Shown here piece by piece: positions 1-64,000 of a stretch of 64,000 nt of DNA; position 1 is the stretch's first letter, and each line of letters begins with the position of its first letter. Under the pieces are notes generated by a model, which had not been told where the DNA came from, made no database searches, and was given only the letters and a program-made list of their open reading frames with translations. Both the position numbers and the translations under genes were made by a program. The DNA is from Pseudoglutamicibacter albus (GTDB lineage: Bacteria > Actinomycetota > Actinomycetes > Actinomycetales > Micrococcaceae), in assembly GCF_031458175.1 (NCBI RefSeq), contig NZ_JAVDXX010000001.1, positions 1,550,001 through 1,614,000 on the forward strand, given 5' to 3'.

Positions 1-92
1 TCGGTCGTCTGCTTGCCGCGGACAAGATTGACGACGCGCCGGGCCTTCATCGGCGTAACGCGCAGGTGGCGCGCAATTGCCTTGGCTTCCAT
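1..92 (-). CDS. rplV: 50S ribosomal protein L22, N-terminal part
   Basis: The gene runs off the left edge; only about 30 codons are present. The reverse strand reads [21 protein letters not shown], the usual L22 N-terminus. L22 lines the peptide exit tunnel of the large subunit. The ATG sits 44 bases after the rpsS stop with AGGAAAGG-type purines just upstream, so it is the next gene of the S10 operon. Nothing can be said about the missing C-terminal beta-hairpin, where macrolide-resistance changes occur. Confidence 0.93.
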
Positions 93-136
93 TGCTTTCC
101 TTTCCTAAGGAAGGAGCTGCAACCTCTGACCTATGG

Positions 137-418
137 TCAGCGGCGCTTGCCCTTCTTGTCGTCCTTCACGTGGCCGCGGAAAGTACGCGTCATAGCGAAC
201 TCGCCGAGCTTGTGTCCGACCATCGACTCAGTGATGAACACTGGGATGTGCTTGCGTCCGTCGTGCACAGCGATCGTGTGGCCGAGCATGTCCGGCACGA
301 TCATGGAACGGCGGGACCACGTCTTGATGACGTTGCGGGTACCTGCTTCGTTCTGGTTCAGAACCTTCACAAGAAGGTGCTGATCAACGAAGGGGCCCTT
401 CTTAAGGCTGCGTGGCAT
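137..418 (-). CDS. rpsS: 30S ribosomal protein S19
   Basis: This 93-residue protein has the normal length for S19, which forms a complex with S13 at the head of the small subunit and contacts 16S rRNA. It begins [15 protein letters not shown] and contains the conserved [22 protein letters not shown] stretch in shortened form (residues about 33-54) and a [13 protein letters not shown]-terminal signature. It lies 10 bases after rplB in the S10 operon and is certainly co-transcribed with its neighbours. Confidence 0.98.
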
Positions 419-428
419 CTAAGAGCTC

Positions 429-1268
429 CTATCGCTTGTTCTTGCCAGTGCGGCGACGGCGCACAATGAGCTTGTCGCTGGACTTGTTAGGACGGCGCGT
501 GCGGCCTTCCTTCTTACCGGCTGGGTTGACTGGGTGACGGCCACCGGAGGTACGGCCTTCACCACCACCGTGTGGGTGGTCAACCGGGTTCATGGAGACA
601 CCGCGAACGGTTGGGCGTACGCCCTTCCAGCGCATGCGGCCGGCTTTACCCCAGTTGATGTTGATCTGCTCAGCGTTACCGACTTCGCCGACGGTTGCGC
701 GGCAGCGTACGTCAACGTTGCGGATTTCGCCGGATGGCAGACGCAGCTGTGCGTACTTGCCTTCGCGGGCTACCAGCTGAGCGGATGCACCAGCGGAACG
801 AGCCATCTTGGCGCCGCCACCTGGGCGGAGCTCGATCGCGTGCACAACGGTACCCACTGGGATGTTGCGCAGCGGCAGGTTGTTACCTGGCTTGATGTCA
901 GCGTTCGGGCCGGACTCGACGCGGTCGCCCTGCTTGAGACGTTCCGGCGCTACGATGTAGCGCTTGGTGCCGTCCACATAGTGCAACAGTGCGATGCGGG
1001 CGGTGCGGTTCGGGTCGTACTCGATGTGCGCGACCTTCGCCGGTACGCCGTCCTTGTCTGCGCGACGGAAGTCGATCAGACGGTACTGGCGCTTGTGGCC
1101 ACCACCCTTGTGACGGGTCGTGATGCGTCCGGTGTTGTTACGGCCACCGGTCTTGTGCAGCGGGCGGAGAAGGGACTTCTCTGGCGTGCTGCGCGTAATT
1201 TCTGCGAAGTCGGCAACGGACGCGCCACGAAGGCCCGGCGTTGTCGGCTTGTATTTGCGAATTGCCAT
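429..1268 (-). CDS. rplB: 50S ribosomal protein L2
   Basis: This 279-residue protein has the normal length of L2, a primary 23S rRNA binder needed for subunit association and peptidyl transferase activity. It starts [18 protein letters not shown] and has the characteristic C-terminal [19 protein letters not shown] segment (about residues 226-244), which carries the functionally important histidine, then a basic tail. It lies 34 bases after rplW and 10 bases before rpsS, in canonical S10-operon order. Confidence 0.98.
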
Positions 1269-1302
1269 TTATTGTTCCTCGTTAAAGTGGTCTCCGGTTG
1301 CC

Positions 1303-1611
1303 TTAGGCGACCGGACCGCCGAAGATGTCGATGGTGTCATCGCCCTGGAGGGTGACGATCGCGCGCTTGGTGTTCTTGCGCTGTCCCCAACCGAAACGGG
1401 TACGCGTACGCTTACCCGGGCGATTGCTGGTGTTGACCGATGCAACCTTGACGCCGTAGATCTCCTCTACTGCAGCCTTGATTTCGGTCTTGTTCGAGCG
1501 TGGGTCCACCAGGAAGGTGTACTGACCCTCGTCGATCAGGTTGTAGCTCTTCTCCGAAACGACCGGAGCGACGATCACGTCGTGGGCCGTGCGACGGTTG
1601 ATGTTAGTCAC
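1303..1611 (-). CDS. rplW: 50S ribosomal protein L23
   Basis: This 102-residue protein has the usual L23 length. L23 sits at the peptide exit site and docks trigger factor and SRP. It contains the [21 protein letters not shown] motif near the N-terminus (residues about 13-33) and the [19 protein letters not shown] basic loop. Its ATG overlaps the rplD stop by four bases, so the two are translationally coupled in the S10 operon. Confidence 0.97.
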
Positions 1612-2213
1612 TTGGCGTCCTCCTTACCGGTGAAGGCGTCGAAGGCAGCCTTCGTGAAGATGACGTCATCAGCGCGGAGCACATCGTAGGTGTTGAGCTG
1701 GTCCGCGAACAGGGCGTGAACGTTCTCAAGGTTACGCACGGACAGAGCTGCGACGTCGTTGGCGCGTTCAAGCACCACGAGCAGGTTCTTCCGGGTCGTG
1801 AGGGACTTGAGGTTTTCGCGTGCCTGCTTGGTCGACGGGGTGTCGCCCGTGATGATGTCCTCTACGACGTGGATGCGATCGTGGCGGGCACGATCGGTGA
1901 GGGCGCCGCGCAGTGCAGCTGCCTTCATCTTCTTAGGGGTGCGCTGGGAGTAGTCGCGTGGCACTGGGCCGTGTGCGATACCACCGCCGCGCATCTGTGG
2001 CTCGCGGATGGAGCCCTGACGTGCACGGCCGGTCCCCTTCTGGCGGAACGGCTTGATGCCGGAGCCGGAGCGTTCAGCGCGGGTCTTGGTCTTGTGCGTA
2101 CCCTGGCGGCGTGCTGCCTCTTGCGCAACAACTACCTGGTGCAAGAGAGCAACGGAGGCCTCGGTATCGAAGATCTCTGCTGGGAGATCAACCTTTACGG
2201 TTTTGATAGCCAT
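1608..2213 (-). CDS. rplD: 50S ribosomal protein L4
   Basis: This 201-residue L4 protein binds 23S rRNA early in assembly and lines the exit tunnel. The basic tunnel loop is visible around residues 40-85, with [20 protein letters not shown] followed by [10 protein letters not shown]. Three bases separate it from rplC and it overlaps rplW by four bases. In enterobacteria L4 also represses its own operon. The window does not show whether that occurs here. Confidence 0.97.
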
Positions 2214-2216
2214 TGG

Positions 2217-2867
2217 TTAGGCTCCCTTCACTGCAGTGCGAACCAGGACAACCTGGCCACGCGGACCTGGGACTGCGCCCTTGATGAGCAGGAGGTTGTT
2301 TTCTGCGTCAACACCGTGAACCGTGAGGTTCAGGGTGGTCTGACGCTCAACGCCCATGCGGCCCGGAAGCTTCTTGCCCTTGAAGACGCGACCTGGGGTC
2401 GACGCCTGGCCTACGGAGCCTGGCTTGCGGTGGTTCTTGTGCTGACCGTGGGATGCGCCTGCGCCGGAAAAGCCATGGCGCTTCATTGCACCTGCGAAGC
2501 CCTTACCTTTGGTGGTTCCGGTGATGTCTACCTTGGAACCGGCTTCGAACTGTTCGACGGTCAGTTCCTGGCCGAGTTCGTAGTCTGCGGCGTCAGCGGT
2601 ACGTACTTCAGCTACGTGGCGGCGTGGGGTCACGCCTGCGGCCTTGAAGTGGCCGACGAGTGGCTTGGTGACCTTGGTTGGGTCTACCTGGCCGTAGCCG
2701 ATCTGGATCGCGGTGTAGCCGTCGCGCTCTTCGTTGCGCAGCTGGGTGACGACGTTAGCGTCAGCCTTGACGACGGTGACCGGGATCAGGTTGTTGTCTT
2801 TATCCCAGACCTGGGTCATGCCGAGCTTCGTGCCCAGCAGGCCCTTGATGTTGCGGCTTGCGGTCAT
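2217..2867 (-). CDS. rplC: 50S ribosomal protein L3
   Basis: This 216-residue L3 protein is an assembly-initiator protein reaching to the peptidyl transferase centre. Recognisable parts are [17 protein letters not shown] near the N-terminus, [20 protein letters not shown] (about residues 113-132) and the [20 protein letters not shown] loop (about residues 153-172). It lies 21 bases after rpsJ with a GGAGGTGC-type ribosome-binding site, consistent with the S10 operon. Confidence 0.98.
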
Positions 2868-2888
2868 AGTTATCTCAGCACCTCCCTA

Positions 2889-3197
2889 TTAAAGCTTGAT
2901 TTCGATGTTGACATCCGCTGGCAGGTCGAGGCGCATGAGCGAATCGACGGCCTTTGGAGTTGGATCCACGATGTCGATGAGGCGCTTGTGGGTGCGCATC
3001 TCGAAGTGTTCGCGGGAGTCCTTGTATTTGTGTGGGGAGCGAATCACGGTGAACGTGTTCTTCTCCGTTGGCAGCGGCACTGGGCCGACGACGGTTGCGC
3101 CGGCGCGAGTGACGGTATCCACGATCTTGCGGGCGGAGGTGTCAATGACTTCGTGGTCGTATGACTTCAGCCGGATGCGGATTTTCTGTCCCGCCAT
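2889..3197 (-). CDS. rpsJ: 30S ribosomal protein S10 (NusE)
   Basis: This 102-residue S10 protein is the first gene of the S10 operon. S10 is part of the 30S head and, as NusE, binds NusB and NusG in antitermination. It begins [19 protein letters not shown] and contains the [20 protein letters not shown] core (about residues 37-56) and the [19 protein letters not shown] segment. It follows a leader of several hundred bases that separates it from tuf. Confidence 0.98.
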
Positions 3198-3560
3198 GCT
3201 GTCTTCCTTACGTTGTTAGCACTGTTATTGATGTGTGCCTCACGGGTCACAGCGGTGGCAGCTAGTTCCAGGAAGGTCTGGTTCTCTATGCGCTTGCTGT
3301 AACCGGCACGCCCGGTTGCGAGCCAAATCCTAAATACTTCAGGGTTCCTTGCCTCGGCCGAGCTCCGATCCACGCACTCGGGCGTGTCTTCACCGGTGTG
3401 GTGTTATCCGCCGTCATTTGTGCAGGGACCGTGTTGGCATCTTGGTTCTAGGCCCAAAAAGCCAACTTATCTAGTGTGGCACATCCTGTGTTGATTCACA
3501 AAATAATGTGATGGGCTCAACGTCGGTTGCCTCATTTCGGGTGTGGGCGGCGGGGACGCG
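3198..3560 (-). promoter_or_regulatory. S10 operon leader and promoter region
   Basis: About 360 bases without a gene lie between the tuf terminator and rpsJ. On the minus strand a -10-like TAGATA occurs at 3473-3468, leaving a leader of roughly 260 bases before rpsJ. No convincing -35 hexamer is seen at the right spacing, so the assignment is tentative. The position upstream of the first S10-operon gene argues for a promoter and possibly a regulatory leader here. Confidence 0.35.
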
Positions 3561-3601
3561 AAAGGGGTCCGACTCCCCTTGCGGAGAATCGGACCCCTTT
3601 T
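3561..3601 (-). terminator. Terminator after tuf
   Basis: A 12-bp stem (AAAGGGGTCCGA paired with TCGGACCCCTTT) with a 15-16-base loop lies about 70 bases after the tuf stop. It has short T tracts on both strands and could work in either direction; it separates tuf from the S10 operon. Confidence 0.85.
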
Positions 3602-3672
3602 CGTTATGGCCTTTCGTTATGGCTGATTCACATCATGATGATGTGGCCTACGCCAGATCAGTAAGACGGGTC

Positions 3673-4866
3673 CTACTTGATGATCTTGGTGACGCGGCCC
3701 GAACCAACAGTGCGGCCACCCTCACGGATAGCGAAGCCGAGGCCCTCTTCCATAGCGATTGGCTGGATGAGCTCGACGGTCATCTCGGTGGTGTCACCTG
3801 GCATAACCATCTCAGTGCCCTCTGGGAGGGTAATAACACCGGTCACGTCAGTCGTACGGAAGTAGAACTGTGGGCGGTAGTTCGAGTAGAACGGGTTGTG
3901 GCGGCCACCCTCGTCCTTGGAGAGGATGTACACGTTTGCCTCGAACTCGGTGTGTGGGGTGATCGAGCCTGGCTCGACAACAACCTGACCGCGCTCAACG
4001 TCTTCACGCTTGAGACCGCGGAGCAACAGACCACAGTTCTCGCCAGCCCATGCTTCGTCGAGCTGCTTGTGGAACATCTCGATACCGGTAACGGTGGTCT
4101 TCTGCAGTGGGCGCAGACCAACGATCTCAACCTCGGAGTTGAGCTTGAGGGTACCGCGCTCTGCACGGCCGGTAACAACGGTACCGCGACCGGTAATGGT
4201 GAAGACATCCTCGATTGGCATCAGGAATGGCTGATCCTTCTCGCGGACTGGGTCTGGGATGTACTCGTCAACAGCGTTCATGAGCTCCATGATGGAGTCA
4301 GCCCACTTCTCGTCGCCCTGCAGCGCCTGGTAAGCGGAAACGCGGATGACTGGAGCCTCGTCGCCGTCGAAGCCCTGGGAGGACAGAAGTTCGCGAACCT
4401 CCATCTCAACGAGGTCGAGGAGCTCTTCGTCGTCAACCATGTCGCACTTGTTGAGTGCAACGAGCAGGGCAGGAACGCCAACCTGGCGTGCCAGCAGAAC
4501 GTGCTCGCGAGTCTGAGCCATTGGGCCGTCGGTAGCAGCAACCACGAGGATTGCGCCGTCCATCTGAGCAGCACCGGTGATCATGTTCTTGACGTAGTCA
4601 GCGTGGCCTGGAGCGTCAATGTGTGCGTAGTGACGCTTCTCGGTCTCGTACTCCACGTGGGAGATGGAGATGGTAATACCGCGCTGGCGCTCTTCCGGAG
4701 CGGAGTCAATGTTTTCGAAGTCATAGCCGACGTTGGTGTCAGACGGGAAGCGGTCTGCCAATACCTTCGAGATAGCGGCGGACAGCGTCGTCTTGCCGTG
4801 GTCAACGTGGCCGATGGTGCCGACGTTTACGTGCGGCTTAGAGCGGTCAAACTTTGCCTTTGCCAC
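3673..4866 (-). CDS. tuf: Elongation factor Tu
   Basis: This 397-residue GTPase delivers aminoacyl-tRNA to the ribosome. Visible motifs are the P loop GHVDHGKTT (about residues 19-27), switch [10 protein letters not shown] (about 81-88), NKCD (about 136-139), and the domain II/III signatures [13 protein letters not shown] and MVMPGD. The start is GTG, preceded by a strong AGGAGG site. It follows fusA after a terminator-like hairpin, in the usual str-operon order rpsL-rpsG-fusA-tuf. A small TGCTCACC/GGTGAGCA-type hairpin lies in its 240-base upstream gap. Confidence 0.99.
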
Positions 4867-5051
4867 AGATTCCTCCTAGAACTGTTTTCAGCAAACTTCC
4901 TACTGCTCACTCTTTTGGTGAGCAAGCTATCAATCAGTTTACTGATGGCGTGTTGGTTTATGAAAATTCAGCGGGATCCAGTGAGATCTGCCTCACCTTA
5001 GCGGTGATCCCTGTTCGTCCGCCGGCCAGCCTGTAAAGCTGCTCCGGCGGT

Positions 5052-5096
5052 GAACGAGTGGGCGGTACTACTCGCGGCAGTGCCGCCCACTCGTTC
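5052..5096 (-). terminator. Hairpin between fusA and tuf
   Basis: The sequence GAACGAGTGGGCGG pairs perfectly with CCGCCCACTCGTTC around a 17-base loop, 13 bases after the fusA stop. There is no long T tract on the minus strand, so it may attenuate or protect the transcript rather than terminate it fully. Confidence 0.65.
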
Positions 5097-5108
5097 TACC
5101 CACAGGAA

Positions 5109-7223
5109 TTACTCGCCGCGGGACTTCTGGATGATCTCGTCCGCGACGCTCTTCGGCACCTCGGCGTAGCTGTCGAAGACCATCGAGTACACGGCGCGGC
5201 CCTGCGTACGGGAACGCAGGTCGCCGATGTAGCCGAACATCTCCGAAAGCGGAACCTGAGCCTTGACGACGCGAACGCCCTGAGCGTCATCCATCGACTG
5301 GATGGAGCCGCGGCGGGAGTTCAGGTCACCGATGACATCGCCCATGTACTCTTCTGGGGTGCGGACCTCAACGGCCATGACCGGCTCGAGCAGAACCGGG
5401 TTGGCACGCTTCATGGCTTCCTTATAAACCTGGGAGCCTGCGATCTTGAACGCCATTTCAGACGAGTCAACATCGTGGTATGCACCGTCGAGCAGGGTTG
5501 CCTTGACGCCGACCATCGGGTAGCCAGCCAGGACACCGAGTTCCATGGCTTCCTGGATACCCTGGTCAACGGATGGGATGTATTCGCGTGGAATACGGCC
5601 ACCGGTGACGGCATTCTCAAACTCGTAGATGGTGTCGCCTTCGACCTCGAGAGGTTCGAAAGTGACCTGGACCTTTGCGAACTGGCCGGAACCACCGGTC
5701 TGCTTCTTGTGGGTGAAGTCGACCTTCTCCACGGTGCGGCGGATGGTTTCGCGGTATGCAACCTGTGGCTTACCGACGTTCGCTTCAACCTTGAATTCGC
5801 GCTTCATGCGGTCGACGAAGACGTCGAGGTGCAGCTCGCCCATGCCGCCGATTTCGGTCTGGCCGGTTTCGTCGTTAAGAGAAACGGTGAAGGTTGGGTC
5901 TTCAGCGACGAGCTTCTGGATCGCGTTGGAGAGCTTCTCCTGGTCGCCCTTGGTCTTCGGCTCGATAGCAACGAAGATCACTGGCTCTGGGAAGGTCATC
6001 GATTCGAGGATGATCGGAGCATCGGATGCGCACAAGGTGTCACCAGTGGTGGTGTCCTTGAGGCCGATGACCGCGTAGATGTGGCCTGCTACGATCTCTT
6101 CGACTGGCTGTTCCTTGTTCGCGTGCATCTGGAACATCTTGCCGATGCGTTCGCGCTTACCCTTGGTCGAGTTCAGGATCTGAGCACCGGATTCGAGGCG
6201 GCCCGAGTAGACGCGGATGAAGGTCAGGGTGCCGAAGAATGGGTGGGATGCGATCTTGAACGCGAGAGCCGAGAACGGCTCGTCGACGGATGGCTTACGG
6301 GTCAGCTCAACCGTCTCGTCCTTCGGGTCGGTACCGTGCATCGGTGGAACGTCCAGCGGCGATGGCAGGTAGTCGACGATGGCGTCGAGGATTGGCTGAA
6401 TGCCGCGGTTCTTGAACGCGGAGCCGCAGAAGACTGGGTAGGCTTCGTCGGCAACGGTCAGCTTGCGGATACCGGCCTTGAGCTCAGCTTCGGTGATTTC
6501 CTCGCCTTCGAGGTACTTCTCCATGAGCTCTTCGTCAGCTTCTGCGACGTCTTCGACGAGCTTTGCGCGGTATTCCTCAGCCTTGTCCTTCAGATCAGCT
6601 GGGATCTCTTCAGTGGTGTACTTCTGGCCGAGGGATACGTCACCCTTCGAATCAGCTTCCCACTTGAGAGCCTTCATGCTGACGAGGTCAACAACGCCAA
6701 CGAAATCGCTCTCAGCGCCGATTGGCAGCTGCATCACGAGTGGCTTAGCGCCCAGACGGGAGACGATGGTTCCTACCGTGTGGTAGAAGTCAGCGCCCAT
6801 CTTGTCCATCTTGTTGACGAAGCAAATGCGTGGAACGCCGTACTTGTCTGCCTGACGCCACACGGTCTCGGACTGCGGCTCAACGCCTTCCTTGGCGTCG
6901 AAGACAGCGACAGCGCCGTCGAGAACGCGCAGGGAACGCTCAACTTCAACGGTGAAGTCAACGTGGCCTGGGGTGTCGATGACGTTGATCTGGTTGTCAT
7001 TCCAGTAAGCGGAGACTGCAGCGGAGGTAATGGTAATACCGCGCTCCTTCTCCTGCTCCATCCAGTCGGTCGTCGATGCACCGTCGTGCGTCTCGCCGAG
7101 CTTGTGGTTCACACCCGTGTAGAACAGGATGCGTTCCGTAGTAGTGGTCTTGCCCGCATCGATGTGGGCCATAATGCCGATGTTGCGGACCTTCTTAAGG
7201 TCGGTGAGCACGTCGAGTGCCAC
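5109..7223 (-). CDS. fusA: Elongation factor G
   Basis: This 704-residue translocase uses GTP to move tRNA and mRNA through the ribosome. It shows the P loop [15 protein letters not shown] (about residues 19-33), switch [10 protein letters not shown] (about 83-90), NKMDKMGAD (about 137-145), and the C-terminal domain IV/V signatures [20 protein letters not shown] and [10 protein letters not shown]. The start [22 protein letters not shown] is canonical. It lies 66 bases after rpsG with a hairpin between them. Confidence 0.99.
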
Positions 7224-7251
7224 GGTGTCTCCCTTACGGTTGAGGTGTCAA

Positions 7252-7280
7252 TACCCGGTGGCGAGGATCGCCACCGGGTA
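7252..7280 (-). terminator. Hairpin between rpsG and fusA
   Basis: TACCCGGTGGC pairs with GCCACCGGGTA around a 7-base loop, 10 bases after the rpsG stop and ahead of fusA. No T tract follows. It is probably a transcript-stabilising or processing element inside the str operon, not a full terminator. Confidence 0.5.
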
Positions 7281-7289
7281 GAACGTGGA

Positions 7290-7760
7290 TTACCAGCGGT
7301 AGTGAGCGAACGCCTTGTTGGCTTCCGCCATCTTGTGAGTATCCTCGCGGCGCTTGACTGCTGCGCCGAGGCCGTTGGAGGCGTCCAGGATCTCGTTCAT
7401 GAGGCGTTCGGTCATGCTCTTCTCGCGGCGGACCTTCGAGAAGCCGACCAGCCAGCGCAACGCGAGCGCAACCGAGCGACCAGGCTTGACCTCAACAGGG
7501 ACCTGGTAGGTTGCGCCACCGACGCGGCGGGAGCGAACCTCAAGTGCAGGCTTGATGTTTTCGATGGCCTTCTTGAGGGTGGCTACCGGGTCGTTACCGG
7601 TCTTAGCCTGGGTGCCTTCAAGTGCGCCGTAGACAATGCGCTCTGCGGTGGACTTCTTACCGTCTACGAGCACCTTGTTGATCAGCTGGGTGACCAGTGC
7701 GGAGCCGTATACCGGATCGTTGACAATTGGACGCTTGGGAGCTGGACCCTTACGAGGCAT
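7290..7760 (-). CDS. rpsG: 30S ribosomal protein S7
   Basis: This 156-residue S7 protein initiates assembly of the 30S head and contacts E-site tRNA. It begins [20 protein letters not shown] and contains [19 protein letters not shown] (about residues 75-93) and the C-terminal [15 protein letters not shown] tail. Its ATG overlaps the rpsL stop by one base (TAATG), so the pair are translationally coupled. Confidence 0.98.
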
Positions 7761-8134
7761 TACTTCTTCTCCTTCTTAGCGCCGTAGCGGGAACGGGCCT
7801 GGCCGCGGTCCTTGACACCCTGGGTGTCGAGTGCGCCGCGGACGATCTTGTAGCGGACACCTGGCAGGTCCTTCACACGGCCACCGCGAACGAGCACAAT
7901 GGAGTGTTCCTGCAGGTTGTGGCCCTCACCTGGGATGTAGGCAGTTACTTCGGTGCCGCCTGCGAGGCGGACACGAGCAACCTTACGAAGCGCGGAGTTC
8001 GGCTTCTTAGGGGTGGTGGTGTACACGCGGGTGCACACGCCGCGGCGCATTGGGTTACCCTCAAGCGCCGGGGTCTTCGACTTGTTCTTGTGTGGAGCGC
8101 GACCCTTGCGCACCAGCTGCTGAATTGTAGGCAA
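7760..8134 (-). CDS. rpsL: 30S ribosomal protein S12
   Basis: This 124-residue S12 protein works in the decoding centre. Conserved blocks are [32 protein letters not shown] and [19 protein letters not shown]. The lysines equivalent to E. coli K42 and K87 are both present (in TPKKPNS and GRVKDLP), so the classical streptomycin-resistance substitutions are absent. It is the first gene of the str operon, after a leader of about 200 bases. Confidence 0.98.
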
Positions 8135-8342
8135 TCTATGTCCTTACGTTGCTGATCGGACTGTCCGCTTGCCCACCCGGTTGCCTCACTATGTAAAGCG
8201 CGGCGGGCGATGCGTGCGGTTATCGTTTTCTCGCGATCTCTAAACCGCTTGGTCCGAGGCGTGCGAAAGTGTGGAGTACGTCATTCAACCTGCGAACGAC
8301 ACGGACTGAGTCCACTTCTCCACACGAAAACTCTGATCATCC

Positions 8343-8372
8343 ACTATATCAGCATTTTCGTTCTCGCCACAA
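8343..8372 (-). promoter_or_regulatory. Promoter of the str operon
   Basis: On the minus strand a -35-like TTGTGG (8372-8367) and a -10 TATAGT (8348-8343) are separated by 18 bases. Transcription from here would give a leader of about 200 bases before rpsL. The remaining sequence from 8135 to 8490 shows no other gene. Confidence 0.6.
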
Positions 8373-8490
8373 TCTGCACGTTCGCGGCCGCCAAGCCCAT
8401 ATCCGCAAGCGTGCATGCCACAAGAGTGCCAGCGCCGCCCCAACGCCAACGCAACACGACATGGCCGGAGAATAAACAGCTCTTAACGCC

Positions 8491-8532
8491 GATGCGGCAG
8501 GCACCTCCCCTACGGAAGGCACCCGCCGCATC
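8491..8532 (-). terminator. Hairpin after rpoC
   Basis: GATGCGGC pairs with GCCGCATC, with further partial pairing inside, about 55 bases after the rpoC stop. A U-rich tail is weak. It is the likely end of the rpoBC transcript before the str-operon promoter. Confidence 0.6.
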
Positions 8533-8585
8533 GTACTTGTTCTCAGCTAACCGGCGCTTACGTCACCAGCCAGCGAGGCTAGAGA

Positions 8586-12473
<3,888 letters not shown>

Positions 12474-12607
12474 AAGTCCTTACTCTCTTTCGTCAAAAAA
12501 ATTGAAGTCTTCATCAGGTGGTTCACCAGCCCAGCAACACAACCAGACTGGACAAAGGTCCGTAGCCGGTGGCGGGCACCCCAGCCCGCCACCGCATCGA
12601 GCGCTAC

Positions 12608-15600
12608 TTAGACCTCATCAACCGAGCTCGGCTCAACATTGGACAAGTTGATACCCAGCTCCTCTGCGGCCCGGAAGACTTCCTCGTCCGCATCGCGCAT
12701 CTCAATCGTCTCGCCGTCGGTCGAAAGAACCTCAACGTTCAGGCACAGCGACTGCATTTCCTTCAACAGAACCTTGAAGGACTCCGGAACGCCAGGGGCA
12801 GGGATGTTATCGCCCTTAACGATCGCCTCGTAGACCTTCACACGGCCGTGGATATCATCCGACTTGACCGTCAGCAGCTCCTGCAGGGTGTATGCCGCGC
12901 CGTACGCCTCAAGCGCCCACACCTCCATCTCGCCGAAACGCTGACCACCGAACTGGGCCTTACCACCCAACGGCTGCTGCGTAATCATCGAGTATGGACC
13001 GGTCGAGCGAGCGTGGATCTTGTCATCAACCAAGTGGTGCAACTTGAGGATGTACATGTAACCCACGGAGATCGGCTCCGGGAACGGCTGGCCGGAGCGG
13101 CCATCGAACAGGGTCGCCTTACCGGAGTTATCGATCAGACGCTCGCCGTCACGGGACGGCAGAGTGTGGTCCAGCAGACCCCGGACTTCCTCTTCCTCAG
13201 CACCGTCGAAGACCGGGGTGGCAACCTTGATCGGAGCCTGCTCACGCGGCAGGTTCGGAAGGTTCTTGATCCACTCAGGTTCACCTTCGATGTTCCAGCC
13301 CTGGGATGCGGCCCACCCGAGGTGCAACTCCATGACCTGGCCCAGGTTCATACGGCCCGGAACACCCATTGGGTTCAGGATCACGTCGACCGGGGTACCG
13401 TCAGCCATGAACGGCATGTCCTCAACCGGGAGGATCTTGGAGATGACACCCTTGTTACCGTGGCGGCCAGCGAGCTTGTCACCAACCGTGATCTTGCGCT
13501 TCTGTGCAACGTAGACACGGACCAGCTGGTTCACACCTGGTGGTAGCTCGTCGTCATCGTCGCGATCGAAGATGCGGACGCCGATGACGGTACCGGACTC
13601 ACCGTGCGGGATGCGCAGCGAGGTGTCACGGACTTCGCGAGACTTCTCACCGAAGATCGCCCGCAGCAAGCGCTCCTCCGGGGTCAGTTCGGTTTCACCC
13701 TTAGGTGTTACACGACCCACGAGGACGTCGCCGGCTTCTACCTCAGCACCGATGTGGATGATGCCGCGCTCATCGAGCTGCGAAAGCACTTCCTCGGACA
13801 CGTTCGGGATGTCGCGGGTGATCTCTTCAGCGCCGAGCTTGGTGTCACGGGCATCGACCTCGTATTCCTCGATGTGGATCGAGGTGAGGACGTCGTCGGA
13901 GACCATGCGCTCGGAGAGGATGATCGCGTCCTCGTAGTTGAGGCCTTCCCAGGACATGAACGCAACGAGCAGGTTCTTACCGAGCGCGAGCTCGCCCGCC
14001 TGGGTTGCTGGGCCATCAGCAATGAGGGCCTGAGCTTCCAGCCGGTCCCCTTCCGTGACAACGACCTTCTGGTTGTAGCCGTTGCCCTGGTTGGAGCGGG
14101 CGAACTTCATGATCGGGTAGTTCGTCTGCGTACCGTCATCGTTCATGACGGAGACGAGGTCAGCCGAAACACTTGTGACAACGCCTGGCTTCTTCGCCAG
14201 AACCGCGTCGCCGGAGTCAACCGCGAGGTACTTCTCCATACCGGTACCCACGATTGGGGAATCCGGCTCCAGGAGCGGAACGGCCTGACGCTGCATGTTC
14301 GCGCCCATGAGCGCGCGGTTGGCGTCATCGTGTTCGAGGAACGGAATCAGTGCGGTCGCTGCGGAAACCATCTGGCGTGGCGAGACGTCCATGTAGTCGA
14401 TCTCGTTCGGAGCGACCAGGACTGGTTCGCCGCCGCCACCGCGTTCACGGCAGAGAACGAGGTCTTCTTCGAAGGTGCCGTCTTCTGCCAGCGGCGCGTT
14501 TGCCTGCGCGATCTGGTATTCGAGCTCTTCGTCTGCGGTCAGGTAATCGACGTGCTCGGTCACCACGCCGTCAACAACGCGACGGTACGGGGTTTCGATG
14601 AAGCCGAAGGAGTTGATGCGACCATAGGTTGCGAGCGAGCCGATCAGGCCAATGTTCGGGCCTTCCGGGGTCTCGATCGGGCACATGCGGCCGTAGTGAG
14701 ACGGGTGAACGTCACGGACTTCCATGCCTGCGCGGTCACGGGAGAGACCGCCTGGGCCCAGAGCCGAGAGGCGGCGTTTGTGGGTCACGCCAGCCAGTGG
14801 GTTGTTCTGGTCCATGAACTGCGAGAGCTGGGAGGTTCCGAAGAACTCCTTGATCGCAGCAACCACCGGGCGAATATTGATCAGGGTCTGCGGGGTGATC
14901 GCCTCGACGTCCTGGGTGGTCATACGTTCACGTACAACGCGCTCCATACGGGACAGGCCGGTGCGGACCTGGTTGTCGATCAGTTCGCCGACCGCGCGGA
15001 TGCGGCGGTTGCCGAAGTGGTCGATGTCATCGACGTTGATCGGGATGTCGGTCTCTTCGCCCTTGCGTACACCCTTGATGGTGCGCTCGCCTGCGTGGAG
15101 GGCGACGATGTAGCGGATCATCGCTACGATGTCGGCCTCGGTCAGAACGGAGGACTCTGGGGTGTCCATCGGCATGTCCATGCCGAGCTTGCGGTTGAGC
15201 TTGTAGCGGCCCACCTTAGCGAGGTCGTAGCGCTTCGGGGTGAAGTACATGTTCTCGAGCAGGTTGCGTGCCGCTTCAACGGTCGGCGGCTCGCCTGGGC
15301 GCAGCTTGCGGTAGATGTCCAGCAGCGCTTCTTCCTCGGTGTGGACGGTGTCCTTCTCGAGGGTGATGCGGATCGACTCGTAGTCGCCGAACTCTTCGAG
15401 GATCTGGGATTCGGTCCAGCCGAGGGCCTTGAGCAGTACCGTCACGGACTGCTTGCGCTTACGGTCGAGGCGGACACCGACCTGGTCGCGCTTATCGATT
15501 TCGAGCTCGAACCAGGAACCACGCGACGGGATGATGCGCGCGGAGTAGATGTCCTTATCGGAGGTCTTGTCTGGGGTGCGCTCGAAGTAGGCACCTGGGG

Positions 15601-16129
15601 AACGGACCAGCTGGGACACAACGACGCGCTCGGTTCCGTTGATGATGAACGTTGCGTTGTCGGTCATGAGCGGGAAATCGCCCATGAAGACCGTCTGCTG
15701 CTTGATTTCGCCGGTCTGGTTGTTCATGAACTCGGCACGCACATAGAGCGGTGCCGAGTAGGTGGCGTCGCGGTCTTTGGCTTCCGCGATCGTGTACTTA
15801 GGGTCCGCGAATTCTGGCTCGGAGAAGCTCAGGGACATGGTGCCCTGGAAGTCTTCGATGGGTGATATCTCTTCGAAGATCTCGGCCAGCCCTGGTACTC
15901 GTGGGACGCTGGTGTCCCCTGTTTCTTCTGCCTTCGCTACGCGCTGCTGCCAGCGTTCGTTACCGATGAGCCAGTCGAACGATTCGGTCTGCAGTGCTAG
16001 CAGATCCGGGACGTCGAGGGGCTCGTGGATTTTCGCGAAGGAGATGCGGCCCGCTGCGGCGGCGGTACGAGCCGATGTAGCGGTTGAGTTCTGAGAGGTG
16101 CTCGAGGCGACCAAAGGTTTTCCTTCCAC
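12608..16129 (-). CDS. rpoB: RNA polymerase subunit beta
   Basis: This 1173-residue beta subunit is the target of rifamycins. The rifampicin cluster reads [15 protein letters not shown] then [13 protein letters not shown]; the residues equivalent to E. coli D516, H526 and S531 are the wild-type D, H and S. Motifs such as [16 protein letters not shown] and [18 protein letters not shown] are also present. The start [15 protein letters not shown] is typical for actinobacteria, with an AAGG site upstream. It has its own promoter and a leader of about 170 bases. Confidence 0.99.
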
Positions 16130-16245
16130 AGACCGTCATGTTTCCGGGTGCGGCTTTGCCCTCGCTATGCGTATTCTCTATGCGTTGACTAGCTGGTGAG
16201 GCTAGGAATTCGCGTGAGGTTGTAAACGCCTGATGAGACGTTAAA

Positions 16246-16334
16246 ACATCGACCCACCGCTATATGAAGGTCGATGTAACAGGACAAGAAGAGCCGCAAC
16301 GATCCATCTTAGCGCAGTTCGTCAAGCGTGTCGA
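16246..16334 (-). promoter_or_regulatory. rpoBC promoter and leader hairpin
   Basis: On the minus strand TCGACA (16334-16329) and TAAGAT (16311-16306) are spaced by 17 bases, a good housekeeping promoter. The early leader contains a 9-bp stem, ACATCGACC with GGTCGATGT, at 16246-16277. The rest of the gap to the divergent thiolase (16335-16459) has no other feature I can support. Confidence 0.6.
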
Positions 16335-16459
16335 ATAGTATTTTGAGCTCGCGTGCGTGATACCGAGCACGATGCCTGCCGGGCTTGCGTGGCTAGCACA
16401 CCTTCGATCGTGAGATGCTGGTCACATTCGTGTGCGTTTTTCTTACGATGGAGGTTCAT

Positions 16460-17698
16460 ATGTCCGGTGGCGTGACTGGCGATTCCACCCCTGGTGGCTT
16501 GCAAGGTATGGCGGCTTTGAGCGGGCGCGACGCGGTGATCATTGGTGCCGCGCGTACGCCTTTTGCGCGTCTTTTGGGCGAGCTCAAGGATTTTTCTGCC
16601 GCTGCGCTGGGTGGGCGCGCTATCGAGGCTGCGCTCGGCAGGGCCGGGGTCGGCGCGGAGTGTGTCGAGGCCGTAGTGATGGGGCAGGCGGTTCAGGCTG
16701 GATGTGGGCAGAACCCCGCTCGGCAGGCAGCCCTTTCGGTTCCGGGCCTACCTGCATCCGCTCATGCTGAGACGGTCAACAAGGTGTGCCTTTCTGGTCT
16801 TTCCGCGGTGATTCACGCCGCCCGCCTTGTTCGCCTAGGTGAAGCTGATGTTGTGGTTGCTGGCGGGATGGAGTCGATGTCGAATGCACCTCATCTTTTG
16901 CCGGGCTCCCGCACTGGCTGGAAGTACGGGGACGTAGCCGTGGTCGATTCGCTGGCTCATGATGGGCTTACGGATGCGGCTGATCAGGTCTCGATGGGCT
17001 CGCTGACTGATGCCGGCAACGTGACTCGCGAGATTTCGCGGGCTGAGCAGGATGCGGTGGCCGCCGCCTCCCACCAACGAGCGACTTCTTCCCGTGAGCA
17101 CCTGCAGCAAGAGATCGCCCCTGTTGAGTGGGAGGATCGCCGCGGCCGACAGCATACTGTCACAGATGATGAGGGTGTGCGTGAGGATACGAACGCTGAG
17201 GCCTTGGCTCAGCTGCGACCGGCATTCTCGAAAGAAGGAACCATCACTGCCGGGAACTCCTCTCCCCTATCGGATGGAGCAGCGGCCGTGATCGTGACTT
17301 CGCGCATCTGGGCTGAACAGAACGACGCGACCATACTGGCGACCATCGGCGAGGCAGGCCAGGTTGCCGGGCCGGATAATTCTCTGCACTCCCAGCCGGC
17401 CCGAGCGATCAAGAGGGCCCTCGAACGTTCCGGCATCGATCAGGGCGCCCTCGATGTCATAGAAATCAACGAGGCTTTCGCATCCGTGTCCGTGCAGTCC
17501 CAACGCGAGCTAGGTGTGGACGCAGAGGACGTGAACGCATGGGGTGGCGCGATCGCCTTGGGCCATCCACTCGGGGCGAGTGGCGCACGCCTCGTTGTGA
17601 CAGCGTGCTACCAACTTGAGGAGAACGGCGGAGGCACCGCGGCCGTCGCGCTGTGTGGCGGCGGAGGTCAAGGCGAAGCACTCTTGCTGCACCGCTAG
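16460..17698 (+). CDS. Acetyl-CoA acetyltransferase (thiolase)
   Basis: This protein of 412 residues is a thiolase II-type enzyme, which interconverts two acetyl-CoA and acetoacetyl-CoA (or cleaves 3-ketoacyl-CoA). The nucleophilic cysteine lies in VNKVCLSGLSAV (about residue 105). The catalytic histidine is in GHPLGASGAR and the second cysteine in LCGGGGQGEA near the C-terminus. I chose the ATG at 16460 because GGAGG lies 5 bases upstream; an in-frame upstream ATG at 16448 overlaps that site. It stands alone on the plus strand, divergent from rpoB, and ends at a bidirectional terminator. Exact substrate is not determined. Confidence 0.93.
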   Translation: MSGGVTGDSTPGGLQGMAALSGRDAVIIGAARTPFARLLGELKDFSAAALGGRAIEAALGRAGVGAECVEAVVMGQAVQAGCGQNPARQAALSVPGLPASAHAETVNKVCLSGLSAVIHAARLVRLGEADVVVAGGMESMSNAPHLLPGSRTGWKYGDVAVVDSLAHDGLTDAADQVSMGSLTDAGNVTREISRAEQDAVAAASHQRATSSREHLQQEIAPVEWEDRRGRQHTVTDDEGVREDTNAEALAQLRPAFSKEGTITAGNSSPLSDGAAAVIVTSRIWAEQNDATILATIGEAGQVAGPDNSLHSQPARAIKRALERSGIDQGALDVIEINEAFASVSVQSQRELGVDAEDVNAWGGAIALGHPLGASGARLVVTACYQLEENGGGTAAVALCGGGGQGEALLLHR

Positions 17699-17745
17699 TC
17701 TGCCGCCCCTACCTCCCCCCATCATCAGCCAGGGCCCTTAACAAG

Positions 17746-17783
17746 GTTTGGCCCGTGCCACCAAATAGTGACACGGGCCAAAC
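17746..17783. terminator. Bidirectional terminator, thiolase / rplL
   Basis: GTTTGGCCCGTG pairs perfectly with CACGGGCCAAAC around a 14-base loop. It sits between two converging genes, the thiolase and rplL, and probably ends both transcripts. Confidence 0.85.
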
Positions 17784-17834
17784 ATTCATTCACTGTGAGC
17801 GGCGCACTGTCACGCCGCGGCGAGTGAAAGGAAA

Positions 17835-18209
17835 TTACTTGAGGGTGACGGTTGCGCCAGCGCCCTCGAGAGCTTCCTTAGCCTTCTCTGCATCTTCCTT
17901 GGAGACGCCTTCGAGAACAGCCTTAGGAGCGCCGTCAACGAGCTCCTTAGCTTCCTTGAGGCCTAGGGAGGTCAGGCCGCGAACTTCCTTAATAACGCCA
18001 ATCTTCTTATCGCCAGCGGCTTCGAGGATGACGTCGAATTCGGTCTGCTCTTCAGCGCCGCCTGCGGCACCGCCTGCAGCAGGAGCTGCAGCAACAGCAG
18101 CTGCGGTGACGTCGAAGGTCTCTTCGAACTGCTTAACGAACTCGGAGAGTTCGAAGATGGTCATTTCCTTGAACGCGTCAAGGAGCTCTTCGGTGGTGAG
18201 CTTCGCCAT
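17835..18209 (-). CDS. rplL: 50S ribosomal protein L7/L12
   Basis: This 124-residue stalk protein recruits translation factors. It begins [16 protein letters not shown], has an alanine/glycine-rich hinge (about residues 37-53), and a C-terminal domain with [26 protein letters not shown]. The start is the ATG at 18209, preceded by AAAGGA. It follows rplJ, as is universal, and ends at the convergent terminator. Confidence 0.98.
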
Positions 18210-18334
18210 AGTGGCGTCCTTTCGTCGATGCGGAGGCTTTGCTCCGCGTAAAAGCTTGTCGGTTGAAACTGTTGGGCTCAAGCGTCCCGCGCCGCAACGG
18301 ATGTTGCGGGACAACGGATGCTACGGAACCGTGA

Positions 18335-18850
18335 CTACTCTGCAGCTGGGGCTTCGGCGGTTTCGCCGGCCTCTTCGCGCTTGAGACGCAGCGCATCGAT
18401 GATGCGTGCAGCAGCGGATGCTGGTGCCTTGAGGACACCGGCAACACGAGCCAGCTGGTGTTCGACGGACTCGAGAGCAGCAAGATCCTTGATCTGCTCA
18501 GCGTCCATCTTCTGGCCGTCGTAGTAGCCGCCCTTGATGATGAGCTTCTCGTGGTCCTTAGCGAAATCGGTGAGGCTCTTAGCGGCTGCAACTGCATCTC
18601 CGCGTACAAACGCGATAGCAGTTGGGCCGTTGAGCATGCCCTCGAATGCGTCGACACCGGCGTTCTTAGCAGCGATCTCGGTCAAGGTGTTCTTGACGAC
18701 TGCGTACTTAGTGTCTGGGCCCATGGAGCGGCGAAGCTCCTTGAGCTGTTCCACGGTGAGCCCACGGTATTCGGTCAGGACTGCAGCCGAGGACTCCTCG
18801 AAGTCCTTGGTGATCTCCGCTACGGCGATCTCCTTGACGTTCTTAGCCAT
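18335..18850 (-). CDS. rplJ: 50S ribosomal protein L10
   Basis: This 171-residue L10 protein anchors the L7/L12 stalk to 23S rRNA and, in many bacteria, represses its own operon through the leader. It begins MAKNVKEIAVAEITKDFEES and contains the AVLTEYRGLTVEQLKELR segment. It precedes rplL by 125 bases and is preceded by a structured leader with an apparent attenuator. Confidence 0.98.
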   Translation of the reverse strand: MAKNVKEIAVAEITKDFEESSAAVLTEYRGLTVEQLKELRRSMGPDTKYAVVKNTLTEIAAKNAGVDAFEGMLNGPTAIAFVRGDAVAAAKSLTDFAKDHEKLIIKGGYYDGQKMDAEQIKDLAALESVEHQLARVAGVLKAPASAAARIIDALRLKREEAGETAEAPAAE

Positions 18851-19060
18851 GACACTCCTTCCGGGGTTCTAAGATGGTTCATCCCGGTTGGTTGCCCCGA
18901 AAAGCAAAATAGCCCTGGCACATAGGCACAGGGCTACACGGTGAACATCGACGGCGCTGATCGCCTCGGTTCGTGAAGAATCTGTCCCTACGTGGGCTGC
19001 CCTGCAAGTGCGGGAACCTTCGATGAGCGCACGCGCCCATAACCAACGGTCTTTGGTACA
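18851..19060 (-). promoter_or_regulatory. L10 leader of rplJL
   Basis: About 210 transcribed bases lie between the promoter at 19067-19096 and rplJ. In the family, the L10-L7/L12 complex binds such a leader and lowers expression. Several short inverted repeats are visible, and the last one (18911-18937) looks like an intrinsic attenuator. The specific L10-binding kink-turn was not verified. Confidence 0.65.
18898..18937 (-). terminator. Attenuator in the rplJ leader
   Basis: On the minus strand TAGCCCTG pairs with CAGGGCTA and is followed directly by TTTTGCTTTT. This is a classic intrinsic terminator located inside the leader, about 50 bases before rplJ, so it probably attenuates rplJL. Confidence 0.75.
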
Positions 19061-19066
19061 GCGTCC

Positions 19067-19096
19067 AGTCTAACGCAATGGATCACGATGCGCCAA
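19067..19096 (-). promoter_or_regulatory. rplJL promoter abutted by an insertion sequence
   Basis: On the minus strand TTGGCG (19096-19091) and TAGACT (19072-19067) are 18 bases apart. The 6-bp target duplication of IS copy 1 begins at 19096, so the IS starts within six bases of the -35 box and has replaced everything further upstream. Confidence 0.65.
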
Positions 19097-19103
19097 TCGG
19101 CGG

Positions 19104-19163
19104 CGTACCTTACATATATTGATCGCGTAGCTACAGTCGTGCCTCACATACTTTGAGCGCGTA
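19104..19163 (+). repeat. Left-end double repeats of IS copy 1
   Basis: Two units of the form GTRCCTYAC-n-TTGAKCGCGTA lie in tandem at 19105-19130 and 19139-19163. They match, in inverted orientation, the two units at the right end. They are presumably transposase binding sites. Confidence 0.75.
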
Positions 19164-19181
19164 CTCCTACGCTGAACAAGT

Positions 19182-20459
19182 ATGAACAAGGGTGTGGTCT
19201 CAATGTCGACACGTATCGAAGTCACCAAACAACTCAAACGGGCCTACAAAACCGCGACGAGGTCCGAGAAGTCTGTGATTCTGGATCAGTTCTGCGCAAC
19301 CACCGGGCTGTCCCGAGTATCAGCCAGACGGTATCTCACCAGCCCACACCTGGGCGTGAAGAATGTGACGAAAGTTGATCGTCGTCGGCATCGCCCGACG
19401 AAGTACTCGGCAGCCTCGAAACGGGTGCTGGTGTGGCTGTGGCGGGTCATGATGTACCCGTGCGGGAAATACATGTGTCAGATGCTCCCCGAATGGATCA
19501 GCCGGCTTGAAGCACATGGCGAACTCAGCCACGGTGAACACGACTACACGCCTGCGGTACGTGCCGAACTGCTTGAGATGTCTGCCGCGACGATCGACCG
19601 ATATTTACGAGAGCACCGGCAGTCACTGGAGTTGAAAGGGATCTCTGCCACCCGTTCTGGCGCGCTGTTACGCACCTCGATCATGATCCGGAAAGCCGGC
19701 GACGAGGCAGAGCATGAGCCCGGCTTTCTGGAGTGTGACACGGTCGCGCACTGCGGCCCCACACTGAAAGGTGAATTCGCCAGAACTTTGACCGCCACTT
19801 GTGTGCAGACGGGATGGACCCACCTGGAAGTGTTACGGAATAACGCACGTGTACACATGCTCGCCGCCCTCACCCGCATGGAAGCTGCGTTACCGTTTGA
19901 TATTGCTGGGCTCGACTGCGATAACGGGTCGGAGTTCATCAACGACCAAGTGATCGAGTGGGCAGGTGACCGGAAGATCTTCTTCACAAGAGCCAGGCCT
20001 TACAAGAAGAATGATCAAGCCCTCGTCGAGTCAAAGAACAACCATATTGTCCGTAAATACGGTTTCTACTACCGTTACGACACCCCAGATGAGCGGGACG
20101 TGCTGACACTGTTATGGCAGGCAGTGATGCTGAAGATGAACTTCTTCACCCCCACCAAGAAACCTGTCGGTTGGAGCGTGGACGGGCAGGGGCGTAGACG
20201 GCGCGTGTATGACGACCCGAAGACCCCGTACCAGCGTCTGCTCGACTCTGGGCTGCTCTCTGTAGCTCAAGAACGAGCGCTGCGGGCGCAGTACGCGAAG
20301 CTCAACCCGGTCGAACTCACGCGTGACATTGTCCGGTATCAGGACATGCTCATCACCAAAGCCAGTTGGAAGACTGAGGTCCTCACAGCTGAGGTCGAAG
20401 ACGCGAAACAGAACCGACGGAAACGACAAACCGGTGGGGTGAAACTCCATACTGCCTAA
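19182..20459 (+). CDS. DDE (rve-type) transposase, IS copy 1
   Basis: This 425-residue protein has an N-terminal region like a helix-turn-helix DNA-binding domain (GLSRVSARRYL, about residues 42-52) and an integrase-type catalytic core. The catalytic triad fits D186 (in LECDTVAH), D247 (in CDNGSEF) and E283 (in ALVESKNNH), giving the D-35-E spacing. No second ORF such as an IstB-like ATPase is present. The start could instead be the ATG at 19203, which has AAGGGTG before it. The protein is identical to that of copy 2 (37678-38955), so one copy arose recently. Confidence 0.9.
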   Translation: MNKGVVSMSTRIEVTKQLKRAYKTATRSEKSVILDQFCATTGLSRVSARRYLTSPHLGVKNVTKVDRRRHRPTKYSAASKRVLVWLWRVMMYPCGKYMCQMLPEWISRLEAHGELSHGEHDYTPAVRAELLEMSAATIDRYLREHRQSLELKGISATRSGALLRTSIMIRKAGDEAEHEPGFLECDTVAHCGPTLKGEFARTLTATCVQTGWTHLEVLRNNARVHMLAALTRMEAALPFDIAGLDCDNGSEFINDQVIEWAGDRKIFFTRARPYKKNDQALVESKNNHIVRKYGFYYRYDTPDERDVLTLLWQAVMLKMNFFTPTKKPVGWSVDGQGRRRRVYDDPKTPYQRLLDSGLLSVAQERALRAQYAKLNPVELTRDIVRYQDMLITKASWKTEVLTAEVEDAKQNRRKRQTGGVKLHTA

Positions 20460-20465
20460 GCAGGG

Positions 20466-20526
20466 CTACGCAATCAATCTCTGTGAGGCACGACTAGGGC
20501 TACGCGATCAACTTGACATGAGGCAC
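20466..20526 (+). repeat. Right-end double repeats of IS copy 1
   Basis: Two inverted units, CTACGC-n-GAGGCAC, lie at 20466-20491 (inner) and 20500-20526 (outer). They mirror the left-end units. In copy 2 an IS481-family element has inserted exactly between these two units. Confidence 0.75.
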
Positions 20527-20646
20527 TACGATCGGCAGACGCCGGTAGCGCAACCAGCCAGCACTCTTCCCGATCAGCGCTCCCCGCGATGCGCCACCAG
20601 GGCCCGTATCCCTAGCTTCAGGCTAGAGGGACACAGCATTAAACAC

Positions 20647-20680
20647 GTTGTCCCCGGCCATTCGCATGACCGGGGACAAC
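20647..20680 (-). terminator. Terminator of rplKA
   Basis: GTTGTCCCCGG pairs with CCGGGGACAAC around a 12-base loop, about 30 bases after the rplA stop. It lies just outside the right end of IS copy 1. Confidence 0.8.
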
Positions 20681-20712
20681 GCTATGTTTCGTCGGCGACT
20701 AGCCGCGTGGTG

Positions 20713-21417
20713 CTAGCTGCGGACAGTGACGGTTGCTGGGTCCAGTGGAACGCCAGGACCGAAGGTCGTAGCCAGGGTGGCCTTCTTGATGTAGCGGCCC
20801 TTGGAAGCGGATGGCTTCAGGCGGTTGATTTCCTCAACAGCAGCCTTGAAGTTCTCTTCCAGAGCGTTCTGGTCGAAGGAAGCCTTACCAACGATGAAGT
20901 GGAGGTTGGAGTGCTTATCAACGCGGAAGTCGATCTTACCGCCCTTGATGTCACCAACAGCCTTAGCAACGTCCATGGTGACGGTGCCAGTCTTAGGGTT
21001 TGGCATGAGGTTACGCGGGCCGAGGATCTTACCGAGGCGGCCGACCTTACCCATCATGTCTGGGGTGGCTACTGCGGCGTCGAAGTCGGTCCAACCGCCC
21101 TGGATCTTCTCCATGAGGTCATCGGAACCAACGAAGTCTGCGCCAGCTTCACGAGCTGCGTCAGCGTTCGGACCAGCAGCGAAGACCACTACGCGGGCGG
21201 TCTTACCGGTGCCGTGTGGGAGGTTCACGGTGCCGCGAACCATCTGGTCAGCCTTACGAGGGTCAACCGAAAGGCGGAATACAGCCTCAACGGTTGCGTT
21301 ACCCTTCGAAGCGCTCGTGGTCTCCTTGATCAGAGCCAGAGCCTCTTTCGGCTGGTAGAGCTTGCCGTCTTCAATCTTGGCGGCTGCTTCCAAATATGCT
21401 TTGCTGCGCTTTGCCAT
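20713..21417 (-). CDS. rplA: 50S ribosomal protein L1
   Basis: This 234-residue L1 protein forms the mobile stalk at the E site and represses its own mRNA in many bacteria. It begins [20 protein letters not shown] and contains [39 protein letters not shown] and a [20 protein letters not shown] block. The start at 21417 is preceded by GGAGAAAAG. It follows rplK by about 180 bases; a transposon now separates it from rplJ. Confidence 0.98.
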
Positions 21418-21594
21418 CTGCGTCTTTTCTCCTTGTGCAGTTGTGGTACCCGGGCCGCGCTCGACCCTTCCCACTCCCCTTCACGGGGCATGATGCTTAT
21501 ATCTGTAACGGGTTCAGTCCACGCTCACACTGTGTGTTTGGTTCGCGTGTTTGAACCGCGCGCCACACGCGAGGGCGTGTAGCGAGAAGCGCGA

Positions 21595-22026
21595 TTACTT
21601 CTCGACCTCGATACCCATCGAACGGGCGGTGCCTGCGATGATCTTGGACGCAGCGTCAACGTCGTTAGCGTTGAGGTCCTTCATCTTGTATTCAGCGATT
21701 TCCTTGACCTGATCCTTGGTGAGCTTACCCACCTTGTCAGTGTGTGGAACGCCGGAGCCCTTAGCAACGCCAGCTGCCTTCTTGATCAGCTGGGACGCTG
21801 GTGGAGTCTTGGTGATGAAGGTGAACGAGCCATCTTCAAAAACCGTGATCTCTACTGGGATGACGTTACCGCGCTGGGATTCGGTCTCAGCGTTGTAAGC
21901 CTTGCAGAACTCCATGATGTTGACACGGTGCTGGGCAAGTGCCGGGCCGATTGGTGGGGCCGGGTTTGCCTGACCTGCCTGAATCTGGAGTTTGATCAGG
22001 CCAGTGACCTTTTTCTTCGGAGCCAT
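21595..22026 (-). CDS. rplK: 50S ribosomal protein L11
   Basis: This 143-residue L11 protein belongs to the GTPase-associated centre and is needed for the stringent response through RelA. It begins [20 protein letters not shown] and contains [22 protein letters not shown] and [19 protein letters not shown]. The start at 22026 has AAGGA upstream. It follows nusG by about 160 bases. Confidence 0.98.
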
Positions 22027-22189
22027 GTATGGTCCTTCTCTCTCAAACTTCACCCTCGCACAGGAGCGTACGAGGGCCGGTTGGTCGCCGTGGCGCGGCG
22101 ACCGGATCGTCGGTCCCGGCTAAGCGAGCCGGGGCGACGAAAACTTTTGTGTTGTGGAACGAGTCGAACGTGAGCTACTTAAGCTTGGA

Positions 22190-22924
22190 CTAGTTGACTT
22201 TGGTGACCTGGTTGAACTGCAGCGTGACCGGGGTTTCGCGCTCGAAAATGGAAACCAGGACCACGAGCTGGCGGGTTTCGAGCTTGACCTCGGAGATGGT
22301 TGCTGGCATCGATTCGAATGGGCCGTCGTTGACGATGACGGCCTCGCCAACCTCGAAGTCTGCCTTGACCTCGGTGACAGGAACCTTCGCTTCTTTACCG
22401 GTCTCTTCAGCTTCCGCTTCAACCTCGATGGTGTGCTCGAGCATCGAGTACACCTCGTCAAGGCTCAACGGGGTTGGGTCATATGCGTTTCCGACAAAGC
22501 CGGTCACGCCTGGGGTGTGGCGTACAGCACCCCAGGATTCATCCGTCAAGTCCATGCGGACCAACACATAGCCCGGGATGCGGACGCGACGAACTTTTTT
22601 AGAAACCGTGTTCTTCACGACAACGGCTTCTTCCATTGGAACCTGGATCTCGTAGATGTAGTCCTCCATATTCAGGGTCTGAATACGGGTTTCCAGGTTG
22701 AGTTTCACGCGGTTCTCGTAGCCTGCGTACGAGTGGATGACGTACCAGTGGCCCGGTTGCCGACGTAGTTTCGAACGGAACTTGCGACGCAGTTCGGTGA
22801 GCTCATCGGTTTCGGCTGCAGCATCGCTGTCCGCATCCTGGGCAACGTCGACGGAGGCGTCGACGGTCGAGTCAACCTCGGTGCGTGGCTCTGACTCGTT
22901 AGCTTCCAGTTCCTGCTCGGACAC
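22190..22924 (-). CDS. nusG: Transcription termination/antitermination factor NusG
   Basis: NusG links RNA polymerase to Rho or to the ribosome. This 244-residue protein has a long acidic N-terminal extension (about residues 1-55, rich in E, D, S and T), common in actinobacteria. The NGN domain follows ([20 protein letters not shown], about residues 57-76), then a KOW domain near the C-terminus ([19 protein letters not shown]). It lies about 70 bases after secE in the conserved trpT-secE-nusG-rplKA block. Confidence 0.97.
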
Positions 22925-22996
22925 TCGCTCCTACTTTCTGCTTGGTGCGCTCTGCGGCTGACCGCGCCCGGTTGCGCGCGGCTCATTCGAGCGTAG

Positions 22997-23221
22997 TTAT
23001 CGGGTAAACGACCAGACGGCGACCTTACCGAACACGAAATCCAGCAGACCCACCATGATCATGACGATGACAACGAACATGAGTACAACAAACCAGTAGT
23101 TCACCAGTTCCTTGCGGGTTGGTGAAACAACCTTGCGCAGTTCCTGGATTACCTGGGCAAAGAACAGAGAGATCGCACCGAAGAAGCCGCGCTTCTTGCG
23201 TTGTGCCGTGGTTTCCGTCAC
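22997..23221 (-). CDS. secE: Preprotein translocase subunit SecE
   Basis: This 74-residue membrane protein is the essential SecE subunit that stabilises SecY. It has a cytoplasmic amphipathic part (FGAISLFFAQVIQELRKVV with the conserved PTRKEL turn, about residues 14-39) and one transmembrane helix (YWFVVLMFVVIVMIMVGLLD, about residues 42-61). It lies between tRNA-Trp and nusG in canonical order. Confidence 0.96.
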   Translation of the reverse strand: MTETTAQRKKRGFFGAISLFFAQVIQELRKVVSPTRKELVNYWFVVLMFVVIVMIMVGLLDFVFGKVAVWSFTR

Positions 23222-23243
23222 TGGTTCACCTTCCGATCTGCAC

Positions 23244-23284
23244 GTGTCAGATCCTTCGCTCAGATCCCTTACTCAGATCTCTTG
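23244..23284 (-). repeat. Short tandem repeat in the secE leader
   Basis: Three imperfect copies of a 13-14-base unit, AAGRGATCTGAGY on the minus strand, lie just upstream of secE. Their role, if any, is unknown. Confidence 0.6.
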
Positions 23285-23361
23285 CTGAAACAACATGGCC
23301 CCGCGGCCCCGATCCTGGGGTGCGGGGTCCACGCCGTCATCGCCGGGCGTTTGCCCAAACG

Positions 23362-23434
23362 CAGGGCAGACAGGACTCGAACCTGCAACCTACGGTTTTG
23401 GAGACCGTTGCGCTACCAATTGCGCCACTGCCCT
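23362..23434 (-). tRNA. trpT: tRNA-Trp (anticodon CCA)
   Basis: The minus strand folds as a standard 73-base tRNA: acceptor AGGGCAG with CTGCCCT, D arm GGCGCAATTGGTAGCGC, anticodon arm CGGTCTCCAAAACCG with anticodon CCA, and T arm GCAGGTTCGAGTCCTGT. CCA is not encoded. It is the usual tRNA upstream of secE. A GCGTTTGCCCAAACGC palindrome at 23347-23362 touches its 3' end. Confidence 0.96.
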
Positions 23435-23674
23435 ATGAGCCGTGTCCACCGATTTTAGCCACCCACCTAAGCGCGCTGATCCGCAAACGGTGAACACCGA
23501 ATGTCCAGTCTATACCGAACACGCGCGATAAGTCGAACTCATGCGCTCAGTACACACCACAGACAGTTACCTGTGAGTACACCGTGCACTCTCGATGCAC
23601 CCCTCATGCAGTTACTGAGGATCGTATAAGAAGTGCGAGTTAGGTCTTCCCAATAGATTTATTCACGTCTACCG

Positions 23675-25954
23675 TTGATGCACCGTGAGCGATCCACAGT
23701 GCTCCCTCCCCGAACACGAAAGACGATCATAGTGACTTTATCCACACCGCGCCCTCGCCGGGTCCACGCCCGTCGCGCGTCGCGCACTCGATTGCTTGGA
23801 ACTCTTGGCGCATGCGTTGCGACACTGACTCTGGCTATCCCCCCGACGATGGCGCACGCGGCCCCTGTCGCATCGCAGCCTGAAGCATCCGTGCAATCGC
23901 AAAGCGTCATTGTTGCTAAAACCGACAAGCAGTCTCATGAGGATTCGCAAAAGGCTCAGAAGAACCTTGAACGCAAACAGGAGGCGATCGAGAAGCTCAA
24001 CGCCGATGGCTATGACCGCTTCATCGTGACCTACAAGTCCTCGGCTCGTGCCACCAATCAGGCGGCGAAGCGCTCCAAGGCCTGGGAGAAAGCCGGTAAG
24101 TCCTACGGAGTAAATGCCGAGGAAGTGCGCAAGACCGCGACCGGATCACACGTGATCGATCTTGGGGATCAGCGCCTCAAAGGTAAGAAGGCCGATAACT
24201 TCATGGACAAGCTCGCCGCTGACCCTGCAGTTGAATCCGTTGAGCCGGATATCCGGTTGTACCCGGTGAGCCTTGAGCCTCGCGATCAGGACTGGTCCAG
24301 CCTGTGGGGTCTTCACGGCACCTACGGAGTGGATTCGCAGGAAGCGTGGAAGTACACGCAAGGTGAGGGTGCGGTTGTCGCCGTATTGGACTCCGGCATC
24401 ACCCGCCACCCTGACTTGGATGCCAACATTCTGCCGGGCTATGACTTCATCGCCGATCCAGAAACAGCCACCGATGGCGACGGGCGCGATAGCGACCCGA
24501 CCGACAGCGGTGACTGGCAAGTAGCTGGAGAATGCGGCGAGCCCCGCGGACGTGATTCCTCCTGGCACGGAACCCACGTAGCCGGCACCATCGCGGCAGT
24601 TGCAGACTCGAAAGGTGTTGTGGGCGTAGCGCCAAAGTCTAAGGTCGTGCCTGTGCGTGTGCTCGGTAAGTGCGGCGGACGCTTGTCTGACTTCGCTGAC
24701 GCTATCGCCTGGTCAGTCGGAGTAGACGTGCAAGGTGCCCCTAAAAACCAGAACCCAGCTGATGTGATCAATATGTCACTAGGTGGTGGCGGAACCTGCA
24801 TGCCGAGCTACCAGCGTGCCATCGACCTCGCTAACAGCCGCGGAGCCGTGGTTGTTGTGGCTGCGGGTAACGACACCACGAACGCCGCGAACTTCCAGCC
24901 AGCTAACTGCCAAAACGTAGTGACCGTTGGTGCAACCAATAAACAAGGCAAGCCAGCCCACTACTCGAACTTCGGTGACACCCTGGACGTATCTGCACCC
25001 GGCGGTGAAACCCATACTCGCGGTAGCGGAATCCTCTCCACCGTGAACTCCGGCAAGACCCGTCCCGTTGGCCCAAGCTACTCGGAATACCAGGGCACCT
25101 CGATGGCTACCCCGCACGTTGCAGGTGTTGCCGCACTCATGAAGTCCGTGAACCCAGAGATCTCCCCAGCTCGTATCGAGAAGATCCTCAAAGAGACCGT
25201 GAAGGCACCGAATGGCAAGTGCCCGCGTCCGTGCGGCGCAGGGATCGTCGATGCTGGGCGTGCGGTCAAGGCTGCGGCCGGAAACAATGCGCCAGCTCCA
25301 AAGCCAACCCCTAAACCGTCAACGGAGCCAACGTCTCAGCCGAGCCCAGAACCAAGCACGGAACCAAACCCTCAGCCGACCCCTGAGCCAACCACCGAGC
25401 CAACCACCGAGCCAACCACCGAGCCAAGTAGCTCGCCAACCACGGCACCAAGTCCAAAACCAACAACGGAGCAGTCACCTGAGCCTGAGCCTGAGCCTGG
25501 GCGTCAGCTGATCCGTAACGGCGGCTTCGAGGAAGGCCTCGGGCCGTGGTCCAGCAACGCTCGCAACATCCTGGCCCGCAACAGCACTCATGCTCGCTCC
25601 GGTGACCACTCGGCTATGTTCAACGGCAACGGCCGCCCCTCGAGATACACGCTGGAACAGAGCGTGACCGTGCCCGCTAAATCCAATGCGGTTTTGAGCT
25701 ATTGGCTCAAGGTGCGTTCGAACGAACTGATGCCCGCGGTGAGCGACACCCTCACCGTCTCGGTGTGGGACGGCAAACGCTGGACCACCCTGAAAGCTCA
25801 CTCCAATGCCGAGAAGGGTGGAGGCTACCGCCAGCACCACATCGACCTCTCCCGGTTCGCTGGTCAGCAGATCAAGCTACGCTTCATCGGCCGCGAAGGG
25901 CTCTTCTTCGCTACCGCGTTCAACCTTGATGACGTAGAGGTGACCGTCAAATAA
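23675..25954 (+). CDS. Secreted S8 (subtilisin-like) protease
   Basis: This protein of about 759 residues is a subtilase exported by the Sec pathway. A basic N-terminus is followed by a hydrophobic signal segment (about residues 38-60) ending in AHA-AP. An I9-type propeptide/inhibitor-like domain follows (about 108-198, ending DPAVESVEPDIRLYP), then the catalytic domain with D239 (AVLDSGI), H298 (WHGTHVAG) and S476 (GTSMATPHVAG). A proline/threonine/glutamate linker (about 540-605) leads to a C-terminal beta-sandwich, carbohydrate-binding-like domain starting NGGFEEGLGPW. No clear ribosome-binding site marks the start; TTG 23675, ATG 23678 and GTG 23732 are all possible. It faces a lipoprotein with a related domain (26073-26705). 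Confidence 0.93.
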   Translation: MMHRERSTVLPPRTRKTIIVTLSTPRPRRVHARRASRTRLLGTLGACVATLTLAIPPTMAHAAPVASQPEASVQSQSVIVAKTDKQSHEDSQKAQKNLERKQEAIEKLNADGYDRFIVTYKSSARATNQAAKRSKAWEKAGKSYGVNAEEVRKTATGSHVIDLGDQRLKGKKADNFMDKLAADPAVESVEPDIRLYPVSLEPRDQDWSSLWGLHGTYGVDSQEAWKYTQGEGAVVAVLDSGITRHPDLDANILPGYDFIADPETATDGDGRDSDPTDSGDWQVAGECGEPRGRDSSWHGTHVAGTIAAVADSKGVVGVAPKSKVVPVRVLGKCGGRLSDFADAIAWSVGVDVQGAPKNQNPADVINMSLGGGGTCMPSYQRAIDLANSRGAVVVVAAGNDTTNAANFQPANCQNVVTVGATNKQGKPAHYSNFGDTLDVSAPGGETHTRGSGILSTVNSGKTRPVGPSYSEYQGTSMATPHVAGVAALMKSVNPEISPARIEKILKETVKAPNGKCPRPCGAGIVDAGRAVKAAAGNNAPAPKPTPKPSTEPTSQPSPEPSTEPNPQPTPEPTTEPTTEPTTEPSSSPTTAPSPKPTTEQSPEPEPEPGRQLIRNGGFEEGLGPWSSNARNILARNSTHARSGDHSAMFNGNGRPSRYTLEQSVTVPAKSNAVLSYWLKVRSNELMPAVSDTLTVSVWDGKRWTTLKAHSNAEKGGGYRQHHIDLSRFAGQQIKLRFIGREGLFFATAFNLDDVEVTVK
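25385..25426 (+). repeat. 12-bp tandem repeat in the protease linker
   Basis: GAGCCAACCACC is repeated three times and then begins again, encoding E-P-T-T units of the linker. It is in frame, so copy-number changes would only alter linker length. Confidence 0.85.
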
Positions 25955-25960
25955 GAGACC

Positions 25961-26041
25961 CTCTACCGTGCAGGCGGTAGAGCACCATAAAACAAGAGAG
26001 CAAGATGCGGCCGGTCTGGAGCATTCCAGGCCGGCCGCATC
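25961..26041. terminator. Double terminator between protease and lipoprotein
   Basis: Two hairpins lie between the converging genes: CTCTACCG/CGGTAGAG at 25961-25982, and a longer one at 26004-26041 with GATGCGGCCGG pairing with CCGGCCGCATC followed by TTTAT. They should block read-through in both directions. Confidence 0.82.
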
Positions 26042-26072
26042 TTTATCGGTTCGTTCCTCTTACAGGCACCGC

Positions 26073-26705
26073 CTACTGCATGCGTGCTTGCGAATCCGGT
26101 TCAACCGAGGTGACCTCCGGCAGCTTTTCCAAAGCCTCGCTCACCTCATCCAACCGGGTCTCTTTGAAACCAGGCTCCAAGCTGTAGACGAACGAGCCAT
26201 CGAACATCGTGAGCCCCGGCTTAGCCGCAACATCGAACTTCTCAAGGGCCCGAGCCACCTTCTTATCCACCTCGTCGCGGTCAGAACCCTTCTTAACTTG
26301 CAGGATCAACCCGTCAATAGTCCCCCGACCAACCGCTGGCGGACCAGGATGCCGCAGCGAAGGATCGTTCTTTGGGCCGCGCATCGAAGGAAGCCTGCTC
26401 GAAGACGGGCCGTCCTGAGGACCACCCGAAGTAGAAGATGAAGGGGGCATGGTCGTAGACTCCTCTGACTCGCTGGCTGAAGGCTGCGTTGACTCATTGG
26501 CTGAAGGCTCCGCCGAACCTGTTTCCGCGGGCGATGCCGACTCGGTAACCGACTGCTCAGCCTCATTCTGGGAAGGGCCGCTAGAGCATGCCGCTACGAC
26601 TGATAAGGACAACGCGAGCACACACGCGGGAATAAGCCGCCGCGCCGCGCCCGGCGTTCTAGGATTCTCGCGGCTGTAAAACTGAGGCGTCATTTCTGAA
26701 TGCAT
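26073..26705 (-). CDS. Lipoprotein with an I9/propeptide-like domain
   Basis: This 210-residue protein has a signal peptide (hydrophobic CVLALSLSVVAAC) with a lipobox, so C40 is the likely lipidated residue. A Ser/Glu/Pro-rich linker (about 41-110) leads to a C-terminal domain (about 125-210). That domain resembles the propeptide of the adjacent subtilase: GSFVYSLEP matches GSHVIDLGD, and LEKLPEVTSVEPD matches LAADPAVESVEPD. In the family such I9 domains inhibit subtilases and help them fold. I infer a cell-bound inhibitor or immunity-like partner of the protease; no named family was recognised. The start could also be the ATG at 26693. Confidence 0.72.
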   Translation of the reverse strand: MHSEMTPQFYSRENPRTPGAARRLIPACVLALSLSVVAACSSGPSQNEAEQSVTESASPAETGSAEPSANESTQPSASESEESTTMPPSSSTSGGPQDGPSSSRLPSMRGPKNDPSLRHPGPPAVGRGTIDGLILQVKKGSDRDEVDKKVARALEKFDVAAKPGLTMFDGSFVYSLEPGFKETRLDEVSEALEKLPEVTSVEPDSQARMQ

Positions 26706-26816
26706 GCCTCATTTTCCCACTCGCCTCGCTAGGATGGAAGCGCCCCACATTATCTCTATCTGGTGGCTCGGAAACGCCCCAACGCAAACCCGAACCGCAT
26801 CATTGAAGGACTGTTC

Positions 26817-28016
26817 ATGCCAGCTCGTCTCTCAGCCAGACTTTCCGCCATCGCACCATCGGCAACCCTCGCGGTAACCAACCGCGCCAAGGACATGAAA
26901 GCACAAGGCGAGGACGTCATCGGATTCGGTGCCGGCGAGCCGGACTTCCCAACTCCCGACTACATCGTTGAGGCCGCAGTTGTTGCTGCCCGCGACCCGA
27001 AGAACCACCGCTACACCGCAACCAACGGCCTCATCGAACTGCGAGAAGCAATCGCCGCGAAGGCCCTGCGTGATTCAGGGCTCGAGGTTGATCCGGCCAA
27101 CATCGTGGTCACCAACGGCGGCAAACAAGCGGTGTTCAACACGTTCCAGGCCCTACTGAACCCCGGTGATGAGGTCATCATCCCCGCCCCCTACTGGACT
27201 ACCTATCCCGAGGCGGTCAAACTCGCAGGCGGGGTGCCCGTCGAGGTCTTCGCTGGCCCTGAGGCCGGATATAAGGTCACGGTCGAACAGCTTGAAGCCG
27301 CGCGCACCGATTCAACCCAAGCGGTCCTGTTCGTCTCCCCATCCAACCCGACCGGTGCCGTCTATACGCCGGAAGAAACCAAAGCGATAGGCGAATGGGC
27401 CCGCGATAACGACATCTGGGTTATCACCGACGAAATCTATGAACACCTCGTCTACGACGAAGCCGAGTTCACATCCATCGCCGCTGTAACGGAAGGCCTT
27501 GAGAAGGTTGTCATCCTCAACGGTGTAGCTAAAACCTACGCGATGACCGGTTGGCGTGTGGGTTGGCTCATCGGACCAAGCGACCTCATCAAGGTGGTCT
27601 CAACGTTCCAGTCGCATTCAACCGGTAACGTCGCCAACGTGTCCCAGCGGGCAGCGATCGCGGCAGTCTCCGGGACGCTCGATGAGGTCCACACGATGCG
27701 AGAAAGCTTCGATCGCCGACGCAAAGCCATGGTCGAAGCCCTCAACCAGATCAACGGCTTCCACTGCCCTACCCCAAAGGGTGCGTTCTACGCTTACGTG
27801 GATGTGCGCGAAGCCCTCGGCAAAACCTACGCCGGGCAAACCCCCACCACCTCGAGCCAGCTCGCCGAACTCATCCTTCAAGAAACCGGTGTAGCGCTCG
27901 TACCAGGCGAAGCGTTCGGGCCATCGGGCTTCCTGCGCCTCTCCTACGCGCTCGGCGACGACGACCTCGCCGAAGGCCTCCGCCGCGTCCGTGACTTCAT
28001 CAACAGCGCTGCCTAG
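26817..28016 (+). CDS. Class I pyridoxal-phosphate aminotransferase (aspartate type)
   Basis: This 399-residue enzyme belongs to the aspartate aminotransferase Ib group, which moves the amino group of aspartate or aromatic amino acids to 2-oxoglutarate. Motifs include [14 protein letters not shown] (about residues 39-52), [11 protein letters not shown] (about 178-188), [11 protein letters not shown] (about 205-215) and the lysine that binds PLP in [15 protein letters not shown] (about residue 240). The start [15 protein letters not shown] is chosen because AAGGA lies just upstream. It is followed by a PspC gene. Confidence 0.94.
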
Positions 28017-28078
28017 TCTCTGGGAACGGCTTCACAGCCAGACACGAGTTTCACCGAACACGACAGCAACCTTTCACG

Positions 28079-28110
28079 AAACCGACTTTTCAGGAAACCG
28101 ACTTTTCAGG
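28079..28110 (+). repeat. Tandem 16-bp repeat before the PspC gene
   Basis: AAACCGACTTTTCAGG is present twice in tandem. The second copy ends immediately before the AGGAAG-type ribosome-binding site, so the duplication doubled the leader just upstream of translation start. Confidence 0.85.
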
Positions 28111-28121
28111 AAGTGCTCCAC

Positions 28122-28448
28122 ATGGATCCGATCTACAGGTGGCTTAGAGCCATGCCGATACGCCGCGGCCCCCGCCGGATGCTGGGTGGCGTGTGTGGCG
28201 GCATCGCACACAAAACCGGTTGGGACGTCGGGATGGTTCGGCTCATCACGCTCATCGCGTTGATCCTGCCGGTCATCTCGTTACCTGCCTACCTCATCGC
28301 GTGGGTCCTCATCCCGTGGGGCGCCAGCGACGAGGCCGCCGAGCGAGCTGCGCGACGCCGCAAGACCGTCGCCATCCCGCCGCGAGAATACGATCCGTTG
28401 GTGCTAGAAAAACTGATGAACTGGGGCGCCAATAAAGTGCGGAAATAA
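28122..28448 (+). CDS. PspC domain membrane protein
   Basis: This 108-residue protein matches the PspC family: RRMLGGVCGGIAHKTGWDVGMVRL (about residues 19-42, in two parts RRMLGGVCGG and GWDVGMVR) followed by a strongly hydrophobic segment ending in LIAWVLIPWG. PspC-type proteins take part in envelope-stress responses. The start at 28122 has AGGAAG upstream; a GTG at 28113 is possible. The C-terminus is basic and cytoplasmic. No other psp genes are seen nearby. Confidence 0.85.
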   Translation: MDPIYRWLRAMPIRRGPRRMLGGVCGGIAHKTGWDVGMVRLITLIALILPVISLPAYLIAWVLIPWGASDEAAERAARRRKTVAIPPREYDPLVLEKLMNWGANKVRK

Positions 28449-28460
28449 CTCAACGCGAAT

Positions 28461-28504
28461 AAGAAAGCGCGGCACATGCTTAAGAGCAGATGCCGCGCTT
28501 TCTT
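28461..28504. terminator. Bidirectional terminator, PspC / kbl
   Basis: AAGAAAGCGCGGCA pairs with TGCCGCGCTTTCTT around the loop. It has a T-rich end on both strands and lies between converging genes. Confidence 0.85.
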
Positions 28505-28594
28505 GCTCGTTAATGCCGCGCTTTTCCGTCAACGCTGCGTTCCCGTCAGTGCAGCGGTCTCTTCAGTGCCGCTTTCGCGCCGGCGCCAAGCCTT

Positions 28595-29213
28595 CTAGAT
28601 GGCGGCCTCAACCGCTGTGCGGGCCGCCACGAATGCGTCCACGCACGCCTCGATGTCCTCGGGCGAGTGCGCCGCTGAAAGCTGAACGCGAATGCGGGCC
28701 TCACCGCGCGGAACCACCGGGAAACTGAACGCCGTGACATACACGCCGTGGTTGAGCATCTCGTCGGCGATCTTGGACGCGAGCGCGGCATCGTGGAACA
28801 TGACTGCGATGATCGCATGCTCGCCCTCAAGCAGCTCGAAGCCCTCCTCGTCCATGCGGCGGCGGAAGTGCGCGGCATTCTCGAAGAGTTTCTCACGCAA
28901 GTCAGCTGCCCCCGAAACCAAGTCCAGGGCAGTGATCGTTGCGGCAACGATCGCTAGGGCCAGCGAGTTGGAGAACAAATACGGGCGGCCTTGCTGACGC
29001 AAAATATCGACAATCTGCTGACGAGCCGCAACATAACCGCCCGATGCGCCACCCAGGGCCTTGCCGAACGTTCCGGTGTAGATGTCAACGCGGTCAGAAA
29101 CCCCCGCATGTTCAGGAGTTCCTGCGCCGGTCTCCCCCATGAAACCGACCGCATGCGAATCATCGACCATGACCAAAGCGCCGTACTCGTCGGCCAGGTC
29201 GCACAAGTGGTCA
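28595..29213 (-). pseudogene. kbl: kbl, 3' half (2-amino-3-ketobutyrate CoA ligase)
   Basis: This is the C-terminal half of glycine C-acetyltransferase, a PLP enzyme that converts 2-amino-3-ketobutyrate and CoA to glycine and acetyl-CoA. The fragment starts near [21 protein letters not shown] and contains the PLP lysine motif [14 protein letters not shown]. The N-terminal half is at 40091-40688. Joining the two leaves roughly four codons missing (the usual I-A-P-L after SMDGY), so the gap is not a clean insertion. No proper start exists for this half, and the enzyme cannot be made. Confidence 0.9.
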
Positions 29214-29498
29214 CGATGGATACAAGACCCCAGTGCGGAGCAGGGCCATCGAACAGCTTCGATACCGGCTATGAACTGGGATTTCCGGCTGCCGCGGACG
29301 TTTGGAGATTAGCCTGCTGTACCGCTGAGTATCTGGCACGTCGCTACCCGGCTGGCGTCCGTAGAGGGGGTGAACCAGTCGGGATCTCGCGCGCAAGAAT
29401 AGACGCGGGGTCTCGACAAATGATGCGGGTAGCACCTCTACCTGTAGACGATACCGCTTGCTATTCGTTCTTGCAGGTGGGCCGACGACCATCTGCAC
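29211..29498 (-). pseudogene. Unassigned remnant at the island edge
   Basis: An open frame of about 95 codons starts with an ATG at 29492 preceded by AGGAG at a good distance, so it may be the 5' end of a real gene. The beginning (TNSKRYRLQVEVLPASFVET) weakly recalls the N-terminus of siderophore-interacting ferric reductases. A shift to the next frame gives another plausible stretch (RDPDWFTPSTD). The frame then runs into the kbl fragment. I treat it as a degraded, unconfirmed remnant. The plus strand is also open here (29216-29557) and I cannot exclude it. Confidence 0.25.
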
Positions 29499-29529
29499 TC
29501 CTAGTCAACTACAAAGCTTTTAGCAAGTT

Positions 29530-30923
29530 GGGGGTCAAGTCCCTTGTAGTGGTGTAACGGTGTTTTCCTCTCGTTTGGGGTTTTAGCCTGCGAGTGCGGG
29601 CATGTCGGCATCGGTCGTGGTTGTGGGTGTGGTGATCAGGTTGAGGCGGCTCTTGGCGAGGACTTCCAGGCCGAGGTAGCGGCGGCCTTCTGCCCATTCA
29701 TCGGTTTGCTCGGCCAGGACGGCGCCGACGAGCCGGACAATCGCTTCCCGGTTTGGGAAGATCCCAACCGCATCGGTGCGGCGCCGGATCTCGCGGTTCA
29801 GCCGTTCGGTGGGGTTGTTCGACCAGATCTGCTGCCAGACCTCGGTCGGGAAGCTGGTGAACGTGAGAATGTCAGCGCGGGCGGCATCGAGGTGGTCTGC
29901 GACGTCGGGGAGTTTCTCGGCGGTGTAGTCCAGCAGCCGGTCGAACTGGGCGTGAACAGCATCGGCGTCAGGCTGGTCATAGACGGAGTGGAGCATGGCC
30001 TTGACCGCCGGCCACAAGCTCTTGGGAGTGATGCTCATCAGGTTCGCGGCGTAGTGAGTGCGGCAACGCTGCCAGACGGCACCGGGCAGGTTCGCCGCGA
30101 TCGCTTCCACGAGGCCTTGGTGGGCGTCGGAGGTGACCAGCCTGACCCCGGACAGTCCTCGGGCGACCAGATCGGCGAAAAACTCGTTCCAGGCCGGGCC
30201 GGTCTCGCTCGTGGCGACCCGCATCCCTAAGACTTCGCGATGCCCGTCGGCGTTGACCCCGGTCGCGAGCATGACGACCGCGTTGACCACACGACCTCCC
30301 TCGCGAACTTTCATCGTCAACGCGTCGGCGGTCACGAACGTGAACGGCCCAGCATCGCCTAGTGGACGGTGTCGAAACTCGGCGACGTGCTCGTCCAACT
30401 CGGCGGCCATGCGAGAGACCTGGGACTTCGACAGCCGGTCGATTCCCAACGTCTTGACCAACTTGTCCATCCGGCGAGTACTGACTCCAGCGAGATAGCA
30501 GTCGGCAACAACAGTGATCAATGCGGACTCGGCGCGCTTGCGACGCTCCAGCAGCCACTCAGGGAAATAGGTGCCCTGGCGTAGTTTCGGGACCGCGATG
30601 TCCAAGGTCCCAACACGGGTATCGAGAGGCCGGTGGCGGTAGCCGTTGCGCTGGGCACGTCGGTCAGGATCTGGGCGGCCGTACTCGGCACCTGCAACCG
30701 CATCAGCATCCGCAGACAGCAACTCGTTGATCACAGTCTGCAACAGGTGACGCCTCGGCAAGCAGTTCGCCAAGCAGCCCGGCAGGGTCGACAATATGGG
30801 TAGCGGTCATCGTGTGGCCTTTCGCGAGTGAGTTGTAGGGGACGAAACTCGAGGATCACACGGTGACCGCCCTGCTGTCCAGCACGACCACCCCGCTACA
30901 CCACTATGAGGGACTCAACTCCC
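29530..30923 (-). mobile_element. IS256-family element
   Basis: The element is bounded by imperfect inverted ends, GGGGGTCAAGTCCCTTGTAG and, inverted, GGGAGTTGAGTCCCTCATAG, both leading into TGGTGTA. No 8-9-bp target duplication is found; only the triplet TTG is shared by the flanks. Its single gene is damaged at the N-terminus. It splits a small coding remnant (see 30924-31098). Confidence 0.8.
29583..30810 (-). pseudogene. IS256-family (mutator) transposase, N-terminal frameshift
   Basis: From about 30760 onwards the frame encodes a normal mutator transposase, with catalytic D in [11 protein letters not shown] in VTSDAHQGL and E in [11 protein letters not shown]. The family-like start at 30810 ([15 protein letters not shown]) is in a different frame. 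A deletion of roughly 16-17 bases near 30755, at a GCGTCACCTG-like repeat, would explain this. An alternative start (ATG 30794) gives an N-terminus unlike the family. It is probably inactive. Confidence 0.75.
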
Positions 30924-31098
30924 TTGGTGATTAGTAGCGCCCTCGCTCATCAGCGAGATGCTGTTCGCAAATGATCCCACTAGCGCCATGTTCGCGACAG
31001 CACCACGTGTGCCAAACGTGTCGAGGTACTCCGATTCGAGCTGTGGGTTTAGGGCTTGGCGCCTGACACCGGGACCGCGTCCGCTAATCTGAGGTGTG
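30924..31098 (-). pseudogene. Truncated remnant interrupted by IS256
   Basis: After the ABC gene the minus strand stays open and reads ALNPQLESEYLDTFGTRGAV then ANMALVGSFANSISLM. Skipping the IS256 element, it continues in frame as LAKSFVVD and stops at 29501. The piece looks like the C-terminus of a carboxymuconolactone decarboxylase/AhpD-like protein, but this is a weak resemblance. It has no start codon near its 5' end, so it is a 5'-truncated fragment. Confidence 0.35.
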
Positions 31099-32826
31099 TC
31101 TCAGCTGCCAACGATACGACGCATCGGCGGCAGCCACGAAATCGTGGAACCGTCCGGGCCGACTAGACAATTCCTTAGGCGTGCCGGTTTCGGCGACGAT
31201 AGCACCGTCCGCTAAGGGTTCGAGGAAGACCACCTGATCGGCGCTATCTATGGTGGATAGTCTGTGCGCTACCACGATCACAGTGCGGCCCTCAGATAGT
31301 TGACTGATGACGTCGCTAATCGCCGATTCATTCTCGCCGTCCAGCGCCGAGGTAATCTCGTCGAGCAGCAGTATCGGAGCATCCTTGATGAATGCCCGAG
31401 CGATTGCCACTCGTTGGCGCTCACCTCCAGACAGGCTCTGCCCGGCAGGCCCCACTTCGGTATCCCAACCGTGAGGCAGCGCCTCAATCACCCGATCAAG
31501 TCTCGCCTTGCGAGCTGCTTCTTCCAACTCGGCGTCCGTCGCATTGGGACGGGCAATCCGCAGATTCTCCCGGATCGTGGTGTCAAACAGGTAGGTGTCC
31601 TGGAACACCATCGAGGTCAGCTCCATGATCCGCGTGGTTGGAATCTCGCGCACGTCCACCCCGCCGATGGTCACGCTACCGGCGTCGACATCCCAAAACC
31701 TTGCGGTGAGACGCAAGATCGTCGACTTCCCGGCCCCTGACGGCCCCACTAGTGCGGTGACTGCTCCCTGCGGGGCGGTGAGCGAGACATCGTCTAGGAC
31801 AGGCCGGCCTGACTCGTAGGAAAACGACACTCCTCGGAAATCAATCGACGTCCCACGCGGTTCCCGTGCCTGCTCGGAATCAGGTTCGGCAAGTGGCGCG
31901 GCATCAAGGATTATTCCCATCTGGCGCAACGCCACTGCGGCGTTATCGACCTCAGATGCGTAGAGCGCGGCTTTTGTGAGCGGCAGCAGCATGCGCGCAC
32001 TGACCGCCGCGATCACCAGATACGCAATCGGGTCCAGACGCGCTCCGGTCACGAACGACAGCCCCAAGGCGAGCACCACCGCGAAAGTCACGTTAGCGAT
32101 GAGGTTGAATCCTTGGGCAGGTCGGCCCTTGATCCGAAGCCCGGCCAACGTCGCCTCAGAGTCGGCTTGCAGAGTCTCTTGTACGGGGTCCCACGACGTC
32201 GCGGCACCCGTGGCTCGAAGCACCGGTTGTAGCCTGGCGAACTCAATCAACCGGCCGGCTGCGGCGGCCGAGGTACGGTCTTCCATGTCATTGGCTCTGG
32301 TTGTTGCCGCCGACATTTTCCGCCACGTGAGAATAAACGGCAAGATCGACACTGCCATGACCACAGCTAACGGCCACTCAATGAATGCGGTGGCAACGAG
32401 CATCACCAACGGCACGATGAAGGCGTTGCAGAGGTTCGGGATCACCATTGATGCCAGATGCGACAGGGTGTTGATCTCCTTGGATGTCGCATTAGCCACG
32501 TCCGCTTCGCGTTTGGCATTAAACCACCCAAGCGGCAGCTGCAAGACATGATCTGCTACGCGATCAATTAAGGTATCGCATACTTCATAGACGCTGATCC
32601 GATAGGAGCGGTACATCGCGAAGGTGTCGACCGTCACCGTGATCGCGCCGAGGATGGCAACGACGACGAGCCAGGTGCCAAGGGTTTCAGAGCGGGAGAA
32701 TAATGCCCGAAGGAAGGGGATCATCAACGCCAGTGTGATGCCTTGTAGGACAGCGGAGAAGGCGAACCAGCCCACCAACGTACGCAACTCGGCCCTGTTG
32801 ACGACCCTGATCATTAGGTTCCACAT
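31084..32826 (-). CDS. ABC half-transporter 2 (exporter fold, iron cassette)
   Basis: This 580-residue protein has an N-terminal membrane domain of about six helices (residues about 10-300) and a C-terminal ATPase: Walker A GPSGAGKST (about 366-374), signature LSGGERQR, Walker B ILLLDEITSALD and the H-loop VVAHRLST. The start MWNLMIRVVNRAELR is preceded by AAGGAG, 14 bases after the previous gene. It pairs with the half-transporter at 32841-34622, as in YbtPQ or IrtAB, which import ferric siderophores despite an exporter fold. Without the iron box it could be read as a drug exporter. Confidence 0.88.
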   Translation of the reverse strand: MWNLMIRVVNRAELRTLVGWFAFSAVLQGITLALMIPFLRALFSRSETLGTWLVVVAILGAITVTVDTFAMYRSYRISVYEVCDTLIDRVADHVLQLPLGWFNAKREADVANATSKEINTLSHLASMVIPNLCNAFIVPLVMLVATAFIEWPLAVVMAVSILPFILTWRKMSAATTRANDMEDRTSAAAAGRLIEFARLQPVLRATGAATSWDPVQETLQADSEATLAGLRIKGRPAQGFNLIANVTFAVVLALGLSFVTGARLDPIAYLVIAAVSARMLLPLTKAALYASEVDNAAVALRQMGIILDAAPLAEPDSEQAREPRGTSIDFRGVSFSYESGRPVLDDVSLTAPQGAVTALVGPSGAGKSTILRLTARFWDVDAGSVTIGGVDVREIPTTRIMELTSMVFQDTYLFDTTIRENLRIARPNATDAELEEAARKARLDRVIEALPHGWDTEVGPAGQSLSGGERQRVAIARAFIKDAPILLLDEITSALDGENESAISDVISQLSEGRTVIVVAHRLSTIDSADQVVFLEPLADGAIVAETGTPKELSSRPGRFHDFVAAADASYRWQLRHTSD

Positions 32827-32840
32827 GAGCGTGTTTCTCC

Positions 32841-34622
32841 TTAGGCCATGTAATGGAGTTCTTGGGCCCGCCACATCTCGCTATAGGTCCCCGCTTGGTC
32901 GACCAAGTCCTCGTGCCTACCACGCTGAGTGATGTGGCCGTCCTCAATCACGAGGATCTGGTCGGCGTCTCGGATGGTGGCGAGTCGATGCGCGATGATG
33001 ATCACCGTGCGCCCGGATGCCAAGGTGCTGAGCGCTTCGTGGATCGCACGCTCCGACTGGGGGTCTGCTTGCGCGGTGGCCTCGTCGAGAATCAAGATCG
33101 GCGCATCCTGCAAGTATGCTCGCGCCAGGGTGATGCGTTGCCGCTCACCGCCCGAGAGGAAGCCACCAACCTCGCCAAGCACGGTGTCATACCCCTCGGG
33201 CAGACGCATAATGCGATCGTGGATGCATGCCGCACGGGCTGCTGCCTCGACCTCGGCGCGCGTTGCCGACGGTTTCGACAGCGCGATATTGGTATGGACC
33301 GAATCGTTCGACAACGTTACGTCCTGTAGGACGATCGCGACGCGGGAAAGTAGCCACGAAAAACTCGCCACGCGCACATCCACACCGCTGATGCGTACCA
33401 CGCCATCATTGACGTCGTAAAAGCGCGCAATCAGCCGGGCCAGTGTGGACTTCCCTCCGCCCGACGGGCCCACCAGAGCCGTGACCGTTCCGGGCTCAGC
33501 CGTAAAGGAGACACCGTGCACAACGGGCACGTCAGGCTCGTAGGAGAAGGAAACCTCACAGACCTCAACTTGGCCGGGGTTTGGGCCCTCTTCTTGGGTG
33601 CGGCTGCCTTCGGGCATGGGTTTCTCGGAAAGTAGCTCTGCCGTGGTGCGAGCCGCCAGCTGCGACTCATAGATATGCTGCATCAGACCGACTAGCACCG
33701 TGAACCCCTCCGGGATACCGGGAGCGATCAGGAAGAATGGCAGCGTCGCCGACAGCGTGCTCCAATCCTGTGCGACGAATAGCGCCGCCAGTAACGCGAC
33801 CGTGACGAAGACCGTGGCTGGACGCAGTAGCGAACCGAGCAGACTAATCGCTCTGCCGGAGCGACGAACCCAGTCGAAGGAGATGGCAGAAAATTGCTGG
33901 CGGGCGGCGTTAAAGCGCGTTCGGGTCGCATCGGTGGCCTGGAAATTCTTGATCTCCTTAATGCCCTCAAGCATTTCGACGGTGGCTGCGGCCAGTGCGG
34001 TCTGGGCATGTCCGAATCGCTCGGTGATATCGCTATAGCCGCGCATGGTCGTGCTGACGATGATCATGATCGCTACGGCCCACGTTCCAAAGAGCGCGAG
34101 CGCCAGTCGCCAATCGACCCACACGAGATACCCGAGGCCTACGACCATCGAGACCACGGCGTTGGTGACATCACCGGGAACATGCGCAACGAGAGTATGG
34201 ATGGCTGCGGTATCGTCACACACCATCTTGCGGATGGCCCCGTGCGGCACCTGCGAGACCCTACCCAAGGGCAAACTGCCCAGCGCTTGGACCACATTGC
34301 CGCGCAACCGATGTCGGAGCTTGGCTTCTGCCTCGTGGGTGACACCCAATCCAAACAGGTAGAGCAATTGGCCCACGAACAGCGAAAGCACCGCTATCAC
34401 GGCCCAAACCCACGGCTTTCCGGTCCAGCCGGTGCGCACCTGCCCGTCAAGCCAGATCGCGGCCATGTTGTGTAAGGCGACGAACGGCACCAGCGTGACG
34501 ATAGCGCTTAAGGCTGTGAGGACTGCGGAAAGGACCATCGCGCCCTTGGCCGGGCGGATTAGTGCGGCGACGGAAATACTCACATCAGGCTCCTGTCGAG
34601 TCGAGTCTTTCGAAACGTTCAT
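32841..34622 (-). CDS. ABC half-transporter 1 (exporter fold, iron cassette)
   Basis: This 593-residue protein has a membrane domain (about residues 25-320) and an ATPase with GPSGGGKST, the signature LSGGERQR, Walker B ILILDEATAQAD and H-loop IIAHRLAT. The start ATG overlaps the stop of the ECF gene by four bases (ATGA), so it is translationally coupled and belongs to the same operon. With 31084-32826 it probably forms a heterodimer. The substrate is not shown by the sequence; the upstream DtxR box suggests an iron complex. Confidence 0.88.
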   Translation of the reverse strand: MNVSKDSTRQEPDVSISVAALIRPAKGAMVLSAVLTALSAIVTLVPFVALHNMAAIWLDGQVRTGWTGKPWVWAVIAVLSLFVGQLLYLFGLGVTHEAEAKLRHRLRGNVVQALGSLPLGRVSQVPHGAIRKMVCDDTAAIHTLVAHVPGDVTNAVVSMVVGLGYLVWVDWRLALALFGTWAVAIMIIVSTTMRGYSDITERFGHAQTALAAATVEMLEGIKEIKNFQATDATRTRFNAARQQFSAISFDWVRRSGRAISLLGSLLRPATVFVTVALLAALFVAQDWSTLSATLPFFLIAPGIPEGFTVLVGLMQHIYESQLAARTTAELLSEKPMPEGSRTQEEGPNPGQVEVCEVSFSYEPDVPVVHGVSFTAEPGTVTALVGPSGGGKSTLARLIARFYDVNDGVVRISGVDVRVASFSWLLSRVAIVLQDVTLSNDSVHTNIALSKPSATRAEVEAAARAACIHDRIMRLPEGYDTVLGEVGGFLSGGERQRITLARAYLQDAPILILDEATAQADPQSERAIHEALSTLASGRTVIIIAHRLATIRDADQILVIEDGHITQRGRHEDLVDQAGTYSEMWRAQELHYMA

Positions 34623-36946
34623 TGGCGCCACCACCACAGCAACGCAGTAACGGCCCAAAGGAGGCCCACCAGGCACCAATCTCGCACCTGCCACGGTGTG
34701 TGTTGGAGTTCCGTGCGCCGCGGATAGGCGCCAAAGCCACGTGAATCCATCGACAGGGCAACCCGTTCGCCGTGCTGGACGGCGAGGATCGCCAGCGGCA
34801 CGAGGGAACCCACCCATCGAATTGCGGGCGCTAACGGCCCCCATGATGCCCCAATACCCCGCAATGCCCGCGCTGTGCGCAACAGCTGGAAATCTTGCCG
34901 GAAACGAGTGACGAAGGCGACAGCCGCAGTTCCCGCCGCAGTGACCCGATAGGGAAGCTTGAACGTCGTCGTCAACGTGCGAAGCAGCGCTTCCGGATGA
35001 GTGCTGATGCCTGAAAGCAGCATGAGGGACAACAGTGCCCCGATACCGCTCGCTGCCGCAAGCTCGCCACCGTGATTGTAGAGTGGGCTGACCTCTTCAA
35101 TGGTGTAGTTGTAGCGGAACACCGGCAGTAGCACAGCTGCGATGACCCAGGGTGCTAGCAGTGACATGACCGTTCGAGCGCGACTCGCTCTCGCGGCTAC
35201 CATGGCCAGGCTCGCTGCGATGAGCACTCCAACATTGACGGCCGGGTCCTTGCATACGAACACCATGACCATCGCCGGGATTAGCGCCAATAGCAACGTC
35301 ACAGGATTGAACGATGAGAAGAGTCCACGGGGCACGGACGGCGAAGGCGGGTTCGCTGGTGCTGCGGATGCGGCGTTTTCACGAGTTTCGCTAACGGCAG
35401 CAGGTAGCGCGATGATGTGGCTGCAGCGTGATAGGGCAAGTTCTAGGTCGTGGGTGGCCATGATGACGGTTCTGCCCTCAGCGCGCAGTTCGTCGATGAA
35501 GGCCATGAGTTCGCAGGTATTCGCCCAGTCCTGGCCGTACGTGGGCTCGTCAAGGACAATCACATCGCGACGCTCGGCGACCATCGTAGCCACCGATAGT
35601 CTACGAATCTGGCCGCCTGAGAGAGTCAACGGGTGTTGGTCTCGATACTGGGAGAGATGGAATTGCTCCACAATAGCCTCGGCTTTAGACGCGGAAACAT
35701 CCCCCGTGGAGATTTCGCCAGCCACGGTGGAACAAACCATCTGATGTTCCGGGTTTTGAAACACGTAGCCGACCTGGTGCCGCCCTCGCCGCACAACCTC
35801 TCCGCAGACCGTAGCGCGTTGTGCCTTTGATGGTATGAGACCCGCCAGCGCCGCGAGCAGGGATGTTTTGCCTGCGCCATTCGGCCCTATAAGGGCGATA
35901 AACTCGCCACCCCGTAGCCGCATAGAGATAGCTGGGGAACGTCCGGGAACACAGAAATCTGCCAGCTCTACCGTGGCGCTGCCTCCACCGTCGAGCGTGT
36001 CAATCGCATCGATGGTTTCCCATCCTGCTTCGGTGCGCCGCTGATATTGCACCGAATCACCACAGATATCCGTGATGCGGGGAACTCGAATGCCCGCCTG
36101 CTCGCAGGTCAAGGCGTGGTGCGGGGATTCGTCGCGTAACGCACGGGGCAGCCACACTCCGCACGCCTCAAGTTCCGCGGTATGGCTGAGAAAAACCTCA
36201 TGTGGAGTTCCCTGCGCGATCACCGCGCCCTGCGCGTTGAGCGCTATGACGTGATCGCACAGGGGTAGGACCGGGTCGAGGTCATGGTCGATCACCACGA
36301 TGCCCACGCCATCGCTAACCAGCTGTTGGATGACGCTGTAAAACTCGTCCGTGCCTTGCGTGTCAATCATCGATGTTGGCTCATCGAGGACTAGTAAGCG
36401 GGGCTGCATAGCCAGTGCTACCGCGATCGCTAGGCGCTGGCGTTGGCCGCCCGATAATCTCCATGGGCTCTCCCACAGCTTGGTCTCCAGACCAACCGCA
36501 GCCAATGCCTCGCGTACCCGTCGATCAATCTCAGGAACAGGCAGGCAGAGGTTCTGCAGCGCAAACGCGACATCGTCATACACCGTACGGGTAATGACTG
36601 CGGCATCCGGATTTTGTCCCACGTAGGCGACATTGGTAGCGATCAACTGGACCGTGGCGTCGGCGATTTCGGCGCCGGCAATTTGAACGCTGCCGGAGTA
36701 TTCGGACGGCAGACAGTGGGGCACAAGGCCGCACACGGCTCGGACGAAGGTAGTTTTACCGCATCCAGAGGGCCCAATGACGGCCGTTACCTGACCGCTC
36801 AGGTGGACCAGGGTTGGACGTTGCAGCACCCACCGGTCCTGACCCAAGTAGTGAACGGAAAGATCCTCAACCGCCAGGAGCGCCCGCGCGGACTCGCTCA
36901 CAGACCGTTGCTCGCTGCTCAAAGTGGAGGCCAGCCTTTCACTCAC
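34619..36946 (-). CDS. ECF-type ATPase-ATPase-T component fusion
   Basis: This 775-residue protein fuses three modules of an energy-coupling-factor transporter. ATPase 1 (about 25-260) has GPSGCGKTT, LSGGQRQR and LLVLDEPTS. ATPase 2 (about 330-520) has GPNGAGKTS, LSGGQIRR and VIVLDEPTYGQD. The C-terminal T domain (about 545-775) has several membrane helices and two coupling-helix motifs, ARALRGIG and SMDSRGFGAY. These modules are more often two or three separate proteins. The start is GTG, overlapping the S-component gene by 8 bases. It would energise the S component encoded just upstream. Confidence 0.9.
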   Translation of the reverse strand: MSERLASTLSSEQRSVSESARALLAVEDLSVHYLGQDRWVLQRPTLVHLSGQVTAVIGPSGCGKTTFVRAVCGLVPHCLPSEYSGSVQIAGAEIADATVQLIATNVAYVGQNPDAAVITRTVYDDVAFALQNLCLPVPEIDRRVREALAAVGLETKLWESPWRLSGGQRQRLAIAVALAMQPRLLVLDEPTSMIDTQGTDEFYSVIQQLVSDGVGIVVIDHDLDPVLPLCDHVIALNAQGAVIAQGTPHEVFLSHTAELEACGVWLPRALRDESPHHALTCEQAGIRVPRITDICGDSVQYQRRTEAGWETIDAIDTLDGGGSATVELADFCVPGRSPAISMRLRGGEFIALIGPNGAGKTSLLAALAGLIPSKAQRATVCGEVVRRGRHQVGYVFQNPEHQMVCSTVAGEISTGDVSASKAEAIVEQFHLSQYRDQHPLTLSGGQIRRLSVATMVAERRDVIVLDEPTYGQDWANTCELMAFIDELRAEGRTVIMATHDLELALSRCSHIIALPAAVSETRENAASAAPANPPSPSVPRGLFSSFNPVTLLLALIPAMVMVFVCKDPAVNVGVLIAASLAMVAARASRARTVMSLLAPWVIAAVLLPVFRYNYTIEEVSPLYNHGGELAAASGIGALLSLMLLSGISTHPEALLRTLTTTFKLPYRVTAAGTAAVAFVTRFRQDFQLLRTARALRGIGASWGPLAPAIRWVGSLVPLAILAVQHGERVALSMDSRGFGAYPRRTELQHTPWQVRDWCLVGLLWAVTALLWWWRQ

Positions 36947-37538
36947 GATGGTCTACGCCTACGCCTACGCCTGCATTGTTGAGCAAACGGGTTAGTCCGA
37001 CGACGGCCAAACCGCCAATGACGGACGACGTGACTCCCACCAGCACAATCAGTCCCGATACCGAGATTCCCACCGCGTGCTTGAGCAGCGTGAGGTACAA
37101 CAGGCTGTTAAATGCCCCGAAGAATGCGGCGGAGATCAGATACGCCCACCACGTCCACTTCCGGTACAGCATCAACGCCATGGGAAACTCAACCAGGAGC
37201 CCGCCAATGACGTTACCGACAATCGCGGCAGGCCCAGTGGGAGTAGTAAATGCGCTCACAACTCCGATGATCAGCGCGGCCAGCAGTGAAGCGCCCGGCC
37301 TTCGCACAACGGCCAGAGGAAGGAGGTAGGGAATGACCCAAAGTCCGAGAAGGGACACCCCGAGCCAGACTGCGCTCTGCGAAGCCGCACCCGCCGGCGC
37401 GATGTAGTTCAGTGGGATGAGGATGATGAGGCCGACCACTGACAGGGAGGCCACCATCATGAGATTTCGGGTACCTAGAATTGAGTCGGTTAATCCTCCG
37501 CGAGCTGAGCGTCGAACTGTACCGGATCGGTCTGTCAC
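36939..37538 (-). CDS. ECF transporter S component-like membrane protein
   Basis: This 199-residue protein has about six hydrophobic segments and no signal peptide, matching the size and topology of ECF S components, which bind the substrate. It best resembles the YkoE/MptD type, but this is by impression only. The start is GTG with AAGGAGG six bases upstream. It is the first gene of the operon and lies directly behind the DtxR box, so its substrate is probably iron-related. A TACGCC triplet repeat near the C-terminus encodes VGVGV. Confidence 0.75.
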   Translation of the reverse strand: MTDRSGTVRRSARGGLTDSILGTRNLMMVASLSVVGLIILIPLNYIAPAGAASQSAVWLGVSLLGLWVIPYLLPLAVVRRPGASLLAALIIGVVSAFTTPTGPAAIVGNVIGGLLVEFPMALMLYRKWTWWAYLISAAFFGAFNSLLYLTLLKHAVGISVSGLIVLVGVTSSVIGGLAVVGLTRLLNNAGVGVGVDHRE

Positions 37539-37555
37539 AGCAAACCTCCTTCCAC

Positions 37556-37574
37556 TTAGGTAAGCCTAACCTAA
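37556..37574 (-). promoter_or_regulatory. DtxR/IdeR iron box
   Basis: TTAGGTAAGCCTAACCTAA matches the DtxR consensus TTAGGTTAGSCTAACCTWA at 18 of 19 positions. It overlaps the -10 element of the promoter below, where an iron-loaded repressor would block transcription. Confidence 0.9.
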
Positions 37575-37591
37575 CTCCCGACCGGGGTCAA
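37563..37591 (-). promoter_or_regulatory. Promoter of the iron transport operon
   Basis: On the minus strand TTGACC (37591-37586) and TAGGCT (37568-37563) are spaced by 17 bases. The iron box covers the -10. IS copy 2 begins at 37598, so the promoter survived intact by only six bases. Confidence 0.7.
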
Positions 37592-37677
37592 GTCCCCGGC
37601 GTACCTTACATATATTGATCGCGTAGCTACAGTCGTGCCTCACATACTTTGAGCGCGTACTCCTACGCTGAACAAGT

Positions 37678-38955
37678 ATGAACAAGGGTGTGGTCTCAAT
37701 GTCGACACGTATCGAAGTCACCAAACAACTCAAACGGGCCTACAAAACCGCGACGAGGTCCGAGAAGTCTGTGATTCTGGATCAGTTCTGCGCAACCACC
37801 GGGCTGTCCCGAGTATCAGCCAGACGGTATCTCACCAGCCCACACCTGGGCGTGAAGAATGTGACGAAAGTTGATCGTCGTCGGCATCGCCCGACGAAGT
37901 ACTCGGCAGCCTCGAAACGGGTGCTGGTGTGGCTGTGGCGGGTCATGATGTACCCGTGCGGGAAATACATGTGTCAGATGCTCCCCGAATGGATCAGCCG
38001 GCTTGAAGCACATGGCGAACTCAGCCACGGTGAACACGACTACACGCCTGCGGTACGTGCCGAACTGCTTGAGATGTCTGCCGCGACGATCGACCGATAT
38101 TTACGAGAGCACCGGCAGTCACTGGAGTTGAAAGGGATCTCTGCCACCCGTTCTGGCGCGCTGTTACGCACCTCGATCATGATCCGGAAAGCCGGCGACG
38201 AGGCAGAGCATGAGCCCGGCTTTCTGGAGTGTGACACGGTCGCGCACTGCGGCCCCACACTGAAAGGTGAATTCGCCAGAACTTTGACCGCCACTTGTGT
38301 GCAGACGGGATGGACCCACCTGGAAGTGTTACGGAATAACGCACGTGTACACATGCTCGCCGCCCTCACCCGCATGGAAGCTGCGTTACCGTTTGATATT
38401 GCTGGGCTCGACTGCGATAACGGGTCGGAGTTCATCAACGACCAAGTGATCGAGTGGGCAGGTGACCGGAAGATCTTCTTCACAAGAGCCAGGCCTTACA
38501 AGAAGAATGATCAAGCCCTCGTCGAGTCAAAGAACAACCATATTGTCCGTAAATACGGTTTCTACTACCGTTACGACACCCCAGATGAGCGGGACGTGCT
38601 GACACTGTTATGGCAGGCAGTGATGCTGAAGATGAACTTCTTCACCCCCACCAAGAAACCTGTCGGTTGGAGCGTGGACGGGCAGGGGCGTAGACGGCGC
38701 GTGTATGACGACCCGAAGACCCCGTACCAGCGTCTGCTCGACTCTGGGCTGCTCTCTGTAGCTCAAGAACGAGCGCTGCGGGCGCAGTACGCGAAGCTCA
38801 ACCCGGTCGAACTCACGCGTGACATTGTCCGGTATCAGGACATGCTCATCACCAAAGCCAGTTGGAAGACTGAGGTCCTCACAGCTGAGGTCGAAGACGC
38901 GAAACAGAACCGACGGAAACGACAAACCGGTGGGGTGAAACTCCATACTGCCTAA
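37678..38955 (+). CDS. DDE transposase, IS copy 2
   Basis: This 425-residue protein is identical in sequence to the transposase of copy 1, with the same D186, D247, E283 triad. The gene is intact, but the element's right end is separated by the IS481 insertion, so it may still act on copy 1 while being immobile itself. Confidence 0.9.
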   Translation: MNKGVVSMSTRIEVTKQLKRAYKTATRSEKSVILDQFCATTGLSRVSARRYLTSPHLGVKNVTKVDRRRHRPTKYSAASKRVLVWLWRVMMYPCGKYMCQMLPEWISRLEAHGELSHGEHDYTPAVRAELLEMSAATIDRYLREHRQSLELKGISATRSGALLRTSIMIRKAGDEAEHEPGFLECDTVAHCGPTLKGEFARTLTATCVQTGWTHLEVLRNNARVHMLAALTRMEAALPFDIAGLDCDNGSEFINDQVIEWAGDRKIFFTRARPYKKNDQALVESKNNHIVRKYGFYYRYDTPDERDVLTLLWQAVMLKMNFFTPTKKPVGWSVDGQGRRRRVYDDPKTPYQRLLDSGLLSVAQERALRAQYAKLNPVELTRDIVRYQDMLITKASWKTEVLTAEVEDAKQNRRKRQTGGVKLHTA

Positions 38956-38994
38956 GCAGGGCTACGCAATCAATCTCTGTGAGGCACGACTAGG

Positions 38995-40052
38995 TGTAGT
39001 TCCTCGGGAGGTTGTGAACGTTCGCGGTAGGTGAAGACCTCCGGGCAGTATGGGGTTACCACAACTCCTGCCTGACCCGGAGGTCTTCATGTCTCACCCT
39101 AATGCACCCTTGACTGCTGAGGGTCGCCGGCGTCTTGCCGTGCTTATCGTCGAGGAAGGCTGGACGATTCGTCGAGCCGCCGAACGTTTCCAAGTCTCAC
39201 CGGCTACCGCATCGAAATGGGCCAAACGCTACCTCGTCGGCGCCCCACTGACGGATCGGTCCTGCAGGCCACGTCGCTGTCCTAACCGGTTGTCTGTTCG
39301 CCGAGAACGCCGGATTATTGCGCTGCGGTTCACCCGCCAGTGGGGCCCACACCGGATCAGTTACCACTTGGGTATCCCACGGTCCACGGTTGGTAGAGTC
39401 TTGGCCCGGTACCAGATGCCGTTACTGGCCCATATCGATCGAGGAACAGGACTGCCCATCAGGACACCGCACATCGCGCGGTATGAGAAACAAGCCCCAG
39501 GTGAGCTGGTGCATGTTGATATCAAGAAACTTGGGCGGATCCCCGATGGTGGTGGCCACCGTATGCTTGGACCCGAGGCGCGCAAGAACGGTGGGTATGG
39601 AAAACACGGCAGGGGCTATGCCTTCTTACATCACGCCATCGATGACTATTCGAGACTCGCGTATTCAGAGATCCTTACCGATGAGAAGAAACAGACCGCG
39701 GCCGGGTTCTGGCAACGCGCTCAGGAGTTTTTCGCTCAAGCTGGGATCACCGTACAGGCAGTGATGACCGATAACGGCGCCTGCTACCGCTCACGCCTGT
39801 TCAACAACACGCTCGGGACAAAGATTAAACACCAGTTCACCAAGCCCTACCGGCCTCAGACCAACGGCAAAGTCGAACGCTTCAACCGTACTCTGACCCA
39901 AGAATGGGCCTACGCTAAGACCTATTACAGTGACGAAGCCCGAGCAGCGACCTACGAAGCCTGGCTACATCACTATAATCACCACCGACCCCACACCGGA
40001 ATCGGAGGCCAAACCCCCGCCCAACGCGTTCACAACCTCACGGGGAACTACA
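38995..40052 (+). mobile_element. IS481-family element nested in IS copy 2
   Basis: This 1058-bp element has inverted ends TGTAGTTCCTCGGGAG and, inverted, TGTAGTTCCCCGTGAG. It is flanked by the 6-bp duplication ACTAGG (38989-38994 and 40053-40058), which is single in copy 1. That proves insertion into copy 2 after the two copies became identical, or before without later change. Confidence 0.92.
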
Positions 40053-40057
40053 ACTAG
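39089..40057 (+). CDS. IS481-family transposase
   Basis: This 322-residue protein has an N-terminal helix-turn-helix (WTIRRAAERFQVSPATASKW) and an integrase core with D in LVHVDIKKLG, D in VMTDNGACYRS and E in GKVERFNRTL, ending in the PHTGIGGQTPAQR signature. The start MSHPNAPLTAEGRRR has GGAGG six bases upstream. Notably, the last sense codon is completed and the TAG stop supplied by the duplicated target, ACTAGG. Confidence 0.93.
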   Translation: MSHPNAPLTAEGRRRLAVLIVEEGWTIRRAAERFQVSPATASKWAKRYLVGAPLTDRSCRPRRCPNRLSVRRERRIIALRFTRQWGPHRISYHLGIPRSTVGRVLARYQMPLLAHIDRGTGLPIRTPHIARYEKQAPGELVHVDIKKLGRIPDGGGHRMLGPEARKNGGYGKHGRGYAFLHHAIDDYSRLAYSEILTDEKKQTAAGFWQRAQEFFAQAGITVQAVMTDNGACYRSRLFNNTLGTKIKHQFTKPYRPQTNGKVERFNRTLTQEWAYAKTYYSDEARAATYEAWLHHYNHHRPHTGIGGQTPAQRVHNLTGNYN

Positions 40058-40090
40058 GGCTACGCGATCAACTTGACATGAGGCACTACG

Positions 40091-40688
40091 GATAGCCGTC
40101 CATCGAGAACACACCATCGGTCACGATCACGGTGCGGCGAGCGCCCGCGCCATCGTTGAGGGCCTTGGCCGCTTCGAGTTGGGCTCTAAGGTCTTCCATA
40201 TCGCGGTTGGCGTAGCGGAAGCGGGCTGCTTTAGAGAGCCTGATCCCGTCGATGAGCGAGGCGTGGTTCAGGGCGTCCGAGATGATCGCGTCCTGTTCGC
40301 CGAACAGCGGCGCGAACACGGCACCGTTGGCGTCAAAGCAGGAAGAGAACAGGATCGCGTCATCGGTTCCCAACCAGTCAGCGAGCTTGCCCTCGAGCTC
40401 AAGGTGTTGGTCCTGGGTTCCGCAGATGAACCGCACCGATGCCATACCGAAACCGCGTTCGGTCAAGGCTTCACGTGCGGAGTCGATGATCCGCGGATCA
40501 TCGGCCAGGCCAAGGTAGTTGTTGGCGCAAAAGTTCAGCACCTCACGGGCTTGGCCGTTCGCGCTAGCGGTGATGTGGGCTGACTGCGGGGTCGTGATGG
40601 TCCGCTCCCGTTTGGTCAGGCCCGAGGCCTCGATCTCATCCAGTTCAGCCTGCAGATCAGCAAGCATCGCCTCACGTGCATTCGTCAT
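40091..40688 (-). pseudogene. kbl: kbl, 5' half (2-amino-3-ketobutyrate CoA ligase)
   Basis: This is the N-terminal 199 residues or so of glycine C-acetyltransferase, from [19 protein letters not shown] through [14 protein letters not shown], the [16 protein letters not shown] block and [10 protein letters not shown]. It is then cut by the right end of IS copy 2, whose sequence adds P and a stop. The rest of the gene is at 28595-29213. It lies 61 bases after tdh in the threonine-degradation operon. Confidence 0.92.
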
Positions 40689-40749
40689 AATTCCTCAACC
40701 CTTCCCCTCAACCTCATCGTTTCCAAGCAGTGTGTCTAAGTAGAGTGTC

Positions 40750-41795
40750 TTAAACGTTTCGCCAATCCAGCAAGACCTTGCCGCGTTGCCCCGAGCGGGC
40801 AATATCGAAAGCCTCACGCCATTCGGAGGCCGGAACCACATCGGAGATCACGGAAGCGATCCGTTGCCTGAACAGCTCATCGCTCTGCAGCATCGCGGTC
40901 ATTGCGTACCAGGTCTCATACATCTCACGGCCATACACGCCCTGCAACGTGAGCATGCGCGTCACAATACGGCCACCATCCACGCTCCACGCGCCGTTAG
41001 GCAAACCCAAAAGTGCAATACGGCCGCCGTGGTTCATGTTCTCGATCATTTCCGAAAGCGCCGGCTGGGCTCCTGAGATCTCCAAGCCGACGTCGAAGCC
41101 TTCAAGCAGACCCAGGCTGCGCTGCACATCGGCGATCTTCTCGCGACCTGCAAGAACCCCTGCATCCGCGCCCATGCCCTCGACACGCTTGAGGCGTTCC
41201 TCGCTCAAGTCAGTGACCACAATCTTGCGTGCGCCAGCATGACGGGCGATAGCGGCGGACATCAAACCGATCGGGCCAGCACCCGTGATCAGGACGTCCT
41301 CGCCCACGAGGCTATTCAGAAGCGCGGTGTGGGTCGCGTTGCCCAACGGGTCATATATCGCGCCCAGCTCCGGGGTTACGAAATCATCCGTGTGAATCCA
41401 CACATTCGATTCGGGGTCACCACATACTCAGCGAACGCGCCATCACGCTGCGCCCCTACCGACTGCGTGTTGATGCACATGTGGCGGCGCCCCGCACGGC
41501 AATTGCGGCACATACCGCACACCACGTGCCCCTCACCGGAAACCCGGTCCCCGACCTTCACATCGGTCACGTAATCGCCGGTCTGGACGACCTCGCCATA
41601 GAACTCATGCCCCGGGATCATGGGTGGGGCGATCATGTCTTGGGCCGCCTGATCATAGGCCTCGATGTGCAGGTCTGTACCGCAGATCCCGGCCATCGCA
41701 ACACGAATCAGAACATCGTGCGCGCCCGGGGCAGGAACGGGGCGGTCAGTGAACTCGAAACCGGCGTGCGGGCCAGACTTATACAGGGCCTTCAT
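40750..41795 (-). pseudogene. tdh: tdh, frameshifted (L-threonine 3-dehydrogenase)
   Basis: Threonine dehydrogenase is a zinc, NAD-dependent enzyme that makes the substrate of Kbl. The N-terminal part (MKALYKSGPHAGFEF through the zinc loop CGMCRNCRAGRRHMC to AEYVVTP) and the C-terminal part (from ESNVWIHTDD, with the NAD motif GAGPIGLMSAA) lie in different frames. One C missing from a C tract at 41413-41416 (now four C, needing five) restores TPESNVW. The start at 41795 has GGAGG upstream. A sequencing error is possible, but kbl is broken too. Confidence 0.85.
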
Positions 41796-41938
41796 GAAGT
41801 CCTCCCAGAAGAGAAAGGGCGCGAGCCGAAAGGATACGAACCGTAAGGGCGCAAGCCGTAAAACACGGGCCGAGCGCATAAAACGGTGCGGCGGCAGTAG
41901 GAATAAGACTAACGCGCGCGCCGGCGTCTGGGGAGGCC

Positions 41939-43195
41939 TTATCCGCGCAGATCCTTACCCATGCCGGGACCCAACCGGCCCACGTCCTTCGGGCGGCCCA
42001 CCACATTGCCAGCGTTCGGGGGCACAATCACGGTCTGTAGCGCCTGATAGGTCTGCTCGCCGTCCACCACAGTCAGCTCCGTATCGACACCGACGTTCCG
42101 GCGGATCACGGCCAGCGCAATCGGGCCGGCATCGTGATGCAAGACAGCACTTGTGAGCGTACCAACCGTGCGCTCACCCGCCTTCACTTCAGCGCCGGCC
42201 GCAGGCAACGTGTGTTCGGAACCGTCCAGGTCCAAGAACACGATGCGGCGCGGCGGATGCCCCAAGTTGTGGACGCGAGCCACCGTCTCTTGTCCCTTAT
42301 AGCAACCCTTGTTCAGGTGCGTTGCCGCGCGCAGAAGGTCCAGTTCGTGAGGGATCGTCTTATAGTCCACTTCTGTCCGGATACTCGGATTCCATGCCGC
42401 GATGCGGACTTGTTCATACGCCATCAGACCGCCGATGCGCAGCCCGGCGTCCTGCACCGCGCTCAATACCTCCGGCATACGGGAGCGCCGAACCAGCGAG
42501 AAGAACCATTCACCATCAGAACCAGGATGCTCACCGCCGACCGGACCATACGGCCAACCACCAACACACACTTCCGGCCACGGATCCCGCAACACCGGGC
42601 CCCACGCGTCCTCAAGCTGTTCTACCACCCCGGTTTGCTGTCCACCGGCATCAGCGAGCCGTTCACGCAACACACAACGCGCCCCCACCACAGCCCATTC
42701 GGAGGTCACATCAGCGACCTCAACCTGGCTCATGAAACGCATCTTGCCCAGCCACTCGACCAAGCTACCGACATAGCCCGGTTCGGTGAGAAGCCACGTG
42801 GCTTCGCCGTCATCGTGGACACGCACATCAAAGTCGATGCGGCCCTGAAGATTCAAGAACAAAGCCCGCACCGCCGCGTTCTGAACCGACTCAACGCCCT
42901 GGTTGGACTCGTCCGGGGTCGGCACACTCGGTGCCAGGGTGTCGAGTTTTTGGGAAGCCAGCGAGTTCAGCCACGTGAGACGATCCGGGCCGCTCACCCG
43001 GGCCACACCCCACGAGGACAAATCAACGACCGCGCGGGCTTCATCCACGTCGCGGCCCTCACGCAAAGGCGAGCCATAGTGCAGAGCAATGCCGGCGTCC
43101 ACACCCGAGGCGCGCACTGCGCCTTCAAGGCTCAAGAACACGGAATCCGGGGTCGGCTCAACCGCGGAAAGATCAACAGGCTGCGGGTCTAGCAT
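41939..43195 (-). CDS. ygfZ: YgfZ-like folate-binding (GcvT-fold) protein
   Basis: This 418-residue protein has the GcvT/YgfZ fold. YgfZ-type proteins use a folate to help maintain iron-sulfur enzymes. The key cysteine motif is NKGCYKGQETVARVHNLG (about residues 281-298); VDLSSWGVARVSGPDRLTWLNSL lies near the N-terminus. It lies between tdh and a nitrobindin-like gene and is transcribed with the latter direction. Some annotations call this family aminomethyltransferase; the KGCY motif favours YgfZ. Confidence 0.88.
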   Translation of the reverse strand: MLDPQPVDLSAVEPTPDSVFLSLEGAVRASGVDAGIALHYGSPLREGRDVDEARAVVDLSSWGVARVSGPDRLTWLNSLASQKLDTLAPSVPTPDESNQGVESVQNAAVRALFLNLQGRIDFDVRVHDDGEATWLLTEPGYVGSLVEWLGKMRFMSQVEVADVTSEWAVVGARCVLRERLADAGGQQTGVVEQLEDAWGPVLRDPWPEVCVGGWPYGPVGGEHPGSDGEWFFSLVRRSRMPEVLSAVQDAGLRIGGLMAYEQVRIAAWNPSIRTEVDYKTIPHELDLLRAATHLNKGCYKGQETVARVHNLGHPPRRIVFLDLDGSEHTLPAAGAEVKAGERTVGTLTSAVLHHDAGPIALAVIRRNVGVDTELTVVDGEQTYQALQTVIVPPNAGNVVGRPKDVGRLGPGMGKDLRG

Positions 43196-43261
43196 CTACA
43201 CAAACTCAGCATGTCAACAAACTCAGCTTCTACACCAGCTCGGCAACAACGCCTACTCGGC

Positions 43262-43969
43262 CTAGTCAGTGCCTTCGCCGCCAGCTGATTCCTCAGTCCC
43301 CTCAGCAGCGTCGCCGTTGCTAGAGCCGTTGTTGTCGGCGGCGTGTCGGCGGCCACCCGGGGCAACGCGCTTCAGTTGGGCGGAACCATGCGCCGCGAGC
43401 TCCTCACCGGCATCGCCTGCGACGTCCCAACGCCAGAACAGCATCTCGTTGACCAACCCGTAAATGCGGGTCGCCCGATCATACGGATGCGCGTACTGCG
43501 AACGTTGCACACCTGCGGTTTCGAGGAACACCTGCGGGCCAGCGATGTGCCCCGAATACTGTTCGGTGATCCCACCGGGGTGCGCGATCGTCACGTTGAG
43601 GGCAAAGCCCTCCCGGCCGTCCCGTTCAGTGCGTAGCTTCTCGACGTCTTCCGCGTTACGCAACGCAGGAACCACGTCACCCGGGATCAGGCCAGGCCCG
43701 CCGTCCGATTCAGTCAGCTCACGTTCCAGCTGCCAGAAACCGGTCTCCACGGCGATCGGGCGAATAACCTGGCCCTCGTCATCAGCTAGCCACGTCTCTG
43801 CACGGTATTCAACAACCGGCAAACCAATCTGCTCAAAAGTGACGCGCTGGAAGAACCGCTGATCATCAGCGGCACCCTCTCCCAGCATCCCGTAGCCTTC
43901 CCAGCGGCCCAAAAGCCACGAAAGCGGGACAAGCTCCGGCGTGAGATCGACGGGAAGCTCAAACGCCAT
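43262..43969 (-). CDS. Nitrobindin-like / FABP-fold haem-binding protein
   Basis: This 235-residue protein contains LLGRWEGYGMLG (about residues 19-30), the GxWxGxG-type signature of nitrobindin beta-barrels, which bind haem and handle NO or peroxynitrite. A conserved-looking histidine near the C-terminus, in AAHGSAQLKR, is a candidate haem ligand. The last 25-30 residues are low complexity (NNGSSNGDAAEGTEES). It starts only 3 bases after the stop of a 38-residue membrane protein, so they are coupled. Confidence 0.82.
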   Translation of the reverse strand: MAFELPVDLTPELVPLSWLLGRWEGYGMLGEGAADDQRFFQRVTFEQIGLPVVEYRAETWLADDEGQVIRPIAVETGFWQLERELTESDGGPGLIPGDVVPALRNAEDVEKLRTERDGREGFALNVTIAHPGGITEQYSGHIAGPQVFLETAGVQRSQYAHPYDRATRIYGLVNEMLFWRWDVAGDAGEELAAHGSAQLKRVAPGGRRHAADNNGSSNGDAAEGTEESAGGEGTD

Positions 43970-43972
43970 AAA

Positions 43973-44089
43973 TTACTTCTGACCCCGGAACAGGTAACGC
44001 ACGGTGCCGATCGCGAAGCTCAACATGCCCAAGCCGGCAGCACCGATCAGGCCGTAGAAGAAAATCTCATAACCCAAGTAATCGTTCAT
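43973..44089 (-). CDS. Small membrane protein, 38 residues
   Basis: The minus strand encodes M-N-D-Y-L-G-Y-E-I-F-F-Y-G-L-I-G-A-A-G-L and ends RYLFRGQK. A single hydrophobic helix (about residues 8-30) is followed by a basic tail, as in a one-pass inner-membrane peptide. Its stop lies 3 bases before the ATG of the nitrobindin-like gene. A -10-like TAGACT ends six bases before the ATG, so the mRNA could be leaderless. The function is unknown. Confidence 0.65.
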   Translation of the reverse strand: MNDYLGYEIFFYGLIGAAGLGMLSFAIGTVRYLFRGQK

Positions 44090-44148
44090 GCCTCTAGTCT
44101 AGCCCCGTTCCCCCACCAGGCCAGAAACCGCCCGCAACTATGACCGCT

Positions 44149-44811
44149 CTAATAGATCAAATACCGGGTCACAAGCGCAGTGGGCATACCCATCACGACC
44201 ACGCCGCACGCCCCAGCGATAGCGAATGTCCACATCGGGATCTGACCCAACGCCTTAGGCCGGCTCAAGGTGATCAGCCAGACACCCAGCCCCACACCCA
44301 CCACGGCGAGCGCAACCGAAACCCACAAAGCTGTCGAAACCGAGGCACCATCCAAGCGGATCTCCCTGACCCACACAAACCAGCCGGAACCCAACGCCAC
44401 GACCAGTGAGGCGCCAATGCATTCGGCGAGCACCGCTACCTTCTCGCGAGATTCCTCAACAGAGAACAGTTGCAACACGAAACTCAGCAGCACACCGACT
44501 GCCGCGCCCATCGGCCACCACGCCAACCCGTGCTCCTCCGGAAGCAACAGCATCATTCCCAGCGAAGCCGCCATCGTCACGAACATCACGATCCGAACCG
44601 TGGAACCACCCACGGCATGCTGGCGGCGCGGCCACAAAACACACATCGCGAGCAATACCAACGCGGTCGTGAACAAACCCGCGCTCGATTCCATCTGAGT
44701 TGAACCTGACTCCGCCCCCAGGCTCAACAAAGCCGGGGCCGTAAGAACAACCCACACCAGCCCGGACAGAATCAGTAGCAACGGATAACGCACCCTTCCA
44801 TCATGCCGCAT
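44149..44811 (-). CDS. Hypothetical multi-pass membrane protein
   Basis: This 220-residue protein has about six or seven hydrophobic segments (for example LLLILSGLVWVVLTAPALL at the N-terminus and ALWVSVALAVVGVGLGVWL near the C-terminus). I do not recognise a family. It lies between the small membrane gene and the divergent mshD and is the only gene on its transcript as far as can be seen. Confidence 0.7.
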   Translation of the reverse strand: MRHDGRVRYPLLLILSGLVWVVLTAPALLSLGAESGSTQMESSAGLFTTALVLLAMCVLWPRRQHAVGGSTVRIVMFVTMAASLGMMLLLPEEHGLAWWPMGAAVGVLLSFVLQLFSVEESREKVAVLAECIGASLVVALGSGWFVWVREIRLDGASVSTALWVSVALAVVGVGLGVWLITLSRPKALGQIPMWTFAIAGACGVVVMGMPTALVTRYLIY

Positions 44812-44943
44812 CGAACCACGCCGCCCCAGTCAATCCACCACAAATGAGCTAAACCAGCACAAAACGGCGGGCACGAACCCGCTAGGGATGACTTCGCTGG
44901 GCATGAACAGGCATGTTCAACGCGCCGCAACTCGATTAGCGTA

Positions 44944-46047
44944 ATGACTATGAGCACGCATGAATCCCACGCTGCACACGATCAGCACGCCTCAAACAAC
45001 CAGCACGATGCACCCGGCCAGCAGGCTCCTGCCGCACAGGACGCTGACGCCGCCAACACCGATTCCACGATGTGGACGCTGTCCCGCTTTGATGGCCGTC
45101 CGTCTGATGCCGTGTTGGATGGCATCATCGCGGTCGCTCGCGCGGCTGAGGACGCCGATGGTCACGAACCGTTCAACGAACAGACCCGCATCGAGCTGCG
45201 CCGCGGCGAGGACGTGTGGGGTGTGATCGTCTCAACGGACCAGGCAGCATCGACCGATCAAGCAGCAGGCCCGGCGAATGCAGAGTCTCAGCCGTGTGAG
45301 AGCGTGGTGGCGGCCGCGATCGTGACCGGCGCGCCGAGCGAACCTGCGACCGTTGAGATGGCTGTGCATCCGAACAACCGCGGTTTCGGTATGGGCCAGG
45401 ACCTCGCGGACATGCTCGCCTCCCAGATTGAGGGCCGCACCGTCAACGTGTGGGCTCACGGGGATCACGATGCGGCACGCACCCTGGCGGAGCGTGTCGG
45501 TTTGGAGCGTGTGCGTGAGTTGTGGAGCATGCGGCTATGCGACCCTGCGTCGCTGCCTGCCACCCCTGAGGTTGCTGGTGTGAGCATCCGGGCTTTCGAC
45601 CCTAACAAGGATGCCGATGCCTGGCTTGACGTGAACGCGGCGGCGTTCGCGTCGCATCCGGAGCAGGGCAAGCTCACGCGTTCGGATTTGGATGAGCGGC
45701 TTGCTGAAGACTGGTTTGATCCGGCAGGTTTCCTGCTGGCCACCGACGACGAGTCCGGTGACCTGCTGGGTTTCCACTGGACCAAGGTGCACGCGGCTCA
45801 CACGGATGAGCGCAGGACTGAACACCCTGCAGTCGGTGAGGTCTACGTGGTGGGTGTTTCACCGGATGCGCAGGGCCGCGGTCTGGGCAAGGCGCTCACC
45901 CTGGCGGGTTTGAACCATCTCAAAGACGAGGGACACCAGACGATCATGTTGTACGTGGACGCCGATAACGCCCCGGCGGTCGCACTGTATGACAGCCTCG
46001 GTTTTGAACGCTGGGACGTAGACGTGATGTATACGAAAGACGCCTAG
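44944..46047 (+). CDS. mshD: Mycothiol synthase
   Basis: MshD acetylates Cys-GlcN-Ins with acetyl-CoA in the last step of mycothiol synthesis, the main thiol of actinobacteria. This 367-residue protein has two GNAT domains; the active C-terminal one has VGVSPDAQGRGLGKALTLAG (about residues 302-321) and YVDADNAPAVALYDSLGF. The first 35 residues are a His/Ala/Gln-rich tail, so the start could lie a little later. Two ATGs (44944, 44950) are close together and no clear ribosome-binding site is seen. Confidence 0.9.
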   Translation: MTMSTHESHAAHDQHASNNQHDAPGQQAPAAQDADAANTDSTMWTLSRFDGRPSDAVLDGIIAVARAAEDADGHEPFNEQTRIELRRGEDVWGVIVSTDQAASTDQAAGPANAESQPCESVVAAAIVTGAPSEPATVEMAVHPNNRGFGMGQDLADMLASQIEGRTVNVWAHGDHDAARTLAERVGLERVRELWSMRLCDPASLPATPEVAGVSIRAFDPNKDADAWLDVNAAAFASHPEQGKLTRSDLDERLAEDWFDPAGFLLATDDESGDLLGFHWTKVHAAHTDERRTEHPAVGEVYVVGVSPDAQGRGLGKALTLAGLNHLKDEGHQTIMLYVDADNAPAVALYDSLGFERWDVDVMYTKDA

Positions 46048-46262
46048 AAACTACTTTCAGGTAACAGTTGGCTGACATCTGCCCCAAGATCTCACCTATA
46101 TCGCCTTTCTGGAGAAAAACACCGCTAAACGAGCGGTATCCTGAAGGTGATTCCACCCGCTCTGCATGAGTCTGTATAGCTCGTGAAGAGCAGGGCCGAT
46201 CACTGCACGACACCCATGCCATGCCCGGCGTCGAACAGGCCCGGCATCACAAGGAGGATCGC

Positions 46263-48461
46263 GTGGAGAATCACGCCGGAACCGTACCTGCGAGCAAACC
46301 GAAGCGTGTCAAGCCGACCGCTGACCGGATAGAGGCCCCAGAGGTCTCCGTCCACACTACTCCGGACGGTGATTTTGGCCTGGAGCGGTTCCTGGACCGG
46401 GAAATGTCGTGGCTGGATTTCAACCTGCGCGTGCTCGAACTGGCCGAAGACCCTGACCTGTTCCTGCTGGAGCGCACCAACTTCCTTTCGATCTTCGGTT
46501 CCAACCTTGATGAGTTCTTCATGGTGCGTGTTGCGGGCCTCAAACGGCGCATCGCAGCCGGCATGGCTGTCCCATCGATGACCGGGTTGAGTCCACAGGA
46601 CCAGCTCGAGACCATCCTCGAGCGCGCTCAAGAGCTTCAGCAGCGGCACGCGCGCGTGTTCACTGAGCAGGTTCGGCCGGAACTGACTAAAGAGAAGATC
46701 ACGATCATCCGGTGGGACGAACTCACCGATTCGGAACATCACCGTTTGCGGGACTGGTTCACCGAACAGGTTTTCCCTGTTCTGACTCCGTTGGCGGTGG
46801 ACCCGGCCCACCCGTTCCCCTACATCTCCGGGTTGTCGCTCAACCTCGCTGTTTTGGTGCGGAACCCGCAGACGGGCAAGCACCTGTTTGCTCGCGTCAA
46901 AGTCCCGGATGTTCTACCCCGCTTGGTCCGTGTTGATCCGCCGTCTCATGACCCTTCGGCTGGGGTGCGTTTCGTCCCGCTCGAGGAGATCATCGCAACC
47001 CAGCTCGACATGCTTTTCCCCGGCATGGAGATCATGGAGCACTACACGTTCCGTGTGACCCGTAACGAGGACCTCGAGGTTGAAGAGGATGATGCGGAGA
47101 ACATTCTGAAAGCACTCGAGAAGGAACTGTTGCGGCGCCGTTTTGGTCCGCCGGTTCGCCTCGAGATCGATGAAGAGATGTCCGATGAGGTCCGCACTTT
47201 GCTGGTGCGTGAGCTTGGTGTTGAGGACTCTGAAGTGTTCGCTCTGCCCACCCCGCTGGATCTGCGCGGGCTTGGCGCGCTATCCCAGGTTCAGCGCCCG
47301 GACCTTCGCTATCCGCGGGCTATCGGCCGCACGTCACGATTCCTGAACGAGGCCGAGACCGCGATGGAAGCGAACGTGGTTGAGGCCGTCAAGGAACGCG
47401 ACATCCTGTTGCACCACCCGTACGATTCCTTCGCGACCTCGGTGCAGGCGTTCTTGTCCCAAGCGGCAGCAGACCCGAAGGTTGTTGCGATCAAGCAGAC
47501 CCTCTATAGGACCTCTGGTGACTCCCCGATCGTGGATGCGCTGATCGATGCGGCGGAGGCCGGCAAGCAGGTTCTTGCGATGGTTGAGATCAAGGCGCGC
47601 TTTGATGAGCAGGCCAATATTTCCTGGGCCCGCAAACTTGAGCAGGCGGGCGTGCACGTGGTCTACGGGATCGTGGGTTTGAAGACTCACTCGAAACTTT
47701 CGCTCGTGGTGCGCCGTGAGGGTCATCAGTTGGTGCGTTACTGCCACATCGGTACCGGTAACTATCACCCGTCCACGGCCCGTTTCTATGAGGACCTTGG
47801 CTTGTTGACGTGTGATCCTAGCGTGGGTGAGGACGTCACGCGTTTGTTCAATCAGCTCTCCGGTTACGCGCCGCGTACCACCTTCGATCGCCTCTTGGTT
47901 GCTCCGCGTTCGCTGCGCTCTGGGTTGCTTGAGCGTATCGAGCAAGAGATCAGGAACAAGCAGGCGGGCAAGGACGCTCGTGTGACCATCAAGGTCAATT
48001 CGATGGTGGATGAGACGATCATCGACGCGCTCTACCGTGCCTCGCAGGCGGGTGTGCAGGTCGATGTGATTGTGCGTGGTATCTGTTCGTTGCGCGCCAA
48101 TGTTCCGGGCTTGTCGGAGAACATCCGGGTTCGTTCGATTCTGGGCCGGTTCTTGGAGCACTCTCGCGTGTTTGCGTTCCATAACGATGGCGACCCGGTG
48201 GTTTATATCGGTTCGGCTGACATGATGCACCGCAACCTTGATCGCCGTGTTGAGGCACTGGTCCCGATCAAGAATGAGGACGATAAGCGCGGCTTGATCG
48301 AGTTGATGGACCTGTATTTGTCTGATGAGACGTCATCGTGGCATCAGCAGCAGGACGGCACCTGGAACCGTGTTCATAAGGATGCCGACGGCAACCGTCT
48401 GATGGATATTCAGGAATACTTGTTGAAGACCCGAGCTCGTCGAGGAACACCGAACGCATAA
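46263..48461 (+). CDS. ppk: Polyphosphate kinase 1
   Basis: PPK1 polymerises ATP gamma-phosphate into polyphosphate. This 732-residue protein contains [19 protein letters not shown] near the start, [12 protein letters not shown], and the two phospholipase D-like catalytic domains: [12 protein letters not shown] with [19 protein letters not shown], and [19 protein letters not shown] chose the GTG at 46263 because AAGGAGG lies 5 bases upstream. Its stop overlaps the next ATG (TAATG), linking it to the NUDIX/phosphatase gene. Confidence 0.95.
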
Positions 48462-49456
48462 TGTCAGCATCAATTTCTTTTCCTGTGCGCTCTACTGAAC
48501 CGATCGGCGAAATCGCCGAGAGCAACCCCGATATCGTTGCCGCTGGTGTTGTGCCGTGGCGTATCGACCCCGATGATGGTTTGCAGGTCTTGTTGATTCA
48601 CAGGCCTAAGCACAAGGATTGGTCGTTGCCGAAAGGCAAGGTCGATGATGGCGAGACGATCGCTGAGGCTGCGGTCCGTGAGGCTAAAGAGGAAGCCAAC
48701 CTCAAGGTCACTTTGGGGATCCCGTTGCCGTGCACCCATTACTTTGTGGGCAAGAAATCGAAGGTTGTGTACTATTGGGCGGCTCACGTGGAGAAGCTGC
48801 GGCGGGTTAGCCCCGACGGCAAAGAGGTCGATATTGCCCGCTGGTATTCGCCGTCGAAGGCTTTGAAGAAGCTCACCAACGATGCGGACAAGGCCCCTAT
48901 CAAGGCCGTGGTCGATGCGTATGAGCAGGGGCTTTTGAAGACGACGCCATTCCTTTTGGTGCGGCACGCGAAAGCGAAGCCGCGCAACAGCTGGACCCGC
49001 TCCGAGGGTGAGCGCACATTGGCTCGAACTGGTTTCACGCAGGCACGTGCCTTGGCTCGCATGCTGACGGTGTGGCAGCCGGAACGGTTGGTTTCAAGCC
49101 GTTGGACTCGATGTGTTCAGACGGTGCAGCCGTATGCGGCGGCTATGGATATGAGCATCAAGAAGCAGACCGCTTTGACCGAGCACGCCGCTGACCGTGA
49201 CCCGGATAAGGCTCAACGGATCCTGTTGAAGCAGTTCAACAACCCGAAGTCTACGTTGGTGTGTTCGCATCGCCCCGTGATGCCAACCCTGTTGAAGGCT
49301 CTGAAAACGGTGACGCCTAAAGAACTGCGGGAGTTCTTGCCTCAAGAGAACCCGTACCTGGCTCCGGGGGAAGCGATCATCTTGCACCGGGCGTTGGATG
49401 CTAAACGCCGGTGGCGTGCCGTTGCGGTGGAGATCCACAAGCCGTTCGAAGACTGA
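48461..49456 (+). CDS. NUDIX hydrolase fused to histidine phosphatase (MutT1-like)
   Basis: This 331-residue protein has an N-terminal NUDIX domain with GKVDDGETIAEAAVREAKEE (about residues 60-79) and a C-terminal histidine-phosphatase domain starting LLVRHAKAKPR (about residue 165). This architecture is that of mycobacterial MutT1, which sanitises oxidised nucleotides and diadenosine polyphosphates. The NUDIX box ends EEANL rather than the usual E-E-x-G-L. Translational coupling to ppk suggests a role linked to polyphosphate or nucleotide pools. Confidence 0.9.
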   Translation: MSASISFPVRSTEPIGEIAESNPDIVAAGVVPWRIDPDDGLQVLLIHRPKHKDWSLPKGKVDDGETIAEAAVREAKEEANLKVTLGIPLPCTHYFVGKKSKVVYYWAAHVEKLRRVSPDGKEVDIARWYSPSKALKKLTNDADKAPIKAVVDAYEQGLLKTTPFLLVRHAKAKPRNSWTRSEGERTLARTGFTQARALARMLTVWQPERLVSSRWTRCVQTVQPYAAAMDMSIKKQTALTEHAADRDPDKAQRILLKQFNNPKSTLVCSHRPVMPTLLKALKTVTPKELREFLPQENPYLAPGEAIILHRALDAKRRWRAVAVEIHKPFED

Positions 49457-49577
49457 TTCGGCTCACGAGTGTCTGCTCGAGCGACTCGATCGCTTCAAGC
49501 GTGTGCTTGGTAGGCTCGGAGGTGAAGCACCCACAGCGTTCGTGGCGTGTTTTGCGCCGTGTTGAAAGGAACCTGCC

Positions 49578-49886
49578 ATGCCGCAACCTCCACTGATTCA
49601 GCAGCACACGCTCCGTGTTGAGCAGGACGAGGTCCAGTCTCGTTTCAATCTGTACGATGGCGATGATTTCATCGGGTTCATTCAGTACGAACAAGACGGC
49701 GACGTGTTGAGTTTCATCCACACGATCATCAGGGAAGAGTTTTCCCGCCGCGGCTATGCACGCGCGCTCACCACGATCGTCCTGGAGCGCTTGTGGGCGT
49801 TGGGCCTCAAAGTCGATCCAGTGTGCACCTACACTGCCGACTACCTTGAGAAGCACCCGCAGTACGCCGTGTTGCGTGCCCGCTAA
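49578..49886 (+). CDS. Small GNAT-like acetyltransferase (YjdJ/NATD1 type)
   Basis: This 102-residue protein contains the acetyl-CoA-binding segment [21 protein letters not shown] (about residues 53-73) and a final [15 protein letters not shown], the pattern of the small GCN5-related family that includes YjdJ and human NATD1. Its substrate is unknown. GAAAGGA precedes the ATG. It stands between the NUDIX gene and thyA on the same strand. Confidence 0.82.
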
Positions 49887-49972
49887 ACCCAGCTTCCACA
49901 GCCAGGCATGGGGCGTATCGTTGTCCACAGCCTTCCGTGTTTTTGGTTACTCCCTGCGTAGAATCGAGTCTC

Positions 49973-50779
49973 ATGACCGTCCCCACGCCATATGAAGACA
50001 TGCTCAAGGACGTCCTGGAGAACGGGACCCCGAAATCTGACCGGACCGGTACCGGGACAATCTCTGTTTTTGGCCGTCAGATCCGTTACGACCTCAGCAA
50101 CGGCACTCTCCCACTGATCACGACCAAGCGCGTGCACTTCAAGTCAGTCGCTTTGGAACTGTTGTGGTTCTTGCGTGGGGATTCGAACGTGCGCTGGCTG
50201 CAGGAACGGGGCGTGCGCATCTGGAATGAATGGGCTGATGAGAACGGCGAGCTCGGCCCTGTCTATGGCGTCCAGTGGCGTTCGTGGCCGACCCCCGATG
50301 GCGGCCACATCGACCAGATCTCCGAGGTCATGCAGCAGCTGCGCGATAACCCTGATTCGCGCCGCCACATCGTCTCTGCCTGGAACGTCGCTGAGATCAA
50401 GAACATGGCCCTGCCGCCGTGCCACGCGTTCTTCCAGTTCTATATCGCCAACGGCAAGCTCTCGTGCCAGCTGTATCAGCGTTCAGCTGACACGTTCCTA
50501 GGCGTGCCGTTCAACATCGCTTCCTATTCCCTCTTGGTGCACATGATGGCCCAGCAGCTGGGCTTGGAACCTGGCGAGTTCGTGTGGACGGGCGGGGACG
50601 TTCATATCTATGAGAACCACATCGAGCAAGTCAAAACCCAGCTTGAGCGGGAGCCCTACGAATACCCAACGCTGCGTTTCGCACGGAAGCCGGAGTCTAT
50701 CTTCGACTACGAGCTTGAGGACTTCATCGTGGAGAACTACCAGCACCATCCAGGTATTGCCGCGCCGATCGCGGTCTGA
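49973..50779 (+). CDS. thyA: Thymidylate synthase
   Basis: ThyA methylates dUMP to dTMP with methylene-tetrahydrofolate. This 268-residue enzyme has [15 protein letters not shown], the nucleophilic cysteine in [11 protein letters not shown] (about residue 151), and the [19 protein letters not shown] dUMP-binding block. The start [14 protein letters not shown] at 49973 lies 8 bases after a -10-like TAGAAT, so the leader is very short or absent. It precedes folA, which regenerates its folate cofactor. Confidence 0.97.
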
Positions 50780-50843
50780 ACGGGCACACTACCGGACAGT
50801 TCCCAAACCTGACTGTTTCCAAGGACGTTGAACACACATTTCA

Positions 50844-51416
50844 ATGCATCACCATTTCTCTGAAGACTTCCTCCCGCACGAATCGGCACGCCAAATCGGT
50901 ATGATCTGGGCTCAGTCAGCTGAGCGTGTGATCGGTGTAGACGGCGATATTCCGTGGCGGTTGCCCGAAGACCTCGCGTTCTTCAAACACGTCACCGAGG
51001 GCCATCCCGTAATCATGGGACGCAAAACCTGGGAGTCCATCCCGGCCGCGTTCCGTCCGTTCTCTGACCGCACCAACATCGTGCTGACAACCCAGGCGGA
51101 AACCCGCAACCAGGTTTCCGCCGCCGGCGGGCACGCTGTGGATTCGATCGCTGAAGCGCTCGACATCGCCTATAACAGCGAAGGTAGCGAGCAGGTCTGG
51201 ATTGTTGGTGGCGGGGCGATCTATGAAGCCCTAGAGCCGATGGCGAACCTCGCCGTGGTCACAACCGTTGACACCCAGGTTGAAGGCGACACGCTCGCTC
51301 CCGAGCTCGGTGTGGGGTGGGAACACGTGACCTCAAGCCCGGCAGGTGAGGGCTGGATCGAGAGCGAAAAACAACAGCTGCGCTACCGCGTGGATGTGTA
51401 CCAACGAAAAGGCTGA
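50844..51416 (+). CDS. folA: Dihydrofolate reductase
   Basis: DHFR reduces dihydrofolate with NADPH. The core is visible from GMIWAQSAERVIGVDGDIPW (about residues 19-38), then RLPEDLAFFKHVTEG, the MGRKTWESIP motif and WIVGGGAIYE near residue 115. At 190 residues it is longer than the usual 160 because of an N-terminal extension of about 18 residues; the ATG at 50901 (MIWAQS) is an alternative start. It follows thyA by 64 bases. Confidence 0.95.
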   Translation: MHHHFSEDFLPHESARQIGMIWAQSAERVIGVDGDIPWRLPEDLAFFKHVTEGHPVIMGRKTWESIPAAFRPFSDRTNIVLTTQAETRNQVSAAGGHAVDSIAEALDIAYNSEGSEQVWIVGGGAIYEALEPMANLAVVTTVDTQVEGDTLAPELGVGWEHVTSSPAGEGWIESEKQQLRYRVDVYQRKG

Positions 51417-51417
51417 C

Positions 51418-51882
51418 ATGAATACGACCCCGGAGAAAAACACGACCCCGGAAGGCCCAGCGGGTAGCGCGTCAGTGAACAACGACGCGGCGAGCGCAGA
51501 AGCTGACGCTAGCGAGGATCTGGTTCTGGGCACTCCACGCCCGGAGCTGCATTTCCTGCTGGGCTACATGTTGTTCCCGGTGCTCGCGCTCGCGAGCGCG
51601 GCGGCGGGTGTGTGGGCTGTGATCGTTGGCAACAAGATCGCGGGCGTGATCCTGTTAGTGGTTGTGGTCCAGGCGTTCGTGTGGGCTGCTGTGCGCAGCA
51701 TCAGTATCCGGAAGAAACTCGTTGCCGAACGGATGGAAGCGGTCGAGGAGTTCTATACCGGTCAAGAAGCAATCGACCGTTGGCATGCGCGCGAAGCCGA
51801 ACGCCTCGAAACCGAACGCGCACAAGCTGAAGAGAAACAAGCGGCTCAAGAACAGGCCGAGCAGAAACAGCGCGATTCCTAA
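51418..51882 (+). CDS. Membrane protein with charged coiled-coil tail
   Basis: This 154-residue protein has a polar N-terminus, two hydrophobic helices (about residues 47-91), and a C-terminal Glu/Ala/Gln-rich helix likely to form a coiled coil. The ATG lies one base after the folA stop, so the two are coupled. No family was recognised. The next gene begins after 117 bases. Confidence 0.65.
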   Translation: MNTTPEKNTTPEGPAGSASVNNDAASAEADASEDLVLGTPRPELHFLLGYMLFPVLALASAAAGVWAVIVGNKIAGVILLVVVVQAFVWAAVRSISIRKKLVAERMEAVEEFYTGQEAIDRWHAREAERLETERAQAEEKQAAQEQAEQKQRDS

Positions 51883-51999
51883 GGGATCGGGCTTCTTACG
51901 TCCTGCGATTCCTAAGGTCCCGGGTTTGTTAGGGGCCGCGTTCCATAAGGATTCAGCACAGTGCTGTAGCGAAGATCTAGCTGTAGGAGGCTTCGAAGC

Positions 52000-53784
52000 A
52001 TGACCAGGCATCCCGGGATCATCCCGCATCCTGCAACACTGGATCTGAAGCCGCTCGAGGTCCCGCCGTTGGACGGCACTCTCGATGCGTATGAACATGC
52101 GCTCCGCGCGGTGCTCGAAGGCGCTGAACTGGAACACGCTCACGAAATCGTCGAGAAATTCCGCACGGGCGCCGGCCCTAAGCTCGATGCCGCTCTGCGT
52201 GAGCGCGCCGAGGCCCTCGCCGCTGAAGGCACCAACTGGTTGCACGAGGAATGGTATTCCAGCTACCTCACCGTCCGTGAGCCGCTGCCTCTGAGCACCA
52301 ATGTCTGCTTCCAGCTCGCTCGCCCCCGCGAGCACACATCTCTAGGCTTAGATGGAGCGGTTGAGTTCATTCAGCGCGCAGCTATGGTGCACCTGCAGGT
52401 GGCCTCTGGGAATCTGCCGGAGGATGTGGACGCCCGCGGCAACCGCATCACGTTGAATCAATGGTTCGTCTACGGTGGCTCAATACGCCTCCCGTTAGAG
52501 GGGGAAGATCAGGTCTTCCCATGCACGCTAGATGAGGCGAACCGGGAGATCGGCGTTTTCGTCAACGGTCGCCTCTTCGCCGTACCTATCACTGACAGTG
52601 CCGGCAAGCCGGCTTGCGCCGAAGCGCTGCGGGCCGCGTTGGAGAACATTCAAGCAGCGACAACGAAACCCCCAGAGCTCGATTTCAACGCCCCTTCCCT
52701 GCTGGGTTCCGGTGTTCTTGACGATCTGCTTCCAGACATGCTGGAGCACAGCGGCAACCATCTGGTGTATGACCGTCTAGCCGACATGCTCTTCACCGTT
52801 GAGCTATTGACCGACGGCGGCGCCACAGATACCCAGCGCATCCGTGAGGCAACCTTCACCCCGCGCGGGGCATGGGCGTATAAGCCGTTGAGCTATCAGG
52901 TGAGTCTTCCCGACGAGTGGGCCGCGGTGCATGTGGAGCACTCCTGCATCGACGGCGCCACGCTGGTCACCGCCATGAAACGCCTCCAGACCGTGCAGTT
53001 GCCGGCGGAAACCTCAGAAGAACTCACACGGCTCGATGCCGAGGAGCTTGTGTGGACGCTCGATGAGGCGACCACGGCGCAGCTCCGTGAGCGGGTTGCC
53101 GCCTACACGGAGCTGGCCTCGAAGTTCACGGTGCAGATCGTCACCGCGCCGCATCGACCACCTGCGCACATGCCGTTCAAGATCAGCCGTGACGCGGTAG
53201 CTCAGCTGACCATGCACATCGCGCAGCAGCTCACTTATGGTCGCATCCGCGCGGTCTATGAGGCCGTGGATATGCGTGAATACCGTGCTGGCCGCACCGA
53301 ATGTCTGCGTTCCGCTACCGGCGAGGCCGTTGCTTTCGCTCGCAAACTCGTTGCGGGCACCGCGACTCATGAGGATCTACTCGCGGCCGTCAACGCACAC
53401 CGCGGCTGGGTCAAGCGCTGCAAGTCCGGTAACGGTTTCGACCGCCACATCCAAATGATGGCGACGATCGATGCCAGCGATCCGTTCTTCACCGATGACG
53501 CCGTGCTGGCCGCGCGCCGGGACTTCCTCTCCACGACCTCGGTGGGTGGCCCCGAGCAGATTGTGCGTTACTGCTTTGTACCCACCCGGCCGGAGGGTTT
53601 CGGCATCTCCTACACTCCGTTGCCGGAAGCCACCGAGTTCTGTGTCTCGTGGAATGTGGATACCGCGGAGAAACCCGAGGAGTTCACCGCGAACCTCATC
53701 AAGGCATCTGAGATGCTGTGGGAGTTCCTGCAGCAGCGAGGCTCTGACCTGCCCTGGCGAGCCGAACGCCTGCCGGGATCATAA
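52000..53784 (+). CDS. Choline/carnitine O-acyltransferase family protein
   Basis: This 594-residue protein resembles choline/carnitine acyltransferases, which exchange acyl groups between CoA and carnitine or choline. The active-site histidine motif is [12 protein letters not shown] (about residue 310). A later block, [21 protein letters not shown], corresponds to the carnitine-binding region. [15 protein letters not shown] near the C-terminus is at the place of the usual ser/thr-rich motif. GGAGG precedes the ATG by nine bases. The family is common in eukaryotes and rare in bacteria. Specific substrate is unknown. Confidence 0.8.
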
Positions 53785-53833
53785 TGCGAAAGATTCGGGC
53801 TTAGCGCCGGCGTTCTCGCGTAGCCTTGAAGCT

Positions 53834-54958
53834 ATGACTTCTAAGGCTGTAGGTTTTGTCGGTTACCGCGGCATGGTGGGTTCGGTCCTCATGCAGCGTA
53901 TGCAAGATGAAGGGGATTTCGCCGGTATTGACCCGGTGTTCTTCTCGACGTCCCAGGCGGGCGCGGCCGCCCCATCGTTCGCTGAGGGCGCGCCAGCGCT
54001 CAAGGACGCTCACGATATCGATGAGCTCGCCAAGTTGCCGATCATCGTCACCGCGCAAGGTGGCGACTACACGAGCGCCGTGCACGGCAAGCTGCGCGCT
54101 GCCGGCTGGGAGGGCATCTGGATCGATGCGGCGAGCACGTTGCGGATGGAAGACGACTCCATCATCGTGCTGGATCCGGTCAACCGGAACGTGATCGACC
54201 GCGGCCTTGAGACCGGCGTCAAGGATTTTGTGGGCGGTAACTGCACCGTATCCTGCATGCTCATGGGCCTAGGCGGCCTGTTCCGCAACGGCCTGGTCGA
54301 ATGGGCGACCTCGATGACCTACCAAGCGGCCTCGGGTGGCGGCGCGCGCCACATGCGTGAGCTGCTGACCCAGTTCGGTGATATCAACGCATCCGTCAAG
54401 GAGCTGCTGGATGATCCGGCGTCTGCGATCACCCAGATCGACACCGAGGTTCTGCGTAAACAGCGTTCCGGTGCACTCGACGCAACCCAGTTCGGTGTCC
54501 CGTTGGCGGGCAACCTGATCCCGTGGATCGATTCCGACCTCGGCAACGGCCAGTCCCGCGAAGAGTGGAAAGCCGGCGTGGAGACCAACAAGGTTCTGGG
54601 CACCACGGCTGAGAACCACATCATGGTCGACGGCCTATGCGTGCGCATCGGCGCGATGCGGTCCCACTCGCAGGCGCTCACGATCAAGTTGCGTGAAGAT
54701 GTGGGCCTCGACGAGGTCGCCCGCCTGATCGGCTCCGATAACGAGTGGGCCACTGTTGTTCCGAACGAGAAGGAAGCGACCATGCATCAGCTGACCCCGG
54801 TCGCGGCGTCCGGAACGCTGAACATCCCGGTGGGTCGCTTGCGTCAGTTGGAGATGGGCCCGCAGTACATTTCCGCGTTCACGGTCGGCGACCAGCTGCT
54901 GTGGGGCGCGGCAGAGCCGCTGCGCCGCATGCTCCAGATCGCGCTCGGCAACCTGTAG
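53834..54958 (+). CDS. asd: Aspartate-semialdehyde dehydrogenase, Gram-negative type
   Basis: Asd makes aspartate semialdehyde for lysine, methionine and threonine synthesis. This 374-residue enzyme has the NADP motif [17 protein letters not shown] at its start, the catalytic cysteine in [12 protein letters not shown] (about residue 137), and the substrate-binding [16 protein letters not shown] region. The length and the GYRGMVGS motif fit the E. coli type rather than the 345-residue form common in actinobacteria. It ends at a long perfect hairpin. Confidence 0.93.
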
Positions 54959-54988
54959 AGGGCGATCTATAGGCGGTCGTTGCTGTCC

Positions 54989-55037
54989 TTAAACGTGTGA
55001 GCGCTCAGCCGCGGTGGCTGAGCGCTCACACGTTTAA
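54989..55037 (+). terminator. Terminator between asd and murB
   Basis: A perfect 22-bp stem starts TTAAACGTGTGAGCGCTCAG and closes over a 5-base loop. It lies between the converging asd and murB genes and likely serves both. Confidence 0.85.
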
Positions 55038-55085
55038 CGCGCTATGCGGGCTTCGCCTCAGGCGTCGCGTTTTAGGTGTCGCGTT

Positions 55086-56300
55086 TCAGGCGTCGAGCGA
55101 GGTTCCGATGAGCAAGGGCTCATGGTGGAGTTCGATCCCCCATGCTTCCTTGACTCCGTCGCGTACCGCACGGGCGAGCGCCACGACGTCGGCGCACGAG
55201 GCACCACCCTGGTTGGTGACGGCGAGTGTGTGCTTGGAGGACAACGATGCGCGGCCGCCAGCGATCTCCTCGCCCGGCTGGCCTTTCATTCCGAAGCCCT
55301 TGTGGTAGCCCGCGTGGTCGATGAGCCACGCCGCAGACAGTTTGACGTAGCCGTCTTTGCCCGCCGGATAGCGCGGAGCATCCGCTGGCAACGCGGCAGT
55401 GAGCGATTCCTCGACAATCGGGTTCATGAAGAATGAACCGCACGAGTTCGTGTCTGGGTCCCCCGCCTCCAGGACCATGCCTTTAGAGCGGCGCAAACCC
55501 AGCACGGCGGTACGGACTTCAGCCAGCGAGACCCGGGTCCCGAGCCCGACGTTGAGGGCGCGAGCGAGCTGATCATAAGCGACAGGCAACGCTTTGCCTC
55601 GTTTGAGCCCGAACGTCACGGCCAACACAACCCAGCGAGGCGAACCGTTCTGGGTTGCGCGCTTCAGAACGGAGTTCCGGTAGGTCAAGTCCAGCTCGGA
55701 GGCCTGCAGGGTCACGAGCTTGCCTTCGTGCCGGTCCCACGCCTCGATCGAGAGCAGCGTGTTGGAGACGTCGGCACCGTATGCGCCCACGTTCTGAACC
55801 GGGGTCGCGCCTGCCGCACCAGGGATACCGGAAAGAGCTTCAAGCCCTCCGAGCTCGTGTTCAACGGTCCACGCGACGGCCTCGTCCCACGGATGCCCTG
55901 CTTCGATCGTCACCGGAACAATGCCATCCCCGGCGGCGGCTTGGGTGGCATCAGAAGTACCAGCCCCTTCACCACCGACAGCGGCGTCTTGACCCGGTTG
56001 ATCTTCTTCGCCCACGGTGATGCCGCGGGTTGCGATCTGCAGGACGGTCCCCCGGTAGCCTTCGTCAGCGATCACCAGGTTGGAGCCGCCGCCAACAATC
56101 AGCAGCGGGGTTCCGGCGGCGTCGGCCTCTTGGACTCCTTCGAGGATCTCGTCACGCGTGCGGGCCACGATGAAGCGGTCGGCTGGCCCGCCCACGCCCA
56201 TCGTTGTGATGTCACTGAGCGTCGTGATCTCGCTGAGATTCCGCTGGCCCTCTGGTTCTTGCTGGCCCTGCTGCTGTCCCTGTTGCACCTGCTTGCTCAT
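55086..56300 (-). CDS. murB: UDP-N-acetylenolpyruvoylglucosamine reductase
   Basis: MurB is the FAD enzyme that makes UDP-MurNAc for peptidoglycan. This 404-residue protein has the FAD-binding GVGGPADRFIVART, VGGGSNLVIAD, LSGIPGAAGATPVQNVGAYG and the catalytic-serine block NSCGSFFMNPIV. An insert of about 30 residues (about 95-125, rich in G, A, E, D and Q) is unusual, as is a Gln-rich N-terminus. Its start overlaps the stop of the MaoC gene by 4 bases. Confidence 0.95.
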   Translation of the reverse strand: MSKQVQQGQQQGQQEPEGQRNLSEITTLSDITTMGVGGPADRFIVARTRDEILEGVQEADAAGTPLLIVGGGSNLVIADEGYRGTVLQIATRGITVGEEDQPGQDAAVGGEGAGTSDATQAAAGDGIVPVTIEAGHPWDEAVAWTVEHELGGLEALSGIPGAAGATPVQNVGAYGADVSNTLLSIEAWDRHEGKLVTLQASELDLTYRNSVLKRATQNGSPRWVVLAVTFGLKRGKALPVAYDQLARALNVGLGTRVSLAEVRTAVLGLRRSKGMVLEAGDPDTNSCGSFFMNPIVEESLTAALPADAPRYPAGKDGYVKLSAAWLIDHAGYHKGFGMKGQPGEEIAGGRASLSSKHTLAVTNQGGASCADVVALARAVRDGVKEAWGIELHHEPLLIGTSLDA

Positions 56301-56746
56301 GCGGCCTCGGAGCGTCCGGAGACATTCACGATCGCTTGCGCGCGGTTGAGTACTTTCTCGCCGTCCAGGGTCACTTCGAGGTCCACGCGGATGCGGTCTT
56401 CGTCCACGACCTTGCCGACCGTGGCAACCACATCGAGGGTTGCGCCGACGGCTTCAGCGGGGTTCGTGCCGGCCCCATCGGCTACTGGGACCATGCCGGT
56501 GAAGCGGGTCTGGTAGTCCTCGATTCTGCCGGGGCACCCTGCCCAGTCGGTTACAAGTTGGACGGCAGCGCCCATCGTGAGCATCCCGTGCGCGATCACC
56601 CCGGGTAGCCCTACTTCGGTTGCGAAGCGGTCGTTCCAGTGGATCGGGTTGAAGTCGCCTGATGCGCCAGCGTAGCGGACGAGGTCGGCGCGGGTCAGTT
56701 CGATCTGTGTGCGGCCGAGTTCTTGGCCCGTTTCGAAGGCAGTCAT
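56297..56746 (-). CDS. MaoC-like dehydratase, catalytic-type (HadB-like)
   Basis: This 149-residue hot-dog protein has the hydratase motif: AGASGDFNPIHWNDRFATEVG with the D and H that act in catalysis (about residues 28-33), then GVIAHGMLTMG. In actinobacteria such proteins pair with a HadA-like partner to dehydrate 3-hydroxyacyl chains. The start is at 56746. It lies two bases after the HadA-like gene and overlaps murB. Confidence 0.87.
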   Translation of the reverse strand: MTAFETGQELGRTQIELTRADLVRYAGASGDFNPIHWNDRFATEVGLPGVIAHGMLTMGAAVQLVTDWAGCPGRIEDYQTRFTGMVPVADGAGTNPAEAVGATLDVVATVGKVVDEDRIRVDLEVTLDGEKVLNRAQAIVNVSGRSEAA

Positions 56747-56748
56747 TC

Positions 56749-57198
56749 TTAGTCGTCCTCCCCGCGGATCATGAGGGTTGAGCGTACTGTGCACACGGTT
56801 TCGCCGTTGGCGTCTGTGAGCACGGTTGATGTGGTGACCATGCCGCCGGTTCCGACGGCGCGGGCGCGGTCCACGGTCACGGTGGCGGTGAGTTCGTCGC
56901 CGGCGACGAGCGGGCGGACGTGGGTGAAGCGTTCGTCTGCGTGGACGACGCGGGAGAAGTCGATGCCGGAGTTCGGGTCGGTGATGTAGGCGGCTTCGGC
57001 GCGCTGTGCGATCACGACCGCGAAGGTTGGCGGCGCTACGAGGTCGGCGTGGCCGGCGGCTTGCGCGGCTTTCACATCGTAGTGGTGTGGATGGGTTGCT
57101 TTGACTGCGCGTGCGAAGTCGCGGATTGCTTCTCGGCCGACCGAATATGGTGCGGCGGCAGGGTACGTGTGGCCCTGCAGGTCTGCATTCACGCCCAT
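56749..57198 (-). CDS. MaoC-like dehydratase, partner subunit (HadA-like)
   Basis: This protein of about 149 residues has an N-terminal MaoC-type hot-dog fold, with MGVNADLQGHTYPAAAPYSV and LVAPPTFAVVI. It lacks the D-x-x-x-x-H catalytic motif of its neighbour, as expected for the non-catalytic subunit. The ATG at 57198 has GGAAGG at a suitable distance; a GTG at 57207 overlaps the preceding stop. It forms an operon with the HadB-like gene and murB. Confidence 0.82.
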   Translation of the reverse strand: MGVNADLQGHTYPAAAPYSVGREAIRDFARAVKATHPHHYDVKAAQAAGHADLVAPPTFAVVIAQRAEAAYITDPNSGIDFSRVVHADERFTHVRPLVAGDELTATVTVDRARAVGTGGMVTTSTVLTDANGETVCTVRSTLMIRGEDD

Positions 57199-57203
57199 GT
57201 GGC

Positions 57204-57455
57204 TCACCTTCCGCGCCGCGGTCCGGCGCTGTTCATTTTCTGTTTGAGTGCTCGGCGGCCGTCTCGCATGCGTGATCCGAATCCGATGAGGTGGGCGATG
57301 ATGCCGATCATGAGGAATGCGGATGCGGCGGTGAACAGACCGGTGTTGTCTTGGATGGCGCCCATGATGAGGAGCACGAGGCCGATGAGGACCGCGGCGA
57401 TGGTCGCGATCAGCATGGCCTTCGTGAGTGTAGAGGCGGAGTCCCAGTTGAGCAT
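57204..57455 (-). CDS. Small membrane protein
   Basis: This 83-residue protein has two hydrophobic helices (about residues 14-34 and 40-60) and a basic C-terminus (RMRDGRRALKQKM). It ends directly before the HadA-like gene, so it probably heads that operon. No family was recognised. Confidence 0.65.
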   Translation of the reverse strand: MLNWDSASTLTKAMLIATIAAVLIGLVLLIMGAIQDNTGLFTAASAFLMIGIIAHLIGFGSRMRDGRRALKQKMNSAGPRRGR

Positions 57456-57542
57456 AGTTACCAGTCTAGTGGCCGATGCGCGGCGCGGGGTGAGCTGAAG
57501 TGCGCGGCGGGGTCTGTATGAAGCAGGGCCTGCCGCTTGAAG

Positions 57543-57905
57543 TTAGCTAATCGAGATGCCGGTGGGCTTGGTGCCCTGCTCTGGTTGGCCGTGGGCGTCG
57601 ACGTACCATTCCATTTCGAGTTCGAATTCGCGTTTGATGCGTCCGCTACGGCGGGTTACATCTTTGGCCTCGAGCTCGACCTTGAGGGTGTGCGGGAGCT
57701 GCAGGGCTTCTGCGGTCACGCCGTCGGAGACGGTGGCTTCGCCTGTGCGGATGCGCGCGGCGAGCCCTTCGAGGAGATCGGCGAGCTGTTCCCGGCTCAT
57801 CGTTTCTTTCGCTTTGATGTTCAGAGGTTGCGTGCCTTCGCTCTGCGTCTCGTCGCGCCCTCCCCTATCAAGGTTCGACCCTTGGCCCGTAGCACGGTCA
57901 GTCAT
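57543..57905 (-). CDS. Amphi-Trp domain-containing protein
   Basis: This 120-residue protein has a disordered polar N-terminus and then MSREQLADLLEGLAARIRTG (about residues 36-55). It continues with LPHTLKVELEAKDVTRRSGR and FELEMEWYVD, the pattern of the amphi-Trp domain with its characteristic tryptophan. The function of this family is unknown. It is transcribed toward the HadA-like operon but separated from it by a small gap. Confidence 0.72.
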   Translation of the reverse strand: MTDRATGQGSNLDRGGRDETQSEGTQPLNIKAKETMSREQLADLLEGLAARIRTGEATVSDGVTAEALQLPHTLKVELEAKDVTRRSGRIKREFELEMEWYVDAHGQPEQGTKPTGISIS

Positions 57906-57935
57906 GGTTACCCCCTTTCCCTAAGGCTATAACAG

Positions 57936-57965
57936 AAAGACCCCCAGCCTGAGGCTGAGGGTCTT
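57936..57965 (-). terminator. Terminator after tRNA-Met
   Basis: AAAGACCCCCAGCC pairs with GGCTGAGGGTCTTT with one bulge-like mismatch, followed by T residues. It lies 7 bases past the tRNA-Met 3' end on the minus strand. Confidence 0.8.
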
Positions 57966-57971
57966 TGTTTG

Positions 57972-58045
57972 TAGCGGTGGCGGGACTCGATCCCGCGACC
58001 TCACGATTATGAGTCGTGCGCTCTAACCAGCTGAGCTACACCGCC
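57972..58045 (-). tRNA. tRNA-Met (anticodon CAT, elongator)
   Basis: The 74-base minus-strand sequence folds as a tRNA: acceptor GGCGGTG with CACCGCT, D arm GCTCAGCTGGTTAGAGC, anticodon arm CGACTCATAATCG with CAT, and T arm GCGGGATCGAGTCCCGC. The G-U first pair and the lack of the GGG/CCC anticodon stem fit an elongator rather than an initiator. CCA is not encoded. Confidence 0.94.
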
Positions 58046-58047
58046 AC

Positions 58048-58108
58048 GAATGAGAAAATCCCGCCGGCCCCGACCCGAACCGGAGGGGGCCTTGCGGGAT
58101 TCTCATTC
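58048..58108 (-). terminator. Hairpin between the two tRNAs
   Basis: GAATGAGA and ATCCCGC pair with GCGGGAT and TCTCATTC, giving a long broken stem between tRNA-Thr and tRNA-Met. It is either a terminator for tRNA-Thr or a processing structure. Confidence 0.6.
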
Positions 58109-58110
58109 AG

Positions 58111-58182
58111 AGCCCCCTATGGGAATCGATCCCATGACCTCAGTCTTACCAAGACTGCGCTCTACCACTGAGCTAAGGGGGC
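58111..58182 (-). tRNA. tRNA-Thr (anticodon GGT)
   Basis: The 72-base minus-strand sequence folds as a tRNA: acceptor GCCCCCT with AGGGGGC, D arm GCTCAGTGGTAGAGC, anticodon arm CAGTCTTGGTAAGACTG with GGT, and T arm CATGGGATCGATTCCCATA. CCA is not encoded. Confidence 0.95.
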
Positions 58183-58255
58183 AACAGATGAAGACTCTAC
58201 CAGGGTTTATTCTCAACGCCAAAACGCATCGAACTCTTCACCTGTAGCCGGACAT

Positions 58256-60313
58256 TTACCGGCCGCGACGCTTCCACTTAGGCGCGCCTTTGTCTTTGGA
58301 ATCCTTGAATTTACGGGCAGCAGAGTCCTTCTTCTTGTGCTTGAAACTGCCCTTGCGGTCGTCACGGTCCCAGGACTTTTTACCGCGGGAACCGGAAGCG
58401 TGACGATTCTCACGGCCACCATGCTTCCCTCCGTGGCCGCCCCGGTCTTCGCGGTGCTCATCGCGGTACCCGCCCCGACGCTCACCGGAGTTACGACGGT
58501 CCTCACGATACCCGCCCCGACGCTCAGCGTGTGGGCGGCCCCCACCGCGTGATGCGCGGGATGGTCCGCCGTGATCAAGCTGGATGTCGATGCGGCGCCC
58601 GGCCACCCGGGTGTCTGCCAGCAACTCCAGGGTTGAGTCCGGCATATCCGCTGGCAGGTCCACGAGTGTGAAGTTTTCACGAATGTCGATGTGGCCGATG
58701 TCGCTGGACACGAGCCCGCCTTCGTTGGCGAGCGCGCCAACGATAGCGCCAGGCATGGCGCGGTTGCGGCGGCCAACAGCGAGTTTATAGGTGACCTTGT
58801 CGCTGTCGTCCCGGCTTCCACGGCTGCCACGGCTACGGGACTCGGCGGCACCGCGCTCGCCGGCCACCGCATCGTGCTGTGCGCGTTCGCGTTTGGTGCG
58901 TTTCTTCTTCGCTGGCGGCGTGGTCGGAATTTCCTCGGTCAGCAGCGGCTGCCCGCCCTGAGCGAGAAAAGCGAACGCAGCAGCAACCTGCACGGCGTCG
59001 ACGTCGTTCTCTGCAACGTAGTCGGTCACGAGTTCGCGGTACGGGGTGAGATCTTCTTGCTCGAGCGCAGGCGTGAGGCGCTCAGCGAGCCGGCCCAGCC
59101 GGGACGAGTTGACGGCATCGATCCCAGGGATCTGTGCTTCTTCGACAGTTCCGCCGGTTGCGCGTTCGATGTGCTTGAGCAGGTAGCGTTCCCGCGGGGT
59201 CATGAACAGGATCGCGTCCCCGGTACGCCCTGCGCGGCCTGTGCGGCCGATGCGGTGGACATAGGATTCGGTGTCGTGCGGGATGTCGTAGTTGAACACG
59301 TGAGAGATGCGTTCAACGTCGAGCCCGCGTGCGGCAACGTCGGTCGCAACGAGGATGTCGATCACGCCGTCGCGGAGCTGATCGACCGTCTTCTCGCGCT
59401 GGGCCTGCGGGACGTCGCCGTTGATCGCCGCGGCACGGAAGCCGCGCGCCTTGAGTTTGGTTGCGACGTCTTCGGTCGCCTGGCGGGTGCGCACGAAAGC
59501 GATCACGCCGTCGGTGTCTTCGGTTTCCAGCAGGCGCGTCATGACGTCGAGCTTGTACTGGTGCATGACCTGGATGTAGCGCTGACGGATGTTCGCGCCA
59601 GGGGTCGATGCGGTGTCCACTGCGATGTGCTCGGGGTCGCGGAGGTAGGTGTCGGCGATGCGGCGGATCTGCTTAGGCATGGTCGCGGAGAACAGCGCGA
59701 CCTGCTTGTCTTCCGGCGTGGATTCGAGGATCGTGTCCACGGCTTCGGCGAAGCCCATGCGTAGCATTTCGTCGGCTTCGTCGAGGACCACGTAGAGGAG
59801 GTTGGAGAGGTCGAGTGATCCGCGTTCGATGTGGTCGATAACGCGGCCTGGGGCGCCCACCACAACCTGCGCGCCGCGGCGCAGCGCCTTGAGCTGTGGG
59901 CCGTACGGTGAGCCGCCGTAGACGGGCAGGATCGTGAGGTCGTCGAAGTAGCGTGCGTAGGAGGAGAACGCTTCCGCTACCTGGAGCGCGAGTTCGCGGG
60001 TTGGTGCGAGCACGAGGATCTGCGGGGTTTCGGCTGGCCCGTTGACGTCGTTGATTTCGGCGATCTTGGTGAGCGCGGGGATCGCGAACGCCGCGGTCTT
60101 ACCGGTTCCGGTCTGTGCGAGTCCCACGACGTCGCGGCCTTCAAGCAGGGTCGGGATGGTCGCGGCTTGGATAGGTGAAGGGCGTTCGTAGCCGAGGTCT
60201 TCCACCGCTGCCAGAACGCGGGGTTCGATGTTCAGCTCAGCGAACGTCGGGCCCTCCGGCTTGGTTTCGGTGCTGGTGTTTTCGTGGGTTTCAGCCATGT
60301 CAGTTTGAGCCAT
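58256..60313 (-). CDS. DEAD-box RNA helicase (DeaD/CsdA-like)
   Basis: This 685-residue helicase remodels RNA. It has the Q motif, AQTGTGKTAAF (about residues 66-76), PTRELA, VLDEADEM, SATMP, and HRIGRTGRAGR (about 365). A DbpA-type RNA-binding domain (about 500-575) follows, then a basic RGG/RDR-rich tail (about 580-685) with internally repetitive sequence. It has a leader of about 200 bases with hairpins. The family often acts in cold adaptation and ribosome assembly. Confidence 0.94.
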   Translation of the reverse strand: MAQTDMAETHENTSTETKPEGPTFAELNIEPRVLAAVEDLGYERPSPIQAATIPTLLEGRDVVGLAQTGTGKTAAFAIPALTKIAEINDVNGPAETPQILVLAPTRELALQVAEAFSSYARYFDDLTILPVYGGSPYGPQLKALRRGAQVVVGAPGRVIDHIERGSLDLSNLLYVVLDEADEMLRMGFAEAVDTILESTPEDKQVALFSATMPKQIRRIADTYLRDPEHIAVDTASTPGANIRQRYIQVMHQYKLDVMTRLLETEDTDGVIAFVRTRQATEDVATKLKARGFRAAAINGDVPQAQREKTVDQLRDGVIDILVATDVAARGLDVERISHVFNYDIPHDTESYVHRIGRTGRAGRTGDAILFMTPRERYLLKHIERATGGTVEEAQIPGIDAVNSSRLGRLAERLTPALEQEDLTPYRELVTDYVAENDVDAVQVAAAFAFLAQGGQPLLTEEIPTTPPAKKKRTKRERAQHDAVAGERGAAESRSRGSRGSRDDSDKVTYKLAVGRRNRAMPGAIVGALANEGGLVSSDIGHIDIRENFTLVDLPADMPDSTLELLADTRVAGRRIDIQLDHGGPSRASRGGGRPHAERRGGYREDRRNSGERRGGYRDEHREDRGGHGGKHGGRENRHASGSRGKKSWDRDDRKGSFKHKKKDSAARKFKDSKDKGAPKWKRRGR

Positions 60314-60552
60314 CTCGGTGGCCTCCTGTTTCTGCGGGAGGCGTCAACCGTGCACTCGTGGGGTGCGCGGGACGCGGGCGTTACGCCCGTGACCGGCTCA
60401 CTCCCTCCACGACACACAGTGCCGCGCATCGGGCGAGGCACACAAACCACATGCGAATAGACCCCGTTCGAAGGGGCATGCATTTAATGAGGGAAAGCCG
60501 GATATCGGCGGATAATCCAGTCTACCCCGCAGCCTGCCGCGGAGCCCATAAA
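60314..60552 (-). promoter_or_regulatory. Leader and promoter region of the helicase gene
   Basis: On the minus strand a -10-like TAGACT (60524-60519) would give a leader of about 200 bases. The leader contains the hairpins CCCC-TTCGAAC-GGGG and GGGCG-TAA-CGCCC. Long structured leaders are common for cold-inducible helicases, so temperature or autoregulation is a reasonable guess. Confidence 0.45.
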
Positions 60553-60582
60553 GGAGGCGGGACTCACAAGAGTCCCGCCTCC
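60553..60582 (-). terminator. Terminator after the lipoprotein gene
   Basis: GGAGGCGGGACTC pairs perfectly with GAGTCCCGCCTCC around a 4-base loop, followed by TTTAT on the minus strand. It is 7 bases past the lipoprotein stop. Confidence 0.87.
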
Positions 60583-60589
60583 GGCTGGT

Positions 60590-61093
60590 TTATTTATCCT
60601 CTGATGCTTCCTTAGATGTTGCCGGTTCCGTTGATGCGGGTGGCCGCTCTGAATCTGCGGGAGAACTCTGGTCCTCCCCGTCTTCTGACGGGTTGGTCGG
60701 GAACTGGTACTTGTCCTTATAGGCTGCGACGTTGATGCGTTCGATCTCGCGCCCATTCTCAGCGACCTTCACAACGAATGAGCTTCCCATTCGTAGGTCG
60801 GGGAGGTTTTCGAATGTCAGTTTGCTGAGGTCACGGTCCGCGTATTTTTCGCGGTATTTCGCCATGACCGGCTGGATGTTCTCAGTGGTCGCGACCTCTT
60901 CGCCGACTGAGCACGCTTTCTTCGCGTCGTCAGCCACTGCAGCTGAAATGAATTCCTCAACGGCTTCCTCAGGCGAAGCTGCACCTTTACCGCAACCGTT
61001 TCCAAACGCATCACACCCGGTCAGCCCTGCCCCAACAGCAAGGAGCACACCAGTACTCGCGAGTAGTTTCCTTGCGTTCGCTGAATAAGCCAT
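60590..61093 (-). CDS. Putative lipoprotein
   Basis: This 167-residue protein has a signal peptide with a lipobox-like LTGC (about residues 23-26). It continues with CDAFGNGCGKGAASPEEAV and a folded region of about 90 residues rich in Lys and Glu. A low-complexity Ser/Glu/Pro tail closes it. GGAGG precedes the ATG. No family was recognised; the general look recalls DUF4878/NTF2-like lipoproteins, but this is weak. Confidence 0.68.
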   Translation of the reverse strand: MAYSANARKLLASTGVLLAVGAGLTGCDAFGNGCGKGAASPEEAVEEFISAAVADDAKKACSVGEEVATTENIQPVMAKYREKYADRDLSKLTFENLPDLRMGSSFVVKVAENGREIERINVAAYKDKYQFPTNPSEDGEDQSSPADSERPPASTEPATSKEASEDK

Positions 61094-61273
61094 TAAAGAA
61101 CCTCCACTGCCCGTTTCAACAGCTATAGCGAGAACAGTAATGCGCCCGCCTACCACCCACAAGCGGTTTTAGATAACAATTCGGCCGCACTCACCGGGCA
61201 AGCGTTCACCGGGCAGCGTTCCCGGGCAGCGCGCACCGGATACTTTCACCGGCGGCGCGCACCGGGTGCTGGC

Positions 61274-62563
61274 TTATAGCCGCGCGAAGGCCTGTTCGAG
61301 GTCTGCGATGAGGTCTTCAGCGTCCTCGATACCGACCGATAGCCGCAGCAGATCGTCCGGCACTTCTAGTTCGGTTCCCTTGACGGAAGCGTGGGTCATC
61401 TCAGCCGGATAGTTCATGAGGGATTCGATCCCGCCCAGCGATTCCGCGAGCCTGAACAGTTCCGTGCTCTCCGCGACAGCCCGTGCCGCATCCGCACCGC
61501 CTGCCAGCCGGAAGGAAACCATGCCGCCAAAACGCTTCATCTGGCGTGCCGCAACATGATGCCCCGGATGATCCGCAAGTCCCGGATACAGAACCTTCGT
61601 GACTTCCTTACGGCCCCGCAACCATTTCACTACCGCTTCAGCGTTATCGCAGTGACGTTCCATCCTCACCGCGAGTGTCTTCGCGCCACGCGTGGTCATG
61701 TACGCATCGAACGGTGAAGACTGGTTGCCCGCAGCGAACTGGATGAACCGGACCTTATCCGCCAGCTCCTCCGAGTTCGTGACGACTGCGCCGCCCACCA
61801 CATCGGAATGCCCGCCAAGGTACTTAGTGGTCGAGTGAACCACCAAGTCCGCCCCGAGTGCGAGCGGGGACTGCAGGTACGGGGAAGCGAACGTGTTATC
61901 CACCACAACGATCGCACCAGCCTCATGCCCAGCAGCTGTCAACGCCTCGATGTCCGCGATCTTCATGAGCGGGTTCGATGGCGTCTCAATCCACACCATC
62001 GCAGTCGCATCCTCACGGATCGCCTGCACAGCGGCTGCCGTGTCCGTCATGTCCACGGGGGTGTGGCGGATGCCGTTAGGGCCGTGGATCTTATCGATCA
62101 AACGATGCGTGCCGCCATAAACATCGTTACCCATCACGATGCGGTCCCGCGGCGAAAGCAAGCTCCGGATGATCGCGTCCTCAGCACCCAAGCCCGAGGC
62201 GAAAGAAATACCGTAAGCGCCACCTTCCAGGGCGGCGATCTGCTCCTGCCAGTTATCGCGGGTCGGGTTAGTGCCGCGCGAATAGTCGTAGCCCAAACGC
62301 AGGTTACCCACCGAGTGAGGATGGTACGTCGTGGACATGTGCAGCGGCGGGATCACCGCGCCCGTGATCGGATCAAACTCTTGGCCTGCGTGCACGGCGC
62401 GGGTCGAGAAACCCAAACCCTGCATGTCCTTGGCCCGCTGCTCAGAAACACCCTGCTCAGCGGCACCCTTCTCAGCGGTGCCCTGCTCCGTGGCGTTGTG
62501 CTCAGTGTGCTTGTGGTCGGTGGTCTTGTGTTCGTTGTTGTGGTCTTTTTTGTTCTCGCTCAT
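61274..62563 (-). CDS. metB: Cystathionine gamma-synthase-like PLP enzyme
   Basis: This 429-residue enzyme belongs to the Cys/Met metabolism PLP family. It has GYDYSRGTNPTRDNWQEQIA, VVVDNTFASPYLQSPLALGA and the PLP lysine in VVHSTTKYLGGHSDV (about residue 245). An N-terminal His/Glu/Thr-rich extension of about 45 residues precedes the core. The start at 62563 has GGAG six bases upstream. It lies 31 bases after a cystathionine beta-synthase gene, so a transsulfuration role is likely. The gamma-lyase reaction cannot be excluded. Confidence 0.9.
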   Translation of the reverse strand: MSENKKDHNNEHKTTDHKHTEHNATEQGTAEKGAAEQGVSEQRAKDMQGLGFSTRAVHAGQEFDPITGAVIPPLHMSTTYHPHSVGNLRLGYDYSRGTNPTRDNWQEQIAALEGGAYGISFASGLGAEDAIIRSLLSPRDRIVMGNDVYGGTHRLIDKIHGPNGIRHTPVDMTDTAAAVQAIREDATAMVWIETPSNPLMKIADIEALTAAGHEAGAIVVVDNTFASPYLQSPLALGADLVVHSTTKYLGGHSDVVGGAVVTNSEELADKVRFIQFAAGNQSSPFDAYMTTRGAKTLAVRMERHCDNAEAVVKWLRGRKEVTKVLYPGLADHPGHHVAARQMKRFGGMVSFRLAGGADAARAVAESTELFRLAESLGGIESLMNYPAEMTHASVKGTELEVPDDLLRLSVGIEDAEDLIADLEQAFARL

Positions 62564-62594
62564 TCCACGCTCCATGCAATCTCAAAGTTTCAAT

Positions 62595-63926
62595 TCAGGT
62601 TAGGACGTCGATGGCCTCGCCATCGCGTAAGAGCACCACGCCAGAGTTGACGCGTAACAGCTCGTGCAAACATTCGGCTGGTTGACACCACCCGATCGTG
62701 GGCATGTGTTGCCCCACCGCGTGCGCGGCATCAATCGAGGTTTCCGGGGATGAGCCCGCATCCAGCGCGGAGAGCACCGATTCGCGCGTGACCGACCCCA
62801 CCAATTCCCCTACGCGGGCCGGCCAATGCCCTCCCCTAACAACAGGCAAAACGTTCACACCCGCGGCATCCAGCGCTTCCTTCGCTTCAGCGAGCGTAAC
62901 GCCTTCGTCTACGCCGCGCACCCCTGGCAGCTGTTGTTGCGCACCAACAGTGGATGCCTCATCAGGCACCTGGATGCTGTAGCCGTTGGCGAGCATCCAG
63001 GCGTCATTGAAGAACTTACCCATGTAGCCGCGGCCGGAATCCGGAAGCACCACAACCACGACCGCGTCCTCGGGAAGATCACGGGCCGCATTCAGCGCGG
63101 TGACCACGGCGAGCCCGGAGGACCCACCCACCAGGAGGCCTTCTTCCTTAGCCAAGCGGCGCGCCATCGCAAACGCTTCGGCATCGCTCACGGCTTCGAC
63201 CGCATCGGGTATCTCGGGATCATAGTTGCCCGGCCACATGTCATCGCCCACACCTTCGACCGCGTACGGGCGGCCCGTACCGCCGGAATACACCGAGCCA
63301 TCCGGGTCAGCCACGATCACCTGGACCGCGCCATCGGACACTTCTTTGAGATATCGGCCTGTACCCGTGACTGTGCCGCCGGTACCCGCACCCATGACCA
63401 CGTGGGTGACGCGGCCTTCGGTATCAGCCCAGATTTCGGGGCCGGTGGTTTCGTAATGTGACTCCGGGGCGGCCGGATTAGAGAACTGGTCCGGCTTATA
63501 AGCGCCGTCGATCTCGCGTTCCAGACGGTCCGAAACCCCGTAGTAGGACTCCGGTGAATCAGGTGCCACACCGTTCGGGGTAACCACAACCTCTGCCCCG
63601 TAGGCCTTCAAGACGGAGCGTTTCTCTTCCGCGACCTTCTCCGGGGTCACGAATACCGTCCGGTACCCTTTCAGCTGCCCCACCATCGCAAGCCCCACGC
63701 CAGTGTTGCCGGAGGTCGGTTCAACGATCGTTCCGCCGGCAGTGAGTTTCCCGGCTTCCTCGGCTTGTTCGATCATTTTCAACGCAATACGGTCTTTGAT
63801 CGAACCGCCCGGATTCAAGAACTCGAGCTTGGCGAGCACGGTCGCTTTAAGGCCGTCCGTGACCGAGTTGAGTTTGACCAGCGGGGTGCCACCAATGAGG
63901 TCCAATACGGAATTCGCGTAACGCAT
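62595..63926 (-). CDS. Cystathionine beta-synthase
   Basis: This 443-residue enzyme has the cysteine-synthase fold: NSVLDLIGGTPLVKLN, the PLP lysine in FLNPGGSIKDRIAL (about residue 44), the PLP-phosphate loop TSGNTGVGLAM, and GAGTGGTVTGTGRYL. The C-terminal region (about 330-443) fits a pair of CBS domains, which in the family regulate activity. It starts the cbs-metB operon. Confidence 0.93.
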   Translation of the reverse strand: MRYANSVLDLIGGTPLVKLNSVTDGLKATVLAKLEFLNPGGSIKDRIALKMIEQAEEAGKLTAGGTIVEPTSGNTGVGLAMVGQLKGYRTVFVTPEKVAEEKRSVLKAYGAEVVVTPNGVAPDSPESYYGVSDRLEREIDGAYKPDQFSNPAAPESHYETTGPEIWADTEGRVTHVVMGAGTGGTVTGTGRYLKEVSDGAVQVIVADPDGSVYSGGTGRPYAVEGVGDDMWPGNYDPEIPDAVEAVSDAEAFAMARRLAKEEGLLVGGSSGLAVVTALNAARDLPEDAVVVVVLPDSGRGYMGKFFNDAWMLANGYSIQVPDEASTVGAQQQLPGVRGVDEGVTLAEAKEALDAAGVNVLPVVRGGHWPARVGELVGSVTRESVLSALDAGSSPETSIDAAHAVGQHMPTIGWCQPAECLHELLRVNSGVVLLRDGEAIDVLT

Positions 63927-64000
63927 AAGTCCACGGTACCGGCGCCTCACGCTTGCCGCGAAACTGTCAGGGGTGCATGCCACAGTATCTATATGAGCGT

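Follow-up and report, generated by a model that had tools for sequence, protein, structure and literature searches.

Why does Pseudoglutamicibacter albus encode, directly beside a secreted subtilase, a lipoprotein that ends in a domain resembling the propeptide of a subtilase? Such propeptides are usually one-gene, one-use inhibitors. Here, in the window (the whole 64,000-nucleotide stretch that was analysed, G000:C1:1550001-1614000, within a 2.22-Mb chromosome), a propeptide-like domain appears to come from a gene of its own. We consider it probable that the lipoprotein is a surface-tethered trans-inhibitor that holds the neighbouring subtilase inactive. The computed support consists of a relation to propeptides, a predicted fold, the length of the C-terminal tail, a lipobox, conservation of the gene pair, purifying selection and recurrence in another family; from these we infer surface exposure, binding, inhibition and self-protection.

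The two open reading frames, of 210 and 759 aa, lie where the preliminary description had placed them (Table 1). They are convergent, with 118 bp between their stop codons, and a hairpin fills much of this gap (fold of 25950-26072: -59.6 kcal/mol, z -7.5), so that the two genes are probably separate transcription units. The hairpin is absent from the output of a simple consensus terminator scan; it is probably the terminator for both genes. The subtilase comprises a signal region, propeptide, S8 domain, Pro/Thr-rich linker and C-terminal domain, and by inspection its catalytic Asp, His and Ser motifs are intact. Inspection likewise finds in the lipoprotein the signal peptide with lipobox and cysteine that mark a bacterial lipoprotein, with a hydrophobic stretch and the sequence VVAAC at residues 36-40 (AVAAC in both sister species). 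The C-terminal domain is compact, at 85 residues. The sister-species proteins follow the same plan and, at 190 aa, are 20 residues shorter through gaps in the linker.

Table 1. Features of the lipoprotein-subtilase locus (positions in the window) and of comparable loci elsewhere (locus handle, then positions)
Feature	Position	Strand	Basis or remark
Lipoprotein gene	26073..26705	-	210-aa ORF, ATG start; orthologues in G001, G002, G064
Signal peptide and lipobox (...VVAAC, Cys40)	26586..26705	-	by inspection of sequence
Ser/Pro/Glu/Thr-rich linker, residues 41-125 (85 residues)	26331..26585	-	alignment
Propeptide-like (I9-like) domain, residues 126-210	26076..26330	-	A2 profile match, hhalign, AlphaFold2
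E-P-D motif, residues 202-204	26094..26102	-	aligned with the sequences of 1spb and 1itp
Free six-residue C-terminal tail SQARMQ	26076..26093	-	predicted product-like tail for active-site cleft
Secreted subtilase precursor, 759 aa	23675..25954	+	ORF and Pfam S8
Subtilase's own propeptide, through six residues past EPD	24011..24268	+	A2 profile E=2.9e-27; cleavage point inferred
Peptidase S8 catalytic domain, residues 230-523	24362..25243	+	PF00082 E=2e-63
Long near-perfect hairpin flanked by AAGA/TCTT, between the two stops	26002..26043		fold
Lipoproteins of family f3	L179 1498-2022; L180 1312-1848; L181 1276-1818; L182 1492-2148; L185 969-1436		
Stand-alone I9 loci beside subtilases, genus g73	L152 2366-3944; L167-L171; L174		

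The domain is identical in P. albus strain ACRRA and retains 69% identity in P. cumminsii IME1328. Two stretches of 8.6 and 1.4 kb that surround the genes match the ACRRA contig at 97.4 and 97.7% identity. It is more constrained than the linker, and under purifying selection. By the Nei-Gojobori method, dN/dS for P. albus against the two sisters is 0.16 and 0.15 in the domain versus 0.32 and 0.32 in the linker, ratios that are rough since dS exceeds 1.2 for both parts; between the two sister species the values are 0.05 and 0.18.

Is this domain related to subtilase propeptides? The relation was originally suggested by two short matches, GSFVYSLEP with GSHVIDLGD and VTSVEPD with VESVEPD; both are present, and the segments that they bound measure 35 residues in the lipoprotein and 36 in the propeptide. 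Profile, shuffle and hhalign tests place the likeness above chance. The profile A2 combines the propeptides of nine subtilases from other genera, with the genus's own subtilases and lipoproteins left out; it matches 147 of 245 family genomes at E ≤ 0.5. At that threshold it has just two matches in the genome of the window (G000), namely the neighbouring propeptide (2.9e-27) and the lipoprotein domain (0.0068). Whole-genome searches gave 1.4e-5 and 1.2e-4 for the lipoproteins of the sister species (G001 and G002) and 0.0068 for that of G064; apart from the G001 and G002 lipoproteins, all the matches listed at E < 1e-3 lie in frames of at least 430 aa. The bit scores of the window, G001 and G002 domains (19.0, 27.7 and 24.8) were equalled by none of 19,581, 19,549 and 19,526 reported shuffles, respectively, from 20,000 made for each. 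When the last 20 residues are removed, 892 of 19,299 shuffles score as well as the window domain, which is then no longer special; for the sister species the signal is reduced, with 11 of 19,340 and 30 of 19,315 shuffles as good. Taken by itself, the sequence evidence therefore comes mainly from the beta4-EPD block.

A profile of the three lipoproteins (A1), searched against 197 family genomes, returned four orthologues at E ≤ 1e-50. The next best matches are subtilase propeptides, in G002 (0.0018), G001 (0.0048) and G007 (0.0052), followed for the most part by short matches at other places; even at E ≤ 10 the list does not include the neighbouring propeptide of G000. Aligned by hhalign, A1 and A2 match over 77 columns with a probability of 94.5 and a pairwise E of 7.6e-8, rising to 96.3 and 1.8e-9 when the genus's own propeptides are added. 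The A2 propeptides are themselves weakly like solved ones: seven of their nine PDB matches (E ≤ 10) are subtilase proregions or proenzymes, the best at E 0.084. The Pfam family PF05922 (Inhibitor_I9) matches neither the lipoprotein nor the neighbouring subtilase, propeptide included, at E ≤ 10, and nothing at E ≤ 0.01 in the four genomes of the genus. Because its curated cut-off is not reached, we describe the lipoprotein only as I9-like and not as a PF05922 member. Profile comparison does show a sequence relation to subtilase propeptides of the MEROPS I9 type, its signal mostly in the last 20 residues.

Other matches were set aside. Among the 26 non-orthologous A1 loci (L057-L082, L076 unread), L057 and L070 are subtilase propeptides; many of the remainder reflect a short stretch of similarity, at positions about 35-61, to an unrelated protein, which we take to be an aldo/keto reductase. 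The full-length lipoprotein has matches in 50 of 59 genomes at E ≤ 1, three of which were counted real (E ≤ 1e-50); most of the others cover signal or linker residues and a few the domain. Against Pfam, NCBIfam and PDB sequences it gives only weak matches, mostly in the low-complexity or signal part, and a MORF-domain match to residues 178-208 (E=0.013) is below that family's cut-off.

Might the resemblance be accidental, an unrelated ferredoxin-like lipoprotein domain happening to end in a VEPD-like block? An E of only 0.007 in the window, the loss of significance without the last 20 residues and the silence of PF05922 would all fit such a coincidence. We nevertheless think it highly improbable, given the far lower E values in G001 and G002, the failure of any shuffle to equal a real score, the agreement in fold order, tail length and gene adjacency, and the presence of the same plan in family f3, all described in what follows or above.

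The predicted structure is consistent with a relation to propeptides. AlphaFold2, supplied with the three lipoprotein rows only, gives an E-H-E-E-H-E (bab-bab) domain with pLDDT 78.8 and pTM 0.64, its elements being E4-12, H18-30, E36-43, E46-56, H57-68 and E73-79. The neighbouring propeptide, modelled with the catalytic domain from eight subtilase rows at moderate confidence (overall pLDDT 62), has its elements in the same order (E7-12, H19-34, E41-45, E51-54, H62-73, E78-83). This is the strand-helix order of subtilase propeptides (PMC6993865), and the expectation that structure prediction would yield an I9-like arrangement is thus borne out. It is also the order of the common ferredoxin-like fold. 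Ribosomal protein S6 and ACT domains head the PDB fold matches. The best 50 matches by Foldseek include a single propeptide-bearing protein, PCSK9 (rank 28), and VIA-align 2 places none among its best 50. The modelled fold agrees with the propeptide reading without proving it, being necessary and not sufficient. The many roles of ferredoxin-like folds, together with the low identity of the domain to propeptides, would also suit a propeptide-derived domain that now serves adhesion, ligand binding or surface sensing. Such a new use leaves the kept tail length and the gene pairing unexplained, and we judge it distinctly improbable.

Of all the features, the C-terminal tail hints most strongly that the domain is an inhibitor and not a relic. 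The lipoproteins end EPD-SQARMQ in P. albus and EPD-SQVRLQ in both sister species, immediately before the stop codon. Exactly six residues follow E-x-D in the lipoproteins of all three species, in the BPN' propeptide (HVAHAY) and in POIA1 (GIVTTQ), so that the I9-type combination of E-x-D and a free, product-like six-residue tail seen in 1spb and 1itp is found here too. In the alignment E-P-D occupies the place of Glu69-x-Asp71 of the BPN' propeptide, whose glutamate and aspartate are helix caps (PMC6993865). The tail of a propeptide binds in the active-site cleft much as a product does, and the potency of YIB2 and POIA1 changed when their last six residues were replaced (PMC10580911). In the lipoprotein, an N-terminal lipid and a long linker would leave the C-terminus free.

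We propose that the lipoprotein mimics, as a separate protein, the propeptide of the neighbouring subtilase. The N-terminal lipid and flexible 85-residue linker would hold the domain on the outer face of the membrane. There it would dock on the mature protease at its two surface helices, which E202 and D204 would cap, and the free tail would lie in the active-site cleft like a product. Mature or prematurely active subtilase lingering at the surface would be kept inactive, while protease that diffuses away would stay fully active. A separate gene would allow the levels of inhibitor and protease to be set independently.

The distribution of the two genes favours a functional pair. It had been argued that relatives carrying the lipoprotein without the protease would speak against such a link; no genome of the genus that was searched does so, and both genes are found in four of four within the family sample of 197. 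In a 297-genome sample of the order, the domain was found in none of the other 296 genomes (E ≤ 0.01). The gene order is convergent in the window, in P. cumminsii and in G002; in G064 the matches to the domain and to S8 are on opposite strands, with 0.8 kb between them. In G002 (L156 1515-6132) two intact tandem subtilases stand beside the lipoprotein, and in P. cumminsii (probably G001; L022 6371-10941) there is a tandem pair, the second copy split into two frames.

Other genera of the family have related subtilases and, by A1 or A2, no such lipoprotein, implying that the subtilase does not generally need one. This bears on the possibility that the domain is a trans-acting chaperone, folding the newly exported subtilase at the membrane, with inhibition secondary. 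In mesophilic subtilases the propeptide is both an obligatory chaperone and an inhibitor (PMC10580911), and both the membrane, where export ends, and the operon-like gene order in f3 (below) would suit a foldase. The subtilase copies that were read nevertheless retain propeptides of their own, and with the related subtilases that lack a lipoprotein partner this makes a chaperone unlikely as the main role.

The case for an inhibitor is strengthened by recurrence of the plan in a second family, f3. When A2 was used to scan 42 subtilase loci from other genera, with partial flanks, six frames shorter than 300 aa had any score (E ≤ 10). One was strong, at 28.8 bits (16.7 bits when the propeptide row of the adjoining subtilase is left out of A2). 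This is a 174-aa lipoprotein of G038, with the lipobox LGGC by inspection, which starts 12 bp past the stop codon of the subtilase on the same strand. Its domain, searched against 151 f3 genomes, matched 11 of them at E ≤ 0.01, and the seven loci that were read (L179-L183, L185, L186) contain five lipoproteins, in G038, G820, G807, G819 and G777 (Table 1). In the first four of these the lipoprotein gene is immediately preceded, on the same strand, by that of a subtilase; for G777 no S8 was seen within the 2.9 kb examined. The G038 lipoprotein, as query, matches the propeptides of the four neighbouring subtilases at 2.3e-11 to 1.3e-7. Like the P. albus protein, the f3 proteins have a lipobox (by inspection), a linker, a C-terminal propeptide-like domain and a short free tail. 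They end EPI-VTAVTQ, EPI-VTATAQ, EPV-LTATK, EPI-LVATIK and EVE-GKAQIN, with tails of 6, 6, 5, 6 and 6 residues. They differ in lying on the same strand as the subtilase and not convergent with it, in having EPI, EPV or EVE for E-x-D, and in not being close in sequence.

A profile of the five f3 lipoproteins (A4) matches A2 with a probability of 98.0 and a pairwise E of 2.3e-13, a figure that carries a small circularity through the G038 row, whereas A4 against A1 gives a probability of 10 and a pairwise E of 0.003. By these profile scores each lipoprotein set is more like subtilase propeptides than like the other set, which would fit separate origins or fast divergence. Among the 297 genomes of the order, A4 matched seven at E ≤ 0.001, and the frames under 300 aa were the G038 lipoprotein and a 217-aa piece in G510; the latter reads like the front of a subtilase, has no lipobox and was rejected.

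Which protease would such an inhibitor restrain? A second S8 gene in G000 (1110 aa), at G000:C1:213595-215046, means that the partner is not forced by elimination, and the domain might be aimed at this protease or at the subtilases of competitors or of a host; some Bacillus propeptides do inhibit heterologous subtilisins (PMC10580911). The second S8 gene is far off, however, whereas the conserved neighbour is a subtilase with a similar type of propeptide, and in f3, too, the lipoprotein is paired with the subtilase next to it. We therefore find another target improbable and retain the neighbouring subtilase as the partner.

How far is this arrangement new? The interpretation first offered, of a stand-alone propeptide copy acting as a control device, is partly supported, by the predicted I9-order fold, the pairing throughout the genus sample and the free six-residue tail, and gains from the independent-looking f3 lipoproteins that lie directly behind subtilases. 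An inhibitor made from its own gene is not novel in kind. Stand-alone propeptide-like inhibitors are known in POIA1, in yeast and Arabidopsis inhibitors, in TgMIC5 and in Plasmodium SUB1-ProM (PMC6993865). POIA1 (PDB 1itp, 1v5i) and yeast YIB2 are, like the lipoprotein, stand-alone propeptide-like gene products; the POIA1 chain also ends six residues past E-x-D, and the C-terminal residues of each protein influence its inhibition (PMC10580911). They differ in being eukaryotic, in having neither lipid anchor nor linker, and in that their inhibition has been measured, where that of the lipoprotein is predicted. SUB1-ProM and TgMIC5 act on the organism's own subtilase, and the SUB1-ProM gene adjoins that of SUB1 as the lipoprotein gene adjoins its subtilase (PMC6993865). 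Both are eukaryotic secretory proteins, however, and SUB1-ProM is found in the parasitophorous vacuole, with a possibly non-canonical use of its tail (PMC6993865). The BPN' propeptide (1spb) shares E-x-D and the six-residue tail but is part of the protease precursor, removed in maturation, and not a separate surface protein. Among bacteria, the subtilisin-like protease PopC of Myxococcus is restrained by a separate partner, PopD, and offers an analogy to our pair that implies no relation of PopD to I9; PopD differs in forming its complex with PopC before secretion (PMC6434023).

The stand-alone copies named in PMC6993865 are eukaryotic, and our literature search, conducted mostly outside subscription papers, found no bacterial or lipid-anchored stand-alone I9 inhibitor. 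The kind is already known, and it is the lipid tether and the bacterial setting that look new. If the proposed role is correct, a membrane-tethered copy would be a spatial switch, with the protease off at its producer and on elsewhere. It would offer a simple account of how a protease-secreting bacterium that lacks an outer membrane leaves the proteins on its own surface intact. That the plan recurs in a second family suggests a class that has been overlooked, for which a free C-terminus five or six residues past an EP block could serve as a search rule to recover members that Pfam I9 misses.

Secreted stand-alone relatives occur in another genus, g73 (probably Streptomyces). In 148 genomes of the class, PF05922 gave 136 rows at E ≤ 1e-4, two of them in frames under 250 aa. 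The frame in G306 belongs to a subtilase truncated where the contig ends. The frame in G405 encodes an I9 protein of 130 aa that looks secreted, and it is convergent with a subtilase gene. Searched against 81 g73 genomes, the G405 protein matched 32 at E ≤ 0.001, most rows looking, by frame length, like subtilase precursors. Examination of the frames up to 250 aa and of the G454 row yielded a stand-alone I9 protein in eight genomes (G405, G421, G447, G450, G454, G462, G480, G484). A subtilase adjoins it in six of the eight, five times divergently and once convergently; in G454 and G421 no S8 motif was found within the 12 and 17 kb covered. In the paired proteins the tail has 6 to 16 residues; that of G421 has 10 and that of G454 has 36. 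These proteins share with the P. albus lipoprotein an I9-like domain, a gene of its own and, in the six pairs, a position beside a subtilase, but they have a signal peptide without a lipobox (by inspection) and the pairs are mostly divergent. Further candidates were rejected: a 182-aa frame in G076 is the leading part of a subtilase that runs on in the adjoining sequence, that in G181 sits in a broken subtilase, and that in G068 is a chance frame.

We lean, by a narrow margin of belief, towards a wider view in which Actinobacteria have two-gene subtilase systems, with a stand-alone relative of the propeptide as immunity protein. This protein would be lipid-anchored in at least two families, silencing the protease only at the surface of the producer, and secreted in another genus.

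Finally, two further observations concern other parts of the window. Positions 28595-29206 and 40086-40688 hold the two ends of one gene, presumably the glycine C-acetyltransferase gene kbl, on the same strand and about 10.9 kb apart, with transposase-like and ABC-transporter-like genes between them. P. albus ACRRA (L021), P. cumminsii (L022) and G002 (L156) each have this gene as one open frame, 410-423 codons long, and because it is unbroken there we regard the intervening DNA as an insertion in the window strain that is absent from those three. Two 425-aa transposase-like ORFs, at 19182-20459 and 37678-38955, have translations that look identical; one of them sits inside a run of ribosomal-protein genes, on the opposite strand, between genes that we take to be rplA and rplJ.
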